Positions 1 through 64,000 of a stretch of 64,000 nucleotides of DNA are shown here, piece after piece. Source of the stretch: Niabella sp. GTDB taxonomy: Bacteria > Bacteroidota > Bacteroidia > Chitinophagales > Chitinophagaceae. Within the stretch, counting starts at the first letter, position 1. The number at the start of each line of letters is the position of its first letter. The stretch covers positions 100,097-164,096 of the forward strand of contig JAPUDO010000087.1 in assembly GCA_027493055.1 (NCBI GenBank), given 5' to 3'. The translations under genes and the position numbers were made by a program. The notes under the pieces are model-generated. The model saw only the letters and a list, made by a program, of their open reading frames with translations. It made no database searches and had not been told where the DNA came from.

Positions 1-142
1 GTACTATGGAGGAATGCCTAAAGGTAATGACCCAGCCAAGGCACCGCCACATCATACCCCCGATTTCATGGTTTCTGATGTAATGCTGCAAAATGGGGTA
101 AAAATATTTTGCAATATTGTTTTTGATTATAAGAATTTATAA
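1..142 (+). CDS. Amidohydrolase (M20-type), C-terminal end only
   Basis: The gene enters from the left edge, and only its last 46 codons before the TAA at 140-142 are visible. The visible protein contains GGMPKGNDPAKAPPHHTPDF, a stretch I recognise from the C-terminus of M20-family amidohydrolases (N-acyl amino acid or carboxypeptidase type), where the two histidines lie near the metal site. The rest of the protein, its start and any signal peptide lie outside the window. The S9 peptidase gene follows closely on the same strand, so the two may be co-transcribed. The family assignment rests on this one motif. Confidence 0.7.
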   Translation, partial: YYGGMPKGNDPAKAPPHHTPDFMVSDVMLQNGVKIFCNIVFDYKNL

Positions 143-168
143 AAGATATGCTATCTCAAAACAAACTC

Positions 169-3039
169 ATGAAGCAACTGATTGTATATGTGTTTATGGC
201 AGCTGTACATACTGCCGCTTTCGCGCAGAAAAAGCCCCTGGATCATTCTGTATATGACACATGGCAGTCTGTAGAAAAAATAAAAATAAGTAACGATGGA
301 AAATGGATCGTGTACAATATTAAAGTACAGGAAGGTGATGATGACCTGATCATACAATCAACAGAAAACACTTATAAAAAAATTATTCCGCGGGGATATG
401 ATGCAGGTATTACGGGAGATAGTAGGTCTGTAGTGTTTAAAATAAAACCATTGTATAAAGACATAAGACAGGCAAAGATCAGGAAAAAGAAGCCCGATGA
501 AATGCCCAGGGACAGCTTTGCAATAATAGAATTGGGCGGAGAGCGCATTCAAAAGTATCCTGACCTGCTTTCGTTTCAAATGCCAAAAGAAGCCAACGAA
601 TGGGTGGCCTGCTTATTCCGGAATGAGCCTCAAACCAAACCAGGCTATAAATCAGATAAAAGCAAAGATAGCCTGAGACAGGTGATTGATTCTTTACAAT
701 ATGTTATCAGCAGCATAAAGCCTGGAGAGGAAAAAGATAGTATTACCGATCCGGGGAAGAACAATCGCCTGTTACTGATCAATACAGCCAATGGAGAAAA
801 ACAATCATTTATCAATGTAAACGACTATGTCTTTAATACAAAAGGAACACATTTGCTGCTGGAACAAACCTTAAACCTGAAAGACACTGTCAAAACAGCC
901 CGCATAGTGCTGTATCATCTGAATACAAAAAAAGCAGATACTTTAATACGGGGAGGGAACGACTTTAAGAACCTCGCTATATCTGATAATGGAGATCAGG
1001 TTGCCTTTGTTGCAGAGCGGGATGCAAAGCCCAAAGCGCTGAACAGGTTTTATAAACTATGGTATTATAAACAGGCGATGGACAGCTCCATTGTTTTAGT
1101 TGACACACTGACTGCCCATTTCCCCAAAGGCAGCACTGTAAGCGAATTTGCAAAGATCAGCTTCAGCAAATCAGGGGAAAGGCTCTTATTTGGTACGGCG
1201 CCCATACGTCCACCTAAAGATACCAGCCTGGCAGATATTGATAAAGTGAATCTTGATATATGGAACTACAGGGATGATTACCTGCAGCCTTACCAGTTAG
1301 AAAATCAGAAAAAAGACAGGGAAAAAAGTTACCTGGCCATCTATGACTTTAACAGCCGGAAAATGCTCCAGGTAGGAAGCAGGTACTTGCCCAACGTATA
1401 TGAAGGTACTAATGCTGATGCCCGTTATTTTGTGGCGGTAACAGATACCGGCCGGCGTGTGGCATCCCAGTGGACAGGCAACACCCTTAAAGATGTATAT
1501 CTTGTTGATGTTGCCAATGAAAATTTCGTTTCTGCCATAAAAAACCTGGATGGAGATATCAGACCAACCTGGATATCACCCTCAGGCAAATATGTTTTAT
1601 GGTATGATAACAAAACAAAGCATTATTATTCTTTCGATGGCACTACTACAAAAAACATAACTGCAGCAATTAAAGTACCACTGTACGATGAAGAGAACGA
1701 TATACCGGACAACCCCTCTCCTTATGGATTAATGGGGTGGCAGAATGGAGATCAGTATGTTTTAGTTTATGACAAGTACGATATATGGCTGACAGATCCG
1801 GCAGGAAAAGCAGTGCCCGTAAACCTTACAGCAAATGGAAGAAAAAACAAGATCACTTATCGTTATATACCAACCGATACAGATGAAAAATATATAACAG
1901 CCACTGATAAAAACATACTGAAGACCTTTAATAATGTAACAAAGAAAAGCGGCTTTGTAATGATGCAGCATAACAAGATAAGCAATCTGTTATTTGACCC
2001 CCAAATTTTTAACGAACAACCTTTTTACTATGACCAGGTAACGAAGGCCAGGGACATAGCCACGTATGCATACACCAAAGAAAGCTACACACAATCTCCC
2101 GATGTATATGTGTACCACAACGGGAAAGAACAAAAATTTTCTACCCTTAACCCCCAGCAACAACAATACAACTGGGGCACAGCATCTTTATACCACTGGA
2201 AAACATTTTCCGGTAAGGCAGCTACAGGTATTTTGTATAAACCCGAAAATTTTGACAGTGCCAAAAAATACCCTGTTATTTTATACTTCTATGAAAAGCT
2301 TTCAGATAATCTTTATAAATACATACCGCCGGCACCTACACCGAGCCGACTGAATATTTCGTTTTTTGTAAGTCGTGGGTACGTAGTGATGGCACCCGAT
2401 ATTTCCTATACCACCGGGCATCCTGCAAAAAGTGCTTACGATTATATAGTGAGCGGCGCTAAAGCGCTAACCCGGCATAGCTGGGTAGATGCTGCGCATA
2501 TGGGCATTCAGGGACAAAGCTGGGGCGGCATCCAGGTAGCGCAGTTAATTACCATGACTCCCATGTTTGCAGCTGCATGGTCCGGCGCTCCTGTAGCTAA
2601 TATGACCAGCGCTTACGGCGGTATCAGGTGGAGTAGCGGTATGAACCGCCAGTTTCAATACGAAAAAACGCAAAGCCGCATCGGCGCTACACTATGGGAA
2701 AAGCCTGAATTATATATTGAAAACTCGCCCCTGTTCCATCTGCCCAAAGTAACAACGCCTTTGGTTATTATGGCCAATGATAACGATGGCGCCGTACCCT
2801 GGTACCAGGGCATTGAATTATTTACCGGTATGCGCCGATTAGGTAAACAGGTGTGGATGCTAAACTATAATGGCGAAGAGCATAATCTTGTGCAACGCAA
2901 GAACAGGAAAGACATCCAGGTACGTGAACAACAATTTTTTGACTGGCTTCTGAAAGGCGACAAACCGCCTAAATGGATATCAGAAGGCATTCGGGCAATT
3001 GATAAAGGTAATGACAGGGGACTGGAATTAGTGCAATAA
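169..3039 (+). CDS. S9 family prolyl oligopeptidase-like serine peptidase, secreted
   Basis: This is a 956-residue secreted peptidase of the prolyl oligopeptidase (S9) type. An upstream in-frame ATG at 148 exists, but the ATG at 169 gives a clean signal peptide (MKQLIVYVFMAAVHTAAFAQ), so I chose it. Roughly the first 650 residues look like the beta-propeller that gates access. The C-terminal alpha/beta hydrolase carries the nucleophile in GQSWGG (Ser about 784), an Asp in NDNDG (about 873) and a His in EEHN (about 905), in the normal order. It should act in the periplasm or on the cell surface on oligopeptides; the true substrate cannot be read from sequence. It lies just after the amidohydrolase and converges on the TlpA-like gene. 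Confidence 0.88.
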   Translation: MKQLIVYVFMAAVHTAAFAQKKPLDHSVYDTWQSVEKIKISNDGKWIVYNIKVQEGDDDLIIQSTENTYKKIIPRGYDAGITGDSRSVVFKIKPLYKDIRQAKIRKKKPDEMPRDSFAIIELGGERIQKYPDLLSFQMPKEANEWVACLFRNEPQTKPGYKSDKSKDSLRQVIDSLQYVISSIKPGEEKDSITDPGKNNRLLLINTANGEKQSFINVNDYVFNTKGTHLLLEQTLNLKDTVKTARIVLYHLNTKKADTLIRGGNDFKNLAISDNGDQVAFVAERDAKPKALNRFYKLWYYKQAMDSSIVLVDTLTAHFPKGSTVSEFAKISFSKSGERLLFGTAPIRPPKDTSLADIDKVNLDIWNYRDDYLQPYQLENQKKDREKSYLAIYDFNSRKMLQVGSRYLPNVYEGTNADARYFVAVTDTGRRVASQWTGNTLKDVYLVDVANENFVSAIKNLDGDIRPTWISPSGKYVLWYDNKTKHYYSFDGTTTKNITAAIKVPLYDEENDIPDNPSPYGLMGWQNGDQYVLVYDKYDIWLTDPAGKAVPVNLTANGRKNKITYRYIPTDTDEKYITATDKNILKTFNNVTKKSGFVMMQHNKISNLLFDPQIFNEQPFYYDQVTKARDIATYAYTKESYTQSPDVYVYHNGKEQKFSTLNPQQQQYNWGTASLYHWKTFSGKAATGILYKPENFDSAKKYPVILYFYEKLSDNLYKYIPPAPTPSRLNISFFVSRGYVVMAPDISYTTGHPAKSAYDYIVSGAKALTRHSWVDAAHMGIQGQSWGGIQVAQLITMTPMFAAAWSGAPVANMTSAYGGIRWSSGMNRQFQYEKTQSRIGATLWEKPELYIENSPLFHLPKVTTPLVIMANDNDGAVPWYQGIELFTGMRRLGKQVWMLNYNGEEHNLVQRKNRKDIQVREQQFFDWLLKGDKPPKWISEGIRAIDKGNDRGLELVQ

Positions 3040-3045
3040 AATTAC

Positions 3046-3199
3046 GCTGAGCCCCTTGCCGGAGACTCAGCTACGAAATAATTAACCGGTTGTTTATTAT
3101 CTCACGCAGGTCTGACGTTGAGCCACGAGCACTGGCTGACCTGTGTGGCAGCGTTACTAATCCACCTTATTACGCCGAGTCCCTTGCAGGAGGGTCGGC
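3046..3199. repeat. Pair of related palindromes flanking a third hairpin
   Basis: The 200-bp gap between two convergent genes holds three possible hairpins. The outer two are direct copies of one palindrome: 3046-3071 (arms GCTGAG/CTCAGC) and 3174-3199 (arms GCCGA/TCGGC). They share the centre CCCTTGC, and the arms differ by matched changes that keep pairing. The middle one, 3102-3146, has outer arms CAGGTC/GACCTG and inner arms GCCA/TGGC. The pattern resembles a REP/BIME element at the 3' ends of convergent genes; it could also act as a transcription stop. Confidence 0.55.
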
Positions 3200-3239
3200 T
3201 ATGAAGAAAAATTGACTTTTGACAGCCACCTGTGATCAA

Positions 3240-4313
3240 CTATTTTCGCAGCACTTCTTCCAGTTTAGCATCGAGGTCATCGCCTCTCAGGTCTTTTGCA
3301 ATGATCTTTCCATCAGGGCCAACAAGCAGGTTTCGTGGAATAGACGTGATGCGGTACTTCATAGCTACTTCATTTTCCCAGCCTTTAAGGTCGCTAACCT
3401 GCGTCCATTTCAGTTCGTCTTTAGCTATCGCCCTTAGCCAGTCTTCTTTATCTTCATCCAGCGATACGCCTAATACCGTAAAGTTTTTGTCTTTATAACG
3501 GTTGAAAGTTTTGACAAGAAAATGGTTCTCTCTACGGCAGGGGCCGCACCAGCTGGCCCAAAAATCTATCAGTACATATTTACCTTTGAACTGTGATAAA
3601 GAAACCTGCCTGCCTGTTGTATCTGCCTGTGAAAAATCGAGCGCTATACTACCTATAGAATTAAACCGTGCATCTACAAGAGCTTTTTTAAGCTGACCGC
3701 CAAATACATTGCTTAAAGCGGCAGGTTTCAAACTATTGGTACGTTTCTCCAAAATATCTATATCATCTGTAATACTGATGGTTGATAAAATAGCCAGGGC
3801 GCTTACAGGAGAAGCAGGATTTTTGGCAATAAAGTCATCTACAGATTTTTGAATATCATCTATAGCATTTTGCAGCTTCTTATCGCCGGTTAAAGTACCA
3901 TCGGCATATTGCATTTCCTTCACCATCTGGTTCAGCTGGGAGAACTTTGGTACAAATATGTTTTGAAAATCGGTAAAGCTGTTTTGAATGGCAGAACCGG
4001 TAAACTTCCAGTCATCAGGTTTCTGATCAACAGCGCCGGACACATTTACTGTTTCGTTTCCCAAAAGCACCGCCGTTTTAATACTGTCTCCCACGCTCAA
4101 ACCCAGCAAAGAAGCCCCGTCCAGCTTTGCAGACAGCCTGAAAGCGCCTGCCTTCGATTTAGTTTCGGCAAGCGGCACAACCGGGTTTTGAAGATCGGTA
4201 AGCGATACCTTGGCATCATCAGCCAATCCTGAAATAGTACCGGTTAATGTTAGCTGCTGTGCAAAGGAGCATAAAGGAAGGCAAAGAATAGTAAGGAATG
4301 CTAAAAACTTCAT
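3240..4313 (-). CDS. TlpA-like thioredoxin domain protein (DUF4369-type N-terminus)
   Basis: This 357-residue exported thiol-disulfide protein starts with a signal peptide (MKFLAFLTILCLPLCSFAQQ). A beta-rich N-terminal region of about 120 residues, with pattern 'G.I.GL.D..KV.L.DLQ', matches the DUF4369 domain often fused to TlpA folds in Bacteroidota. The C-terminal thioredoxin fold (about 220-357) carries WASWCGPCRRE, with the redox CGPC pair, and a cis-proline loop ITSIPRN. Such proteins reduce or isomerise disulfides in the periplasm, for example in cytochrome c maturation or stress responses. It lies downstream of trpA on the same strand, with 130 bp between, so it probably has its own promoter. 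Confidence 0.88.
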   Translation of the reverse strand: MKFLAFLTILCLPLCSFAQQLTLTGTISGLADDAKVSLTDLQNPVVPLAETKSKAGAFRLSAKLDGASLLGLSVGDSIKTAVLLGNETVNVSGAVDQKPDDWKFTGSAIQNSFTDFQNIFVPKFSQLNQMVKEMQYADGTLTGDKKLQNAIDDIQKSVDDFIAKNPASPVSALAILSTISITDDIDILEKRTNSLKPAALSNVFGGQLKKALVDARFNSIGSIALDFSQADTTGRQVSLSQFKGKYVLIDFWASWCGPCRRENHFLVKTFNRYKDKNFTVLGVSLDEDKEDWLRAIAKDELKWTQVSDLKGWENEVAMKYRITSIPRNLLVGPDGKIIAKDLRGDDLDAKLEEVLRK

Positions 4314-4443
4314 TAATGATATTTATTTTAAAAACGAAGCCCATTTTGTTGCATATGAGCCGATAACTTAAGGTAAAACAAAAGACAGACGGACGATACA
4401 CCGGGCCGGTTGTAAAATTACTTTGCGAGAACTTAGCAATTTG

Positions 4444-5232
4444 TTAATTAAGGATACTTTGTATAAAGCATTTGGTCAGTACCTCGGGCGATGGCGCCTG
4501 CTGGATAATTTTGACATACGCAGAACCAATAATAGCGCCATTTGCATATTTACAGGCGTCATTGAATGTTTTCTTATCCTTAATACCAAAGCCTACCAGC
4601 ACCGGGTTTTTCAGCTGGTAACTTTGTAAGCGCTGCAGGTATTCTTTTACCTCGTTAAAATCTTTTTCGCCACCGGTTGTAGAAGAAGAGGATACGGCGT
4701 ACAAAAAGCCGCTGCTCAGGCTGTCCAGTTTTTTTACACGCTCTTCAGAAGTCTCAGGGGTTACCAGGAAAATAAGGTCCAGGTTATATTTTTCCAGGAT
4801 AGCCCGATACGTTTTTTCAAATTCATGCTGGGGAAGATCGGGCAATATCAGCCCATCAACACCTACATTGGCGGCGTCTGCACAAAAATTTTCAAATCCA
4901 TATTGTAATACAGGGTTCATATACCCCATCAGCACAACGGGAATGGCCTCCCCAACCCCTCCGAGGGAGGGGCTTTGTCTCATGTTTTTCAATTGTTCAA
5001 AAAGCACCTGCATATTCATTCCGTTAGCCAAGGCAACAGCACTGCTTTTCTGAATGGTTTCCCCATCGGCCAGGGGATCGCTGTAAGGCATTCCCAGCTC
5101 TATGATATCTGCCCCGCTTTCCTGCAAAGCCCTCATTACAGGCAGCGTGCTGTCCAGCCTGGGGAATCCGGCTGTACAGTAAATATTCAAGATCTTTTTT
5201 CCTGATTTAAAAACTTCACTTAATCTGCTCAT
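4444..5232 (-). CDS. trpA: Tryptophan synthase alpha chain
   Basis: The 262-residue alpha subunit cleaves indole-3-glycerol phosphate to indole and glyceraldehyde 3-phosphate and passes indole to TrpB. The active-site Glu lies in IIELGMPYSDP, with the catalytic Asp in DPLADG and a phosphate-binding C-terminal stretch (LVGFGIKDKKT). Between helix 3 and strand 4 (about residues 87-96) there is an extra SPSLGGVGEA that relatives lack as far as I recall (they have a short link such as RETVSIP). The DNA there, 4945-4974, is a GC-rich palindromic repeat like those found between genes in this window. The loop is on the surface, so the enzyme is probably functional. It follows trpB with a 216-bp gap. 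Confidence 0.95.
   Translation of the reverse strand: MSRLSEVFKSGKKILNIYCTAGFPRLDSTLPVMRALQESGADIIELGMPYSDPLADGETIQKSSAVALANGMNMQVLFEQLKNMRQSPSLGGVGEAIPVVLMGYMNPVLQYGFENFCADAANVGVDGLILPDLPQHEFEKTYRAILEKYNLDLIFLVTPETSEERVKKLDSLSSGFLYAVSSSSTTGGEKDFNEVKEYLQRLQSYQLKNPVLVGFGIKDKKTFNDACKYANGAIIGSAYVKIIQQAPSPEVLTKCFIQSILN
4945..4974. repeat. REP-like palindrome inside trpA
   Basis: CCCCTCC (4956-4962) and GGAGGGG (4966-4972) form a 7-bp stem with a 3-base loop, followed by the CCCAACC/GGGTTGG flank typical of intergenic GC-rich repeats of Bacteroidota (compare 45967-46000). It lies in frame in trpA and adds about ten codons. Confidence 0.7.
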
Positions 5233-5410
5233 TTTATTCTGATTTCAAGTTACCGGTTTCTAGCTATCGGTATTTGTTGTTGAAAATATATAGGACGAGA
5301 CATATACAACTGCTGAAGAGAGTGACACTCCAAAAAAGTCCTCGGGACAACGAAGATGCCATATATGCTGCTGCCGGGACAAAAATTCTATTTATCTCAT
5401 TATACGACCT

Positions 5411-5438
5411 ACTCGCCATTCACTATTCACTACTCACC
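5411..5438. repeat. Heptanucleotide tandem array, trpB 3' end
   Basis: Four consecutive 7-bp units of consensus ATTCACT (ACTCGCC, ATTCACT twice, ACTCACC) begin about ten bases beyond the trpB stop codon. A weaker 7-bp rhythm (GYTACCG-like) is visible at about 5247-5274 just before trpA. Confidence 0.65.
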
Positions 5439-5448
5439 ATTTCCCCCA

Positions 5449-6642
5449 TCACTTCTTATTCAGCTCCCTCATATATGTTTCCATATCCTTGTCGCCACGG
5501 CCACTTAAACAAATCACAATGTTATCATCCTTATCAAACTTCACCTGCTCTAATGCGGCTAACGCGTGGGCGCTTTCCAGGGCAGGGATAATACCTTCCA
5601 GCCTGGCCAGCTCAAAAGCAGCCGATAAAGCCTCCTTATCTGTAGCGCTTAAAAATTTACCACGCCCGGTTACAAACAGGTTGGCATGTAAAGGCCCTAT
5701 ACCCGGATAGTCCAAACCCGCTGAAATGCTGTGCGGCTCAACTACCTGGCCATCTTTTGTTTGCATTACAAAACTTTTGCTGCCATGTAAAATACCGGGC
5801 TTGCCTAATTGTGTAGTAGCCGCGCTCATGCCCGATGTTACACCGCAGCCTGCTGCTTCCACGGCAATGATATCAACTGAGGGTTCATCTAAAAAATGGT
5901 AAAAAGTACCTGCCGCATTGCTGCCACCACCTACACAGGCTATTACAGCCTTGGGTAATTCGGAACCTGTTTTTTCTTTTAGCTGCGTACGGATCTCTTT
6001 ACTGATCACACTTTGAAAACGCGCTACCATATCGGGATAAGGATGCGGACCTACCACGCTCCCGATAATGTAAAAGGTGTTTTCCGGATGATTGATCCAG
6101 TCGCGGATGGCTTCGTTGGTAGCATCTTTTAAAGTTCTGCTTCCGCTGGTAGCAGGTATCACAGTAGCGCCCAGCATTCTCATACGGGCTACGTTTGGTG
6201 CCTGGCGCTCAATATCTTTCTCTCCCATATATACAATACACTGCAGCCCTTTCAAGGCACAAACCGTTGCAGTTGCCACCCCGTGCTGTCCCGCACCGGT
6301 TTCGGCAATGATGCGCTTTTTACCAAGACGCTCGGCTACCAATATCTGCCCGATTGTATTATTTACTTTATGCGCTCCTGTATGACAAAGATCTTCACGT
6401 TTCAGGTAAATATTAGTATGATACTTTTGAGATAACCGCGCTGCATAATACAGGGGAGTTTCCCGGCCTGCATAATCTTTTAATAAAAAACGGCACTCTT
6501 CCTGGAAAGAGGCGCTGTTGATGATATCTAAATAATTGGAGCGAAGCTCTTCTACATTCCTGTATAACATTTCGGGGATATAAGCGCCGCCAAATTCGCC
6601 ATAATAACCCAGCTCATCGGGCTCTTTATAAGTTGCCTGCAT
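5449..6642 (-). CDS. trpB: Tryptophan synthase beta chain
   Basis: The 397-residue PLP enzyme condenses indole with serine to give tryptophan. The PLP lysine is in [10 protein letters not shown] and the phosphate-binding loop is [10 protein letters not shown]; the N-terminal [10 protein letters not shown] is diagnostic. An in-frame ATG lies three codons upstream (6651); I chose [10 protein letters not shown] because it matches where homologues begin. The gene is first of trpB-trpA on the minus strand. No other trp genes are in the window, so trpBA is separated from trpE/G/D/C/F here. The 130-bp leader contains a short Trp-containing reading frame and a palindrome, which suggests control by tryptophan supply. 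Confidence 0.96.
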
Positions 6643-6687
6643 TATAATCAATCAATTTTAAGGGGTGTAAAGATAAGAAAACTGCAC

Positions 6688-6701
6688 GCCATTAAAATGG
6701 C
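6688..6701 (-). promoter_or_regulatory. Perfect palindrome in trpB leader, possible attenuator stem
   Basis: GCCATT-(2 bases)-AATGGC lies between the leader-peptide stop (6710) and the trpB start (6642). Read on the minus strand it is followed by a T-rich stretch (TTTTCTTATCTTT), so it could be a weak terminator. The TGGC halves of the leader Trp-codon region could pair with the same GCCA, giving alternative folds. The stem is short, so a DNA operator is also possible. Confidence 0.4.
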
Positions 6702-6709
6702 AAAGAACG

Positions 6710-6769
6710 TCAGGGTCGCCAACGCCAGCAAAATGAGGAAGCGATAATATGTAATTTACTTGCTGTCAT
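6710..6769 (-). CDS. trpL: Putative trp leader peptide (19 codons, Trp-Arg-Trp)
   Basis: This short frame reads MTASKLHIIASSFCWRWRP and then TGA. It has two Trp codons at positions 15 and 17, just before the stop. It starts about four bases after the expected start point of the TATATTTG promoter at 6778-6785 and ends 67 bases before trpB. Two Trp codons in 19 are rare by chance, and the position in front of tryptophan synthase genes is what attenuation leaders show. A palindrome follows. No ribosome-binding site is visible, which is normal in this phylum. The function is inferred. Confidence 0.6.
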   Translation of the reverse strand: MTASKLHIIASSFCWRWRP

Positions 6770-6780
6770 TAAAGCAGCAA
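6760..6780 (-). promoter_or_regulatory. Inverted repeat over the trpB transcription start
   Basis: TTGCTG and CAGCAA are separated by nine bases and span the end of the -7 box, the predicted start point and the leader ATG. This is a plausible repressor site; the arms are short. Confidence 0.35.
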
Positions 6781-6785
6781 ATATA
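6778..6785 (-). promoter_or_regulatory. -7 promoter box for trpBA
   Basis: TATATTTG on the minus strand fits the Bacteroidota consensus TAnnTTTG exactly. A TTTG lies 23 bases upstream, slightly further than the usual 19-21. The predicted start is near 6773. Confidence 0.55.
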
Positions 6786-6890
6786 GTCAATAGTCTGATA
6801 AGCCCCTTCAAAATATACCAGTTTCACTATCCGTGACAGGCAGATAAGGGGAAATACCCTCTCTTTATCCCTCAGCATAGGAAAATGCAA

Positions 6891-7034
6891 TCACGATAAA
6901 TGATACATAGCATAATAATCTATAAGCTCCTTTTTAGTAATGGTATCCTTTTTTCTTATGATTACCCTTTTTATCCATTTATGCAGGCGAAACAGAATTA
7001 CACCAACAATAAACAATTTTCCTTTAATTTCCAT
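6891..7034 (-). CDS. Possible small basic protein, 47 residues
   Basis: The 570-bp gap between trpB and the DUF3810 gene holds one further reading frame, 47 codons on the minus strand, starting MEIKGKLFIVGVILFRLHKW. It has a short hydrophobic N-terminal segment followed by a strongly basic middle (KRVIIRKKD), as in some small membrane-associated proteins. No known family is recognised, and no clear promoter box lies just upstream. It could be a chance frame. Confidence 0.25.
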   Translation of the reverse strand: MEIKGKLFIVGVILFRLHKWIKRVIIRKKDTITKKELIDYYAMYHLS

Positions 7035-7183
7035 TTTATTTAGCTGTATTTAGCAGGTGTTAACAAATAGATCATTTTCATAGCGAATGTAAGACACCCT
7101 TATCGCTAAATATCCGGGTATTTTTCCCCTTTTTTTATTTTCCGGATTTTGAAAAATTCCCGGGGCTTCATCTTTCTGTTATT

Positions 7184-7191
7184 TATTTTTG
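7184..7191 (+). promoter_or_regulatory. -7 promoter box for DUF3810 gene
   Basis: TATTTTTG matches TAnnTTTG. Its position makes an ATG at 7197 leaderless, which favours the downstream ATG at 7215 as the start. Confidence 0.45.
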
Positions 7192-7214
7192 AGGCTATGT
7201 TGCAGAAGCTGAAA

Positions 7215-8291
7215 ATGAAATGGATACGTTGGGGAGTATTGCTGGTATTAGCTATTGGTATTAAAATATTATCACTCAGCCCCGCCTGGGTAGAGGAATA
7301 TTATACATATGGCATATATCCGCTTATTACAATAGTGCTAAGGCGCCTGTTGGGCTGGCTGCCTTTCAGCGCGGGAGATATACTTTATACGGTTGCTATT
7401 GTATGGGCCATTTACAAAATAGTTACAGTAATAAAACATGCTAAGGCGCAGAAATACTCCCGTTTGTACATGCTGCGTGCCACCAGGAGAGCAGGCTTTA
7501 TATTGCTGGTTCTGTATGTGCTGTTTTATAGTTTATGGGGGTTGAATTATTCAAGGAAAGGTATAGCAAGCCAGCTGGGACTTAAAGAACAACAGTACTC
7601 CGTCAACGATCTGGACACATTGGTATATTTGTTAAGAAACCGTGTAAATGAGCATGCCCCGCTGCTTACACCTGCAATAAGAGATTCTTTTCAAACTAAA
7701 AAGAACCTGTTTTCAAATGCGGCATTATTGTATAAAATAGCAGCAGCAAAGTATCCTTTCCTGGATTACAAGGGCTATTCGGTAAAACCTTCCCTGTTCA
7801 GCTACCTGGGTAATTATATGGGCTTCCAGGGATATTATAATCCTTTTACAGGCGAAGCACAGGTAAATACCACCATACCGCCCTGTGTAGAACCTTTTGT
7901 AGCCTCTCATGAAATAGCCCACCAGCTGGGCTATGCCAAAGAAAGTGAAGCCAATTTTGTAGGATTCCTGGCGTGCAGGTTACATCCTTCCGTAAATTTC
8001 AGGTATTCTGTTTATTTCGATATGTATCATTATGCTATCCGAGAACTGGCTTATGTGGACTCAGTAAAGGCTGAGGCTTACGACAGCACATTGCATATAC
8101 AGGTAAAAAAGGATAAGGCAGATTATACTGCTTTTTACAGGAAATACCGGAACCCCATAGAGCCTTATATTGATAAATTTTATGGTTATTTTTTAAAAGC
8201 CAATAACCAGCCTAAAGGCAAGCAGTCCTACAATGATGTAGTGATCTGGCTGATCGCTTATTATAAAAAATACGGGAAGGAAGCTATTTGA
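7215..8291 (+). CDS. DUF3810 family membrane protein with HExxH motif
   Basis: This 358-residue protein has three predicted membrane segments in its first 120 residues, then a soluble part. ASHEIAHQLGYAKESEANF (HEIAH at about residue 232, a Glu eleven residues on) is a zinc metallopeptidase-type HExxH...E motif. I recognise the whole as DUF3810, a family largely confined to Bacteroidota with unknown substrate. In-frame starts exist at 7149 (TTG) and 7197; the promoter box at 7184-7191 and the hydrophobic N-terminus MKWIRWGVLLVLAIG favour 7215. It is followed by rpsA on the same strand, which has its own promoter. Confidence 0.82.
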   Translation: MKWIRWGVLLVLAIGIKILSLSPAWVEEYYTYGIYPLITIVLRRLLGWLPFSAGDILYTVAIVWAIYKIVTVIKHAKAQKYSRLYMLRATRRAGFILLVLYVLFYSLWGLNYSRKGIASQLGLKEQQYSVNDLDTLVYLLRNRVNEHAPLLTPAIRDSFQTKKNLFSNAALLYKIAAAKYPFLDYKGYSVKPSLFSYLGNYMGFQGYYNPFTGEAQVNTTIPPCVEPFVASHEIAHQLGYAKESEANFVGFLACRLHPSVNFRYSVYFDMYHYAIRELAYVDSVKAEAYDSTLHIQVKKDKADYTAFYRKYRNPIEPYIDKFYGYFLKANNQPKGKQSYNDVVIWLIAYYKKYGKEAI

Positions 8292-8340
8292 CGAATAAAA
8301 CATCGTTAATATACTGATTTCCAATATATTGATTTGCTCA

Positions 8341-8361
8341 AATCAGAGATCAGAAATCAGG
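8341..8361. repeat. Short heptanucleotide array before rpsA promoter
   Basis: Three 7-bp units (AATCAGA, GATCAGA, AATCAGG) sit immediately upstream of the rpsA -7 box. They occupy the place where a -33 element would be expected. Confidence 0.5.
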
Positions 8362-8371
8362 AATTAATTCG

Positions 8372-8379
8372 TACCTTTG
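8372..8379 (+). promoter_or_regulatory. rpsA promoter -7 box
   Basis: TACCTTTG followed by CAGTCC is a typical strong Bacteroidota -7 region. The predicted start is 8384-8386, giving a leader of only about 28 bases. Confidence 0.7.
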
Positions 8380-8382
8380 CAG

Positions 8383-8412
8383 TCCGAATTTTTAAACCCT
8401 TCGGATTTTTTT
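8383..8412 (+). promoter_or_regulatory. Hairpin with T-run in the rpsA 5' leader
   Basis: TCCGAA (8383-8388) pairs with TTCGGA (8400-8405), followed by seven T and then the ATG at 8413. The shape is that of a small intrinsic terminator or a 5'-terminal stem-loop directly in front of the start codon. Because transcription probably begins inside the left arm, about five pairs would remain in the RNA. Autogenous control of S1 is known in other bacteria; here it is only a possibility. Confidence 0.45.
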
Positions 8413-10395
8413 ATGAACTTTTATTTTAAACAATTAAACGCTGATGCACAGGAGAACGCTGGCGCTGCCGAACAACCGGTAGAAGAAGCTTCTGCAGCGA
8501 CAACAACAGCACCTGTGGAAGCCGCTGAAGCGGTTACTGCTCCTGCTGAAGCACCTGCAAAACCCCAGGTTGCTGAAGTGGTAGAAACTGCGCACGATGA
8601 TTTCGATTGGAGCGTAGACAAACGCAATGTTTCTTCTTACTCTAAAGAGGAAAAAGAAAAGTACGACAAAGTGTACGAAAACACTTTTATTCAGCTGAAT
8701 GATGGTGAGCTGGTAAACGGTACCGTAGTAGGCCTTACTAACACTGATGTGGTTTTGAACATTGGTTTTAAAAGCGATGGTCTTATCTCGTTAAACGAGT
8801 TTCGCGACATACCCGGCCTTAAAGTAGGTGACGAGGTTGAAGTGATGATTGTTGAAAAAGAAGACAGGGACGGACACCTGAACCTGAGCCGCAAACAAGC
8901 CCGCACTACCCGTGCATGGGAGAAAATTGTTGAGGTTAATAAAACAGGTGAAGTGGTTACCGGCTTGGTTACCTCTAAAACCAAAGGCGGACTTATTGTT
9001 GATGTATTTGGCATGGAAACATTCCTGCCAGGTTCTCAAATTGATGTTAAGCCTGTTACAGATTACGATCAGTTTGTTGGTAAAACAATGGAATTTAAAG
9101 TTGTTAAGATCAACGAAACGATCAAAAACGCTGTGGTTTCTCATAAAGCGCTTATTGAAAGCGATATGGAAGCCCAACGTGCAGAAATCATCGGCAAGCT
9201 GGAAAAAGGCCAGGTACTGGAAGGTACTGTTAAGAACATCACCGATTTTGGTGCGTTCATGGACCTGGGCGGCTTAGACGGTTTACTGTACATTACCGAT
9301 ATTTCATGGGGCCGTATTTCTCACCCGAACGAGGTGTTGAAAATGGACCAGAAACTGAACGTGGTGGTACTGGATTTCGACGACGAGAAAAAACGTATCA
9401 GCCTTGGCTTAAAACAATTAACGCCGCACCCTTGGGATGTGCTGCCTGAAGATATTAAAGAAGGCAACACTGTAAAAGGTAAAGTGGTAAATATTGAAGA
9501 TTACGGTGCATTCTTAGAGATCTATCCTGGTGTGGAAGGACTGGTTCACGTAAGTGAAATTACATGGGCTAATACACCAATCAACGCTAAAGACTTCTTC
9601 AAATTAGGCAATGAGCACGAAGCGAAGATTGTTACTTTAGATAAGGATACCCGCAAAATGAGCCTTTCTATCAAACAATTAACTGACGATCCCTGGAATG
9701 ATATCGAAAGCAGGTTTGCTGAAGGTACCAAACATGAAGGCGAAGTTAAAAACATCACTAACTATGGTGTATTTGTTGAATTGGCCCAGGGTATTGGCGG
9801 TATGATCCACATCAGCGACCTGAGCTGGTTAAAACGCTTCAACCACCCTGGTGAGTACACCAAAGTGGGTGAAAAAATAGACGTTATCATTTTAGGTATT
9901 GATAAAGAAAACCGCAAACTCCAGTTAGGTCATAAACAATTGGAAGAAGATCCCTGGAACACGCTGCAGGATACTTTTGCTATCGGCAGCATCCACGAAG
10001 GAACCATCACCCGTAAAGATGACAAAGGTGCTACCATCCAGTTACCTTACGGCCTCGAAGGATTTGCTCCTAACCGTCACCTGACCACTAAAGATGGTAA
10101 GTCTTTAGGGCTGGACGAAACCGCAGAGTTTGTTGTAATTGAGTTTGACCGTAACGAAAAACGTATTGTTGTTTCTCATGCAAGGATCTGGGAACAGGAA
10201 CAATACACAGAACGTGAAGGTATCAAGAAAGCGGAACGTGCTGAAGCTGAAAAAACCAAGAAAGCGGTTAAATCTATTCAAAGCAAAGTAGAAAAAGCCA
10301 CTTTAGGTGATTTAGGCGTACTGGCCGATCTGAAAAAGAAAATGGACCAGGAAGCATCTGCAGCAAAAAAAGATGATGCAGCAGCCGCTGAATAA
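8413..10395 (+). CDS. rpsA: 30S ribosomal protein S1
   Basis: This 660-residue S1 protein binds mRNA on the 30S subunit and delivers it for initiation, which matters in a phylum without Shine-Dalgarno use. An Ala/Glu-rich N-terminal extension of about 75 residues is followed by six S1 OB-fold repeats, recognisable from GxVxxxxxxGxxVxxG patterns such as VKNITDFGAFMDLGGLDGLL and VVNIEDYGAFLEIYPGVEGL. A basic Lys/Ala/Glu tail ends the protein. An in-frame TTG at 8377 lies inside the promoter, so ATG 8413 is the start. Codon use is even and G/C-richer than its neighbours, as expected for a highly expressed gene. A strong terminator follows. Confidence 0.97.
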   Translation: MNFYFKQLNADAQENAGAAEQPVEEASAATTTAPVEAAEAVTAPAEAPAKPQVAEVVETAHDDFDWSVDKRNVSSYSKEEKEKYDKVYENTFIQLNDGELVNGTVVGLTNTDVVLNIGFKSDGLISLNEFRDIPGLKVGDEVEVMIVEKEDRDGHLNLSRKQARTTRAWEKIVEVNKTGEVVTGLVTSKTKGGLIVDVFGMETFLPGSQIDVKPVTDYDQFVGKTMEFKVVKINETIKNAVVSHKALIESDMEAQRAEIIGKLEKGQVLEGTVKNITDFGAFMDLGGLDGLLYITDISWGRISHPNEVLKMDQKLNVVVLDFDDEKKRISLGLKQLTPHPWDVLPEDIKEGNTVKGKVVNIEDYGAFLEIYPGVEGLVHVSEITWANTPINAKDFFKLGNEHEAKIVTLDKDTRKMSLSIKQLTDDPWNDIESRFAEGTKHEGEVKNITNYGVFVELAQGIGGMIHISDLSWLKRFNHPGEYTKVGEKIDVIILGIDKENRKLQLGHKQLEEDPWNTLQDTFAIGSIHEGTITRKDDKGATIQLPYGLEGFAPNRHLTTKDGKSLGLDETAEFVVIEFDRNEKRIVVSHARIWEQEQYTEREGIKKAERAEAEKTKKAVKSIQSKVEKATLGDLGVLADLKKKMDQEASAAKKDDAAAAE

Positions 10396-10420
10396 GCATT
10401 AAATTACATTTTGAATAAGC

Positions 10421-10452
10421 AATGCCCCGGTTTTTCTCCGGGGCATTTTTTT
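10421..10452 (+). terminator. rpsA intrinsic terminator
   Basis: AATGCCCCGG pairs with CCGGGGCATT over ten bases with a T-rich seven-base loop and is followed by a T run. Confidence 0.9.
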
Positions 10453-10530
10453 ACTTGGTCTGACAACCCCGGTCTGCCCCATCGTGTGGACAGATATTTG
10501 ACCTGCTATTTTTTCTGACAAGATACATGT

Positions 10531-10689
10531 CCTCCCCTGGGGAGGTGGCCGCAGGCCGTAGGGGGATAATTGTAATGGTGATTTTCAAACCGGATTTTCA
10601 TAACTTATAAAGCCGGAAATTTCCCATCCTTCCCCTTCATCTCCCCTCTAAACAACAAGCTTTACAACACCCCCCTCCAAACGAGGGGG
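10531..10689. repeat. GC-rich REP-like elements between rpsA and the RES toxin
   Basis: The 290-bp gap after the rpsA terminator has no gene. It holds CCTCCCC/GGGGAGG (10531-10545) followed by GGCC-GCA-GGCC and a GTAGGGGG tail, and a second stem CCCCCTC/GAGGGGG (10671-10689). Both belong to the class of GC-rich palindromes also seen at 4945, 45881 and 45967. Confidence 0.6.
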
Positions 10690-10745
10690 ACATTCTTCTG
10701 ACCATTCTCAAAGCAACAACATCTTGACAAGTAAAGGCATAACGC

Positions 10746-11201
10746 TCATCGCTTAAGCAACCGCTCATCCACTCTTAATGTTCTTGAATAAAGGACGTTT
10801 ACTTTGTTAAAATGCGGATGTGCAGGATTTAATAACACGTTATACTCTTCAGGCATCACCGCCGATGGCACTTTCAATGCCAGGTGCTTTTTATTTTTAA
10901 TGAACAGGTCTCCTGTTTGTTTTATACTGTCAGGAGCAGGATTCATAAACCAGTTGTCCGGAAGCTGCTCTATTGAAATCCCTGTAATGCTGTCATCGGG
11001 TATTTCCAGGCAAACCATACAAAGAGTAAGCTGAACCATAGTGGTGATATGCACTACACTTTCCAGCATAGCCAGTGACGGCGATTGTGCAGTATAAAGA
11101 ATGAACGTTCCTTTATGATGCCATCGGCCCGGATACAGCGACGCACCCCTTCCGCTAAGGTCATCAATAAATTTACATTTGCTGATCCTGTAAACTTTCA
11201 T
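10746..11201 (-). CDS. RES domain toxin
   Basis: The 151-residue protein is the toxin of a RES/Xre type II toxin-antitoxin pair. RES toxins are ADP-ribosyltransferase-fold enzymes that deplete NAD+. The family signature residues are visible: an Arg in MKVYRISK, the GRGASLYPGRWH segment, Glu in LAMLESVVH, and the Ser in KVPSAVMPEEYNVLLNPAHP. A longer frame starts at 11246, but its first 15 codons are made of tandem repeat DNA, so I start at MKVYRISK. It lies downstream of the antitoxin gene, in the usual order for this family. Confidence 0.88.
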   Translation of the reverse strand: MKVYRISKCKFIDDLSGRGASLYPGRWHHKGTFILYTAQSPSLAMLESVVHITTMVQLTLCMVCLEIPDDSITGISIEQLPDNWFMNPAPDSIKQTGDLFIKNKKHLALKVPSAVMPEEYNVLLNPAHPHFNKVNVLYSRTLRVDERLLKR

Positions 11202-11210
11202 TGGGTCAAT

Positions 11211-11374
11211 GGTGAGTGATGAGTGATCAGAGAAGCAAAAAATCAAAATCGGGTTTCAATATCCAGGTTTCAGGTTCTACACCAGTTGCTGGATTCTGGA
11301 TGCTAGATACTGGCTTCGCGCTTCCGGTGTAATCTCTGGTCTTCGGACTTCTGACCTCTGACTTCCGACTTTCT
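11211..11374. repeat. Heptanucleotide arrays filling the RES-Xre gap
   Basis: Almost the whole gap between the two genes is 7-bp tandem repeat with at least four different units: GATGAGT (11211-11231), GGTTTCA (11252-11279), TRCTGGA (11287-11314) and ACTTCYG (11333-11374). The last array runs into the antitoxin stop codon at 11373-11375. Confidence 0.75.
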
Positions 11375-11885
11375 ACGCAAAAATTCCATGCTCTATACGG
11401 CCAAGTTCTTCAATAAGCAGAGCAATACCCATGGAAGTATCTAAAAAGCTCTTTGGTTTTTTATTGCCCAATGCACCTACGGGCGACTCCATCCATAATT
11501 TAAACGACTCCATATCTTCAAAAACATCAGCGCCTCTTGCATACAGGCGTGCCAGCTCTAACACCCGCTCCGACTGTTCCGGATTAAGTTTTTGCGAAGA
11601 GGTATAGCGGCGTAATGTTCTGTCCGAAATATGAAGAACCGCGGATAGCTCAGCATCTGATAATGCCATTACTTCAGCAAGATGGTTCAGCGCCTTCTTA
11701 GGTATTCCTTCACGGATGTAACTGATAAAATCTGTAACGCTTTCAATGCCGTAGTTATAAATTCCTAAAAGCGCCAAAGGGCCGGTTATATTTTTATTGG
11801 AAATATTATAAGCTACTGCGGCTTCCTCCACAGTAGAAAGCTCTTCTTCTGCAAAATGATCGTATGTAGTTTTACGGCTTTTCAT
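11373..11885 (-). CDS. Xre/ParS (MbcA-type, DUF2384) antitoxin
   Basis: The 170-residue antitoxin has an N-terminal helix-turn-helix-like part (ALSDAELSAVLHISDRTLRRY is the recognisable segment) and a C-terminal toxin-binding DUF2384 region (ARLYARGADVFEDMESFKLWMESPVGALGNKKPKSFLDT, with the family's 'W...P...LG...P...L' spacing). It neutralises the RES toxin and represses the operon. I start at MKSRKTTYDHF, thirteen bases after the predicted start point; the longer frame from 11924 would run through the promoter. Confidence 0.88.
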   Translation of the reverse strand: MKSRKTTYDHFAEEELSTVEEAAVAYNISNKNITGPLALLGIYNYGIESVTDFISYIREGIPKKALNHLAEVMALSDAELSAVLHISDRTLRRYTSSQKLNPEQSERVLELARLYARGADVFEDMESFKLWMESPVGALGNKKPKSFLDTSMGIALLIEELGRIEHGIFA

Positions 11886-11894
11886 ATTTCGCTT

Positions 11895-11910
11895 ATTTGT
11901 CCCAAATATA
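11895..11910 (-). promoter_or_regulatory. Promoter -7 box and overlapping palindrome of the RES/Xre operon
   Basis: TATATTTG (complement of 11903-11910) is a consensus -7 box. ATTTG-TCC-CAAAT (11895-11907) is a perfect inverted repeat that overlaps it, where antitoxin binding would block transcription. A second ATTTGTC copy lies at 11916-11922. Confidence 0.55.
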
Positions 11911-11962
11911 CGGCCATTTGTCAATAATTAAAAATTTTTGTCCTGATTTCCCGGGAATAAAA

Positions 11963-11983
11963 AAACCGGCGCGAGGCCGGTTT
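11963..11983 (-). terminator. Terminator after the TonB-dependent receptor gene
   Basis: AAACCGGC and GCCGGTTT form an eight-pair stem with a five-base loop; on the minus strand a run of T follows (complement of 11957-11962). Confidence 0.7.
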
Positions 11984-12006
11984 CTAAAAAAATCCTTTAT
12001 GAAAAC

Positions 12007-15000
12007 TTAGAAGGTAAATCTTAGTCCCATTTGCATAGACCATGTACTTGACAGGGATAAATAATCCTGATAAGCATTATTGGCAAGTTTACCATTAAAC
12101 TCCCTCATATTAAAAGCAGGAGCGCCATTAACATATCCTTTAAATGCTAAAGGGTCTGTCAATGTTGTAGTTTGCTTATATCCCCAATTCTTCCACTTGC
12201 TGCTAATCATGTTACCAATATTAAATATATCTAATGTAAACTGAAGGTTCCTGCTAATTCTTCCGCTAGCATCTCTACGTACTATTAAGTCCTGTAAGAG
12301 ACGGAAATCAATTTGATTATACCAGGGAGAAACGGCACCATAACGATTTACATAGCTGCCTCTCTTTTCAGTAAGATATTTGCTACTTGCTATAAAATCA
12401 TCATAAGCTGCCTGTTGCTGAGCAACGGTGTATTTTGAGGTGGCAACAAAGGGAACATCTGCTCCTGATTTATATACATACATCAGTTCAGTATTTCCAT
12501 CTCCAACAATTGAACCATTAACGTTATAACTAATCACACTTTGGTTTGCTCCTTCATAGAAAAGTGAGAATTGAGTAGGAAAATCAAAAATGCCTTTTTC
12601 TATTCTGTAAGACAGGTTTGAAATAATTCGGTGTGGAATTGCATATTGTGAATTATCTAACACCATCGCATTTGAGCCATTTACATTATTGATAGATTGC
12701 CAAGCCGAAGTAGCTCTGCTGCCAGGGTTAGGACTAACTTCTTTAGCCTGCGAATAGTTGTATGCAATCATACCCGAAAAACCACTCCTGAAATCTTTAG
12801 ACAACTGTGCAGTGAATGAAAATGCATTACCCTTTTTCACATTTTCCAAAACAATAGGAGTACCAACCTGAGCATCAGGATAATATAAACTTCCACTAAT
12901 ACCTCCTGGATAATAATAACGATTATCCGGACCGGTTAGCTGGCTTGTTGGTGCTTTTAAATTGGGGTTACGCATTACTACAGCATTTATATCTTTTGTA
13001 TATATCAAATCTACACTTGCAGTAAAGCCATCCCCAAAACGTTTATCCACACCAATATTCGTTCTCCATACCTGTGGAAATTTAAAGTTAGGATCAATTA
13101 AAACAAAACTTTGAGGCACTTTGGCACCTGCTGTTTTTCCAAATGCAGGAGAATTTGCATACGCATCCGTGTTAGGGTTGAACTTGGTAATACCCGCATC
13201 TATAAGTTGTTGGGCAGTATTAAGAACTACAGCATTTTGATACATACCACTGTTAGACGGCATATTTGTCAGGAATACGAAAGGTACACGGCCTGTAAAA
13301 ATTCCGGTTCCTCCACGAACTATTAAACTCCTATCACCTATTGGATCCCAGTTAAACCCAACTCTTGGTGAAAACAATGGCGTATTCTTAGGCCATGCGC
13401 TGGTGTTATAGTTAATCATGTTGCCCTTTGCATCGGGGAATTGCAATTCATCGATTTTGGGATTACCAATTGGGCTCTCTCCATAAATTGGCATATCTAC
13501 TCTTATTCCATATGTAAGTTTAAAACGATTGTTTATATTAAATTCATCCTGAGCATAAATACCTACCTGCGCCATTTTCAAATTTGCAGAAAATACTGCA
13601 GGCTCACCGGATACCAAAGAATAAGTGTACCCATAATATGCAGGAGCCGCTTCATTAAGAAAATCGTCAAGCGTATTAAATACATAATGCCCAGCAGCGC
13701 CACCCATAAACATGTTTCCAACTTTCTGCCTTTCATAAGTAATACCGGCAGTTAATGTATGTCTGCCAGCATAATAAGTGAAGTTGTCAGTAAAATTCAA
13801 GACATTATTGATTAATTGATTGTTCATGGTAAAGGGATCTGACCCCAGGCTAATGTAGTTTTGTCCCGAACCATTAAAGATATCAACAGTTGGGAAAAAA
13901 TCAGGGTTCCCGGCTGGTTGACGAATATCGCTTGATTTTGTATAAGTGGCGATAAACTGATTTGCCATAGAGTTATTAAATCTGCTGTTCAATTCTAATG
14001 AACCACTTTTTACAAGTCTGTTAGTTCCATAGTTGCCACTCGCAAAAGCCATTGAGTTTGCACTAAAACGGTTATTAGGCAACCTGGTAACTCCGCTTGC
14101 CTGGCCTGTTACATAAATTCTTCCACTTTGGGGAACTGAACTTGAATTTAACGGAGATACTTCATAACCCTTATAGTCGGAGTATTTTAAAATCAATTTA
14201 TGCCTGTTAGTAATGTTCCAATCCAGCTTTCCTAACAACTTGCGATTATTCTCATCAAAATTCGGGAAATTATTATACGCGCCTAAATCATAGCCGTACT
14301 TCGATTTTACAAAATCATAAACCTTTGCAAGATCAGCAAGGGTTGTATTAGATGGTGTACCTGCTATAGAAGAGCCTTTAGCAACATAAGTTATTCCCGG
14401 TCTCGATTTTTTCTCAGATTCACCACTTACAAAAAAGAAGAGTTTATCCTTTATGATCGGACCGCCCAAAGTAGCCCCAACCACACTGTTTTTATTAGGT
14501 GTTTTATTTAGCTCTTGTCCGTTTACTTTATAACCATAGGAGTTTTGATTTCTTAAAAACCCATAGGCAGACCCATGAAACTGATTGGTTCCGCTTTTTG
14601 TTACCGCGTTAACGCCAGCACCTGTAAAGCCTGATTGTCTTACATCAAACGGCGCAATATTAACATTAACCTGATCCAGTGCATCCAATGAAATAGGCGA
14701 ACCTCCTCCTGGTGCAAGATCGTTATTGAGACCGAAGTTATTGTTTAAGTTTGCCCCATCTACCTGAAAATTATTATAACGGGCATCACGACCAGCAAAA
14801 TTTGTTCCGCTTGCCTGGGGTGTTAGCCTTGTAAAATCTGTAATTGACCTGGAAATAGAAGGCATTGTTTTCAATTGCTCAGAACTTACAGATGTTGTAG
14901 CTCCGGTTTTGATTCCGGCAACTCTCTTTTTTGAAGAAGCAACAATCACATTCTCTAGACTTGTACCTTTTTGTTCTAATACAGCTGTTAAAGAGAAAGA

Positions 15001-15300
15001 AATACCCAATTGTAATGAAATATTTTCTATTTTTTCAGGATTCAGGCCCACATAAGTTACCTCAACCGTATAAGGGCCGCCAATACGCAGTCCATTCAAA
15101 TCGAACAAACCGTTAACTCTTGAAACGGCATTATAGACAGTACCTGATGGCATGTGGGTTGCCTTAATGGTTGCCCCCGGCAAACCTTTTCCTTCTGTAT
15201 CTGTTACTGTCCCAGTAATACTACTGGTGGTTACCTGTGCATTTACTACCGCAACCGATAAGACTATCAGCGTAGTTAGAAGAAGAATTTTTTTTAGCAT
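12007..15300 (-). CDS. TonB-dependent receptor, Oar-like, with carboxypeptidase-regulatory domain
   Basis: The 1097-residue outer-membrane protein has a signal peptide (MLKKILLLTTLIVLSVAVVNAQ), a carboxypeptidase-like domain (about 22-105, ITGTVTDTEGKGLPGATI), a plug (about 120-240, including SITDFTRLTPQASG and the NNFQVDGANLNNNFG motif) and a long beta-barrel that ends in MQMGLRFTF with a C-terminal Phe. The plug motifs match the Oar/OmpA-related receptors rather than SusC, and no SusD gene lies next to it. The substrate is unknown. An in-frame Met at 15345 exists, but MLKKILLL gives the correct signal peptide. Confidence 0.88.
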   Translation of the reverse strand: MLKKILLLTTLIVLSVAVVNAQVTTSSITGTVTDTEGKGLPGATIKATHMPSGTVYNAVSRVNGLFDLNGLRIGGPYTVEVTYVGLNPEKIENISLQLGISFSLTAVLEQKGTSLENVIVASSKKRVAGIKTGATTSVSSEQLKTMPSISRSITDFTRLTPQASGTNFAGRDARYNNFQVDGANLNNNFGLNNDLAPGGGSPISLDALDQVNVNIAPFDVRQSGFTGAGVNAVTKSGTNQFHGSAYGFLRNQNSYGYKVNGQELNKTPNKNSVVGATLGGPIIKDKLFFFVSGESEKKSRPGITYVAKGSSIAGTPSNTTLADLAKVYDFVKSKYGYDLGAYNNFPNFDENNRKLLGKLDWNITNRHKLILKYSDYKGYEVSPLNSSSVPQSGRIYVTGQASGVTRLPNNRFSANSMAFASGNYGTNRLVKSGSLELNSRFNNSMANQFIATYTKSSDIRQPAGNPDFFPTVDIFNGSGQNYISLGSDPFTMNNQLINNVLNFTDNFTYYAGRHTLTAGITYERQKVGNMFMGGAAGHYVFNTLDDFLNEAAPAYYGYTYSLVSGEPAVFSANLKMAQVGIYAQDEFNINNRFKLTYGIRVDMPIYGESPIGNPKIDELQFPDAKGNMINYNTSAWPKNTPLFSPRVGFNWDPIGDRSLIVRGGTGIFTGRVPFVFLTNMPSNSGMYQNAVVLNTAQQLIDAGITKFNPNTDAYANSPAFGKTAGAKVPQSFVLIDPNFKFPQVWRTNIGVDKRFGDGFTASVDLIYTKDINAVVMRNPNLKAPTSQLTGPDNRYYYPGGISGSLYYPDAQVGTPIVLENVKKGNAFSFTAQLSKDFRSGFSGMIAYNYSQAKEVSPNPGSRATSAWQSINNVNGSNAMVLDNSQYAIPHRIISNLSYRIEKGIFDFPTQFSLFYEGANQSVISYNVNGSIVGDGNTELMYVYKSGADVPFVATSKYTVAQQQAAYDDFIASSKYLTEKRGSYVNRYGAVSPWYNQIDFRLLQDLIVRRDASGRISRNLQFTLDIFNIGNMISSKWKNWGYKQTTTLTDPLAFKGYVNGAPAFNMREFNGKLANNAYQDYLSLSSTWSMQMGLRFTF

Positions 15301-15494
15301 GTAAAACAATTTTAAGTCGCAAAGAAAAGCATTAAAATTTAACATTTGCTGTTGTTATGTTAACAAATTGTAACCAGGCTTTAACATATAAATAACTTGA
15401 TTAACATCAATTTTTAATCATTTTCTAATGATCATCCGGCTTACGCTTCAATATTATTTAACATTTTGAACTAATCATTATTGAAAAAAATAAA

Positions 15495-15521
15495 AAACCT
15501 GCCAAAATCTTTGACAGGTTT
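15495..15521 (-). terminator. Terminator after the M42 peptidase gene
   Basis: AAACCTG and CAGGTTT with an inner CAAA/TTTG and one mismatch form the stem; on the minus strand a T-rich tract follows. The rest of 15301-15632 holds the receptor's promoter region, without a clear TAnnTTTG, and heptad repeats. Confidence 0.65.
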
Positions 15522-15564
15522 CAAATTAAAATATAACTTAATATTAAATTTAGTATGAGCTATC

Positions 15565-15629
15565 AGTAGTGAATAGTGAGTAGTTTGGATACCTACGCAC
15601 AACTAACCATTTACTATTCACTAATACAT
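15565..15629. repeat. Heptanucleotide arrays after the M42 gene
   Basis: Two short arrays: AGTAGTG-type (15565-15585) and ATTYACT-type (15602-15629). The second ends four bases from the M42 stop codon. Confidence 0.65.
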
Positions 15630-15632
15630 CCC

Positions 15633-16754
15633 TTACAAATAGCTCAGATTCGTTTTAGGTGTAAGCTTTAGCAAAGTTTCGTACATCAGCCGGATAGTGT
15701 TTTCTATATCATCTTTATGAATCATCTCTACCGTGGTATGCATATACCGCAGCGGTATTGAAATTAAAACCGACGGACATCCGTCATTGGCATAAGCAAA
15801 AGAGTCCGTGTCGGTACCTGTGCTTCTGCTCAGTGCCCGCCATTGCACCGGTATCTTATGGTCTTCGGCCACTTTTTCAACAAAGGCCAGCAACTTGTTA
15901 TGGATGGCCGGTCCATAAGCCAGGGAGGGCCCTTTGCTGCAGGCCACATCACCTTCAATCTTCTTATTGATCATAAAATGGCCGGTATCGTGCGTTACAT
16001 CAGTAATGATGGCTACATCGGGCTTTATACGCCGGGCGATCATTTCAGCGCCACGAAGTCCTATTTCTTCCTGAACAGCGTTCACAACGTAAAGACTATA
16101 AGGCAGTTTCTTTTTACCTTCTTTCAATAAGCGGGCTACTTCTGCAATCATAAAACCTCCTACCCTGTTGTCAAAGGCACGTCCTACATAAAAATCATTT
16201 GCCAGTTCATCAAAGCCATCCTGGTAAGTAACCACAGCGCCAATATGTATGCCTAATGCTTCCACATCTTTTTTACTTCTTACACCGCAGTCAATACAAA
16301 CATTTTCTACTTTAGGCTGTGTTTCATTTTCTTTTCCAATGCGTGTATGTATGGCAGGCCATCCAAACACACCTTTTACGATACCCTTTTTACCATGCAC
16401 GTTCACACGAAGGCCGGGAGCTATCTGGTGATCTACGCCCCCATTTCTTTTGAGGAAAATGAGACCGTTATCGGTGATATAGTTCACAAACCAGCTGATC
16501 TCATCTGCATGCGCTTCAATCACTACTTTAAAGGGCTGGCCTGGATTAATAACGCCCACTGCCGTACCATAAGGATCTACAAACTGCTCATCAATATAAG
16601 GGGCCAGGTAGTTAAGCCAAAGCTTCTGCCCCCAGGTTTCAAAGCCTACCGGGGATGCATTATTAATATATTCCTTTAAAAACTCAAGCGATGCCGGAGT
16701 TATTACAGGTGCATTCTTTGTTTCTTTCTTTTTAGTACTCTTTTCTTTTGCCAT
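15633..16754 (-). CDS. M42 family metallopeptidase (glutamyl/deblocking aminopeptidase type)
   Basis: The 373-residue cytoplasmic peptidase has a Lys-rich N-terminal extension of about 20 residues. The two-metal site residues are all present: His and Asp in IEAHADEISWF, Asp in GRAFDNRVGG, the Glu pair in QEEIGLRGAE, and Asp and His in TDVTHDTGH and YMHTTVE. Family members trim N-terminal residues from peptides as large dodecameric complexes. It stands alone on the minus strand with a terminator behind it. The upstream gap is full of heptad repeats, so its promoter is not obvious. Confidence 0.92.
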   Translation of the reverse strand: MAKEKSTKKKETKNAPVITPASLEFLKEYINNASPVGFETWGQKLWLNYLAPYIDEQFVDPYGTAVGVINPGQPFKVVIEAHADEISWFVNYITDNGLIFLKRNGGVDHQIAPGLRVNVHGKKGIVKGVFGWPAIHTRIGKENETQPKVENVCIDCGVRSKKDVEALGIHIGAVVTYQDGFDELANDFYVGRAFDNRVGGFMIAEVARLLKEGKKKLPYSLYVVNAVQEEIGLRGAEMIARRIKPDVAIITDVTHDTGHFMINKKIEGDVACSKGPSLAYGPAIHNKLLAFVEKVAEDHKIPVQWRALSRSTGTDTDSFAYANDGCPSVLISIPLRYMHTTVEMIHKDDIENTIRLMYETLLKLTPKTNLSYL

Positions 16755-16813
16755 AGTAATAGTATTTGTATTGGCGTCAAACGTACATAATTTTTGAATA
16801 GGTCGGGAAGATC

Positions 16814-17001
16814 AAAAGTCGGAAAGTCAGGGAGTCCGAGGTCCGAAAGCAGGACACAACAAGTAACCAGTAACCTGTATTCAGTATCCAACAACCAGCA
16901 TAATATAAAATGTACGATGTTTGGTGTACGATGTATGACATGAAAGCGGATAGCGAAAGGCTGAAAGCCAGAAGCTAAAGGCCGAAGACTAAAAGCAGAA
17001 C
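16814..17001. repeat. Block of four different heptanucleotide arrays
   Basis: Within the 490-bp gap between the M42 and DUF6515 genes there are AAGTCNG-type units (16814-16848), AGTAACC-type (16862-16896), TGTACGA-type (16911-16938) and eight in-phase GCYRAAR-type units (16946-17001). No gene is seen in the gap. Confidence 0.8.
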
Positions 17002-17050
17002 ACCGTTTACTACGATTGAATTTAATTACTGCCTAACTAACAACGCCTGT

Positions 17051-17109
17051 GTATAGAATATCCGAACACTCAATATTCAATGCCCAGCAATGAATGCTCA
17101 ATGAAAGTT
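17051..17109. repeat. Dispersed repeat copy plus heptad array
   Basis: 17051-17082 matches 60777-60808 at about 28 of 32 positions (shared core TATAGAATATCCG, then TCAATATTC). From 17068 the sequence continues in 7-bp units of ATTCAAT type to 17109. A last short array (GACTCCT, GACTTCC) is at 17160-17180. Confidence 0.65.
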
Positions 17110-17244
17110 TCCAGCAACCTTAAAACAAATAAACTTTAAGACACCATCTTCGGCCCCGGGACTCCTGACTTCCCAACTTTTTTAACACTCCTTACGCATC
17201 GTTTTTACAAAATGAAGCGTCCTACCTGTAAAAAATAGCATAAA

Positions 17245-18039
17245 ATGAAGCGATTTATGTTACCAGCAATACTCTTTGCTGCTTTACTCCTGGCAGAAAT
17301 GGAGGCTAACGCTCAACGGGGCCGTATTTACAGGGGCCACCCGGTATATCGCTCACGGACGATGGTCTCTGTAGGCATTGGCGGTATGTGGGGCGGGTTT
17401 TATGGCCCAAGGGTGTGGGGTTATGGATGGGGGCCTGGTGTAGGAGTAAATATTGGTGTAGTAGTGCCTCCTCCGGGAGCTACAGTAAGAAGCATTCCCC
17501 AGGGAGCGGTGAAAGTGGAAATCAATGGAATTATCTACTACCGGAAAGGCGACACTTACCTTCGCGAAAGACAGGACGGAGCATTTGAAATAGTGGCAAC
17601 GCCCCTGGGAGGTGAAGTAAGCCGGCTACCGGCAGGAGCAAAATTGCAGAAGATTGATGGTAAATATTATTACGAAAAAAATGGCACTTACTATTATAAG
17701 GATGTAGATGCAGACGGCAGACCTGTATATTTAATAGCTGGCAGGAACGGCGAATTAAACACTCAGGAAAATGATTATAGCGCCCCCTATGAAAACTATA
17801 ACAGTGCTGATGATACACCTGAGATTGTAAATGAGGATAGTGATGCCAAGCCTGTTACTGATAAAAATGATGCTTATACGGTAAGGCCGCAGGTGGGCGA
17901 CCGGCTGGAACAGCTGCCACGCAATAGCAAACAGGTAACTGTAAACGGTAAAAAGTTGTTTGTTTCTCCCAACAACGTTTATTATAAAGAAATAAGTGAA
18001 GACGGGCAGACTGTATATAAAGTTGTTGAGGGAAAATAA
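17245..18039 (+). CDS. DUF6515 family secreted protein
   Basis: The 264-residue exported protein has a signal peptide (MKRFMLPAILFAALLLAEMEANAQ), a Gly/Tyr/Trp-rich segment, and two repeats of the pattern 'P.GA....P.GA..V..NG..YY..G..Y' (about 75-150), with a third weaker copy near the C-terminus (LPRNSKQVTVNGKKLFVSPNNVYYKE). I recognise this as DUF6515, a Bacteroidota cell-envelope family of unknown role. It is monocistronic, with a strong terminator 30 bases on. Confidence 0.75.
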   Translation: MKRFMLPAILFAALLLAEMEANAQRGRIYRGHPVYRSRTMVSVGIGGMWGGFYGPRVWGYGWGPGVGVNIGVVVPPPGATVRSIPQGAVKVEINGIIYYRKGDTYLRERQDGAFEIVATPLGGEVSRLPAGAKLQKIDGKYYYEKNGTYYYKDVDADGRPVYLIAGRNGELNTQENDYSAPYENYNSADDTPEIVNEDSDAKPVTDKNDAYTVRPQVGDRLEQLPRNSKQVTVNGKKLFVSPNNVYYKEISEDGQTVYKVVEGK

Positions 18040-18068
18040 ATCTTTGATTGTTTTTTTGTTTAAAAGCA

Positions 18069-18093
18069 AAGCCGCTCTTCGGGGCGGCTTCTT
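18069..18093 (+). terminator. Terminator of the DUF6515 gene
   Basis: AAGCCGC/GCGGCTT closes on a UUCG tetraloop (stem of about nine pairs including a G-T) and is followed by CTTT. Confidence 0.85.
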
Positions 18094-18147
18094 TATTTGC
18101 AGCGAGGCCATGTGCGTTATGGCACTATAAAAAACTGCACCTACCAG

Positions 18148-20823
18148 TTATCTTAAATTCATCCTGGCACTGAACAAAACCTGGGAAGGGCGCAGGCTGA
18201 ATTGTGTGATATTTGTTTGAATATTACTGATAATAACCTGTTCGTACTGTTTATTGTTTAAGATATTGGTCCACTTCACTTCCAGGTCAATTTTTCTTTT
18301 ACCCATTGTATGCCTGTAAGCGGCATCAAGGAATTGATTGCTGAATTTTTTCTGGCCGATGTTGTAAGAGTTCCAATCCCCGGAAAACCTGATAGAACCT
18401 TTTTTAAAAATATAAAAAGCTAATCTGCCGGACTGTGTTACAGCACTTGTGGTATTTCCTGTTCCCCGGTCCGCTCTTTTTGAATGGGCATAAGTAAGGT
18501 TATAATTGGCTATCAGCCAGCTTAAATAGCTGTTCTCCATTTTAAAACTTACTGCATGATTGTGATTGACTGTTGTAAACAGGTTATTATTCAGCAGGTT
18601 TATCATTTGGGAACGCGAGTAAGTGTATCCGGCGCCAATAGAAGTTAAAGCACTTTTTATATAATTGCCCAGGTTAAGGAAAGCTGTATTCCTGCTACCG
18701 TCGTTATCCTGCAAAATGGCCGTAATTACCTGCTGCCCGTTATCGGTTATTTGCCTTGCCAGCATGATGTTGGAGCTGCTGTGGTTATAGCTATACCCGG
18801 CATTGGCGTCCATGTTCGTTAATAGATTCTTGTAACTTATACGCCCGCCGGCATTCAACATTTGGGCTTCTTCAATGGGTGATTGATAAGCATTAAAATC
18901 GAGCGCGCTGAATACATAACCGGGATAAATTGCTGTTAAACTGCTAAAGCGATTTCCTTTTGATGCATTTACAGAAAAAGTAAATTTCTTAACCACATAT
19001 TCTGTAAACATCGAAGGCTGAAAAAGCCACTTATTTATACTCTTTGTAAAAGCATTTTCATCATCCTTTACATGTATGATATTGTTTGATAAGGGGAGGT
19101 TTAATGAGAAGCGGAATCTTTCTTTCTTCAGGTTAATACCTGCCGCTGCCTGTGCATTAAAATTTTCCCACTGTAACCGGTTAAGCCAGGGTTCTTTCAT
19201 TTGTTGTCTATTTCCCAAAGAAGGTTCTACTTCCAGTTCTGTGTTTAATAATTCGTTAGCATAACTAAACCGGATAGCTGGCGTTATTGTAAAATTTTTC
19301 ACTGTAAGCGCCATACCTGCTGAATTGGTGGTATTAAAACTGCCGGAGCGCTTTAGCTGCTTTAAGGATAAGGCCGACTGCATGGCGGCGTCTGAAAATT
19401 CCAGTGCCTGTAAAGAATCCACCCTGTACCATTCAGGATCATTTATATAATTGACATAAGACTGAAGGTTTACCAGGTACTTTGATTTTTCATCCGCAGG
19501 CAAAACCGTACTTAATGAGTTTTGAATGGAGAAGCCATTAGCATGCGTTTGCTGATAAGCAGGTATCCCGTTTAGCTTAACAGTGGAGCGTACCCCGCTC
19601 CTATCCATTGCAAAAGTCAGGTCATTCTTAAAAAAATTGCTTTTGGTATTCCTGTTTAATGAAAGCGTAGTCTTCAGGTTCCTGGAAATATCATTTAGTT
19701 CGCTGCTCCTGCTGAAGTTCACCGTGTTTAAAACATTTCCCATAGCATCTAAGTTGGTGATGCTGGATTGAGAAGAGCCGGCTACATCCAGCTCATGATA
19801 TACGTACTGAACATTTACCCTGGCTTCCCAGTCTTTTTGAAAACTTTGTAAAGTATTTAACGAGCCCGTATGCGTGGTATTAAACCAATACCTGTTTTGG
19901 GGAACAGACGCAGGGGGACTTACGGACGACACCCTTAAAAATTTGCCGGTTTCATTTTCCCGCGAAAAACCTACAAACCCCGACAAGCCAATAAAATTGG
20001 CCGTTTCAGAAATAATATTCTCGCCGGTATTGTTGGATTTTATGCTAAACAGCGCCTGTCTCTTTTTAGAGAACAGCATGGGGGTAAGTTTAACATTCCA
20101 CAGCAACGGCGAAAAGCCCGAAGCCAGGTTAGCAGTACCTGTCCAGGTAGTTGCTTTTTTAAGCTTTAAGTTGATGCCTGCATTTTCCGATGGTACTTTA
20201 TCCTTTAGCATTTTTACAGGCTGGTTGTTCTCTACAACTTCAAGTTTGCTTACATCTTTATAAGGAATAGAGTTGGGAATGATGCCATACCTTCCCTGCA
20301 TAAGGTCTTTCCCTTCTACCGTAAACTGGTTAATGTCTTTGCCCTGGTATGTTATTTTGCCACCTTCATCTATTTCCAGGCCCGGCATTTTTTTGATAAC
20401 ATCCGACAGCGTTCTGTCATCTTTATTAACAAACTCCCCCACATCGTGCACAATAGTATCCCCTTTTCTATACACCATCGCTTCTTTTACTACCACTTCT
20501 TCTAAAACCGTTGCTTTTTCCGTGGCAATGAAATGCACTTCCTGCGTTTTGTTACTTAGCAGCCTTATCTCAGTTTCATGATTAAGCAGGTTTAACTTAA
20601 TTTGTATTGAGTCTAAAGAGGTTTCCAGTGCTATGCTAAATAAACCTTTGACATCGGTCATTTTAAAAGCCAGCACTTTATTAGTATGAACCGGGGAAAT
20701 AATGATGCTGGCATTAACTAATCCTTTACCGGATTGGTCTTTCACACTACCACTGATAGTAACCTGTGCACACAATATTCCTGTTATGCCTATGCATACC
20801 AGCAGGGCCAACCCTTTCATCAT
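18148..20823 (-). CDS. Outer-membrane TonB-dependent-like receptor (PF14905-type), GLPGLI partner
   Basis: The 891-residue protein starts with MMKGLALLVCIGITGILCAQ. A carboxypeptidase-like domain (ISGSVKDQSGKGLVNASI) leads to a plug with 'DRTLSDVIKKMPGLEIDEGGKITYQGKDINQFTVEGKDLM', typical of receptors that accompany GLPGLI proteins, and then a barrel. A longer frame to 20946 overlaps the GLPGLI gene and is not used. It begins ten bases after the GLPGLI stop, so the two form an operon. Its ligand is unknown. The C-terminus ends in MNLR without the usual terminal aromatic. Confidence 0.85.
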   Translation of the reverse strand: MMKGLALLVCIGITGILCAQVTISGSVKDQSGKGLVNASIIISPVHTNKVLAFKMTDVKGLFSIALETSLDSIQIKLNLLNHETEIRLLSNKTQEVHFIATEKATVLEEVVVKEAMVYRKGDTIVHDVGEFVNKDDRTLSDVIKKMPGLEIDEGGKITYQGKDINQFTVEGKDLMQGRYGIIPNSIPYKDVSKLEVVENNQPVKMLKDKVPSENAGINLKLKKATTWTGTANLASGFSPLLWNVKLTPMLFSKKRQALFSIKSNNTGENIISETANFIGLSGFVGFSRENETGKFLRVSSVSPPASVPQNRYWFNTTHTGSLNTLQSFQKDWEARVNVQYVYHELDVAGSSQSSITNLDAMGNVLNTVNFSRSSELNDISRNLKTTLSLNRNTKSNFFKNDLTFAMDRSGVRSTVKLNGIPAYQQTHANGFSIQNSLSTVLPADEKSKYLVNLQSYVNYINDPEWYRVDSLQALEFSDAAMQSALSLKQLKRSGSFNTTNSAGMALTVKNFTITPAIRFSYANELLNTELEVEPSLGNRQQMKEPWLNRLQWENFNAQAAAGINLKKERFRFSLNLPLSNNIIHVKDDENAFTKSINKWLFQPSMFTEYVVKKFTFSVNASKGNRFSSLTAIYPGYVFSALDFNAYQSPIEEAQMLNAGGRISYKNLLTNMDANAGYSYNHSSSNIMLARQITDNGQQVITAILQDNDGSRNTAFLNLGNYIKSALTSIGAGYTYSRSQMINLLNNNLFTTVNHNHAVSFKMENSYLSWLIANYNLTYAHSKRADRGTGNTTSAVTQSGRLAFYIFKKGSIRFSGDWNSYNIGQKKFSNQFLDAAYRHTMGKRKIDLEVKWTNILNNKQYEQVIISNIQTNITQFSLRPSQVLFSARMNLR

Positions 20824-20833
20824 AAATACTGTA

Positions 20834-21703
20834 TTATAAAAGCTCCAGCCTGTTATTGTTTTTCCTTTCAGCATCAGCGCGCCTCCGCTGTATTTCTTCC
20901 TGAGATATTTCATTTCCGCTATGATCGCGAATACTCCCAACAACAACTGCCCCTCCTCCAGGATTTGTTATACCTGAAACCATTCCCAGTAGCGTCACCC
21001 GGGCATTTTCTTCCATTTTTTTAAACTCGCTTTTCTTTATTATTTCAGCAATGGGTATCTTAGCATTGCCATCCGTTATATTTTTAACTTCAGCCAGCTC
21101 AAACAGGCATTGCTCTTTATCGTCCCACATTTTTACAATGAGGCCGGGCAGGCCGGAAAATTTATAAGGGCCATTATTAACAGGGATTTCGGTTGTAAAC
21201 AAAGCATTCCAGTTTCTGCCTCCATAAGATGTTTTGGCTAGCTGGCAGTTATACTGACCGTATTTTTCAATAGTATCAGTAACATTCCAGCTTAGCCCTG
21301 ACATATCTTCTTCATAGCCGAAATTGTTTCGCTGTAACCTTTGCTGAAATTTTATTTTACCATCGCTGAACTTATAGACCTCATAGCTAGCACCGCTTCC
21401 CATGTTACTCTTGCTTATGTTAATTGATTTTACATTCTGGATGCCGCCCTGTGCTTCTATTGCCTTAGAGAGGCTGTCAATGTAAGCATCGCCTTTCAGT
21501 TTGGTAAAGCTTACAAATTTGCTATGGGTATCAAAAATATCCAAAGCATACTGGTCTTTTATTTTTGAGCCGGCATCGTTAGTGTCTTTTTGAAAAGTGA
21601 GATCATATACAATTCTCTGTGCCCTGACGCCTTGCGCCCGGACATTTATAAATAATATGGATGCCAAGAGCAACAGGCTGGTACAACGAAATATCATAAT
21701 CAT
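20834..21703 (-). CDS. GLPGLI family protein
   Basis: The 289-residue exported protein is named for the motif that is present here in FSGLPGLIVKMWDD (about residue 185). It has an N-terminal signal segment (MIFRCTSLLLLASILFINVRAQ) and a beta-rich body. An ATG two codons downstream is equally possible as start. GLPGLI proteins (TIGR01200) are found in Bacteroidota beside TonB-dependent receptors and probably act with them in the periplasm; the biochemical role is not known. It is first in a two-gene operon with a good promoter. Confidence 0.9.
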   Translation of the reverse strand: MIMIFRCTSLLLLASILFINVRAQGVRAQRIVYDLTFQKDTNDAGSKIKDQYALDIFDTHSKFVSFTKLKGDAYIDSLSKAIEAQGGIQNVKSINISKSNMGSGASYEVYKFSDGKIKFQQRLQRNNFGYEEDMSGLSWNVTDTIEKYGQYNCQLAKTSYGGRNWNALFTTEIPVNNGPYKFSGLPGLIVKMWDDKEQCLFELAEVKNITDGNAKIPIAEIIKKSEFKKMEENARVTLLGMVSGITNPGGGAVVVGSIRDHSGNEISQEEIQRRRADAERKNNNRLELL

Positions 21704-21718
21704 GAATATTATTTTTAA

Positions 21719-21753
21719 TTACGAAATTATCGTAACAATATCAAATTATCAAA
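21719..21753 (-). promoter_or_regulatory. Promoter with palindromic operator for the GLPGLI operon
   Basis: On the minus strand TTTG (complement of 21750-21753), a 20-base spacer and TAATTTCG (21722-21729) make a -33/-7 pair with the expected spacing. TTACGA-AATTA-TCGTAA (21719-21735) is a perfect inverted repeat exactly over the -7 box, a good place for a repressor. Confidence 0.6.
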
Positions 21754-21967
21754 ATTATTTTTATTTCATATAAATACACTGAAATTATCAGAGACCAGGA
21801 AAACATAAGCCGGGAGTACTTTCAATACCTTCTTATTTTCCGGAATGGTTGCTGCGTCTGTGCTATGACAGCGAGCGGCAGGAAGGCGGGGGTTAAAAAA
21901 GGGAGAAGGCAAGAATACCTCCTCCGTGGTTTTACATGAGAAAAAATATAAATGATCATCAAAAAAC

Positions 21968-22417
21968 CTATTTATCTCCACGTTTATATTTTGAAATCAC
22001 TTCCGATTCTCCATAGCTATTGGCATGAATATACATATAGCTTTTTTCGTCCTTAAGCACTATCCTGTAAATAATGCCATGTTTATTTGATACTTCAGTT
22101 ACTCCAAAAATATCTTTCCGCGGATAATCTTTTCTTATGGCATAAAGAATAGTGGCAGGCAGCCTATCTTCATTATAATAGCGAACAGTTTGAAGCAGGT
22201 TGCCTTTATTGTCCAGCATAGCGGAGGCTCTGACTGAAGCAATAGAAAAAGACACGTTATAAAGACGGGCCGTATTGCTCCATATTATATTACGGGCATT
22301 TTTAAAAACCTCGTTAAAAGTTTTTACTACTTTTTCATTCCCCGGATAAACGCCGGCTACAGCACTATGAACGGCTGCAGAAAAAAGCAGTGCGGCGGAA
22401 AGGATCATGTTTTTCAT
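21968..22417 (-). CDS. PepSY-like domain secreted protein
   Basis: The 149-residue protein has a signal peptide (MKNMILSAALLFSAAVHSAVA) and one small alpha/beta domain with 'V...F...F.NA..I.W......Y.VSF......A..D..GN....RYY'. This matches the PepSY-like/BLIP-type small periplasmic proteins common in Bacteroidota. The frame extends upstream to 22558, but that part has no homologous look and lacks a signal sequence. The role is unknown; relatives are often controlled with envelope genes. The 260 bp between it and the GLPGLI gene hold only that operon's promoter. Confidence 0.6.
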   Translation of the reverse strand: MKNMILSAALLFSAAVHSAVAGVYPGNEKVVKTFNEVFKNARNIIWSNTARLYNVSFSIASVRASAMLDNKGNLLQTVRYYNEDRLPATILYAIRKDYPRKDIFGVTEVSNKHGIIYRIVLKDEKSYMYIHANSYGESEVISKYKRGDK

Positions 22418-22846
22418 TTTAGTGTTTTTAAAGTTTAACAAATTTGTTTGTAAGGCCTCTGCATCAAAAATAGGCCAGGGCAGAACGAAGAAGCACAGCG
22501 GCTGTACGAACTGTTTATCCTGATGTATGAAACCCCTTCCCGCTTTTATGAAGACCAAAATAACTCGTATCCTGCTACGATGTGGGCTGATCTTTCCGGT
22601 AATTTTGTTTTAACTGTGCCGTGCAGTTGAGCGTGCGTGATAGTTGATACAATGGAACTGTCATTGCTTTATCTCTTCAGCTTATACAATAGAATGCACC
22701 ATTGGTACATATTTAGTAAGCTGATTATATATATTGGAGTTAGTTTAGCTTCAACCAGAAATATTTATGTACCCATCATTACCCATAACGCCTCATGTTT
22801 TCTTAACTTTTTGTAATTTTAGTTATAAAGTGAAAGACACCTTATT
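22418..22846. other. 429-bp divergent gap, no gene seen
   Basis: This region must contain the promoters of the PepSY-like gene (leftward) and the histidine kinase gene (rightward). I see no exact TAnnTTTG box, no repeat and no convincing short gene in it. Confidence 0.4.
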
Positions 22847-24745
22847 ATGCATCCCCGGTCATTTTTAATACTACTTGTGTTTCTGGCCCAGCTTAATATT
22901 TGCCATGCACGGCTATATTCAGAAAAAGAAAAAAATGATACGCTGCATGTTACAGACACTTTTAGCCATATTGACCTTTCCCGTTATAGCACTATTTATA
23001 CGGACAGCAATTGTACTAACTTTAATGGTGAAACGAACAAGCAGCTGTCCTCATTAGATGAGCACTGGCTGTTAAAATTAAGGAGCACAGGATATATCCG
23101 CTTCTGGATAAAGTTTACGGTACAAAACAATTCGGATAAGCATATAGCAGCGATACTAAATTGTGGTGTGCACCCTTTGGTAAAAATCACGGAGGGAAAC
23201 CCGCCAGGCAGTATTAATGAGGCAGGCTTTTTTTCTTATCAAAACAGCGGGCTTCATACCTTATATGGCATACCGCTTACACTGCAAGCTAACTCGGTAC
23301 AATCATTTGTTATTGAAATCTCCAGCTTATATAAAATGCAGACAGCTATAAGTCCTGAATTATTTTCAACCCTGAAATATGCTGAAAACGAGATAGCAAA
23401 TGAAAGGAGCCGGAAACCCACATTTGCTATTCAGCTATTGCTTCTGGGCGGTATTTTTGTTTTAAGCATTTTCAATCTTGCTCAATTTATGTCTAACAGG
23501 GACAGCGCTTACTTATTCTATTCTCTGTATAGTTTTTCCTTATTTCTTTATATCGAACGTTCCTTAGAGCTAAGTAACGATATGCGTATTGTTTCACAAG
23601 TTATACCTACTTATTTCCATGACAGTGTTAACTTTTATACGCTTTTGATCGGAATATTTTATATGTTATTCCTGAAGCGGTTTTTGAACCCGGTAAAACC
23701 TTCCTGGCTTTTAAAAGTTGCTAACGGATTTTTGTATCTGCTTCTGACAGCAATTTTCCTGGTCTTTTTTATTCATCTTTTCAGGTCAGACAACTTTTTT
23801 CCTACACGATTTAATATGCTCGTTACTTTCCTGCCCTTTATTTCATTCACAATCATTGCTATCATCCTCATCCCTGAGTGCAAAAAAAAGATATTACCAC
23901 GCTACATTATCGCAGGCTCGTTTTTAATTATGGCAGGTGGGTTGATACAGGTATTTTTAAATAATTACTCGAACCAGTTCATGTCAAGAATTTTTGCCCC
24001 GGTCACTTACTTAGAAATAGGTGCACTCGGCGAGCTGTTTTTCTTTGCGCTGGGCCTGGGGTACAAAAGAAAACAACTGGAAAAAGAAAAAAAGAATGCA
24101 GAGCTGCAAAAAATGACGTCGGAGCTGCAATTGCTGAGAACCCAGATGAACCCGCATTTTATTTTTAACTGCCTTAATTCGATAAAACTGTACGCAGAAA
24201 AAAATGATATGGAAGCCGCTACAACCTACCTGTCCAAGTTTTCAAGGCTGATGCGCCTGGTTTTGGAAAACAGCAAGAACAGCCAGATAACTTTAAAGCA
24301 GGAAATAGAAACCATCCGGCTTTATTTAGACATGGAAGCCATGCGTTTTAAAGAAAAACTGCAGTATCAAATAATAGTGGACAAAAACGCCGACCCTGAA
24401 TATACGGAGCTGCCACCTATGCTGATACAGCCTTATGTGGAAAATGCCATCTGGCACGGGCTGATGCATAAGGAAGGTGGCGGGCTTATTACAGTGCATG
24501 TATCGGAGCAGGATGAAATGCTGGTCATCTCTGTTAAAGACAACGGTATTGGCCGGGAAAAAGCAGCGGCATTAAAAAGCAGGTTAGCAACAACGCATAA
24601 GTCATTTGGCATGAACATAACCGGGGAAAGATTGGAGCTACTGAATGCGAAAAATAAAACGAACGCCAATATATCTGTCAACGACCTGTATGAGAATGGT
24701 GTGGCAACCGGCACAGAAGTAATTATTAAAATACCTGTAGGATAA
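22847..24745 (+). CDS. LytS-type sensor histidine kinase with 7TM-DISM sensor
   Basis: The 632-residue membrane kinase has a signal peptide, an extracytoplasmic beta-rich domain (about 30-165, 7TMR-DISM extracellular type), seven predicted membrane helices (about 190-395), a short coiled coil and a His_kinase/HATPase pair. The phospho-acceptor His is at about 437 in QMNPHFIFNCLNSIK, and the ATP-binding segments are LIQPYVENAIWHGL and DNGIGREKAAAL. This family signals to LytTR regulators, and the next gene is one, twelve bases away. The ligand of the outer domain, often a carbohydrate, is unknown. Confidence 0.92.
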   Translation: MHPRSFLILLVFLAQLNICHARLYSEKEKNDTLHVTDTFSHIDLSRYSTIYTDSNCTNFNGETNKQLSSLDEHWLLKLRSTGYIRFWIKFTVQNNSDKHIAAILNCGVHPLVKITEGNPPGSINEAGFFSYQNSGLHTLYGIPLTLQANSVQSFVIEISSLYKMQTAISPELFSTLKYAENEIANERSRKPTFAIQLLLLGGIFVLSIFNLAQFMSNRDSAYLFYSLYSFSLFLYIERSLELSNDMRIVSQVIPTYFHDSVNFYTLLIGIFYMLFLKRFLNPVKPSWLLKVANGFLYLLLTAIFLVFFIHLFRSDNFFPTRFNMLVTFLPFISFTIIAIILIPECKKKILPRYIIAGSFLIMAGGLIQVFLNNYSNQFMSRIFAPVTYLEIGALGELFFFALGLGYKRKQLEKEKKNAELQKMTSELQLLRTQMNPHFIFNCLNSIKLYAEKNDMEAATTYLSKFSRLMRLVLENSKNSQITLKQEIETIRLYLDMEAMRFKEKLQYQIIVDKNADPEYTELPPMLIQPYVENAIWHGLMHKEGGGLITVHVSEQDEMLVISVKDNGIGREKAAALKSRLATTHKSFGMNITGERLELLNAKNKTNANISVNDLYENGVATGTEVIIKIPVG

Positions 24746-24757
24746 AACACAAAAACA

Positions 24758-25495
24758 ATGGACAGTATAAAGACCATCCTTATTGATGATGAAACAGACA
24801 GTATAGAAATGATGAAAATGCTTTTAGCGAATTATCCGCAAATAGAGATCATCAAAACTTTTACCAGTTCTGTAAAGGCCCTGCAGCAATTAGGAACATT
24901 GGCTCCCGACCTGGTTTTTTTAGACATTGAAATGCCCCAGATGAATGGTTTTGAGCTGCTGGAACGTATAAACCCTATCCGTTTTAACGTGGTATTTGCT
25001 ACCGCTTATAATGAATTTGCATTGAAAGCCTTTCGCTTTAGTGCCATGGACTACCTGGTGAAGCCTGTTAATAAGGAAGAGCTGGACGATGTTATAGATA
25101 AAGCCGGTAAAAAACAATATTTACACAGCGCGCAGCTGCAACAGGCAAAGCAGCAGCTCAAACAGGGGCACATCAGCAAATTAGCCATACCCGGCCTGCA
25201 CCAGGTAACATTTATAGATATCAAAGATATTGCTTATGCCGAGGCCTCGGGAAACTATACCCATATTGTGCTTGCAGATAAGCAGAAGCATCTTGTAACA
25301 CGAAAGCTCAAAGAATTGCAGGAAGTTTTGGAAGAGCAACATTTCTTACGCATACACCGCCAGTATATCATTAACCTGAATATGGTTAAGGCGTTTAACC
25401 GGAATGAGAACCTGCTTACGCTTTCCACCGGTGATACAGTGCCTGTTTCGCGAAGCCAGCGGGACAGGCTGATAGAAAGCTATGGATGGCTATAG
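24758..25495 (+). CDS. LytTR family response regulator
   Basis: The 245-residue regulator has a receiver domain (1-120) with Asp56 in LVFLDIEMPQ, acidic residues DDE near the N-terminus and the conserved Lys in DYLVKPV. The C-terminal LytTR domain (about 140-245) shows IAYAEASGNYTHI and the signature FLRIHRQYIINL. It is the partner of the upstream kinase. Targets are not in evidence, but the neighbouring envelope operons are candidates. Confidence 0.94.
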   Translation: MDSIKTILIDDETDSIEMMKMLLANYPQIEIIKTFTSSVKALQQLGTLAPDLVFLDIEMPQMNGFELLERINPIRFNVVFATAYNEFALKAFRFSAMDYLVKPVNKEELDDVIDKAGKKQYLHSAQLQQAKQQLKQGHISKLAIPGLHQVTFIDIKDIAYAEASGNYTHIVLADKQKHLVTRKLKELQEVLEEQHFLRIHRQYIINLNMVKAFNRNENLLTLSTGDTVPVSRSQRDRLIESYGWL

Positions 25496-25565
25496 TGTTG
25501 GAGAAGGGTTAGGAGAAGTCTCTTTTTCCCCTTTATACATATTACTCTGAGGCTATAAAATAAAA

Positions 25566-25589
25566 GTGTGAGGCGTCCTTGCCTCACAC
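25566..25589. repeat. REP-like palindrome, core GAGGCGTCCTTGCCTC
   Basis: A perfect nine-pair stem (GTGTGAGGC/GCCTCACAC) with loop GTCCTT lies between the convergent regulator and gltD genes. The same core, with other arms, occurs at 40369-40404. It may stop transcription from both sides. Confidence 0.65.
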
Positions 25590-25639
25590 AGCTTTATTCT
25601 TTTGAGGGAACCTCCTCTTTTATAAACAATCCATTTCCC

Positions 25640-27145
25640 TTACTGAAATGACATCAGTATAGAGCTTTCTTTACTTTCCAGTGCAGAGCTTCCCATAAGG
25701 TATTCATCTACTTTACGGGCGCATTCACGGCCTTCGCTGATAGCCCATACTACAAGGCTTTGCCCCCGGCGCATATCACCGGCCGTAAATACTTTGGATA
25801 CATTGGTTTTATAATTGAACTCCGCGGCTTTCACGTTGCCCCTGTTATCAAGCTCTACGCCTAATTCTTCCAGCATTCCCGTATGTAACGGATGAACAAA
25901 TCCCATTGCCAGCAGGGCTAATTCGCAGGGTAATTCCCGTTCGCTGCCGGGTACCTCGGTAAATTTAGCAGGCTGACCCGGCGCAGGAGTTGTCCATTGC
26001 AGGTCTACTACTTTCAGGGCTTTCAGGTTGCCGTTCTCATCGCCAATAAACTCTTTGGTGGCAATGCTCCAATGCCTTTGTGCGCCCTCTTCATGGCTGG
26101 TAGTAGTTTTTAACAGCATGGGATAAGTGGGCCAGGGCATTAAATCTGTTCTCTCTTTGGGAGGCATAGGCAAAAGCTCAAACTGTGTTACAGATACTGC
26201 CTTATGGCGGTTACTGGTACCTACACAGTCACTGCCCGTATCACCGCCTCCTATTACCACTACGTTTTTACCGGTGGCCAGCAGCTCTTCAGTCAGTATA
26301 TTGCTTTCAATATCACGATTCGCTAAAAAATCTTTACCGGCAACGCGTTTATTGTTTTGCTTTAAGAAATCCATTGCAAAATGAACACCGTTATATTCCC
26401 TGCCGGGTATAGGCAAATCGCGCGGGACGGTGCTGCCGCCGGCCAAAACAATAGCGTCATACTGACGCATCAGGTCATTTACTTTTATGTTTTTGCCTAC
26501 GTTGGCATGACATTTAAAAGTAACTCCCTCTTCCTGCATTAAAGCTATACGGCGGTCAATTACCCATTTTTCCAGCTTGAAATCGGGAATACCGTAACGT
26601 AATAAACCACCCGGTTGTTCATCACGCTCAAATACAGTAACCGTGTGACCCGCATAATTTAACTGTGCCGCAGCAGCAAGACCCGAAGGGCCGCTGCCGA
26701 CAACCGCTACTTTTTTGCCGGTTCTTACGTTAGGCGCTTTCCTGGCAACAAAGCCTTTTTCAAATGCTATCTCTATAATATGTTTTTCTATTTCTTCAAT
26801 AGCTACCGGTGGCTGATTAATCCCTAATACACAGCTCATTTCGCAGGGCGCCGGGCAAATACGGCCGGTAAACTCGGGAAAATTGTTGGTTGATGTCAAT
26901 ATCTCATAAGCCTCACGATACTCTTTTCTATAAATAGCATCATTAAATTCGGGTATCACATTTCCTAAAGGACAACCACTATGGCAAAAAGGAATACCAC
27001 AATCCATACAGCGTGCTGCCTGGTGATTGAGTTTCTCTTCGGGAAATAGTTCTACAAATTCGCGATAGTCCTGAAGTCTTTCTTCTACCGGCTTTTTCGA
27101 TGGAGTTTCTCTTGTAAATTCTAAAAATCCTGTTGGTTTACCCAT
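25640..27145 (-). CDS. gltD: Glutamate synthase [NADPH] small subunit
   Basis: The 501-residue subunit takes electrons from NADPH through FAD and 4Fe-4S clusters to GltB. The N-terminal cluster ligands are in [17 protein letters not shown] and [14 protein letters not shown]; the FAD-binding [10 protein letters not shown] (about 150) and the NADPH-binding GGGDTGSDC (about 300) follow. Length and motifs are standard. It lies 75 bases after gltB, separated by a long A/T-rich hairpin, and the two are surely one operon. Confidence 0.96.
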
Positions 27146-27152
27146 TGTAATT

Positions 27153-27216
27153 ATTTCTGATTTATAATTTCTGATTTGAGATTAAATTTCAAATCATTAA
27201 ATCTCAAATTATAAAT
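27153..27216 (-). repeat. gltB-gltD intercistronic hairpin built from heptads
   Basis: Five 7-bp units of ATTTCTG type (27153-27187) form one side; the far side contains the complement, so ATTTATAA (27160-27167) pairs with TTATAAAT (27209-27216) and TTTGAGATT (27175-27183) with AATCTCAAA (27200-27208). A stem of about 17 pairs with a bulge results, in the gap between the two subunits' genes. It could set their expression ratio. Confidence 0.55.
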
Positions 27217-27220
27217 TGTT

Positions 27221-30200
27221 TTAAGCTATTTGTTTTTGTGCCACTTTAGCCTGCATAATTTTTTTGTATTCGCTTGGATATACTTTTACAAAATTCTTAA
27301 GCTGGTTTTCGAAATCGTCTAAAACGAACCGGGCTACGGTACTATCGGTATATTGATAATGCTTTTCTATTTGTTGTTGCAGGAAAGCTGCGTCTTCTGC
27401 ATCCACAGGATCCAGCTCAACCATTTCCATATTACAGTTACCGGCAAACTTTTGAGCAGCATCATAAATGTATGCAATACCACCGCTCATGCCTGCAGCA
27501 AAATTACGGCCGGTAGGACCAAGTATGATAGCGCGCCCGCCGGTCATATATTCACAACCATGGTCGCCCACACCTTCTACAATCATGGTAGCGCCGGAGT
27601 TACGTACGGCAAACCTTTCACCGGCTTTACCACGGATATAAGCCTCGCCGCTTGTTGCACCATAGAAAGCTACGTTACCTATAAGACTGTTTTCTTCAGG
27701 AACAAAACCTGCATTTTTATCCGGATAGATAATCAGCCTGGCGCCGCTTAATCCCTTGCCAAAATAATCATTGGCATCTCCTTCAAGTTCCAGCGTAATC
27801 CCCTTGTTACAGAAAGCGCCAAAACTTTGACCGGCAGTGCCTTTTAACTGGATGTGAATGGTATCTTCTGGCAGGCCTGCATCCCTGTATTTTTTGGTAA
27901 GCTCATGAGATAAAATAGTACCCGCTGCGCGATCTGTATTTACGATATCAAATGAGGCTTTTACCGGCGTACCATTTTCCAGGGCCGGCTTAGCTGCTTC
28001 AATGAACTTCCAGTCGATAATATCATCTAAACCATGATCCTGCGCTTCATAGTGGTAAATACCTACTCCTTCCTCTGCTGGTTCTTTATAAAGAACAGGA
28101 GAAAGATCTAACCCTTTATACTTCCAGTGATCAACGCCCTCTCTTATTTTCAGTTCATCTACCTGACCTACCATTTCATTAACCGTTCTGAAACCCAGTT
28201 CGGCCATCAGTTCACGCATTTCCTGTGTGATGAATTTGAAGAAATTTACCACATGATCTGCGTTACCACTAAAGCGTTTTCTTAATTCAGGGTCCTGTGT
28301 AGCCACGCCTACAGGGCAGGTATTCAGGTGGCATTTACGCATCATGATACAACCTTCTACTACAAGTGCTGCGGTAGCAATACCCCACTCTTCGGCGCCT
28401 AATAACGTGGCAATCACAATATCACGGCCTGAACGCATCTGTCCATCAGTTTGTAAAACCACACGGCTGCGTAATTTATTTTTTACAAGGGTTTGCTGCG
28501 CTTCTGCAACGCCCAACTCCCAGGGTAAACCTGCATGGCGAATGGAACTTAGCGGCGATGCACCTGTGCCACCATCATGGCCGGCAATCAGTACTACATC
28601 AGCTTTTGCTTTTGTAACACCTGCGGCAATGGTACCCACTCCCGCCTTACTCACCAGCTTCACATTAATACGTGCATGGCGGTTAGCATGTTTGAGATCG
28701 AATATCAATTGTGCCAGATCCTCAATAGAATAAATATCGTGGTGAGGAGGCGGAGAGATCAGCCCTACACCCGGAGTAGAGTGCCTTGTACGGCCGATCC
28801 AGTCATCTACTTTATGGCCGGGAAGCTGCCCACCCTCCCCGGGCTTTGCTCCTTGTGCCATTTTTATCTGCAGCTCATCCGCTTCTGTTAAATATAAACT
28901 GGTAACGCCAAAACGTCCGCTGGCCACCTGCTTGATAGCACTGCGCATACTATCGCCATTTTCCAATGGGGTATAGCGTGCTTCATCTTCACCACCTTCA
29001 CCGGTATTACTTTTACCACCCAGGCGGTTCATTGCAATAGCCAGGGTAGTATGCGCTTCCCAGCTGATGGAACCAAAGCTCATAGCGCCGGTAGCAAATC
29101 TTTTATAAATATTTTCTGCCGGTTCTACTTCATCAATAGAAATAGAAGGGCGGCTGCGTTTAAAGTCGAACAGGCTGCGGATGGTGATTGCCTTTTGACC
29201 CTGTTCATCAATCAGCTTCGTGTATTTTTTAAAGGTGTTGTAATCCCCCATCCTTGTTGAATACTGCAATAAATGAATGGTTTGCGGATTAAACATGTGC
29301 GCTTCTCCTTTACGCTTCCATTGATAGAACCCTCCGGTGGGTAACAGGTCCACAGGCAGTTGCTTGCGTGTAAAGCTGAAATGATGCTTTGCCAGCGCCT
29401 CCCGGGCAATTTCGTCAAGGCCCATACCCTCAATACGGGAGGTAGCATTGGTGAAGTAATTATTCACTACCTCTTTATTAAGACCAATAATTTCAAAAAT
29501 CTGGGCACCCTGGTAAGACTGAAGCGTGGAGATACCCATTTTGGAGAAAACCTTCAGCAATCCGTCACTTACTGCTTTGATATAATTTTTATGCAGTTCA
29601 TCTACTGATTTATCAGACTTTATTTTACCTGTTTCTTTTAACAGTTTAATAGTTGAGAAAGCGAGGTAAGGATTAATTGCCGTAGCGCCAAAGCCCAGCA
29701 GACATGCAAAATGATGTACTTCCCATACATCTCCGGCCTCTACAACAATACCCACTTTACCACGCAAGCCTTTTCTTGTTAAGTGGTGATGCACAGCAGA
29801 CACGGCCAGCAAAGAGGGAATAGCAGCGTGATCGCCATCAATGGCCCTGTCCTGCAATACCAGTACTTCAAAGCCGTCGTTCACGGCATCCTCTGCATAA
29901 CGGCAGAGCCTGTCCAGCGCGCGGCGCATGGAGCCAGGTTTTCCATCAGCTACAAAATAACACTGTATCGTTTTAGCCTGGAAGCTGCCGGTATCAATAC
30001 TTCTCAGCGTTTCCAATTCGTAATTGGTAAGCACCGGCTGTTTTAGTGCTACAACGTGGCAGTCTTTTTCATCTTCTATTAATAAGCTGCCATTGTTCCC
30101 TACAAAGGTAGCCAATGACATTACCATTCTTTCCCTGATAGGATCAATAGGCGGGTTAGTTACCTGTGCAAATAACTGCTTGAAATAGTAACTTAAATGC

Positions 30201-31735
30201 TGCGGCTGATCGCTCAAAACAGCAAGTGGTGTATCCACACCCATAGATCCGATAGGCTCTTTACCATCGGTAGCCATAGGCGTAATAAGGTTCTCTACAT
30301 CTTCTGATGTATAGCCAAACGCTTTCTGGTATTTGAAGATCTGGTCTGCTCCCAGGTCGCTGAACATTACACGGGGTTCAGGCAGCTCATTTAAGCGTAT
30401 TTTATATTGGTTTAACCAATCTCCATAAGGTTTTTTTGAACAGATGTCCTGCTTTAGCTCCTCATCACTAATAATACGGCCCTGCTCCATATCTACCAGG
30501 AACATTTTACCCGGCTGCAGCCTTCCTTTTTCTTTGATGATACTCTGGTCAATAGGTAAAGCGCCGGTTTCGGAACCCATGATTACACGACCATCTGTAG
30601 TAACGCAATAGCGTGAAGGGCGGAGGCCGTTTCTGTCTAAAGTAGCCCCGATTATTTTTCCATCGGTAAATGAAATGGAAGCCGGACCATCCCAGGGTTC
30701 CATTAAACAGGCATGGAACTCATAGAACGCTTTTTTAACAGGATCCATTTCTTCATTACCATCCCAGGCTTCAGGGATCAACATCATCATTACATGTGGC
30801 AGCGGACGGCCTGTTAAAGCCAGCAGCTCTACCATATTATCCAGGCAGGCTGAGTCACTCTGGTCATTGCTTACAATAGGAACCAGCATGTCCATTTCTT
30901 CTTCTGTGAACAATGGCGATTCAAAGCTGGATTCGGCAGAACGCAGCCAGTTCAGGTTTCCCTGCAAGGTATTGATCTCACCATTATGCGCTATGAAACG
31001 GAATGGCTGGGCCAATCTCCATGAAGGAAAGGTATTAGTAGCAAATCTTGAATGCACCAAACCAAATGCACTTACGGCACGTTTATCAGAAAGATCGTTA
31101 TAATATTCACGCACCTGGTGGCTGGTTAACTGGCCTTTATATATCAAAGTACGGCAGGACAGTGAAGAAATATAAAACCCTACAGCGTCCTTCTTTACGG
31201 CATTGCCGGTTATGTGTGTAGCATATTTTCGTAAAACAAAAAGTTTTCTTTCAAACTCGATGGCTGTTTCCACGCCGGCAGGACGCTCAATGAAAACCTG
31301 TTCAACAGCTGGTTCTACGCTCAATGCACTGGGGCCAATACCTGAATTAGTGACAGGCACTTTACGCCAGTGGATAACACGCATCCCCATTTTTTCTGCT
31401 GCGCGATTAAAGATCTCGCGGCACTCTTCCCGCACCCTCAATTCCATTGGGAAGAAAACCATCCCAACGGCATATGCTTCAATGGCAGGAAGCGTGATGC
31501 CCAAATGAAGTAATTCATCATAAAAAAACTCATGAGGAATCTGGATCATAATTCCTGCGCCATCACCAGTATTGGCTTCGCATCCGCAGGCTCCCCTGTG
31601 CTCCATGTTCTCAAGAATAGTGAGCGCGTCTGAAATGGTCTGATGGTTTTTGTTGCCTTTAATATTGGCAACGAAACCAATTCCACACGCATCACGCTCA
31701 AAAGATGGGTCATAAAGACCTTTGTTTTCTGTCAT
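27221..31735 (-). CDS. gltB: Glutamate synthase [NADPH] large subunit
   Basis: The 1504-residue subunit makes two glutamates from glutamine and 2-oxoglutarate. The amidotransferase nucleophile Cys17 follows a short propeptide (ERDACGIGF). The FMN-binding synthase barrel contains GEGGEDEARY and HDGGTGASPLSS, the 3Fe-4S ligands are in CIMMRKCHLNTCPVGVA, and a Gly-rich C-terminal beta-helix (GGRAIILG) ends the protein. All hallmarks of the complete enzyme are present. It is first of gltB-gltD; the gap to ilvA upstream (31736-31957) is A/T-rich with only weak promoter-like sites. Confidence 0.97.
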   Translation of the reverse strand: MTENKGLYDPSFERDACGIGFVANIKGNKNHQTISDALTILENMEHRGACGCEANTGDGAGIMIQIPHEFFYDELLHLGITLPAIEAYAVGMVFFPMELRVREECREIFNRAAEKMGMRVIHWRKVPVTNSGIGPSALSVEPAVEQVFIERPAGVETAIEFERKLFVLRKYATHITGNAVKKDAVGFYISSLSCRTLIYKGQLTSHQVREYYNDLSDKRAVSAFGLVHSRFATNTFPSWRLAQPFRFIAHNGEINTLQGNLNWLRSAESSFESPLFTEEEMDMLVPIVSNDQSDSACLDNMVELLALTGRPLPHVMMMLIPEAWDGNEEMDPVKKAFYEFHACLMEPWDGPASISFTDGKIIGATLDRNGLRPSRYCVTTDGRVIMGSETGALPIDQSIIKEKGRLQPGKMFLVDMEQGRIISDEELKQDICSKKPYGDWLNQYKIRLNELPEPRVMFSDLGADQIFKYQKAFGYTSEDVENLITPMATDGKEPIGSMGVDTPLAVLSDQPQHLSYYFKQLFAQVTNPPIDPIRERMVMSLATFVGNNGSLLIEDEKDCHVVALKQPVLTNYELETLRSIDTGSFQAKTIQCYFVADGKPGSMRRALDRLCRYAEDAVNDGFEVLVLQDRAIDGDHAAIPSLLAVSAVHHHLTRKGLRGKVGIVVEAGDVWEVHHFACLLGFGATAINPYLAFSTIKLLKETGKIKSDKSVDELHKNYIKAVSDGLLKVFSKMGISTLQSYQGAQIFEIIGLNKEVVNNYFTNATSRIEGMGLDEIAREALAKHHFSFTRKQLPVDLLPTGGFYQWKRKGEAHMFNPQTIHLLQYSTRMGDYNTFKKYTKLIDEQGQKAITIRSLFDFKRSRPSISIDEVEPAENIYKRFATGAMSFGSISWEAHTTLAIAMNRLGGKSNTGEGGEDEARYTPLENGDSMRSAIKQVASGRFGVTSLYLTEADELQIKMAQGAKPGEGGQLPGHKVDDWIGRTRHSTPGVGLISPPPHHDIYSIEDLAQLIFDLKHANRHARINVKLVSKAGVGTIAAGVTKAKADVVLIAGHDGGTGASPLSSIRHAGLPWELGVAEAQQTLVKNKLRSRVVLQTDGQMRSGRDIVIATLLGAEEWGIATAALVVEGCIMMRKCHLNTCPVGVATQDPELRKRFSGNADHVVNFFKFITQEMRELMAELGFRTVNEMVGQVDELKIREGVDHWKYKGLDLSPVLYKEPAEEGVGIYHYEAQDHGLDDIIDWKFIEAAKPALENGTPVKASFDIVNTDRAAGTILSHELTKKYRDAGLPEDTIHIQLKGTAGQSFGAFCNKGITLELEGDANDYFGKGLSGARLIIYPDKNAGFVPEENSLIGNVAFYGATSGEAYIRGKAGERFAVRNSGATMIVEGVGDHGCEYMTGGRAIILGPTGRNFAAGMSGGIAYIYDAAQKFAGNCNMEMVELDPVDAEDAAFLQQQIEKHYQYTDSTVARFVLDDFENQLKNFVKVYPSEYKKIMQAKVAQKQIA

Positions 31736-31957
31736 AGTTCCTTATAAAAAATTTATAAAAATTTTGGTTTTTCAATATGGAGAAGACAATCGAGAGCCGT
31801 GTAAATTAATCAAAAAAATTGGAAATTTGACAAAATTGTGACACGGAAGAGATAAAATTATCATTTATCTAAAATTTTTTAAAAATAATTAGATATTATT
31901 TAATTTTTATACCGCCGCTACAGGCAATAATATTTGTAATAATATGATCATCTTATA

Positions 31958-33208
31958 TTATACCAGGTAACTAAATAACGCATCATCTTTATTAAGCTCT
32001 GTATAGCTGATATGATGCAGTTGCATGCTGCTGATCAGTTGCTGATAGTCATTTTTATTTTTAAGCTCGATACCAACAAGCGCGGGCCCGCTTTCTTTAT
32101 TGGTTTTCTGCATGTATTCAAACCTTGTAATATCATCATCAGGCCCTAATACATTACTTACAAAATTTTTTAAAGCACCAGGCCGCTGCGCAAAATCTAT
32201 CAAAAAATAATGCTTTAACCCTTCATATTGCAGGCTGCGCTCTTTTATTTCCTGCATACGGTCTATATCATTATTGCTGCCACTTACTATGCAAACTATA
32301 TTTTTACCTTTAATAGCATCTCCGAGGAAACTCAGCGCTGCAATGGAAAGCGCTCCAGCCGGCTCCACCACTATAGCATCTTTGTTATACAATTCCAGTA
32401 TGGTGGTACATATTTTGCCTTCGGGAACCAGGATTACTTTATCCAAAACCTGCTTACATATATCAAAAGTAATATCTCCTACACGCTTTACAGCGGCACC
32501 GTCTACAAAGCGGTCGATACTGTTCAATGCTAGAGGATAACCTGCTTTCAGCGCTTCAGTCATGGAAGGTGCTCCTTCCGGCTCTGCACCAATGATTTTC
32601 GTAGCCTGACTTACCGCTTTTATAAAGCTGCCAACACCTGCGCATAATCCGCCACCGCCGATAGGAACAATCACATAGTCAATATTTTTCAGTTGCTCAT
32701 AAATCTCGTAGCCAACGGTAGCCTGCCCTTCTATTACTTTTTCATCATCAAACGGGTGCACAAAGGTCATATTATTCTCTGCGGTAAACTTAATTGCCGC
32801 GCTGGCGCAGTCATCATAAGTATCACCGGTTAATATGATATCAATATTATCTTCTCCAAACATTTCTGTTTGTGTTATTTTTTGTTTGGGCGTAATAGAG
32901 GGCATAAAGATGGTGCCCTTTATATTTAAGGCCTTGCAGCTAAACGCAAAGCCCTGCGCATGGTTTCCGGCACTGGCGCACACCACGCCACATTCCAGCT
33001 TTTCTTTGGGAAGGCTGCTCATCATATTATACGCACCACGCAGCTTGTAAGAGCGCACTAACTGGAGGTCTTCCCGTTTTAAGTAAACATTAGCTTCAAA
33101 CTGACGGCTTAAAACAGTATTTAATTGTAAGGGCGTTTGTAAAACTATGGATTGTAAACGTTGTGCTGCTGACTGAACTGATTGGACACTCAGGGAATTG
33201 GATCGCAT
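31958..33208 (-). CDS. ilvA: Threonine ammonia-lyase (biosynthetic type)
   Basis: The 416-residue PLP enzyme converts threonine to 2-oxobutyrate, the entry to isoleucine. The PLP lysine is in RSYKLRGAYN, the Gly loop in IGGGGLCAG, and a single ACT-like regulatory region (about 330-416, HYFLIDFAQRPGALKNF) ends the protein, so it is the one-ACT short form. The start MRSNSLSVQ fits the -7 box at 33242-33249; the frame's upstream TTG overlaps that box. It lies apart from the ilv cluster at 40-49 kb. Confidence 0.95.
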   Translation of the reverse strand: MRSNSLSVQSVQSAAQRLQSIVLQTPLQLNTVLSRQFEANVYLKREDLQLVRSYKLRGAYNMMSSLPKEKLECGVVCASAGNHAQGFAFSCKALNIKGTIFMPSITPKQKITQTEMFGEDNIDIILTGDTYDDCASAAIKFTAENNMTFVHPFDDEKVIEGQATVGYEIYEQLKNIDYVIVPIGGGGLCAGVGSFIKAVSQATKIIGAEPEGAPSMTEALKAGYPLALNSIDRFVDGAAVKRVGDITFDICKQVLDKVILVPEGKICTTILELYNKDAIVVEPAGALSIAALSFLGDAIKGKNIVCIVSGSNNDIDRMQEIKERSLQYEGLKHYFLIDFAQRPGALKNFVSNVLGPDDDITRFEYMQKTNKESGPALVGIELKNKNDYQQLISSMQLHHISYTELNKDDALFSYLV

Positions 33209-33241
33209 AAAACATTTTATTGCTCTGACTAAAATAAAGTA

Positions 33242-33249
33242 CAAAAATA
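33242..33249 (-). promoter_or_regulatory. -7 promoter box for ilvA
   Basis: TATTTTTG on the minus strand, giving a predicted start near 33237 and a leader of about 28 bases. Confidence 0.5.
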
Positions 33250-33336
33250 CAAATTATGAATGGAGTGAAAATAATACTTCAGGGAAACTCTAATATACAC
33301 TTCCTACAAAATAATCATATATAAGAACAGATCCGT

Positions 33337-33344
33337 TATCTTTG
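33337..33344 (+). promoter_or_regulatory. -7 promoter box for the 383-residue surface protein
   Basis: TATCTTTG matches the consensus; the predicted start is near 33350 and the ATG is at 33382. Confidence 0.5.
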
Positions 33345-33381
33345 GCCACCATATTGATTCTAAACCAACTTAAAGCCCTTT

Positions 33382-34533
33382 ATGTCCAAAATGCCTCTAA
33401 CCAATGCTTTACATTTTTATTGCAAACTGTATAAACTAAGCGTATTTATTATTATTATTATTGGATCTGCCAACGCTCAAACTATTGGATTTGGAGACCG
33501 CGGATTCAGCAGGGGGCAGGTAATACCTGCTAACCACCAGTTCCCGCTCGGAACTAAATTTGTAAATATCTATGTTGGTAACCTCAATGGAACTACACCT
33601 TCTCCTGATGGTGCTTTATACTATATACCGCAAGAAGGTTTATCGCAACAAACGGATGGCTGGTTTATGGAGCCAACTGTATTTAATGACGGGGGATTTG
33701 CTACTATAACCTGGGTAAACAGTATCAACAGTCTGTATTTTGACCCTAAGGCCCTTATTATTAAGACTACTGATGGTTCACCCTTTAAGTTTATAAGCTT
33801 TAAAGCCCATGACGCCCAATGGCAAACATGGGGAAACTATCTCACAGTTATCGGATATAACAATGGCGTACAAGCCGTATCAGAGAATGTCATTTTAGCT
33901 TCTCATGTTGCGCCATGGTATTCAACTGTTACGCTTACAGCAGCCGGTTTTGGAAGTGTAGATGAAGTTCGGATTATATATAATACAAATAACCCGGAAT
34001 TTATAAGCAATAACAATCCCGATGCGAACGGGCTGTATCACTCTTTTGATACTTTTATTTTTGACGCAGTTTTACCTGTTACATTTGGCCCGGTAAATGC
34101 TGAAATCATTAATGAGCAATTACGTGTTTCATGGAATACTATATCAGAAACCAACAACAAGCATTTTGAAATTGAAATTTCAAAAAATGGTGAAGATTTT
34201 GTTACTATGGCGAAAGTAATTTCAAAAGCTAATAAAGGTAATTCTTCAACACCCCTTCAATATGAAATATCCATTGGTACTGCAACGGCCGGTGCTTTAT
34301 TAGGATTCGGAGCTTTGTCTTTATTGTTCTCTGTACTGCCTATAAAAAGCAGGAAAGCACAAATAGCATTGACTACAGGCCTTTTGACTATAGCATCATA
34401 TGGATGCTACAAAAATGATAATAGCCTTGCAGGTATTGACGGGGGAAAAATTTATCTACGCATTGCCCAGGTTGATAAGGATGGCACAACATCTTACAGT
34501 AAAATAATTATTGTAAATACAGCCAACCGCTAA
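33382..34533 (+). CDS. Exported protein with a surface beta-sandwich domain interrupted by a membrane hairpin
   Basis: The 383-residue protein has a signal peptide (cleavage after SANAQ, about 32), a beta-rich region of about 200 residues that I cannot place, then a C-terminal domain like those of Bacteroidota surface proteins: LPVTFGPVNAEIINEQLRVSW, SETNNKHFEIEISKNGEDF, and at the end RIAQVDKDGTTSYSKIIIV. Between these halves, where relatives have a short 'YEF.D' turn, lie two predicted membrane helices (about 298-320 and 326-342) joined by KSRK and followed by GCYKND, which looks like a weak lipobox. A second membrane anchor in mid-domain is unusual. The function is unknown. Confidence 0.7.
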   Translation: MSKMPLTNALHFYCKLYKLSVFIIIIIGSANAQTIGFGDRGFSRGQVIPANHQFPLGTKFVNIYVGNLNGTTPSPDGALYYIPQEGLSQQTDGWFMEPTVFNDGGFATITWVNSINSLYFDPKALIIKTTDGSPFKFISFKAHDAQWQTWGNYLTVIGYNNGVQAVSENVILASHVAPWYSTVTLTAAGFGSVDEVRIIYNTNNPEFISNNNPDANGLYHSFDTFIFDAVLPVTFGPVNAEIINEQLRVSWNTISETNNKHFEIEISKNGEDFVTMAKVISKANKGNSSTPLQYEISIGTATAGALLGFGALSLLFSVLPIKSRKAQIALTTGLLTIASYGCYKNDNSLAGIDGGKIYLRIAQVDKDGTTSYSKIIIVNTANR

Positions 34534-34656
34534 CAAATGGCATAACTGATATTAAAAGCATTGTTTCCCAAATTAGAGAGATAATGCTTTTGATTTTTAA
34601 ATAGGAAAATTACCGGATATTAGCAGTTATTATTCCTTTACCAAGCTTTTATAAAA

Positions 34657-35802
34657 ATGAGTTTGCTGTCCAAACATTCTGCTTCGCCGCTTAATATTTT
34701 TACTATAATGACCAGCCTGGCAACGCAGGAAAACGCTTATAACCTGTCTCAGGGGCTGCCTGATTATCCTGTAGCGCCTGAGCTGCAGGGGCTGTTACAG
34801 GAAGCTGTTACAGAAGGATATAACCAATATACCCCTATGCAGGGATTGATGAAGCTGCGCGAAAATATTGCAGAAGAGCTAAACGAAAGGCATAGCACTG
34901 ATTATTGCTCGCCCGAAATAATAACCATTACACCAGGTGCCACGTATGGTATCTATACAGCGCTTACCACTATTATTGAAAAAGGAGATGAAGTCATTTA
35001 TTTAGAGCCTGCATTTGACTGTTATCTGCCGGCTATAGAGATTAACGGAGGCATCCCTGTAAAAATTACTTTGAGCGCCGCTGATAATTTTGCAATAGAC
35101 TGGCAAAAAATTGCCCGGGCCATCACTGCCAGAACGAAAGCCCTATTGATCAATACACCACACAATCCTACAGGTTATGTATGGACACAGGACGACTGGG
35201 ACCAATTAGCTGCAATAATTGAGGGCAGAGATATTTATATAGTGTCTGACGAGGTATATGATAGTATTGTTTATGATGCCCATCGCCATGTACCGGGCTT
35301 TTTGCAGGAGTCTTTAAACAATAAGGTAATTTCTGTATACTCTTTTGGCAAAGCATTTCATATTACAGGATGGAAGATCGGTTATTGCGTAGCTTCTAAA
35401 GAAATAACAGAAGCATTTAAATCAATACACCAGTACCTGACCTTCAGCGTTAACAGCCCTGCGCAATATGCGCTGGCAAAGTACCTCGAAATATATGAAA
35501 AAGGTGCTGCAGCAAGTTTGCTGCAAGGAAAAAGAGAGTTGTTGATTGAAGGATTGAAAACATCACGCTTTAAAAAACTACCTACAAGCCAGGGAACTTA
35601 TTTCCAGCTATATGATTATAGCAATATCAGCGATTTAAACGATGTGGAATTTGCAAAATGGCTCACCACAGCACATAAGGTAGCTACCATTCCTTTGAGC
35701 GCATTTTACAAAATGCCACAACCCGATAAGATAATAAGACTATGCTTTGCCAAGAAAGATGAAGTACTGAGAGCGGCTATCCAGCAGCTTGGAAAGCTAT
35801 GA
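34657..35802 (+). CDS. Methionine aminotransferase (YbdL-like, PLP class I)
   Basis: The 381-residue PLP aminotransferase has the NPTGYVW loop, the conserved SDEVYDSI, and the PLP Lys in SFGKAFHITGWKIGY. The sequence 'FGKAFHITGWKIGY' and the N-terminal NLSQGLPDYPV place it with the YbdL/kynurenine aminotransferase group, which prefers methionine and aromatic amino acids and takes part in methionine recycling. The precise substrate is not provable by eye. It is monocistronic and lacks a clear promoter box. Confidence 0.88.
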   Translation: MSLLSKHSASPLNIFTIMTSLATQENAYNLSQGLPDYPVAPELQGLLQEAVTEGYNQYTPMQGLMKLRENIAEELNERHSTDYCSPEIITITPGATYGIYTALTTIIEKGDEVIYLEPAFDCYLPAIEINGGIPVKITLSAADNFAIDWQKIARAITARTKALLINTPHNPTGYVWTQDDWDQLAAIIEGRDIYIVSDEVYDSIVYDAHRHVPGFLQESLNNKVISVYSFGKAFHITGWKIGYCVASKEITEAFKSIHQYLTFSVNSPAQYALAKYLEIYEKGAAASLLQGKRELLIEGLKTSRFKKLPTSQGTYFQLYDYSNISDLNDVEFAKWLTTAHKVATIPLSAFYKMPQPDKIIRLCFAKKDEVLRAAIQQLGKL

Positions 35803-35996
35803 TCGATTATTGGAATATTTAATAATCTATCCATGACGTTTACTTAACGCTTCAGTATAATTGCGAGTGATAACACCCGCAACGGCGGTAACAGCACTGA
35901 ATAATCAATATTCAACGCGCATGCGCAACAGTACATAAGATAAATAGTCTTTAACTTTACCCTGATCCTTCATACCATTCAACCTCATTTATTGCC

Positions 35997-36344
35997 ATGG
36001 CATACGATACAATATTAGCAAACAGGGTTAGGGAACAGCTTGCTGCTGTTCCGGGTTTATCCATAGAAGAAAAGAAAATGTTTGGCGGACTGGCATTTTT
36101 AGTAAATGATAAAATGTGCATCAATATAACCGAAGAAGGCCTGATGTGCCGCTACGACCCCGTGCTGGAATATGAAGTTGCCGAAAGAAACGGCTACCAG
36201 CCAATGATCATGCGGGGCCGCCAGCTAAAAGGCTATTGCTATGTGACCCCCGAAGGGTTTGCCTCCACAACGGATTTTAATTACTGGATAAAACTATGTT
36301 TGGATTACAATGAAGTGGCTAAAGCGGCGAGGAGGAAAAAATAA
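35997..36344 (+). CDS. TfoX/Sxy N-terminal domain protein
   Basis: The 115-residue protein is a stand-alone TfoX N-terminal domain: EEKKMFGGLAFLVNDKMCINI is the family signature, followed by the alpha/beta pattern ending in WIKLCLDYNEVAKAARRKK. In gamma-proteobacteria TfoX/Sxy activates competence genes; single-domain forms in Bacteroidota have no established role. It is preceded by TAACTTTA, a near-consensus -7 box at 35952-35959. Confidence 0.85.
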   Translation: MAYDTILANRVREQLAAVPGLSIEEKKMFGGLAFLVNDKMCINITEEGLMCRYDPVLEYEVAERNGYQPMIMRGRQLKGYCYVTPEGFASTTDFNYWIKLCLDYNEVAKAARRKK

Positions 36345-36405
36345 AGAATGGAAAGTTGTTGCGTTTAGTTAAAACTTTTCGTTTATCGTATAACATATTT
36401 AATGT

Positions 36406-36741
36406 ATGCCGTATAGGAAGAAACCATTCTTATTTTTACTGATCATTATCAGTTTTTTTGCCTGCTCAAAAAAGAGCAATGTGGATAATGATATTCCCAA
36501 AGATATTCCAGCCTGGCTACAGGAAGCAATTGTACAACTTAAAAACGTTCCAGACAAAGAGCTTTATACTGTTAAAGAGCTCAGGATAAATGGTGCCACT
36601 GTTTATATGTTCAGATCGCCAGTGCAATCCTGCATGTATTGCGATTTGTATGATAACAATGGAGTAAAGCTATCGAACCAAATTACTCCTGATACACAAA
36701 TTGAAAAAGTCAGGAATATATGGCCATCTAATCGCCAATAG
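36406..36741 (+). CDS. Small lipoprotein, hypothetical
   Basis: The 111-residue protein has a basic N-terminus, a hydrophobic segment and the lipobox FFAC with Cys at 20, so it should be a lipoprotein. The mature part has the pattern 'P.WL...I..L.N.P.....V.E..I.G..VY.F...C.YC.LYD.NG', resembling small Bacteroidota lipoproteins of the DUF6970 type, but that link is only by impression. The gene's end overlaps the convergent ABC gene by 14 bases. Confidence 0.65.
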   Translation: MPYRKKPFLFLLIIISFFACSKKSNVDNDIPKDIPAWLQEAIVQLKNVPDKELYTVKELRINGATVYMFRSPVQSCMYCDLYDNNGVKLSNQITPDTQIEKVRNIWPSNRQ

Positions 36742-38212
36742 TTTGCCGGAGGATAACCCGACCTTCTTCTAATACCAGCTTATGCGTAAGGCATGATGGC
36801 AGCTGTGTTTCAAAGTGTCCAACGTAAATAATGGTTACGCCATTTTTACTGATCTCATCTACCAGGTTATTGAAATATTGTGTTTGTTGCTGGTCTAATC
36901 CCTGGCAGGGCTCATCCAATACCAATAGCTGCGGGTTTTTAATAATGGTGCGGCCTAATAACGCCAAACGCTGCTTGCCCAAAGGTTGCGTTGCCAGCAG
37001 CTCATCCCTCACTTCGTAGAGGTTTAAAAAATGCAGCAGCTCTTCTAACTGTTGCTTTTGAGCATAGCGCAGGCGCTGGTACTGCCCGTTGGCATCAAAA
37101 AAGCCGGACGCAAGACTTTGCGAAACAGTAGCATTGGCATCAAAATACCAGTGCAGCTCCGGAGATATCAAACCAGTGCGTTTTTTAATATCCCATATAC
37201 TCTCACCACCACCGCGCTGCACACCAAACAACCTGATATCATTGGCATAAGCCTGTGGATGGTCCGCAGTAATCAAACTTAAGAGCGTAGACTTTCCCGA
37301 ACCATTATGCCCCTGCAGCAACCACCGTTCCCCGGCATGAACCTGCCAGTTAATATCTGTAAGCACATATTTTTCGTCATACCGTACATGAATGTCTTTC
37401 ATGTAAACAAGCTCCTGTGAGGTATATTCAGGTGGGTTGGTAAGAAAAGAGGGAAGCAGCTTCTGAGCCTCACTCCTTGCCCCTTTTGTGTTTCCCCCGA
37501 AGGGCGAAATAGAGAACTTCTCATTTACACTATAAGCACTATTTACAATTTTCCCGTTTTTCAATTCTATAAGATGATGAACACACTCCGGCAACTCCAT
37601 ATCATTGCTAATAATAATGAGCGTTCCCCCTTTTGCAGCATACTCATTTAGTAACTGATTAAGATGGGTGCGGGAGTCTTTATCCAACCCCGTATAAGGC
37701 TGGTCAATGATAAGCAGCTGCGGGCTTAGCCACAGCGCTTTGATCAATTGTAATTTTTTATGCTCGCCACTGGAGATTTCAAAAAGCTGCTCGTCCAGTA
37801 CTTTGTCATACTGAAATGTTGTCACCAGACTGTTTAAAGAATCGGTGTTCAACGAGTTTTCTATTCCATGCAGCTCCAGCTCCCGGCCTACAGTTACTGT
37901 ATCTCTTTTTTGCTGGTGATTGTACCGCTGCTGGTAATAGAAATTCCTGTCGCCTTCGAGATTGGTAAAACGGTACCAGTTTTCTACAAAAAGCGTCCTG
38001 GCAGGTAATGCACTTTGCTTGTCAAAATTTATTTCGATGCAGCCCAAATGCTTTACCAGGCCTGCAATAGCCCTGGCCAATGTGGTCTTACCACTTCCGC
38101 TTTCGCCGCGTATGAGCCACCCTTCATTTGCTTTTACTGTTAGTGAGAGGTTGTCAATAACGGTTTTGAGGCCGTAATGAACAGAAAGATCTTGTATGTT
38201 GAGAATAGCCAT
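36728..38212 (-). CDS. Double ABC ATPase (ModF-like)
   Basis: The 494-residue protein has two ABC nucleotide-binding domains and no membrane part. Domain 1 has Walker A GESGSGKT (about 36) and signature ISSGEHKK, but Walker B reads LLIIDQP: Gln171 replaces the catalytic Glu (CAG for GAG). Domain 2 has GHNGSGKS (about 295), a degenerate signature QPLGKQR, and a full Walker B LLVLDEP. The layout resembles E. coli ModF, whose role is obscure. The linker (about 233-250, SISPFGGNTKGARSE) is encoded by a palindromic repeat at 37491-37509. No permease genes lie nearby. Confidence 0.85.
   Translation of the reverse strand: MAILNIQDLSVHYGLKTVIDNLSLTVKANEGWLIRGESGSGKTTLARAIAGLVKHLGCIEINFDKQSALPARTLFVENWYRFTNLEGDRNFYYQQRYNHQQKRDTVTVGRELELHGIENSLNTDSLNSLVTTFQYDKVLDEQLFEISSGEHKKLQLIKALWLSPQLLIIDQPYTGLDKDSRTHLNQLLNEYAAKGGTLIIISNDMELPECVHHLIELKNGKIVNSAYSVNEKFSISPFGGNTKGARSEAQKLLPSFLTNPPEYTSQELVYMKDIHVRYDEKYVLTDINWQVHAGERWLLQGHNGSGKSTLLSLITADHPQAYANDIRLFGVQRGGGESIWDIKKRTGLISPELHWYFDANATVSQSLASGFFDANGQYQRLRYAQKQQLEELLHFLNLYEVRDELLATQPLGKQRLALLGRTIIKNPQLLVLDEPCQGLDQQQTQYFNNLVDEISKNGVTIIYVGHFETQLPSCLTHKLVLEEGRVILRQTIGD
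37491..37509. repeat. REP-like palindrome inside the ABC ATPase linker
   Basis: TTTC and CCC on one side match GGG and GAAA on the other around a GAA centre. It lies in frame in the sequence that joins the two ATPase domains. Confidence 0.55.
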
Positions 38213-38234
38213 TAATAATCGGGGTAAAAGTTAA

Positions 38235-38256
38235 TTGCCACGGAGGCACAGATGTG
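38235..38256. repeat. GCCAC-GGCACAGAT repeat arm
   Basis: TTGCCAC followed by GGAGGCACAGAT matches the left end of the 197-bp element at 56279-56475 with three differences in 23 bases. Only one arm is seen here. Confidence 0.45.
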
Positions 38257-38278
38257 GTTTTTTAATTGCCGGATGAAT

Positions 38279-38344
38279 TTAAAGCCGTTTAGCTTTTAGA
38301 ATAAATCTGAATGTGAACTTGTTGGTATACTCGATCTTGTACAT
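38279..38344 (-). pseudogene. Truncated RelE/YafQ-like toxin remnant
   Basis: Directly overlapping the antitoxin stop codon (TGATG) is an ATG frame reading MYKIEYTNKF, which is how many RelE/YafQ-type toxins of this phylum begin (MYKIEFTNQFKKD). After 21 codons it ends in TAA, and the following DNA is repeat sequence. The toxin body, including all catalytic residues, is missing, so this is probably the relic of a toxin gene deleted after the first strand. Confidence 0.6.
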
Positions 38345-38565
38345 CAGACGCTTGACCAAAAAGCTTTAAAATCAGTAACATGTTTTGTTTTTCCTGTCCC
38401 GGCATTTTTAATAGCCTTGACAGTTTCGGAGTTAGGCAGATGGCGCGACTTGCCATTATTATTTTTTTTAGTAACGACAGGCGCTGTTGTAATATCCAGC
38501 TCTTTTAAAAGCGGCCTGATCAAGCCAGCTTTTTTATCAGGAATATGTATCGTTAATGTTATCAT
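38344..38565 (-). CDS. Orphan antitoxin-like protein
   Basis: The 73-residue protein begins MITLTIHIPDKKAGLIRPLLKELDI and ends with SETVKAIKNAGTGKTKHVTDFKAFW. Both ends match small RelB/DinJ-like antitoxins of Bacteroidota: a short beta strand for DNA binding, then a helix that wraps the toxin. A longer frame to 38637 lacks this look. Its toxin partner survives only as a 21-codon stub. It may persist as a DNA-binding protein, as protection against related toxins, or be decaying. Confidence 0.6.
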   Translation of the reverse strand: MITLTIHIPDKKAGLIRPLLKELDITTAPVVTKKNNNGKSRHLPNSETVKAIKNAGTGKTKHVTDFKAFWSSV

Positions 38566-38682
38566 ATCTAATACAAAAATACTGCTAATTGGTGGATTTT
38601 CGGGGTAACTATAGAGAATAAGCAGAACCCCTCTCAATAGCAGTACAACCTATCACCCTGCGAACGCTGTTAGATGAAGTTT

Positions 38683-40080
38683 TTATTTATCACCGCCAAT
38701 GATTTCTAAGGCCTTTTTTAACGCTAACTCTTTAGGTGCTGCCACATCAGGAATTACACCGGTGAAATCATTATCGTTGGCACCTACATTATAATATAAC
38801 GTACTCGAAATTGTAAGCCTTAAGCCGGAGTTAGGTAAATGGGTTGTTACAATATCTCCAAAACTTTTGATCAAACCACCGCTTTCTTCTCCGACTATAG
38901 TACCCCTTTTATAGAATTTAAAGCATTGGACAAAGTCTGCTGCAGATGAATACGTCTGTGAATCGATCAAAAGATATATATTTCCATTGAAGCGCAACGG
39001 GTTATCTTGAATGCTGTTGTTATCCAGGTAGAAAGTGTCAATGGTGCCATTTTTTTTATTCAAATATTTTAACACTTCTTCGCCTGGCTGTTTGGAACCT
39101 AAGTTTTTCAATAAACGATCTTTATATAATTGACTAAGCTTTACAATGACTTTATCATACTGCCTGAATGGCTTATTTCCTATATATTGAAAAAAAGCAT
39201 CACCCACATCAGAGTCCCCGCCACCATTGTCAATTAAATTAATTATGATGTTTTTTATTTTTTTATCCTTTATTAATTTGAAGCTTGAATCTGCGAAAGC
39301 TTTAAATCCGTTCCAATCAAATTTTTTAAAATCAATTATTGCAATGCTATCTTTAATAATAAGGTTGTAGCTGCGTTTGTTATTTTCAGTATTATTTGTT
39401 GAGCGCTGATTAAATTGGTTTAACCTGTTTAAAAGTTCCTTTTGCCTAACCCCTTTTATATGCGTGATACCCGTTTTTTTACCTACTTTATACCTGATTA
39501 TATAATTGCCATTGGTTTTATAAATAGTTTCAAGATAGAAGCTAAAATTTCTTGAACCATATTCAGCTCTAAAACCCGGATTCTCACCCGTATTCAGGTT
39601 AACAATTTCGTTTACTATTGCTTTTGCAGAAACGCCGTTGATACTGATAATTTCTGCGTTATTTGGAATTTCCGGTGGATAGTTGGCTTTAGCATTCTGG
39701 CAAACTATATACGGTTCTTGAATTGCCAATTTAAATATATATGGTAACTCGTAGGGGTTTTGCTTATTATAAATATCTTTTGGAATAGGCAGATCTGTAT
39801 GACCATCCTGTAATTTGGCTAACAGGGGTTCAATTTTTAAATAGAAGTCAATTAAGTCTAAGCTTACTGTCAACTTTTTCTTAAGGGAATTCACCTCTCT
39901 GTAAAATTTGTCTTTAGGATATTTGTAATAAGGATTAATGTGTGTTGCCTCAACATAGCTGATTAAGGAGTCAACATCCTGGCTCATTTGAAGTGGTGCC
40001 AGCCTTTTGCCATCCTGAGAATAAATTAAACAAGGCAGTAGCAAAGTTGTTGCTATCAATATTTGCTTAAAAAAAATCAT
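38683..40080 (-). CDS. S41 family peptidase (C-terminal-processing type), exported
   Basis: The 465-residue protein has a signal peptide (MIFFKQILIATTLLLPCLIYSQ) and the S41 core: KFDWNGFKAFADSSF, IINLIDNGGGDSD and the nucleophile in LIDSQTYSSAADFVQ, followed by GEESGGLIKSFGD and IPDVAA. An N-terminal region of about 200 residues precedes the core; a weak PDZ-like part (AEIISINGVSAKAIVNEI) is visible. It should cleave unfolded or C-terminal peptides in the envelope. The gene is A/T-richer than its neighbours. Start chosen by the signal peptide; another ATG lies at 40107. Confidence 0.85.
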   Translation of the reverse strand: MIFFKQILIATTLLLPCLIYSQDGKRLAPLQMSQDVDSLISYVEATHINPYYKYPKDKFYREVNSLKKKLTVSLDLIDFYLKIEPLLAKLQDGHTDLPIPKDIYNKQNPYELPYIFKLAIQEPYIVCQNAKANYPPEIPNNAEIISINGVSAKAIVNEIVNLNTGENPGFRAEYGSRNFSFYLETIYKTNGNYIIRYKVGKKTGITHIKGVRQKELLNRLNQFNQRSTNNTENNKRSYNLIIKDSIAIIDFKKFDWNGFKAFADSSFKLIKDKKIKNIIINLIDNGGGDSDVGDAFFQYIGNKPFRQYDKVIVKLSQLYKDRLLKNLGSKQPGEEVLKYLNKKNGTIDTFYLDNNSIQDNPLRFNGNIYLLIDSQTYSSAADFVQCFKFYKRGTIVGEESGGLIKSFGDIVTTHLPNSGLRLTISSTLYYNVGANDNDFTGVIPDVAAPKELALKKALEIIGGDK

Positions 40081-40207
40081 AGTTCTGTTTAATATCCATA
40101 CGATCAAGCCGGGCTTTTTGTTACATTTTTAGCAATGAATGTGGATAACTGATATTCAGCAGGCAAGATTTGGATAATCTATCCAGATAAAAGGGAGACT
40201 TAAAAAA

Positions 40208-40230
40208 ATTGCGCGCCTAAGGCGCGCAAT
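40208..40230 (-). terminator. Terminator of the ilv cluster
   Basis: ATTGCGCGCC and GGCGCGCAAT form ten pairs with a three-base loop; on the minus strand seven T follow. It lies 178 bases beyond the ilvC stop. Confidence 0.75.
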
Positions 40231-40348
40231 GCGGTTCGTTTATATAGGCTGATTTATATTCCCCAGTTGAAGTGATTTCCGATGGTTATCGGAACAACAC
40301 TGATGAAACCTACTCATCTGCTGGTAAAATAAAAAACAGCATATCTTC

Positions 40349-40404
40349 TATCGCCTGGAGGCGATAACATAGAAGTACGAGGCGAGGACGCCTCGTACTT
40401 CTAT
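40349..40404. repeat. Two palindromes after ilvC, one of the GAGGCGTCCTYGCCTC family
   Basis: TATCGCC/GGCGATA (40349-40366) is followed by a 15-pair perfect stem (40369-40383 with 40390-40404; inner arms CGAGGC/GCCTCG, loop GAGGAC). The complement of the core is the same as at 25566-25589, with different outer arms. Confidence 0.7.
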
Positions 40405-40407
40405 ATA

Positions 40408-41889
40408 TTAGGCCGTTTTAATCGCCTTCATAGCGGTCATGGCTTTACGTAATACGCGGCCCACTTCTTCTACGGGGTGATTGCGGATGGCGTCATTTAC
40501 TTCCACCAGTTGTTGATTATCCACAGCGTTGTCCTTGCCCTCGTTGAAGTTTTTACCTACTAAATCGGTATCAACAGTTTTCATGAAATCTGCTAATAAG
40601 GGCTTACATGCCTGGTCAAACAGGTAACAGCCATACTCTGCAGTGTCGGAAATAACACGGTTCATTTCAAACAATTTTTTACGTGCAATGGTATTGGCAA
40701 TTAAAGGCGTTTCGTGCAATGATTCGTAATAAGCAGACTCAGGTTTGATACCTGCTTCCACCATTGTTTCAAAAGCTAATTCCACGCCTGATTTGATAAA
40801 GGCTGCCATTAAAGTATAGTTATCAAAATATTCCTGCTCACCAATCTTCATATCGCCGGCAGGCGTTTTTTCAAAGGCAGTCTCGCCGGTCTCTGCTCTC
40901 CATTTCAGCAAATTGGCATCACCGTTAGCCCAGTCTTCCATCATTACACGGCTGAACTCTCCGCTCATAATATCGTCCTGATGTTTCTGGAACAAAGGGC
41001 GCATAATTTTTTTCAATTCTTCTGATACCTGGAATGCTTTTATTTTGGCAGGGTTGCTTAAGCGGTCCATCATGCCGGTAACACCACCTTGCTTCAAAGC
41101 TTCTGTAATTACCTCAACACCATATTGAACGAGTTTGGATGCATACGCCGGATCAATTCCTTTTTCTATCATCTTATCAAAAGAAAGGATAGAGCCTGTT
41201 TGCAGCAAGCCACAAAGAATAGTTTGCTCACCCATCAGGTCAGACTTTACTTCTGCAACGAAAGAAGACCTTAGCACGCCTGCACGGTGACCACCGGTTC
41301 CTACACAGTAAGCCTTTGCCCAATCAAGTCCTTTGCCTTCAGGGTCATTTTCGGGGTGTACGGCAATTAAAGTAGGCACACCAAAGCCACGCAGATATTC
41401 AGCTCTTACCTCACTGCCGGGACTTTTAGGAGCTACCATAATAACAGTAATATCTTTACGTACCTGCATACCTTCTTCAACAATATTGAAGCCATGGGAG
41501 TAGGACAATGTAGCGCCCTGTTTCATCAATGGCATTACTGCGTTGATCACGCTGGTATGTTGTTTATCGGGAGTAAGATTGATCACTAAATCAGCAGTTG
41601 GGATCAGCTCTTCATAAGTACCTACATTGAAGTTGTTATCCGTAGCGTTTTTCCAGCTTGCCCTTTTTTCTTCTATGGCTTCCTTACGTAAAGCATAAGA
41701 AACATCCAGACCACTATCTCTTAAATTCAATCCCTGGTTAAGACCCTGTGCGCCACAACCAACAATTACGATCTTTTTTCCTTTCAGCGCATCAACGCCG
41801 TCTGCAAACTCATCGTTACTCATAAATTCGCAAACACCTAATTGATTTAATTGCTCTCTGAGAGGTAGTGTGTTAAAATAATTTGCCAT
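40408..41889 (-). CDS. ilvC: Ketol-acid reductoisomerase (class II, long form)
   Basis: The 493-residue enzyme isomerises and reduces acetolactate and acetohydroxybutyrate with NADPH. The Rossmann motif is [18 protein letters not shown], and two knotted C-terminal domains make it the long class II form found in E. coli. Metal-binding [11 protein letters not shown] and the conserved Glu residues are present. It is the last gene of the minus-strand ilv cluster, 51 bases after the DinB gene. Confidence 0.97.
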
Positions 41890-41940
41890 TGTTTATTCGT
41901 GTTTTTAATTTTTGATTTTTTGTTGTAAGGATTTATTTTA

Positions 41941-42405
41941 TTAGTGAACTAATCTTCTTAGTGCCTGCGCATAGCCGTAATGCAATGCCTCGTGCGATTG
42001 TACCATAGCTATAGCTTCTTCAATATTATTTAATTCCGCATTGAAACTGGTAATATATGGAGTAAAAGACCGGCTTTTAAAAACACCGTTATTATAGTCT
42101 GCTTCCAACCGGTCAATATTGCTCAAAGATAAATGTTTAAGAAGATCAATTTCTTCCTGTGCAATAAACGCTTCGGGCTTTGATCCTTTTTTGTAACGCT
42201 CAACAAAGCTATTGTCTATATTAAGCGGCAACCCGGAAAAACGATAACAAAGTATCTGTGCAGCTACAACAATATGGCCAAAATTCCATGCTATGTTGTT
42301 ATTAAACCCAACAGGTACTTTATTTAATTGCTCAATATTTAAACCATTTAACAGTTCAATAAAATTATTGCGTGTTATACGTATGAGTCCAAAATGCTGG
42401 TTCAT
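41941..42405 (-). CDS. DinB family protein
   Basis: The 154-residue protein is a four-helix DinB/YfiT-fold protein. Two metal-type histidine sites are seen, in WNFGHIVVAAQ and QSHEALHYGYAQA, with a third His-like position less clear. The family includes putative thiol-dependent transferases; no specific function can be given. It lies 17 bases after ilvN and 51 before ilvC, so it is probably transcribed with the branched-chain amino-acid genes, to which it has no known link. Confidence 0.82.
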   Translation of the reverse strand: MNQHFGLIRITRNNFIELLNGLNIEQLNKVPVGFNNNIAWNFGHIVVAAQILCYRFSGLPLNIDNSFVERYKKGSKPEAFIAQEEIDLLKHLSLSNIDRLEADYNNGVFKSRSFTPYITSFNAELNNIEEAIAMVQSHEALHYGYAQALRRLVH

Positions 42406-42422
42406 GAAATCTTTTGATAAAA

Positions 42423-43010
42423 TTACATGGTAAAGATCTTTTCTCCCTGCTCCAGGAACTCATTTTCTATTACTTCTTCGCCCGGCTCTTTATACTCAAA
42501 ATCTTTCAACCTCTGGTGAAAGCCTTCACTTTCTTTCATAATGGCTACACGGGCGCCCCTTACAAATTCTACAAGGTTATACTCTCCCAGTTTTTTAACC
42601 AGCTCTTCTGTATCTTCCGTATGCCCTGTAGATTCAAATACGGTAAAATCAGGCCTTACGCAAACTACGCGTGCACCATATTTTCTCAATATCCTTTCTA
42701 CCACCATTTTTTCGGCCACCTCTTTGGTAGGTACTTTGTATAAAGCAAGCTCCTGCCAAACAATTTCATTGTTAGTATTATAAAAGGCTCTTAAAACCTC
42801 TACCTGTTTTTCTATTTGTTTGCACAGTTTTTTTACTACTTCCTCTGTTTCATCTATCAGTATATTAAAACGATGGATGCCATCCACTTCTGAGGAAGAA
42901 GTATTAAGGCTGTCTATATTGATTTTTCTCCTGGAGAAAATGATGCAGATGCGTGATAGCAAACCAATATGGTCTTCTGCATAAACGGTGATGGTATATT
43001 GTTGTTTCAT
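42423..43010 (-). CDS. ilvN: Acetolactate synthase small subunit
   Basis: The 195-residue regulatory subunit of acetohydroxyacid synthase has an N-terminal ACT domain (YTITVYAEDHIGLLSRICIIFSRRKINIDSL) that binds valine for feedback inhibition and a C-terminal domain that activates IlvB. In many operons it follows ilvB directly; here a four-helix-bundle gene lies between. Confidence 0.93.
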   Translation of the reverse strand: MKQQYTITVYAEDHIGLLSRICIIFSRRKINIDSLNTSSSEVDGIHRFNILIDETEEVVKKLCKQIEKQVEVLRAFYNTNNEIVWQELALYKVPTKEVAEKMVVERILRKYGARVVCVRPDFTVFESTGHTEDTEELVKKLGEYNLVEFVRGARVAIMKESEGFHQRLKDFEYKEPGEEVIENEFLEQGEKIFTM

Positions 43011-43032
43011 TGTATTTATGAATTATGATATT

Positions 43033-43088
43033 GTGAGTGATCAGTAATGAGTAATCAGTAATGAGTGATGAGTGATCAGTAATTAGCA
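43033..43088. repeat. Heptanucleotide array, eight units, at the four-helix-bundle gene 3' end
   Basis: Seven near-perfect units of RTSAGTR type (for example ATCAGTA, ATGAGTG) and one diverged unit. The array covers the stop codon (43076-43078) and the last codons of the four-helix-bundle gene and reaches to 23 bases from the ilvN start. Confidence 0.8.
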
Positions 43089-43438
43089 GACTTGATTAAT
43101 CCTGAAAGTTGTTTATAGCAATTAACAAGAGATTCTTCTAAATACTTAATTTCATCTGCTGTTGTATAATTGAGATCCACAGCTAAATCCATTGCTGCGT
43201 CAACCTCTATGACTGAACCTCTTGAAATTTCAAAAAAACGACATCTTTCCGCATTGGATTTTCTTGAGCAGCCTTCAGCAAGATTTAAGTGAGTAGATAT
43301 CGCGGCTCTGCGTATTTGGCTGACAAGAGAAAATTTTTCTTCCTTGGGGAAAGCTTCTGTCACTTTATAACAGGCTACAACAAATGATCTTGTTAGCTTA
43401 TAGACATCCATTTTCGTATGTGCCAATTGTAAAAACAT
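43076..43438 (-). CDS. Four-helix bundle protein (23S rRNA intervening-sequence type)
   Basis: The 120-residue protein matches the S23/IVP four-helix-bundle family: 'KMDVYKLTRSFVVACYKVTEAFPKEEKFSLVSQIRRAAISTHLNLAEGCSRKS' with the conserved QIRRAA and NLAEG. The same fold includes the Avd protein of diversity-generating retroelements, but no reverse transcriptase is near. I keep the start MFLQLAHTK, which homologues in this family share. It sits inside the ilv cluster and is bounded by inverted heptad arrays. The function is unknown. Confidence 0.85.
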   Translation of the reverse strand: MFLQLAHTKMDVYKLTRSFVVACYKVTEAFPKEEKFSLVSQIRRAAISTHLNLAEGCSRKSNAERCRFFEISRGSVIEVDAAMDLAVDLNYTTADEIKYLEESLVNCYKQLSGLIKSANY

Positions 43439-43502
43439 AATTTATAATTTAGTACTATTTATAAACGTTCTATTTAGGTCGACAGTTAGGTGATCTGTTA
43501 TT

Positions 43503-43530
43503 ATGACTCATCATTCATCACTCACTATTT
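43503..43530. repeat. Heptanucleotide array at the ilvB 3' end
   Basis: ATGACTC, ATCATTC, ATCACTC, ACTATTT in one phase. The ilvB stop codon (43525-43527) is inside the last unit. Read on the other strand, the units are the same words as the array at 43033-43088, so the two arrays are inverted relative to each other. Confidence 0.7.
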
Positions 43531-45267
43531 CAGCCTTATTTCGCTTACGCTGCAACCCTGCGGCACCATGGGGAATACGTTATTTTCTTTGCCTACCATT
43601 ATTTCAAGTACATAACTCCCTTTATGTTCCAGCATAGTTTTTAACGCATCCTTTAAATGTTCACGCCTGTCAATCTTATTGCTTTCTATGCCGTAGGATT
43701 TTGCAAGCATTACATAATCCGGGCTGGTGATATTTACAAACGAATACCGCTTGTCGTTAAAGAGCTGCTGCCACTGGCGAACCATGCCAAGGAACTCGTT
43801 ATTCAATATCAGGATTTTCACATCAGCACCAAATTGCATGATCGTTCCCAGCTCCTGTAAAGTCATCTGAAAACCACCATCACCAATAATAGCCACCACT
43901 GTTCTGTCGGGTGCGCCATATTTAGCTCCTATAGCCGCGGGTAGTCCGAAGCCCATAGTTCCTAAACCACCACTGGTAACATTGCTGCGCGTTTTATTGA
44001 ACTTAGCATAACGGCAGGTTACCATCTGGTGCTGACCCACATCGGTTACAATTACAGCATCGCCGTTGGTCAGCTCGTTAAGCGCATTTAATACTTCGGC
44101 CATGCTCATTACGTCACCAGCTGGGTTCATTTCAGGTGCAATACACTGCTCCAGCTCTTCTTTAGCGTATTCTTTAAATTTATCTATCCATGCAGTACGA
44201 TCTATTTGTTCAACCAAAGCTGTTAGTAATGGCAATGTTTCTTTACAGTCGCCCCAAACAGGAACGGTTGCCTTTACGTTTTTATCTATCTCCGCAGGAT
44301 CTATATCTAAATGAATTACTTTAGCCTGTTTTGCATATTTATCCAATCTGCCGGTAACACGGTCATCAAACCGCATTCCTACCGCAATCAATACATCACA
44401 CTCATTGGTCAATACATTAGGACCGTAATTACCATGCATACCTAACATACCAACACCTAAAGGATGGTCGGTAGGCAGGGCGCTTTCGCCCATAATAGTC
44501 CACGCAGCAGGAAGATTGGCTTTTTCAATAAAAGCGGCAAATTCCTTTTCTGCTTCGCCCAATATTATGCCCTGTCCAAATACTACAAAGGGTTTTTCGG
44601 CTTTATTAATCAGCTCCGCTGCCTGCCTAATATATTCCTGCCTTACAATAGGCTTGGGGCGATAGCTGCGCACATGAGTACATTTTTCATAGCCGGGAAA
44701 TTCAAACTGCTGTACCTGTGCATTTTTAGTAATGTCTATCAAAACGGGGCCGGGGCGTCCGCTGCCTGCAATGTAAAACGCCTTGGCCAATACATGGGGG
44801 ATTTCATTGGCATCTGTAACCTGGTAGTTCCATTTGGTAACCGGTGTTGTAATATTGATCACATCTGTTTCCTGGAAAGCATCTGTTCCCAGTAAATGAG
44901 CAAACACCTGCCCAGTAATACAAACCAAAGGGGTTGAATCGATCTGCGCATCAGCCAGGCCTGTTACAAGGTTGGTTGCGCCTGGTCCGCTGGTAGCAAA
45001 TACTACGCCTGTTCTTCCACTGGTACGGGCATAGCCCTGGGCGGCGTGAATACCACCTTGTTCATGACGAACCAGGATATGTTCTATTTTGTCTTTATAA
45101 TCATAAAGGGCATCATAAATTGGCATAATGGCCCCACCTGGGTAACCGAAAATAATTTCGGCTCCTTCTGCAAGTAAACATTCAATAACCGCTTTGCTTC
45201 CCGACATGGTTTCGGTTGGCTGGGTGTGCGCTGTGGCTGTTTCTTTTTGTATTTCAAGAGTATTCAT
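43525..45267 (-). CDS. ilvB: Acetolactate synthase large subunit (catalytic)
   Basis: The 580-residue TPP enzyme condenses pyruvate with pyruvate or 2-oxobutyrate. Activating Glu is in VRHEQGGIHAAQGYAR; the TPP/Mg site is GDGGFQMTLQELGTIMQFGADVKILILNN; FAD contacts such as GMLGMHGNYGPN are present. The N-terminus has about 20 extra residues before the conserved SGSKAVIECL. It sits between the ORF6N and four-helix-bundle genes in the ilv cluster. Confidence 0.97.
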   Translation of the reverse strand: MNTLEIQKETATAHTQPTETMSGSKAVIECLLAEGAEIIFGYPGGAIMPIYDALYDYKDKIEHILVRHEQGGIHAAQGYARTSGRTGVVFATSGPGATNLVTGLADAQIDSTPLVCITGQVFAHLLGTDAFQETDVINITTPVTKWNYQVTDANEIPHVLAKAFYIAGSGRPGPVLIDITKNAQVQQFEFPGYEKCTHVRSYRPKPIVRQEYIRQAAELINKAEKPFVVFGQGIILGEAEKEFAAFIEKANLPAAWTIMGESALPTDHPLGVGMLGMHGNYGPNVLTNECDVLIAVGMRFDDRVTGRLDKYAKQAKVIHLDIDPAEIDKNVKATVPVWGDCKETLPLLTALVEQIDRTAWIDKFKEYAKEELEQCIAPEMNPAGDVMSMAEVLNALNELTNGDAVIVTDVGQHQMVTCRYAKFNKTRSNVTSGGLGTMGFGLPAAIGAKYGAPDRTVVAIIGDGGFQMTLQELGTIMQFGADVKILILNNEFLGMVRQWQQLFNDKRYSFVNITSPDYVMLAKSYGIESNKIDRREHLKDALKTMLEHKGSYVLEIMVGKENNVFPMVPQGCSVSEIRLK

Positions 45268-45299
45268 AACTCAACATTTTTATTTTTAAAATTGTTCTT

Positions 45300-45872
45300 T
45301 CAAAGTTTAAATCCGATGCGTTCTCGTCCATTCCATTTTCTTTCTGCAGCTTTTTCATCTAAGAGATTCTCTAACGCATCATAAATTTGATTTAGTTGTA
45401 CATCATGCCCACTGACTCGCTCCTTTAATTCTTTCAGTTGTTCTTTCAAATCACTTTGTTGTATTAATATACGCCTCACTTCTACAAATGCCCGCATAAT
45501 AGCGATGTTCATTTGGATGGCCTTATCGCTATTTAAAACACCACTTAGCATAGCTACGCCCTGTTCGGTAAATGCGTAAGGAAGGTATCTTGTGCTTATT
45601 CTACTGTTTAAGGTCACAAATTGTGATCTTTGGCCGATCTGATTATCAATCATTTGTGTATAATCAGTCACAAATTGCTCTTTCAAAGATTTCCACTCTT
45701 CAGCAGCAAGTCTAAACATAAAATCACCGGGAAAGCGTTTTATATTCCTCTTAACAGCCTGGTTAAAAACCCTAGTTTCCACCTCATACAAAGCAGCCAA
45801 ATCGAAGTCGAGCATCACACGCTCACCTCTGATCTCATAAATCCTGTTTTGTATGGACTGTATAATTTGCAT
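45300..45872 (-). CDS. ORF6N domain protein
   Basis: The 190-residue protein has an N-terminal ORF6N domain (IYEIRGERVMLDFDLAALYEVETRVFNQAVKRNIKRFPGDFMFRLAAEEW, then YLPYAFTEQGVAMLSGVL), a DNA-binding domain of phage origin, and a coiled-coil C-terminus (LKEQLKELKERVSGHDVQLNQIYDALENLL). It lies between ilvD and ilvB on the same strand. Short direct repeats (45276-45305 and 45932-45970) bracket it and GC-rich palindromes lie upstream, which hints at insertion. The function is unknown; related genes are scattered in Bacteroidota genomes. Confidence 0.88.
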   Translation of the reverse strand: MQIIQSIQNRIYEIRGERVMLDFDLAALYEVETRVFNQAVKRNIKRFPGDFMFRLAAEEWKSLKEQFVTDYTQMIDNQIGQRSQFVTLNSRISTRYLPYAFTEQGVAMLSGVLNSDKAIQMNIAIMRAFVEVRRILIQQSDLKEQLKELKERVSGHDVQLNQIYDALENLLDEKAAERKWNGRERIGFKL

Positions 45873-45880
45873 AATCTCAC

Positions 45881-46000
45881 CCCCGCTCCTCTCCTTTGGA
45901 GAAGGAAGCAGGCCCTTTATTTTAAAATTCCATTTTATTTTTAAATCTCATTTGACCAACTCTTTCAAAGCCCTCCCTTTGGGAGGGTTGGGTGGGCTTT
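45881..46000. repeat. Two GC-rich REP-like elements between ilvD and ORF6N
   Basis: A first imperfect palindrome (CTCTCC-TTT-GGAGAA, 45881-45912) and a second perfect one (CCCTCCC-TTT-GGGAGGG, 45971-45987, followed by TTGGGTGGG) fill the gap. The second ends at the ilvD stop codon (45999-46001). Confidence 0.7.
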
Positions 46001-47681
46001 AATCCTCATCCGTTACACACCCCTCGCTCGCATCTTTTACCAGCTTGGCATACTTGTACAGCACTCCATTCTTTGCTTTCAATTCAGGTTGTTTCCAATT
46101 TGCCCTGCGTTTTGCAATCTCCTCATCCGGTACTTTAAGTGTGAGTTTATTATTTACCGCATCTATTTCAATAATATCATCATCCTCAACAAAGCCTATC
46201 AGGCCGCCTTCAAAAGCTTCCGGTGTTACGTGTCCTACCACAAATCCATGCGTACCGCCACTAAAACGCCCGTCAGTAATAAGGGCTACAGACTTTCCTA
46301 ACCCTGCACCAATAATAGCGCCTGTAGGCTTCAGCATTTCGGGCATACCAGGGGCGCCTTTAGGGCCTTCATTTTTAATTACCACTACATCACCGGCCTT
46401 TACTTTACCACTCGACAGCCCTTCTATCAGTTTCTTTTCTCCGTCAAATACACGGGCGGTTCCTTCAAACCGTTCGCCCTCTTTACCGCTGATCTTTGCA
46501 ACGCTTCCTTTTTCGGCAAGATTACCGTACAATATCTGTAAATGGCCTGTTTTTTTAATCGGCTTATCCAAAGGCATTACAATATCCTGGCTCTCAAAAT
46601 CCAGGTCGGGCACATTTTCCAGGTTCTCTGCAATGGTTTTACCGGTTACAGTTAAACAGCTTCCGTCAATCAAGCCGTTCTTTAATAAATACTTCATTAC
46701 AGCAGGAACACCGCCTTTTTCATGCAGGTCCTGCATCAGGTATTTCCCGCTGGGTTTAAAATCAGCTAACACAGGCACCCTGTCGCTGACAGCCTGAAAA
46801 TCATCCTGTGTTAAAGAAATACCCACGCTTCTGGCCATAGCCAGCAAGTGCAGCACAGCATTTGTGCTGCCTCCTAATACCATGATCACAGTAATAGCAT
46901 TTTCAAAAGCCTTACGTGTCATAATATCGCGCGGTTTAATATCCTTTTCTAATAAAAGGCGGATATACTTCCCCGCTTCCAGGCATTCACGCTTTTTATC
47001 TTCACTTAATGCGGGATTGCTGCTGGAATAAGGTAAGCTCATCCCCATAGCCTCAATGGCCGATGCCATAGTGTTGGCCGTGTACATACCTCCGCAGGCA
47101 CCTGCACCGGGACAGCTTCTTTTTACAATTTCTTTAAAATCGCCTTCATCAAGCTTTCCTGCAATTTTTTGCCCCAAGGCCTCAAATGCCGAAACAATAT
47201 TTAAGTCTTGCCCTTTATAATGTCCGGGAGCAATAGTACCACCGTATACCATTATAGCCGGGCGATTTAAACGCCCCATAGCCATTAAAGAGCCGGGCAT
47301 ATTTTTATCGCAACCGGGGATAGCAATTAACCCATCATAATACTGCGCACCACAAACAGTTTCTATAGAGTCTGCAATTACATCGCGGCTTACCAGTGAA
47401 TAACGCATACCGTCTGTACCATTGCTCATGCCATCGCTTACGCCAATAGTATTAAAGATCAGTCCTACCAGGTCATTCTCCCATACGCCCTTTTTTACAT
47501 CTACAGCCAATCCGTTCAGGTGCATATTACAGGGATTACCATCATATCCCATGCTTACAATGCCCACCTGTGCCTTTTTTAAATCATCTTCTGTTAATCC
47601 CAAAGCATACAACTGCGCCTGTGCGGCAGGTTGTGTAGGATCTTGTGTTATAGTTTTCGAGTATTTGTTTAATTCGCTCAT
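45999..47681 (-). CDS. ilvD: Dihydroxy-acid dehydratase
   Basis: The 560-residue iron-sulfur enzyme makes the 2-oxo acids of valine and isoleucine. Cluster cysteines are in GCDKNMPG and [16 protein letters not shown] and a third near the N-terminus (GNPCNMHL). The C-terminal [11 protein letters not shown] and [16 protein letters not shown] are diagnostic. It is the second gene of the cluster after leuA, with a 185-bp gap that holds a short heptad array (47736-47763). Confidence 0.97.
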
Positions 47682-47735
47682 AAAAAATAGTTATTCGAGT
47701 TTCCTTATAGTTTAATCTTCTAAATAATTTTTAAT

Positions 47736-47763
47736 AATCAATAGTCAATGCTTAATAGTTAAG
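47736..47763. repeat. Heptanucleotide array between leuA and ilvD
   Basis: Four units of ARTCAAT type (AATCAAT, AGTCAAT, GCTTAAT, AGTTAAG) in one phase. Confidence 0.55.
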
Positions 47764-47866
47764 CGTAAAAAAGAAGCTACCTTTTATTTATTATTTCCCC
47801 GGCAGTGTTTATATTTCCTGATACAATTAGCCTTTTTGTCTTACACATTTGTCTGAAGCATATTGA

Positions 47867-49042
47867 TTATTGCGTATTGGCTGCAGAATAGTTGCTTACC
47901 TTATCCGCCATCTCTTTCAGATCACTGTCTTCCACTTCTTTTTTAGCATCTGCCACGTTTAAAAACTGCTGGTATAATTCATCTACCTGGTTACGGTCAA
48001 ATTCATAGCCCAGGTTCTTAAAACGGTAAGCCAGGGCGCTACGGCCACTGCGGGCGGTAAGTACAATGCGGCTCGTGTCTGCACCTACTTCTTCAGGAGC
48101 TATAATTTCGTAAGTGGTGGCTTCTTTCAGGAACCCATCCTGATGAATACCTGAAGAATGAGAGAATGCATTGTCACCGACGACGGCTTTATTAGGCTGG
48201 ACGACCATACGCATGGTATCTGATACGAGGCGGCTCATAGGGAGCAATCTTTTTGTATTAATACTTGTGGTAAGATTTAATTCAGGATGCTTATTAATGA
48301 CCATTACCACTTCTTCAAGCGATGTATTACCGGCTCTTTCTCCAATACCGTTGATAGTGCATTCTATTTGTCTTGCACCACCCATCACTCCGGCAATGGA
48401 GTTAGCTGTAGCCAAACCCAGATCATTATGGCAATGGCAGGATAAAATGGCTTTATCAATATTAGGAACGTTATTAATAAGGTAGGCCATTTTTTCCTGG
48501 TATTGATGAGGCAGGCAAAAGCCTGTGGTATCAGGAACATTAACAACTGTTGCACCTGCTGCAATTACTGCTTCTGTTAATTGAGCTAAAAACTGAAGAT
48601 CGGCACGGCCGGCATCTTCTGCATAAAATTCAACATCAGGAACCAGGTTCCGCGCCAGCTTCACCGCGGCAACAGCACGCTCAATAATATTTTCCCTGGT
48701 AGTATTGAATTTGTATTTAATGTGATTATCTGAAGAGCCAATACCTGTATGAATACGCGGAAGAACTGCGGGCTTCAGGGCTTCAGCAGCTACTTCAATG
48801 TCTTTTTGCACCGCACGGGTAAGGCCTGCAACGGTAGCGTTTTTTATTGCTTTTGAAATTTCGTTTACAGATGTAAAATCCCCGGGGCTTGAAACGGGAA
48901 AGCCTGCTTCAATAATATCAACACCTAATGCTTCGAGCTCAAGAGCCAGCTTTATTTTTTCTTCCGTGTTGAGCTTGCAACCAGGAACCTGCTCTCCGTC
49001 TCTCAGCGTAGTGTCGAAAATGAAAACTTTGTCTTGTGCCAT
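47867..49042 (-). CDS. leuA: 2-isopropylmalate synthase, short form without regulatory domain
   Basis: The 391-residue TIM-barrel enzyme condenses 2-oxoisovalerate with acetyl-CoA, the first leucine step. It has [15 protein letters not shown], the metal HCHNDLG and NGIGERAGN, all typical. The protein ends about 120 residues earlier than classical LeuA because the leucine-binding C-terminal domain is missing, as is common in this phylum. Citramalate or homocitrate synthase cannot be excluded by eye, but the ilv context supports LeuA. leuB, leuC and leuD are not in the window. It heads the cluster and is divergent from the helical protein gene. Confidence 0.88.
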
Positions 49043-49078
49043 AAATTTTGAATCGTTATGAATGAATAAATTGCGGTC

Positions 49079-49112
49079 AGATTTTTAACGCGAAAATCAC
49101 GTTAATAAAATC
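49079..49112 (-). promoter_or_regulatory. Inverted repeat in the leuA leader
   Basis: TTAACG and CGTTAA are nine bases apart (49085-49105), and the flanks AGATTTT/AAAATCT extend the pairing with a small bulge. It lies 40 bases before leuA, downstream of a near-consensus -7 box (TACTTTTA). It may be an operator or RNA hairpin. No leucine-rich leader peptide is seen. Confidence 0.4.
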
Positions 49113-49240
49113 TGTCTATAAAAGTAAACAATTACTATCTTGTGTAAGAAACTATATTGTAGGCGGATTTACATCATATAAGTTTTGATTTTTTTTCTTA
49201 TTTTATTGATTATCAATAATTAACAGGTATATAAATTACA

Positions 49241-50791
49241 ATGCCCAGTAGAAGTACAGATGCCCTGTTTCAGTTGATCAAATCTCTTGAAAAGTCGGAA
49301 AAGAGAAACCTGAAGCTGTTTGTGAACCGTAACTCCGGTTCGGAAAGCCTTAAAAGCCTCCAACTTTTTGATGCGCTGGACAAAATGAGCGAATACGATG
49401 ACGCACTGGTCCTGAAAAAAGCGCCCAGCATAAAAAAACAGCAGCTTTCCAATACCAAGGCATTATTGTATCGCCAGATATTAAGCAGCCTCAGGGTGCT
49501 GAAGGATGAAAGAAACACAGATCTTCAGCTACACGAGATGCTGGACAATGCCCGTATTCTTTATAATAAAGGGCTTTATCATCAAACCTTAAAGATCTTA
49601 GAACGCATAAAAGAGTTTGCGAGAACACACAATCAACTCACGTATCTGCAGCAGGCTTTATTTTTTGAAAAGAAAATTGAGGCATTATATATAACCCGGA
49701 GCCTGCAAACACGAGCCGGTGAGCTTTCTGCCGAGGCTGATACAGTTAACAAAACTATTACGAATATTAATGCATTATCCAACCTTACGTTGCTCCTGTA
49801 TGGCTGGTATATTCAAAACGGTCATGCCCGGAATGAGAAAGACCTGAAAACAGCACAGCAATTTATTGAAGCCCATCTGCCTGCTGATACCGGGAATTCT
49901 TTTTACGAAAAAGTGTACCTGTACCAGTCTTATGTGTGGTATGCTTATATCAAGCTCGATTTTCTGATGTATTACAGGTATTGCCAGAAATGGGTGGATG
50001 TATTTGAGCAGCATCCCAGGATGATAGAAACCGAAACGGCCATGTATGTAAAAGGCATGCATAACCTGATGAGCGCACATTTCAACCTGCTGAATCATGA
50101 TAAGCTGGCCTTATGTATTAAGAAGTTCAAGCATTTTGCACAGTCATCTCTGATCCAGGATACAGATAATAACCGTATTGTCACTTATGTTTATTTATAC
50201 ACGGCCGTTATCAACCTTCACTTCCTGGAAGGCACTTTTCACAAAGGAATAAAGATGGTCCCCTTCCTGGAGAAAATGTTAGTGGAGCATGCCCGTTATT
50301 TAGACCGCCACCGGGTAATGGTGTTTTATTATAAGATAGCCTGCCTCTATTTTGGCAGCGGGGATAACGGGAAGGCTATAGATTATCTGAACCGGATCAT
50401 TAACCAGAAAGATGACCTGCGCACAGACCTGCAATGCTATTCAAGGCTGCTGCACCTGATAGCTCACTATGAACTGGGCAATTATAATTTACTGGAATAC
50501 CTTATCAAATCAGTGTATCGCTATATGGCTAAAATGGGAAACCTGAGCAAGGTAGAAGAAGAGATGTTCCGGTTCCTGCGCCATGCTTTTAAGTTTAACG
50601 AAAGAACTATTAAACCCGAATTTGAAAAGCTACTGAATAAGCTGAAAAAATACCAGAATCACCGGCTGGAATCCAGGGCCTTTGCTTACCTGGATGTGAT
50701 CAGCTGGCTGGAAAGCAAAATCTCGGGCATTAATGTACAGGATGTGATCCGGAAGAAATACTTAAACGAACAAAGAGAAAACAATACCTGA
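49241..50791 (+). CDS. Conserved helical-repeat protein, function unknown
   Basis: The 516-residue soluble protein is almost all helix. Patterns such as 'ARILYNKGLYHQTLKILERIKEFA' and 'ACLYFGSGDNGKAIDYLNRIIN' look like degenerate tetratricopeptide repeats across about residues 95-430. The N-terminus 'DALFQLIKSLEKSEKRNLKLFVNR' has no signal peptide. I do not recognise a named family. It is divergent from leuA over a 198-bp shared promoter region, and its role might be as a scaffold. Confidence 0.7.
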   Translation: MPSRSTDALFQLIKSLEKSEKRNLKLFVNRNSGSESLKSLQLFDALDKMSEYDDALVLKKAPSIKKQQLSNTKALLYRQILSSLRVLKDERNTDLQLHEMLDNARILYNKGLYHQTLKILERIKEFARTHNQLTYLQQALFFEKKIEALYITRSLQTRAGELSAEADTVNKTITNINALSNLTLLLYGWYIQNGHARNEKDLKTAQQFIEAHLPADTGNSFYEKVYLYQSYVWYAYIKLDFLMYYRYCQKWVDVFEQHPRMIETETAMYVKGMHNLMSAHFNLLNHDKLALCIKKFKHFAQSSLIQDTDNNRIVTYVYLYTAVINLHFLEGTFHKGIKMVPFLEKMLVEHARYLDRHRVMVFYYKIACLYFGSGDNGKAIDYLNRIINQKDDLRTDLQCYSRLLHLIAHYELGNYNLLEYLIKSVYRYMAKMGNLSKVEEEMFRFLRHAFKFNERTIKPEFEKLLNKLKKYQNHRLESRAFAYLDVISWLESKISGINVQDVIRKKYLNEQRENNT

Positions 50792-50801
50792 CAAGAGCGA
50801 A

Positions 50802-50966
50802 TTAATCAAACACATAAACCGGTACTTTGATACTGCTAATGCGGTGCACAACATTTTTGCTGTAGGTGATAACACACCACAGCTGGGTCCGCAGTGGCAG
50901 GGTGTTATCATCCGCCACAAAATATAAGCTAACCGGCACGTTAATGCTGTTGAATGTATTCAAAAG
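50802..50966. other. Gap with a possible gene remnant
   Basis: Between the helical protein's stop and the terminator, the minus strand is open and protein-like (VADDNTLPLRTQLWCVITYS, ending VPVYVFD), but its only ATG lies inside the terminator. The plus strand also has a 43-codon open stretch without a start. Either could be the end of a decayed gene; I do not call a gene. Confidence 0.25.
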
Positions 50967-51003
50967 AAAAACCGTTGCAAAGATCTTATGCAACGGTTTT
51001 TTT
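50967..51003. terminator. Bidirectional terminator
   Basis: A 13-pair perfect stem (50967-50979 with 50989-51001), T run on both sides in the respective directions. It serves the helical protein gene (+) and the phosphoglucomutase gene (-). Confidence 0.9.
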
Positions 51004-51020
51004 ATCATTTTACTTTCAGA

Positions 51021-52745
51021 TTATTTCAGGTTCATATCGCTGATAATACCTTTAATTTTGGCATCCAGCTTTGCATTCACTTCATCAAACATCTCAGGGC
51101 TTTCCAGCTTTTCCTTTACACTAAAGTAAAACTTGATCTTAGGCTCAGTACCGCTCGGCCTTGCAGATATGAGAGATCCATCTTCTGTTATAAACTGCAA
51201 TACATTGGATTTAGGCAGGCTGATAGCTGATGTTTCTCCTGTTTGAACATTGGTGGCGGTACTGTTATCATAGTCCAGTACGCTTACCACTTTAACTCCA
51301 CTGATCTCTTTAGGCGGGTTCTCCCTAAAGCCCTGCATCATGGCTGCTATCTGCTGCTGGCCATCCATTCCTTTTTTAGTAATAGAGATCAGGTCTTCTT
51401 TGTAAATGCCATATTTAACATACAATTCAAGTAGCTTGTCAAATAGCGTTTTTCCCTTGTCTTTTTCATAAGCCGCCATTTCGCATAACAGGGCTACAGC
51501 GCTTATAGCGTCTTTATCCCTGATCTTATCTCCTATCATCAGGCCAAAGCTTTCCTCCCCGCCAATAACATAATTTTCCTTTCCTTCCTTCAGCCTTATC
51601 ATTTCGGCAATCCACTTAAAACCGGTGAGCACACGGTAGCAGGTAACCCCGTTCCCCTTTGCCAGATCATCCGCCATTCCTGTTGTTACAATGGTGGTAA
51701 TGATCATATCATTAGGTTGGTTAATCCCTTTTTCTTTCCGGGCCTCGAGCAAATAATTAAAAGCCAGCACAGCCGTCTGGTTACCGTTCATCAGCACCCA
51801 TTCACCTTTATTGTTTTTAATACCTATACCTACACGGTCGGCGTCAGGATCAGTTCCCAGTAAAATATCAGCATCCAGTTCCTTTGCCTTTTGCAAACCA
51901 ATGCTCATGGTATCTTTCTCTTCCGGGTTAGGATAAGATACTGTAGGAAAATTGCCATCAGGAGTTTTTTGTTCCTCCACAATATGCACATTTTTAAACC
52001 CGAATCTTTCCAGCACCTGTGGCACTAATGTAATACCCGTTCCATGAATAGGCGTATAAACAATTTTAAGGTCGCTGTGCTTTTCAATTACTTCGGGGTA
52101 CACGCTTAGCCCTTTCACCATTTCGATATACTTTTCATCTATATCTTTTCCTATAATGGTAATATTGGCTTCTCCCCCGCTCCACTTTACATCATCCACA
52201 GAGTGTATCTTTTCAACTTCCCGGATCACATTTTTATCATGGGGCGGAACCAGCTGGCCGCCATCATTCCAGTAAGCTTTGTAACCGTTATATTCTTTAG
52301 GATTATGTGAGGCGGTACACACCACCCCACCCTGACAGCCCAGGGTTCTTATAGCAAAAGAAAGCTCCGGCGTAGGGCGGAGGCTTTCAAATAAAAATAC
52401 CTTAATACCATTGGCAGCAAAAACATTGGCAGTAGTTTCTGCAAAAAACCGGCTGTTATTGCGACTATCATGTGCAATAGCTACTTTCACCTCGCCATCA
52501 GTAGACTGCTTTAAATAATTAGCATAACCCTGTGTAGCCATTCCCACCGTGTATTTGTTCATACGATTGGTGCCCACACCCATAATGCCCCGGAGGCCTC
52601 CCGTTCCAAATTCCAGATTCTGATAAAAAGAATCAGCAAGTTCGTTTGGGTTGTCAGATTGTAATGTTCTGATCTCGTTTTTAGTATTTTCATCATAATT
52701 GCCCAGCAACCATTGATCTACTTTTTGTTGAATTGTACTATCCAT
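51021..52745 (-). CDS. Phosphoglucomutase / phospho-sugar mutase
   Basis: The 574-residue enzyme of the alpha-D-phosphohexomutase family interconverts glucose 1- and 6-phosphate (or related sugars). The phosphoserine is in CTASHNPKEYNGYKAYW, the Mg loop in GTDPDADRVGIG, the sugar-specificity loop in GGEESFGLMIGD and the phosphate loop in RPSGTEPKIKFYFS. GEESFG and the length point to the PgcA-like phosphoglucomutase/phosphomannomutase group. TACTTTGC upstream is one base short of a -7 box. Confidence 0.93.
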   Translation of the reverse strand: MDSTIQQKVDQWLLGNYDENTKNEIRTLQSDNPNELADSFYQNLEFGTGGLRGIMGVGTNRMNKYTVGMATQGYANYLKQSTDGEVKVAIAHDSRNNSRFFAETTANVFAANGIKVFLFESLRPTPELSFAIRTLGCQGGVVCTASHNPKEYNGYKAYWNDGGQLVPPHDKNVIREVEKIHSVDDVKWSGGEANITIIGKDIDEKYIEMVKGLSVYPEVIEKHSDLKIVYTPIHGTGITLVPQVLERFGFKNVHIVEEQKTPDGNFPTVSYPNPEEKDTMSIGLQKAKELDADILLGTDPDADRVGIGIKNNKGEWVLMNGNQTAVLAFNYLLEARKEKGINQPNDMIITTIVTTGMADDLAKGNGVTCYRVLTGFKWIAEMIRLKEGKENYVIGGEESFGLMIGDKIRDKDAISAVALLCEMAAYEKDKGKTLFDKLLELYVKYGIYKEDLISITKKGMDGQQQIAAMMQGFRENPPKEISGVKVVSVLDYDNSTATNVQTGETSAISLPKSNVLQFITEDGSLISARPSGTEPKIKFYFSVKEKLESPEMFDEVNAKLDAKIKGIISDMNLK

Positions 52746-52868
52746 AAAAGTTTGTTTAGGTGCTGAAGATACTAATGTTACACCTTAATGCAAAGTAAAG
52801 ATTTATTCATTTTTATGGGGCCGGCAGGCAGGCAAACACATCTTAAATTCAAGTCCAAAGCAAATAAT

Positions 52869-53091
52869 ATCACCCTTTCAGGGTTTGCAAATAACCGGAC
52901 AATTAAGCCTGAAAGCCCGCCTGCCGGACGGACAGGGCTGACAGGATTATAAAACAAGAGTAACCGTGTTAAAAAAACTCCGAAGGAGTGACATAAGCAT
53001 AGGAACCCGCAAAATCAGATGCGTTTGCCCTTGGCCGGCAGAGAATATAGCTCATCAAAATTGCCACAGTCCACCCCGCTAAAACGGGGCC
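52869..53091. repeat. Repeat island including a dispersed 130-bp repeat, copy A
   Basis: The 417-bp gap has no gene. It holds ACCCTTTCAGGGT (about 52871-52883), copy A of a dispersed repeat (52890-53031; contains AGGGCTGACAGGATTATAAA, ACTCCGAAGGAGT and CAAAATCAGATGCGTTTG) and CCCCG-CTAAAA-CGGGG (about 53074-53089). Copy B is at 58044-58169. Confidence 0.7.
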
Positions 53092-53162
53092 CGCTTGTAC
53101 TACATTACTTATGGCAGCCCTCATAATCGTCCAGAATCATCTGTATTTGCCATCGTATATCA

Positions 53163-54185
53163 TTACGTGGATATACTATCAATAACTTCCTTAAACAATT
53201 GAAAAGAACGCTCCTTTTTTTGCTGGTCAAAGACCTGGGTAGCGATCATTATTTCCTGTATGCCTGTGGCTTCCAAAAACCCCGAGAGATGACGTGCAAT
53301 GGTATTTTTATCGCCGATAAAAGAATTAGCAAGCATCTGTTTTACACCGTATTCCTGCTCGGGGGTCCAAAGATACCGCAGTTCCCCCGGATCAAAAGGT
53401 GGCTGTAATGGCGCCCGCTCATTGGTAAAAATACCCATGAACATTTTGTATAAAGAAGTGGAAAGAAAGACTGCTTCTTCATTTGTTGCTGCTGCAATTA
53501 CATTTACACAGGCCATCGCATAAGGTTGCTGCAATACAGCTGACGGTTGAAAGTACTCCCTGTAAATAGAAAGCGCCTGCATTAACTGCGCCGGGGCAAA
53601 GTGCGCTGCAAAAGCGTAAGGCAATCCCAACTGTGCTGCCAGGTAAGCGCTGTCTGTGCTGGAACCCAGGATCCAGAGCGGCACTTCCACCCCTTCGCCC
53701 GGTAAAGCCCTGACTTTAGCACCGGCATTTTCAGAACTGAAATAGGTTTGAAGCTGTTTGATATGCGCCCTGAAATCATACGGCGCATTAACAGGGCTGT
53801 TCCGGATGGTCATAGCTGTTAAGCCATCTGTACCAGGTGCACGCCCCAGACCCAGGTCAATTCTGCCGGGATATAACGATCCCAAAGTGCCAAACTGCTC
53901 CGCAATAATTAATGGAGAATGATTGGGTAACATAATCCCCCCGGAGCCTACACGGATGGTAGTGGTACCTCCTGCCACATAGCCAATTAAAACAGATGTG
54001 GCTGCACTGGCCACGCTTTCCATATTATGATGTTCGGAAAACCAGTAACGCGTATAACCCTGGCTTTCCGCAAAGCGGGCAGTTTGTAAGCTTCTTGCAA
54101 AGGTTTGCTGAAGGGTATCATCCTGGCAAACTGTTGCCAGGTCTAATACCGAATATTTTATATTACCCCGTACGGAATGCGTCAT
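53163..54185 (-). CDS. LLM class flavin-dependent oxidoreductase (luciferase-like)
   Basis: The 340-residue protein has the bacterial luciferase-like TIM barrel: RYWFSEHHNMESVASAATSVLIGYVAGGTTTIRVGSGGIMLPNHSPLIIAEQFGTL and GRIDLGLGRAPGTD are the YhbW/MsnO8-type signatures. Such enzymes use FMNH2 to oxidise small molecules; the substrate is unknown. It starts ten bases after the EamA transporter gene, so the two are co-transcribed. Confidence 0.9.
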   Translation of the reverse strand: MTHSVRGNIKYSVLDLATVCQDDTLQQTFARSLQTARFAESQGYTRYWFSEHHNMESVASAATSVLIGYVAGGTTTIRVGSGGIMLPNHSPLIIAEQFGTLGSLYPGRIDLGLGRAPGTDGLTAMTIRNSPVNAPYDFRAHIKQLQTYFSSENAGAKVRALPGEGVEVPLWILGSSTDSAYLAAQLGLPYAFAAHFAPAQLMQALSIYREYFQPSAVLQQPYAMACVNVIAAATNEEAVFLSTSLYKMFMGIFTNERAPLQPPFDPGELRYLWTPEQEYGVKQMLANSFIGDKNTIARHLSGFLEATGIQEIMIATQVFDQQKKERSFQLFKEVIDSIST

Positions 54186-54195
54186 AAAAGTATTA

Positions 54196-55140
54196 TTAAG
54201 CGGCTGTCTTCGTCTTCAGCCTTTCAGTTTTCTTAGCCTGCTCCCTTTTGGCAAGGTTAATAAAAAATACACTGCATAAAATAACAGCCAGCCCCAGCAG
54301 CTGCATCGTTGTTAAACGGTCGTGATTGATCCATACACCTAACAGAACAGCCACTAAAGGATTCACATAAGCATAGGTGCTTACCTGCGCCGGGCTTCTT
54401 ACACTTAGTAAAAATACATAGGCGCTATACCCAATGATAGAACCAAAAACAACCAGGTAAGCTGTTGCCATCCACGCCTGTGCCGGGATCTGCGACCACT
54501 GAACGGCTGAAAAATCTTTATTGAACAAGCCTACCAGCAAAAAAGCAAATCCTGCCGCAAACATCTGCCAGGCGGCGTTTACCGATTGGGAAATATTACG
54601 CACCCTGTATTTTGAATATAAAGATCCCAAAGACCAGCTGATGTTTGCTGTGCACAGTACCAGTAAAGCAACAAAAGTGCTACTATAACCGGTAGCTGCT
54701 ATTTTCTCATAAAATAAGGCAATAACGCCTAACAGGCCAATAGCTACGCCCAGGAGCGTAAATTTGTTACTGAAATTTTGTTTCCAGTTTATTTTATCCA
54801 GCAATAAGAACCACAAAGGCGCCGAAGCCAGGAAAATGGCAACAAACGAGCTGGGCAAAGACTGTTCGGCCCATATTACCGCACCGTTTCCCAGAAAAAG
54901 CATCAGCACACCACTTATTGCAGAAGGCAGCACGGCGGCTTTATTCCAGATCTTTTCCCGGCGAAAAGCCACCCATAACAACATTATGATTCCTGCAACA
55001 AAAAAGCGTACAGCGCCTAATATAGCAGGCGGCATGCTTTTAACAGCCATTTCTATAAAGAAATACGTTGATCCCCAAATAATGTAAACAGCGGCAAAAG
55101 CCAGTATAATCAATACAAATGATGGTTCTTTTTTGTTCAT
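54196..55140 (-). CDS. EamA/DMT family transporter
   Basis: The 314-residue membrane protein has ten predicted helices in two EamA repeats (starting at about residues 10 and 165) with the typical 'YIIWGSTYFFIEMAVKSMPPAILGAVRFFVAG' start and the 'A.....L..Y...NPLVAVLLG' segment in the second repeat. These permeases export amino acids or other metabolites. It is first of a two-gene operon with the LLM oxidoreductase. A basic tail (KREQAKKTERLKTKTAA) ends it. Confidence 0.9.
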   Translation of the reverse strand: MNKKEPSFVLIILAFAAVYIIWGSTYFFIEMAVKSMPPAILGAVRFFVAGIIMLLWVAFRREKIWNKAAVLPSAISGVLMLFLGNGAVIWAEQSLPSSFVAIFLASAPLWFLLLDKINWKQNFSNKFTLLGVAIGLLGVIALFYEKIAATGYSSTFVALLVLCTANISWSLGSLYSKYRVRNISQSVNAAWQMFAAGFAFLLVGLFNKDFSAVQWSQIPAQAWMATAYLVVFGSIIGYSAYVFLLSVRSPAQVSTYAYVNPLVAVLLGVWINHDRLTTMQLLGLAVILCSVFFINLAKREQAKKTERLKTKTAA

Positions 55141-55363
55141 AACAATTAAGGGCAGGAGCCTTTCATAACCTATCCTAACAAATGCAAAGTAAAATGGTTT
55201 ACAAATATGCCTCCATTCCTTTTTTTATGATTTTCCCAATATACCTTCCCCTGCATTTCCTATGAATATTTATTATAGTTTTGGGTCATGAGGAACTTCT
55301 ATATTCCGAAAACATTCGGGATTCATTCATTCTTTGTATAATTTATGAATAAAAAATTTCATG

Positions 55364-55371
55364 TACGTTTG
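55364..55371 (+). promoter_or_regulatory. -7 promoter box for the glutaminyl cyclase gene
   Basis: TACGTTTG followed by CAGCC; the ATG is 21 bases further, at 55392. Confidence 0.6.
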
Positions 55372-55391
55372 CAGCCAATTATTTGTACAGC

Positions 55392-56219
55392 ATGAAGAAA
55401 CGTTCCTCTTTTTTTATAGCACTTGTATTTGCAGCAGGCATTATTAGCTGTAAGGACAATAAAAACGGTAATACCGCCACCAGTAAACCTGCAACGGATA
55501 ATATCATTCCTGCCATCAGTTTATCGCTTATTAAAACCTATCCACACGACACGGCTTCATTTACACAGGGACTGGTTGTTTATAAAGGTCAATTATATGA
55601 AGGAACAGGAGGCGCAGCGTATGATGTAGTGGGCAGCAAATTTTCGCGCTTAATGAAAATTAACCTGGAAACGGGTAAAGCTGAAAAATCACTTGACCTC
55701 GACCCAAAATATTTTGGAGAAGGTATTACTATTTTAAACGATACCGTTTATCAGCTTACCTGGCGTGAAAATAAAGCTTTTGCCTATACACTTCCTGATT
55801 TTAAAAAAGTGAAAGAATTTGATATCACCACTGAAGGTTGGGGCATTACTACCAATGGCAAAGAATTAATTGTAACAGATGGTACCGGGAACTTATACTT
55901 TTATGAACCATCCACTTTCAAATTGCTGCATACACAATCCGTAACATTCAATGGTGAATTAGCCTATAACCTTAATGAACTTGAATATATTGATGGTTTT
56001 ATTTACGCAAATGTATGGCAGCAGCCATATATCTTAAAAATAGACCCTAATAACGGACTGATAACAGGAAGGATAGATATTTCAGATATCTGGGAACGCG
56101 TAAACAGTAAAGAACCCAATAATGTACCCAATGGTATTGCTTATGATGCTGACACCAAAAAGATCTACATCACCGGTAAGAAATGGCCTGAATTGTACGA
56201 GGTGCAGTTAGGACAATAA
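55392..56219 (+). CDS. Glutaminyl-peptide cyclotransferase (glutamine cyclotransferase family), lipoprotein
   Basis: The 275-residue protein has a lipobox (GIISC, Cys at about 21) and a five-bladed propeller-type body of the glutamine cyclotransferase family: 'YPHDTASFTQGLVVYKGQLYEGTG', 'YFGEGITILNDTVYQLTW' and 'ELEYIDGFIYANVWQQPYILKIDPNNGLI' are its signatures. It should form pyroglutamate at the N-terminus of exported proteins, relevant in Bacteroidota where signal peptidase cleavage often exposes Gln. The frame's upstream TTG at 55383 is not needed. Confidence 0.92.
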   Translation: MKKRSSFFIALVFAAGIISCKDNKNGNTATSKPATDNIIPAISLSLIKTYPHDTASFTQGLVVYKGQLYEGTGGAAYDVVGSKFSRLMKINLETGKAEKSLDLDPKYFGEGITILNDTVYQLTWRENKAFAYTLPDFKKVKEFDITTEGWGITTNGKELIVTDGTGNLYFYEPSTFKLLHTQSVTFNGELAYNLNELEYIDGFIYANVWQQPYILKIDPNNGLITGRIDISDIWERVNSKEPNNVPNGIAYDADTKKIYITGKKWPELYEVQLGQ

Positions 56220-56278
56220 TACCTTCCTCCTTAGCAAGTATGGGCTAAATAATATTATTTAGTGGCCGCTGGTTAATT

Positions 56279-56475
56279 GCCACAGATACACAGATATTTT
56301 ATAAAAATAAATGGATAGGTTTAACACAAAATAGTTTTGCATTTTTGTAAGTTGACGAAATTTCTTTGTGCAAGGGTTTGAGAATTATTTACAAATTTAC
56401 TTGCAGAAAAATAGTAGCAATATGTTAGTATATTCTGTTAAACTAAGTATCAAAGGATTTCCGTGCATCTGTGGC
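56279..56475. repeat. 197-bp element with inverted ends (MITE-like)
   Basis: The left end GCCACAGATACACAGATAT and the inverted right end GCCACAGATGCACGGAAAT agree at about 16 of 19 positions. The inside is A/T-rich and non-coding. It lies between convergent genes (glutaminyl cyclase and methyltransferase). A third arm of the same family is at 38235-38256. Confidence 0.5.
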
Positions 56476-56516
56476 ATATTTACTTTTTCACTAAAGATTC
56501 AAAAGATATCCCAACC

Positions 56517-57413
56517 CTATTTAGCCCGGACAACATAAATAACCGAGCAGCATTGCTGCACATTGCCAACAGCATTAATATTGGATGCCAGGCCGTGCAA
56601 ACCGGCGCTAACATAGTTGACCTTACCGGTTTTGTATTTGCTGCTCAGCATATCCACATAAAAACTGTCGAACCACATAGGCAGCATCCCCGCAATCTCT
56701 AATCCATGTTGTTCCATTAGCGTTTGCATAGCCTTTGGAGAAAAATGATACAAATGCCTGGGCACATCATAGCCAGCCCAATACTTTCCATACACCCGGG
56801 CATCCTTGGTGGTATAATTAGGTACCGCAATAAATAATACACCATTTTTAGCCAGCAGCTTTTTCATTTGCTCCACATACTCATGCAAGGCATGTACATG
56901 CTCCAGCACATGCCAAAGTGTAACAGCATTGAAGCTACAGGAATCTAACGAAAACAAAAGGTGAGAAGGATTGGATTCTACGCCATATTCCGTTCTTGCC
57001 AGCTCCCTTGCATCGGCATCGGGTTCAAGGCCAGACACCCGCCAGCCCTGCAACCGCATAGTGTGTAAAAAAGTACCCGTTCCGCTGCCAACATCCAGTA
57101 AATTACCTGTTTGCAGTCCTGTATATTTTTTTACCACAGCAGCTTTTTGCTTCATGGTACGAACGCGTACCCTTTGGTATAAGCGGTTGATTAGCCCTTT
57201 ATTTGTATTGGTATGCGAAATATAATCTTCGGATTTATAGTATTGGCCTATCTCTTCCAATACCGGCACATCCTGCGTAAATCTCAGTGTACAATCATTA
57301 CAGTGAACTATCTCAAACTCCTTGCCGCTAACTGTGTAATCCTTTACATTGAAAACAGGCTGCAGATTGTGTGACTTACAAACAGGACAATGTGTATAAT
57401 GAATAACTGGCAT
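56517..57413 (-). CDS. Class I SAM-dependent methyltransferase with N-terminal zinc ribbon
   Basis: The 298-residue protein begins with a zinc ribbon (CPVCKS ... CNDC, residues 9-40) followed by a Rossmann methyltransferase fold with NLLDVGSGTGTFLHTM (motif I) and WHVLEHVHALHEYVEQM. Relatives methylate sugars or metabolites in cell-surface polysaccharide pathways, but there is no such cluster here. It is 70 bases downstream of the IscA-like gene on the same strand. Confidence 0.87.
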   Translation of the reverse strand: MPVIHYTHCPVCKSHNLQPVFNVKDYTVSGKEFEIVHCNDCTLRFTQDVPVLEEIGQYYKSEDYISHTNTNKGLINRLYQRVRVRTMKQKAAVVKKYTGLQTGNLLDVGSGTGTFLHTMRLQGWRVSGLEPDADARELARTEYGVESNPSHLLFSLDSCSFNAVTLWHVLEHVHALHEYVEQMKKLLAKNGVLFIAVPNYTTKDARVYGKYWAGYDVPRHLYHFSPKAMQTLMEQHGLEIAGMLPMWFDSFYVDMLSSKYKTGKVNYVSAGLHGLASNINAVGNVQQCCSVIYVVRAK

Positions 57414-57483
57414 TAGTTAAATACTTAATATCCGTACAGCGAACCTTCGCCAGGCTCAGGACGACAGTACGGACAGGGTGAGG

Positions 57484-57831
57484 TTAAACGGCAAAACTGG
57501 TTCCGCAGCCGCAGGTGCTGCTGGCATTAGGATTAGAAAAGGTAAATCCACGGTTATCCAGACCTTCGCTCCAGTCTATTTCCATTCCGGCTAAATACAA
57601 CTCATGAGACTTATTAATAATACAGGGAATGCTCTCTATTTCAAACTCCTTATCATTACCCTCTTTGGCATCAAAACCTAAAATATAGCTCATGCCGCTG
57701 CAACCACCACCCTTTACTCCTACACGCAGGTACTGTGCCTTATCAAAGCCAGGTTCATTCATCAGTCTTTTTATTTCTTTTACAGCTCCGGCGGTTAAAC
57801 TTACCGGGCTGTTGGCTATAGTAGTATCCAT
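57484..57831 (-). CDS. HesB/IscA-type iron-sulfur assembly protein
   Basis: The 115-residue protein has the three conserved cysteines: one in VKGGGCSGMSY and two in STCGCGTSF at the C-terminus. The family carries or delivers Fe-S clusters; the ErpA or IscA subtype cannot be fixed by eye. The only ATG is 4 bases after a perfect -7 box, so the mRNA may be leaderless. Confidence 0.92.
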   Translation of the reverse strand: MDTTIANSPVSLTAGAVKEIKRLMNEPGFDKAQYLRVGVKGGGCSGMSYILGFDAKEGNDKEFEIESIPCIINKSHELYLAGMEIDWSEGLDNRGFTFSNPNASSTCGCGTSFAV

Positions 57832-57835
57832 AGTG

Positions 57836-57843
57836 CAAAATTA
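57836..57843 (-). promoter_or_regulatory. -7 box next to the IscA-like start codon
   Basis: TAATTTTG on the minus strand ends four bases before the ATG. If used, the transcript starts at or next to the A of the start codon. Confidence 0.4.
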
Positions 57844-57889
57844 ATTAAAACAAATCTATTATTATGTCATCGTTCGGTAACCTGGTCTA

Positions 57890-58169
57890 TAAACATAACA
57901 TCCCTACGGGATGTGCCCACACGATACGGGTTAGGATGAACGCATAAATTCAAAATCTAAAATTGACATATTGCTGCTCTTCCCCTCCCGGATGAAATAT
58001 TCTATTGAAAATGTCGCTGCCGCTTTACTCCTGAAAAGCCAGCTATCTGGTCAAATAAGCCTGTAGGGCTGACAGGATTATAAAAACAAGAGTACGCGCG
58101 ATTTAAAACTCCGCAAGGAGTGACATAGAGCAAGGAACCCTTCAAAATCAGATGCGTTTGTCCTGCCTG
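57890..58169. repeat. Repeat island with dispersed repeat copy B
   Basis: The 460-bp gap between IscA-like and tex genes has no gene. CATCCC-TAC-GGGATG lies near 57899-57913. Copy B of the dispersed repeat is 58044-58169, with the same central hairpin (ACTCCGCAAGGAGT) and blocks as copy A. Confidence 0.65.
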
Positions 58170-58292
58170 CGGTCAGGCCAGCTACACAGATTTACTTAAT
58201 TTATGCAAACTACAATATATAATTCTCCATCTATCTGAATTACTGCTGTAGAGCAGACTGCACGACTCTGTGTTTACAGCAAGATCGATTTT

Positions 58293-58333
58293 AAATAATC
58301 TGGTCAGACCGAGACGGTCAGACCAGGTTATTT
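58293..58333 (-). terminator. Terminator that includes the tex stop codon
   Basis: 58293-58310 pairs with 58316-58333 over 18 positions with one G-T and one mismatch; loop GAGAC. The tex stop codon (complement of 58328-58330) lies in the stem. The T run afterwards is mixed, so the efficiency is unclear. Confidence 0.65.
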
Positions 58334-60574
58334 ATCAAATTTCTTCCTCAGTGCATCAAGGCTGGACTGGAAGTTGTTCTTTGGTTTATAGCTCACCGCG
58401 GTACCTTTGGGCATATTGGTGCGCGGCCTTTGTTCTGTTTTATTCTCCTCCTTCATGCTTAACGCAATACGCTTACGGGAAGCATCCACTTCCAGCACGG
58501 TTACCATTACTTTCTGGTTCAGCTTTACTACTTCATTAGGATCGCTTACATATTTATTGGCTAAATGAGAAACATGCACCAGGCCATCCTGCTTTACGCC
58601 TACATCCACAAAAGCGCCAAAATTGGTAATATTGGTAACAATACCCGGCACTTTCATCCCCGGCTTCAGATCAGCCATAGTGGCTAAACCCTCGGCAAAG
58701 CGAAACTCTTCAATCGTATCACGTGGATCACGGCCCGGCTTTTCCAGCTCCTTCAATATATCTTCAATGGTATATGCTCCTGCTGTTTCACTGATAAAAT
58801 CACGCGGGTTTATCTGTTTCCTCACATCAGGCTTTGCTATAATATCGTTTACAGTGCAATGCAGTTTTTTTGCCATCTCTTCTACAATCCCATAGCTCTC
58901 CGGGTGCACCGCAGAATTATCTAAGGGATTTTCTGCATTAGGTATCCGCAGAAAGCCTGCGCATTGCTCATAGGCTTTAGGGCCAAGCATAGATACTTTC
59001 AGCAGTTCGCCGCGTGAGGTAAATCCGCCGTTCTTATTCCGGTATTCTACAATATTCTTTGCTGTTGTTGATGTAAGACCAGACACATAAGTCAGCAAAT
59101 GTTTACTCGCAGTATTTACATCAACACCTACATAGTTCACGCAGCTTTGTACTACGTTGTCCAGGCTATCTTTGAGGCGATTTTGATTCACATCGTGTTG
59201 ATACTGACCTACACCTATACTTTTAGCATCTATTTTTACCAGCTCGCTTAACGGATCTAACAAGCGACGGCCAATGCTGATAGCGCCACGCACGGTAACA
59301 TCTTCATCAGGAAACTCTTCACGCGCTACTTCACTTGCTGAATAAATAGAAGCACCGCTTTCGTTTACCATAAATATGGAAACAGGTTTGCCAAAGTCTA
59401 TACCCCGTACCAGCTTCTCTGTTTCCTTGCTGGCAGTACCGTTACCATAACCGATAGCTTCAATGTTATATTTACCAACAAGATCTTTAATAGTGGCAAT
59501 AGCGCCCTCCCATTCATTTTGAGGCGCATGAGGATAGATGGTTACATACTTCAGGAAAGTTCCGTTTTCGTCCAGGCACACCACTTTACAACCTGTTCTG
59601 AAGCCCGGATCTATAGCCAGTACTCTTTTGCTTCCTAAAGGCGAGGCCAGTAATAGCTGGCGCAGGTTCTCAGCAAACACACGGATCGCCTCCTCATCGG
59701 CAGCGGTTTTGCTGCTCATGCGAAATTCTGTTTCTATTGCAGGTTTAAGTAAGCGGCTGTACGCGTCTTCTGTTGCCAAAGCCACTTCCTGGCCTGCTTC
59801 ACCAGAAGATTTTACAAATACATTTTTCAGCTCACCAATAGCCGAATCTTTTTCGATAGCAATATCCATGATCAGGAAACCTTCTTTTTCTCCACGCCTG
59901 ATCGCTAACAGCCGGTGCGAGGGACAATCAGCCAGCGGCTCTTTAAAGTCGAAGTAATCACGATACTTCTGTGCCTCTTCCGTTTCTTTTTTTGTTGTCA
60001 GCACACGCGCAGCAATTACAGCGCTTTCCTGGAACATAGAGCGCACCAGCGTTCTGGCCTGCTCGCTCTCAGATACCCACTCGGCAATAATATCCCTGGC
60101 GCCCTGCAAAGCTTCTGCTTTGTCTTTTACCTGCTCATTGACAAAGCAGGCTATTTCCTCCTCACCAATATTTTTCTCCTGCGAAAAAATTAATTGTGCC
60201 AAAGGTTCCAGCCCCTTTTCAATAGCCACAGTGGCCCTGGTTTTACGCTTGGGTTTATAGGGCAGGTAAATATCTTCCAGCTCTGTGGCAGAGATACAAT
60301 TTTCAATGCGCAGCTTTAATTCGGGAGTGAGCTTACCCGCAGCTTCTATGGTCTTCACCACAGTATCCTTACGCTTTATCAGCTCATCATAATATTTTAT
60401 CTTATCAATTACGTTTCCTACCTGCACTTCATCCATATTGCCGGTAGCTTCTTTCCTGTACCTGCTGATAAAAGGAATGGTGGCGCCTTCTTCGTGCAAT
60501 TGCTGCACATTGGTTACGTTCTTTACAGGCAGCGATAAATCGGTAGCTATTTGCTGTATATATTTTAAATCCAT
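58328..60574 (-). CDS. tex: Tex family RNA-binding transcription accessory protein
   Basis: The 748-residue protein has the Tex layout: N-terminal helical domain (IPFISRYRKEATGNMDEVQV), YqgF-like nuclease fold (LAIDPGFRTGCKVVCLDENG), tandem helix-hairpin-helix (GPKAYEQCAGFLRIPNAENPLDNSAVHPE) and a C-terminal S1 domain (VPGIVTNITNFGAFVDVGVKQDGLVHVS). Tex proteins bind RNA and influence transcription. The gene is preceded by heptad repeats and has its own promoter. Confidence 0.95.
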   Translation of the reverse strand: MDLKYIQQIATDLSLPVKNVTNVQQLHEEGATIPFISRYRKEATGNMDEVQVGNVIDKIKYYDELIKRKDTVVKTIEAAGKLTPELKLRIENCISATELEDIYLPYKPKRKTRATVAIEKGLEPLAQLIFSQEKNIGEEEIACFVNEQVKDKAEALQGARDIIAEWVSESEQARTLVRSMFQESAVIAARVLTTKKETEEAQKYRDYFDFKEPLADCPSHRLLAIRRGEKEGFLIMDIAIEKDSAIGELKNVFVKSSGEAGQEVALATEDAYSRLLKPAIETEFRMSSKTAADEEAIRVFAENLRQLLLASPLGSKRVLAIDPGFRTGCKVVCLDENGTFLKYVTIYPHAPQNEWEGAIATIKDLVGKYNIEAIGYGNGTASKETEKLVRGIDFGKPVSIFMVNESGASIYSASEVAREEFPDEDVTVRGAISIGRRLLDPLSELVKIDAKSIGVGQYQHDVNQNRLKDSLDNVVQSCVNYVGVDVNTASKHLLTYVSGLTSTTAKNIVEYRNKNGGFTSRGELLKVSMLGPKAYEQCAGFLRIPNAENPLDNSAVHPESYGIVEEMAKKLHCTVNDIIAKPDVRKQINPRDFISETAGAYTIEDILKELEKPGRDPRDTIEEFRFAEGLATMADLKPGMKVPGIVTNITNFGAFVDVGVKQDGLVHVSHLANKYVSDPNEVVKLNQKVMVTVLEVDASRKRIALSMKEENKTEQRPRTNMPKGTAVSYKPKNNFQSSLDALRKKFDK

Positions 60575-60610
60575 CTTTAATTTTTAAGTGCCGGTCAATT
60601 TACCGGGATG

Positions 60611-60618
60611 CAAATGTA
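60611..60618 (-). promoter_or_regulatory. -7 promoter box for tex
   Basis: TACATTTG on the minus strand, predicted start near 60605 and leader of about 30 bases. Confidence 0.6.
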
Positions 60619-60670
60619 ACAGCCTGTAAAAAACAAAAAAATATTTTTTGAAAGCAGTTTTCCCCATATT

Positions 60671-60917
60671 GGTTACAGGTTCCTGATTTCAGGTTCCAGA
60701 TTCCAGGTTCAAAGTTTCAGGATTTAAACTCACTTTACCCCGATTGAAAATTAGTTATTGAATATTTCATGCCTTTGTATAGAATATCCGTACATTCAAT
60801 ATTCTATGTTCAACAATTAAAGCTCAGTTCCAAGTTTCAGGTTCCAGGTTTCAGGATGTGTTATTCAAGACATTAGATCTTAGTACTTAGACTGTAACCA
60901 GTAATCTGTATCCAGCA
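60671..60917. repeat. Three long heptanucleotide arrays
   Basis: Three arrays with a strict 7-bp period: GRTTYCA type (60671-60726, eight units), ATTCAAT-to-TTCAGGT type (60794-60856, nine units) and GACTGTA/GATCTTA type (60869-60917, seven units). Copy 2 of the 17051 dispersed word is at 60777-60808. The last array ends ten bases from the stop codon of the 2Fe-2S reductase gene. No gene lies in this 353-bp gap. Confidence 0.85.
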
Positions 60918-60927
60918 TCGAAATAAC

Positions 60928-61971
60928 CTATTCATATACAATCTCCGCATCTCCTCCCACCGGGAAACCCTGGCAGGTGAGCACCCTCCCTTTGGCAATT
61001 TCATCATCAGTCAGTACCTCGTTATAAGCCATCCATATTTTACCGGAAACGCAGGTAGCCACGCAGCTTCCGCAACGGCCTGCTTCGCAGCTATAAGGTA
61101 CCGTAATTTTTGCTGCTTTTGCTGATGCTGTAATGCTCTGGGGATATTGCACTTCAATCGTATGTACCTTGCTGCCCACATGCAATGTAACCCAATGCAG
61201 GTCCTTATCGGGAGGAGCCGGTAACCTGGCAGGAGGCATAGGATTGAAATCTTCCTTAAATATCTGTGCATTATGAATACCATTGTTTCGCAAAGAAATG
61301 GTGGACATCAGCATATAATCAAACGGGCCGCAGATATAAAACAGGATATTGCTCTTATCTGTACCATTAAAATTTTTATCGATAAGATGTGTCAATAACC
61401 AATGACTGAGCCGGCTTTGATATACATCCAGCTTATAGCTATACATAAAATGAATATGGAACCGGTGGCTGTATAAGCCCTGTAAATGCTTCAACGCTTC
61501 AAGAAAAATGGCTTCAGATTCGTTGCGGTTGCTGTAAAACAGGAATATCTTCTGCTTCGTGGTAAGCAAAAGGGTTTTAATCATGGAAAAGCAAGGTGTA
61601 ATGCCACTTCCTGCTGCCAGAAAGCAAAATACTTTTCCTTCTGTTTCTTCGGGCAGCACAAAAAAACCACTGATACCGGATGTATGTAATATATCGCCAG
61701 GCTTCGCTTTATAAACCAGCCACCGGGAGAACTCCCCGTTATCCAGCTTTTTTACTGTAACCGATAACGGTTCCCCCGCTGCAGGCGATGAGGTAATGGA
61801 ATAAGAGCGGCGCTGTTCCCCGCTCTTTGTATGAAATATGAATGTAATAAACTGGCCAGGCTTATAGCGGGGCTGCCAACCGTCTAAAGGCTTTAATATT
61901 AAAGTACGGGCATCAGTTGTTTCTGCAGTTACCTTAACCACTTCCACTTTCCTGATAATATTGGTATCCAT
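60928..61971 (-). CDS. Ferredoxin-NADP reductase-type oxidoreductase with C-terminal 2Fe-2S domain
   Basis: The 347-residue protein has a flavin-binding barrel (RRSYSITSSP), an NAD(P)-binding domain (AAGSGITPCFSMI) and a C-terminal plant-type 2Fe-2S ferredoxin with four Cys (SCEAGRCGSCVATC ... LTCQ). The order is that of PaaE/Hmp-like reductases, which feed electrons to an oxygenase or other partner. No phenylacetate genes are nearby, so the partner is open. It is 31 bases downstream of the EnvC-like gene on the same strand. Confidence 0.88.
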   Translation of the reverse strand: MDTNIIRKVEVVKVTAETTDARTLILKPLDGWQPRYKPGQFITFIFHTKSGEQRRSYSITSSPAAGEPLSVTVKKLDNGEFSRWLVYKAKPGDILHTSGISGFFVLPEETEGKVFCFLAAGSGITPCFSMIKTLLLTTKQKIFLFYSNRNESEAIFLEALKHLQGLYSHRFHIHFMYSYKLDVYQSRLSHWLLTHLIDKNFNGTDKSNILFYICGPFDYMLMSTISLRNNGIHNAQIFKEDFNPMPPARLPAPPDKDLHWVTLHVGSKVHTIEVQYPQSITASAKAAKITVPYSCEAGRCGSCVATCVSGKIWMAYNEVLTDDEIAKGRVLTCQGFPVGGDAEIVYE

Positions 61972-62002
61972 TGCAGGAAGATACGTTAAATTACAAAGGT
62001 TA

Positions 62003-63592
62003 TTACCTTAGCCACACCCTGGGATCTATATTGCGCTCCTCGATCATTAAAATAAAGTCTAGCTTACCGCTGCCGGTTTCCTCATCTGCCGCAACAGTGC
62101 CAATGGTTTGTCCACGTGTTACAGCCATGCCCTTGCTCACGCTAACAGAAGCAAGATTGCTATACGCTGTAAAATACTTACCATGCCTTACTACAACAAA
62201 AGACGTTCCGCCAACCTTTGAAACGCTCACCACCTCTCCGTTAAATACAGCCCTCACAGCCGCGCCTACCTGTGCAGTATAAGTTACGCCCGGGTTATCA
62301 CCAACAATATCCGGCCCCACCCCTTCAATTTTATAGCGGCCAAAGCCCAAGGTGATCACGCCATCAACAGGCGAAGGTAATTTGCCACGGTTTTGAGAAA
62401 AGTCGCTGTTTAGTGCAATATCGTCTGCCTTATAATTCAGATAGCCCCCTTCAGGAGGTTTATTTGGTAGCGCAGCTGCCGGTGGTGGCGGCTCTTTAGC
62501 CCTTGCTATGGCAATGGGATCAGCATTGGCAATAACAGGATTACCAGAGACAGGCACATTACGAACAGTGCCCGTTTTGCCCGCCCCCACAGGGGCAAAT
62601 TTCAGTTCCCTGGAAGGTGCAGCAGGCGCTGCTTCTTCTGCCTGCGGCACCGGTGTGGTGGAAGGCGTTACTGCTTTTGCTCCGGCCAGGGCTTTTTCTG
62701 CTTCCAGCGCCCTTTCACGGGCCCATGCTTCCTGCCGTGCTTTAGCTTCTGCCTCTGCCCGCTGTTTTGCTTCTTCCTGGGCTACTTTTTTAGCTTCTGC
62801 AATTTCTTTTCTAACCACAGCAGCAATACCGGCCTTAAGCTGTTTATCTTCCTGCTGTTTTTTGACGATCTGTTTTTGTAAAGAACCTGCCTGGGACAGC
62901 AATATCTTTGCTACTGAATCCTTCTCCGTCTTTTGCTGCTCCAGCACATTGTACTCATTGGTCCTGGATTCCAACGCTCCTTTTTTCTGTTCTTTACTTA
63001 CAACCTGTTGCGAGTAACGTTTGTCAATAAGATTACGTGTTTTAACAATATCATCCATCTGCTTTTCACGATACCCCCGGTAGCTCTTTAAGTAAGCTAC
63101 GCGTTTTACAGCATCGTTAAAGCTATTAGCCGAAAATATAAAATTGAGATAATCGTAGTTGCTCCGGTTCTTATAGGCATACACTACTGTTCTTGCATAG
63201 TGAGCCTTTAATGTATCCATTTGGTTTTTGAGGCGCTTTATTTCGATAGCACTGTAATAAATATCATCATCTATGAGCCTGATCTCTTTCCCTATATTAT
63301 TAATATATCTTTCCTGCACTTCTATTTTTTTGTTAAGCGCCGCCAATTGGTGCAGGTTGTTGGTGCTTTGGCCTTTTACAGCATCATAAGCTTCCTGTAT
63401 TTGCCTGAGCTCTAACTGCAGCTTCCTGCGCTCTTCTTCCATTGCTGTTTTGTCGCTGGTTTTTTGGGCCGATACTGCTGATCCGGCAAACAATAAGCCC
63501 AGCAATACAGCCAGCGTTAAAGGACGGGTCCCTGAATATTTCTGCCTGGCAGCCAACAAAAATGATAGTAGTACTAAAGCCGGGTATATCAT
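62003..63592 (-). CDS. EnvC-like murein hydrolase activator (degenerate M23/LytM)
   Basis: The 529-residue exported protein has an N-terminal membrane or signal segment, a coiled coil (about 50-280, with an Ala/Lys/Glu-rich stretch), a Pro/Ala-rich linker and a C-terminal LytM (M23) fold (about 395-529, PVDGVITLGFGRYKIEGVGP). The zinc-binding HxxxD and HxH positions are not conserved (the sequence has NPGVT and LDFIL), so it probably cannot cut peptidoglycan but activates amidases, as EnvC does. The start follows the DUF4292 stop by 14 bases. Confidence 0.87.
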   Translation of the reverse strand: MIYPALVLLSFLLAARQKYSGTRPLTLAVLLGLLFAGSAVSAQKTSDKTAMEEERRKLQLELRQIQEAYDAVKGQSTNNLHQLAALNKKIEVQERYINNIGKEIRLIDDDIYYSAIEIKRLKNQMDTLKAHYARTVVYAYKNRSNYDYLNFIFSANSFNDAVKRVAYLKSYRGYREKQMDDIVKTRNLIDKRYSQQVVSKEQKKGALESRTNEYNVLEQQKTEKDSVAKILLSQAGSLQKQIVKKQQEDKQLKAGIAAVVRKEIAEAKKVAQEEAKQRAEAEAKARQEAWARERALEAEKALAGAKAVTPSTTPVPQAEEAAPAAPSRELKFAPVGAGKTGTVRNVPVSGNPVIANADPIAIARAKEPPPPAAALPNKPPEGGYLNYKADDIALNSDFSQNRGKLPSPVDGVITLGFGRYKIEGVGPDIVGDNPGVTYTAQVGAAVRAVFNGEVVSVSKVGGTSFVVVRHGKYFTAYSNLASVSVSKGMAVTRGQTIGTVAADEETGSGKLDFILMIEERNIDPRVWLR

Positions 63593-63606
63593 ATTTAAGC
63601 CTGTGT

Positions 63607-64000
63607 TTACTTTTGAGTATATCCTGATGGTACTGAGAATGGGGTGCTTACCTGCCCATCAAATTCGTAAGATCTGAAATCAAGCTTTATGGTAATATTG
63701 GTTTTATAGTTTACGGCAATATCCCTGCGTGTTGAAAAGTTACGTCCCGCAACATTTGTATAATTATTATACGTCAGCAGCGCGCTCCTGTTTTTAGAAG
63801 GATCCGCATCGCTGAGCTTACTTACCGAAGGTAAATAACCTGGCATTAAAACAGTGAGCAGGTTTTTGAAATGTGCATCCTGGGAGGTAACAATATAATT
63901 AGTGCCCTCTTTGGTAAAGCTGGCATCATCTTTATTTACGAATACCGTATTACCAATCAGCAGGTTCTGCAGTGTAGTAAAATCTACAGGCAGGCCAATT
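63607..64000 (-). CDS. DUF4292 family lipoprotein, C-terminal part
   Basis: The gene runs in from the right edge; 131 codons before the stop are visible. The fragment starts IGLPVDFTTLQNLLIGNTVF and ends in VSTPFSVPSGYTQK. The 'LPVDF.TLQ.LLIGN' segment and beta-rich rest match DUF4292, a Bacteroidota lipoprotein family with a LolB-like fold that commonly sits just before an envC-like gene, as here. Its signal and lipobox lie outside the window. It forms an operon with the EnvC-like gene (14-base gap). Confidence 0.78.
   Translation of the reverse strand, partial: IGLPVDFTTLQNLLIGNTVFVNKDDASFTKEGTNYIVTSQDAHFKNLLTVLMPGYLPSVSKLSDADPSKNRSALLTYNNYTNVAGRNFSTRRDIAVNYKTNITIKLDFRSYEFDGQVSTPFSVPSGYTQK

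Follow-up and report, generated by a model that had tools for sequence, protein, structure and literature searches.

Degenerate seven-base tandem arrays with shared and drifting words in the intergenic DNA of a Niabella genome

Why should gap after gap of one bacterial chromosome keep a seven-base repeat period while the letters that are repeated change from place to place? The question arises at positions 60671-60917 of a stretch of 64,000 nucleotides from a Niabella sp. contig, which we call the window. A first-pass annotation had suggested that about ten gaps carry 7-bp arrays, each with its own unit, and had attributed them to one copying process rather than one spreading sequence. In our view, at a probability of roughly 60%, the arrays are old, degenerate tandems of 7-bp words in gaps, shaped by turnover of units within an array together with spread between places.

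Segments were scored at lag 7 (match +1, mismatch -1), and each gene was taken simply as the longest ORF, which leaves the gap edges approximate. The intergenic DNA of the window (39 gaps, 7,580 bp) shows autocorrelation maxima at 7, 14, 21 and 28. It contains 14 period-7 segments at a score of at least 10, one of which (41902-41920, TTTTTAA) is low-complexity. Among the other periods from 4 to 12, score 10 in the same gaps gave at most 4 segments (period 11), with 2 at period 4, 2 at period 10 and 0 at both 6 and 8, and 100 dinucleotide shuffles gave a period-7 mean of 0.23 with a maximum of 3. Of the ten places that the annotation lists, nine reach this score, and the tenth (43503-43524) is marginal with a score of 9. 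One of them, 11211-11374, holds up in part: two arrays lie in the gap (11289-11324 and 11333-11376), whereas the segment at 11204-11233 lies inside an ORF (10746-11246). The arrays are as follows, with the strand where one was assigned:

5413-5437, heptad array TCACTAT (score 12)
8342-8364, heptad array ATCAGAA (score 12)
11289-11324, heptad array CTGGATT (score 13)
11333-11376, heptad array ACTTCTG (score 18 when clipped to the gap, 19 unclipped)
15554-15584, heptad array AGTGAAT (score 10)
16858-16987, plus strand, 130-bp array of about 18 units in a 7-bp frame, running from AACCAGT through TGTACGA to AAAGCTG (segments with a score of at least 10 at 16858-16900 and 16902-16938)
27153-27217, heptad array ATTTCTG passing into a part with inverted-repeat character, as judged by eye, near a stop codon (score 14)
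43036-43086, heptad array AGTAATG, the top score of the window (23 when clipped to the gap, 28 unclipped)
43503-43524, marginal heptad array ACTCATC (score 9; TRF score 31)
47725-47769, heptad array TAATAGT (score 14)
60671-60716, heptad array GGTTCCA / GATTTCA of about 6.5 units (score 17 at lag 7; TRF 60671-60721)
60826-60855, heptad array AGTTTCA / GGTTCCA (score 15)
60868-60919, single 7-bp frame running from AGACATT-type to AACCAGT-type words (score 11)

The array at 27153-27217 stops 3 bp from the end of a minus-strand ORF (27221-31735). At 10746-11924 a gene with a RES domain adjoins a gene for an antitoxin of the Xre/MbcA/ParS type (Pfam); the intergenic gap of this pair carries two heptad arrays.

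From a genome of 5.75 Mb the sample comprised 824 kb and some small pieces, the 824 kb being divided into set 1 (464 kb, including the window) and a separate set 2 (360 kb). At score 11 the 824 kb hold 94 period-7 arrays against a mean of 0.85 in 20 shuffles. Set 1 contributes 58 arrays at period 7, 6 at period 8 and 0 at period 6, and set 2 contributes 36, 7 and 0, respectively; at score 10 set 1 has 70 at period 7 and at most 9 at every other period from 2 to 13. Scanning 150 kb of E. coli K-12 yielded 0 period-7 arrays. The observation is real and specific to the period, and it withstands both refuting conditions that the annotation had set: the excess is present in the sampled genome DNA beyond the window, and neither six nor eight equals seven, here or among the relatives described below. 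Period 8 accounts for thirteen segments in the 824 kb, of which some are built on words such as GAAAAGTT and AAGTCCGA. These 8-bp arrays stand on a few words (L007 5325, L016 4617, L365 5162 and ten more) and exceed periods 6 or 9 in their own genome.

As in long simple sequence repeats (LSSR) and short tandem repeats (STRR), tandem 7-bp units occur above chance and mostly outside genes, the gaps (85 kb) containing 94 arrays at score 11 and the coding DNA (593 kb) 5 at score 12. This near-confinement probably arises because a change in unit number within a gene shifts the frame. Arrays make up 5.5% of intergenic bases at the threshold used. Their share is 0.047 in convergent, 0.066 in minus-minus, 0.044 in divergent and 0.052 in plus-plus gaps, differences too small to speak for a preference for one of the four types. 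Coding periodicity was discarded as a source, since seven is no multiple of three and, over the first 300 ORFs, the autocorrelation of coding DNA has no peak at lag 7 (0.2694, 0.2530 and 0.2492 at lags 6, 7 and 8, respectively).

For the relatives we scanned 40 of the 58 listed, each in a single stretch of 18-20 kb placed by coordinate on known contigs. For the one protein searched, the nearest relatives share 71-74% identity. The Tex protein points to Bacteroidota, its five best plasmid hits (57-60% identity) belonging to Bacteroidales genera and the following ones reaching 49% or less. Pooled, they contain 52 arrays at period 7, 10 at period 8, 8 at period 9 and 1 at period 6, and one shuffle per relative gave 2 at period 7 over all 40. 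At least one period-7 array is present in 21 of the 40, and none in the sampled stretch of the other 19, so the excess extends to the relatives, where the annotation had proposed to look for it.

A scan of named genomes for TGTACGA arrays gave at least 118 stretches; 80 are listed (L190-L227 were set aside), and of these 79 were grouped, all but L158. These genomes are selected for bearing one heptad word, and binning errors are possible. The matches listed include Chitinophagaceae, Bacteroidales, Saprospiraceae, Flavobacterium and Arsenicibacter (which we take to belong to the Cytophagales), and also Akkermansia and records labelled as other phyla, mostly MAGs. The match and about 200 bp around it were masked before periods were counted. 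Among the loci listed, period 7 then reached 29 in Chitinophagaceae/Saprospiraceae (other periods at most 3), 19 in Akkermansia (at most 1), 17 in the other phyla (at most 2) and 10 in four Flavobacteriales/Cytophagales loci (at most 1). With the match masked, periods 7 and 8 are equal at 6 in a Bacteroidales MAG from Kiruna and equal at 1 in the C13 MAG; the other Bacteroidales loci listed give 2. The Kiruna MAG supplies 13 of the 80 listed loci, and its near-perfect GATGTAC arrays have at least 10 units in the three loci displayed (L113, L131, L170). It is possible that they represent a young stage of the same process.

That each array has its own unit fails at genome scale. An alignment to an array in another gap, at a score of at least 18, was found for 38 of 70 arrays, against 2.6 of 70 for column-permuted copies, a control that alters the dinucleotides too. 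Exact heptamer classes are slightly more widespread than in the column-permuted null, the top ten occupying 9, 9, 9, 8, 7, 7, 7, 7, 7 and 6 gaps against 9, 7, 6, 6, 6, 6, 5, 5, 5 and 4 in one null draw. The doubled word AGTAACC (AGTAACCAGTAACC) occurs at 31 places with at most 1 mismatch, its reversed pattern at 1, and AATGTACGATGTACGATG at 31 places of its own genome with at most 2 mismatches, its reversed form at 0. The arrays draw on a genome-wide vocabulary.

Some of the words also keep a fixed order. In the 824 kb, which were unselected by word, TGTACGA is followed by AAAGCTG, with order and orientation constant, in 9 of 9 adjacencies (the dispersed core described below is not involved in 5), AACCAGT by TGTACGA in 6 of 7 and AGTCCGA by AACCAGT in 4 of 4, with words picked post hoc from the data and up to 3 mismatches allowed in 13-14 bases. 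Reversed words used as a control gave one adjacency of the TGTACGA/AAAGCTG pair and one other. Counted singly at that laxity, two of the words do not clearly exceed their reversed forms: TGTACGA occurs 21 times and its reversed form 18, AGTCCGA 14 times and its reversed form 17. AACCAGT with GAACCTG has no constant order in the 824 kb (3, 3 and 3 over three arrangements). A larger count of 16/16 takes in small loci fetched via the core or a word and is biased.

A vocabulary common to the whole order was considered and dropped, with sharing of 0.08 in 26 unselected stretches of other genera against controls of 0.08 and 0.00. Word sharing with the window genome exceeds both controls in three genomes (G003, G007 and G016). 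Seven further stretches of the same genus, pooled, gave 0.25 against 0.17 and 0.25, which is not above both. The high sharing of G037 stems from stretches that had been selected for a word; G025 and G055, selected in the same way, are only moderately above the reversed control.

The type array at 60671-60917 surrounds a dispersed element, of which the window contains two copies:

60743-60828, plus strand, part of the dispersed element with the core GTATAGAATATCCGTACA at 60777
about 16988-17110, plus strand, second copy with the core at 17051

Counting the gap at 60575-60927 itself, its sequence has 24 matches in the genome (40 of 96 candidates scored), 19 over the core region, four of which form one tandem cluster, and 5 over the flanking heptads only. 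The core GTATAGAATATCCGAACA sits between ATTGAAT-type heptads and, on the other side, their complement CAATATTCAATG. AACCAGT, TGTACGA and AAAGCTG words stand ahead of it in several copies (e.g. L059, L063, L065, L066). Many copies of one core can be aligned within the genome, as in a dispersed family (12 of them in alignment A1), and one copy of the element found matches in 13 of 58 relatives' genomes, mostly short and on the ATTGAAT-type parts. At one locus (L060, at 221, 368 and 515; G000 C68 50000-51100) three cores lie exactly 147 bp, or 21 heptads, apart, a larger tandem repeat made of heptad multiples, and a fourth core follows 185 bp further on, over a stretch reading N. A G+C-rich inverted-repeat element beginning CCCCGCCTGTCCGGACG follows a CAATAAT-type heptad beside the core at three loci (L006 about 100-148, L068 about 426-470, L007 about 3120-3170), where it looks as if it had been inserted.

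Taken together, the shared vocabulary, the fixed order of words and the dispersed element argue that copying between places contributes. The denial of a spreading sequence is not supported, with units recurring genome-wide, TGTACGA preceding AAAGCTG in all 9 adjacencies of the 824 kb and the type array itself lying around a dispersed element. The earlier view, in which every gap has grown its array by itself, a chance seed being extended by local slippage and nothing being copied from elsewhere, is already weakened by the same facts: words recur in the genome beyond column-permuted and reversed controls, some in fixed order and some around the dispersed core. On its side stand the frequent difference in words between adjacent arrays, the different arrays detected at one orthologous gap in different species and, in stretches unselected by word, a sharing between genera that is near the controls. 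As the whole explanation we consider it unlikely.

An individual array appears to gain and lose whole heptads while its words drift and the frame persists. Measured in the 34 arrays that are 49 bp or longer, excess identity is 0.53, 0.41, 0.31, 0.18 and 0.12 for units one to five units apart. A simulation of duplication, loss and point mutation (5 unit events per unit per substitution per site), fitted by eye to arrays selected for high lag-7 identity, gave 0.59, 0.41, 0.30, 0.23 and 0.18. In one array (L360) about 22 units remain in one frame with their content wholly changed. With an excess of 0.53 between neighbours and 0.12 at five units, the units of these longer arrays are not near-perfect, as by our reading LSSR usage has them, and hence the arrays are a variant of LSSR or STRR and not members in the strict sense.

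Turnover is also seen between G007 and G016, two sister species of the window's genus that are 86% identical over the 6.4 kb compared. Among 48 orthologous gaps compared, 12 have arrays in either species and 9 in both. Identity is 0.806 in arrays against 0.893 outside arrays in the same gaps and 0.863 in array-free gaps. Among alignment gaps of 4 nt or longer, 9 of 27 in arrays and 18 of 146 outside have a length divisible by 7 (Fisher p 0.017), a result that is supporting and not decisive, since it comprises only 27 gaps and the aligner prefers 7-nt gaps in 7-periodic DNA. In the same gap of the two species unit numbers differ, and in places the words do too. One convergent gap, recognised across eight species by gene order and length, has arrays in four of them, with GGTTCCA in G009, TTCACTA in G010, GATACTC in G007 and AATGCTC in G016. 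Three species have no array there, and the gap of G015, only 34 bp long, lay outside the scan. G007 and G016 are not wholly different at this gap, because AATGC-type heptads are common to its left part.

Arrays in gaps common to G007 and G016 can be followed in L253, L343, L344, L350 and L351 against L328, L329, L334, L335, L345 and L347. One of these loci (L253, at 1618-1706 and 7235-7343) contains two dispersed repeats, each about 80-110 bp long, for which G016 has roughly ten and eighteen matches, respectively; the repeat at 1618-1706 is present in a gap of G007 and missing from that of G016. The two species would be a good natural test system.

What mechanism might account for these properties? 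In the reading that we prefer, whole heptads would be duplicated and lost within an array by replication slippage or unequal recombination; with point mutations accumulating at the same time, the word would drift along the array and the 7-bp frame would be kept. The duplicating step is probably slippage. Neighbouring units that match at only about half their positions should slip inefficiently, so such events must fall while the units are fresh. Between places, arrays would spread as pieces or as blocks of several words, including the dispersed element with the core GTATAGAATATCCGAACA, so that distant gaps come to hold a common vocabulary with some words in one order. The blocks may move by recombination or by mobilisation, and the arrays would be mostly neutral. 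A minority of arrays would form hairpin stems, some directly after a stop codon. The annotation's one copying process thus survives in part: the more frequent multiples of 7 among alignment gaps in arrays and the decay along them fit slippage with mutation, while copying between places contributes as well.

If hairpins were the general answer, the arrays would be arms of long stems that follow genes at their 3' side, acting as terminators or stabilising the RNA, and pairing would keep the arms in step. In favour of this is a genome of a neighbouring genus (G025), where an inverted partner lies in the same gap for 10 of 30 arrays, in line with a stable inverted repeat after the stop codon; six of them lie 0-4 bp from a stop codon. 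In one gap of G007 and G016 both hairpin arms seem, by eye and in this single case, to differ in words yet to stay complementary. The two genomes show no excess of inverted partners. Array gaps of the relatives' set fold with a median z of -2.92 (60 of 62 tested) against -0.76 in array-free gaps, in a set that was partly chosen by word. In the window genome the inverted scores of 79 arrays are slightly higher in their own gap than in other gaps (median 11.0 against 9.1, p 5e-8; a smaller sample of 33 arrays gave p 0.13), but only 10 of the 79 have a convincing partner. Folding there resembles that of the controls (z of -0.49 in 25 array gaps against -0.39), with -1.44 and 0.19 in the two main gaps of the window. 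The partner count and the folding rule out hairpins as a general answer for the window genome, where stable inverted repeats after stop codons are not the pattern, and leave them a minority; as an explanation of the arrays we rate the idea as quite unlikely. Known structured RNA was dismissed as well, 0 Rfam families reaching the gathering score within the window.

One might also imagine the same slow writer at work in many bacterial lineages, a replication-linked copying with an intrinsic seven-base step that continually rewrites gaps. Place and step would then be kept while words are replaced, giving intergenic DNA a seven-base texture independent of the letters, and we find this doubtful. 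An error-prone activity dedicated to copying in steps of 7 nt, by which arrays are written and rewritten, would agree with period 7 being the commonest in the 40 pooled relatives and in several groups of other taxa, and with up to about 22 units of drifting content in one frame (L360). However, ordinary slippage and mutation yield similar drift in simulation, and the word families that keep 8 bp (the 13 segments of the 824 kb) suggest that pitch may be inherited along with the word, which weakens any universal 7-nt step of a polymerase. We regard such an activity as very improbable. Equally far-fetched is a binding platform whose protein reads a base or two in every 7 bp, so that the pitch is selected and the letters are free: 21 bp is about two helical turns, some arrays hold certain positions constant while others vary (GATGTAC, GATTTAC, GATATAC), and 12 of 40 arrays vary unevenly between columns at p<0.05 (sum 469 against 272 expected), which could mean selection and would equally follow from shared ancestry of units, but detected arrays at one orthologous gap differ or are missing between species, and 19 of 40 relatives have no array in the single stretch sampled.

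If turnover within arrays and spread between places are indeed the explanation, a visible part of intergenic DNA would be the residue of heptad-sized copying and dispersal, neither a selected signal nor random. Such residue could mislead motif finders, RNA predictors and measures of intergenic conservation. The preference of bacterial repeats for seven bases is an old question, and through the sister pair G007 and G016 it becomes testable.

How do the arrays compare with known systems? The heptanucleotide STRR of cyanobacteria also place several different heptamers in tandem, and their words are few and well kept. Three STRR heptamers are cited for Calothrix in PMC4692102. That heptamers are common has been described before: according to PMC4679880, heptanucleotides are the commonest repeat class in most genomes of one survey, and the idea of a 7-nt polymerase contact as the cause is credited to Mrazek et al. 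2007. A later survey calls repeats of 4-11 nt units normal or weakly over-represented (PMC4060949). The annotation had supposed that nothing equivalent exists for this phylum, which is contradicted by the heptamer arrays of five Bacteroidetes mentioned in PMC4679880. Titles and abstract openings of the openly licensed papers listed gave no description of degenerate, word-drifting heptad arrays in Bacteroidota; heptamer repeats themselves being known, it is the degenerate, phase-keeping and word-changing form that looks new, a form that is unusually prone to spread and quick to change.

The long simple sequence repeats of 5-11 nt (Mrazek et al. 2007, as cited in PMC4679880 and PMC4692102) resemble our arrays in that heptanucleotides are the most abundant. 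They are described there as runs longer than chance, whereas the arrays of the window genome are mostly short or strongly degenerate and would hence be missed by counts of perfect runs. The TAACTGA heptamers of Beggiatoaceae, cyanobacteria and five Bacteroidetes (MacGregor 2015, PMC4679880) are likewise intergenic 7-bp tandems, with other heptamers beside some arrays and with arrays sometimes missing from the equivalent gap of close relatives. That system has a single dominant word, found mostly before start codons in its main species, while the window genome has many words and no strong site preference. GGGAATC-type repeats of Xanthomonas and Nostoc (Rehm 2015, PMC4692102) share the 7-bp unit, the enrichment in non-coding DNA and probably the variable number of units; their word is G-rich, with quadruplex potential and a preference for four units, whereas the words of the window are mostly not G-rich. 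Finally, Geobacter metallireducens has dispersed elements made of tandem heptamers, one family numbering 49 (PMC2700814), and in this they are like the element described here; that family differs in lying inside genes too and in consisting of four units of one word.
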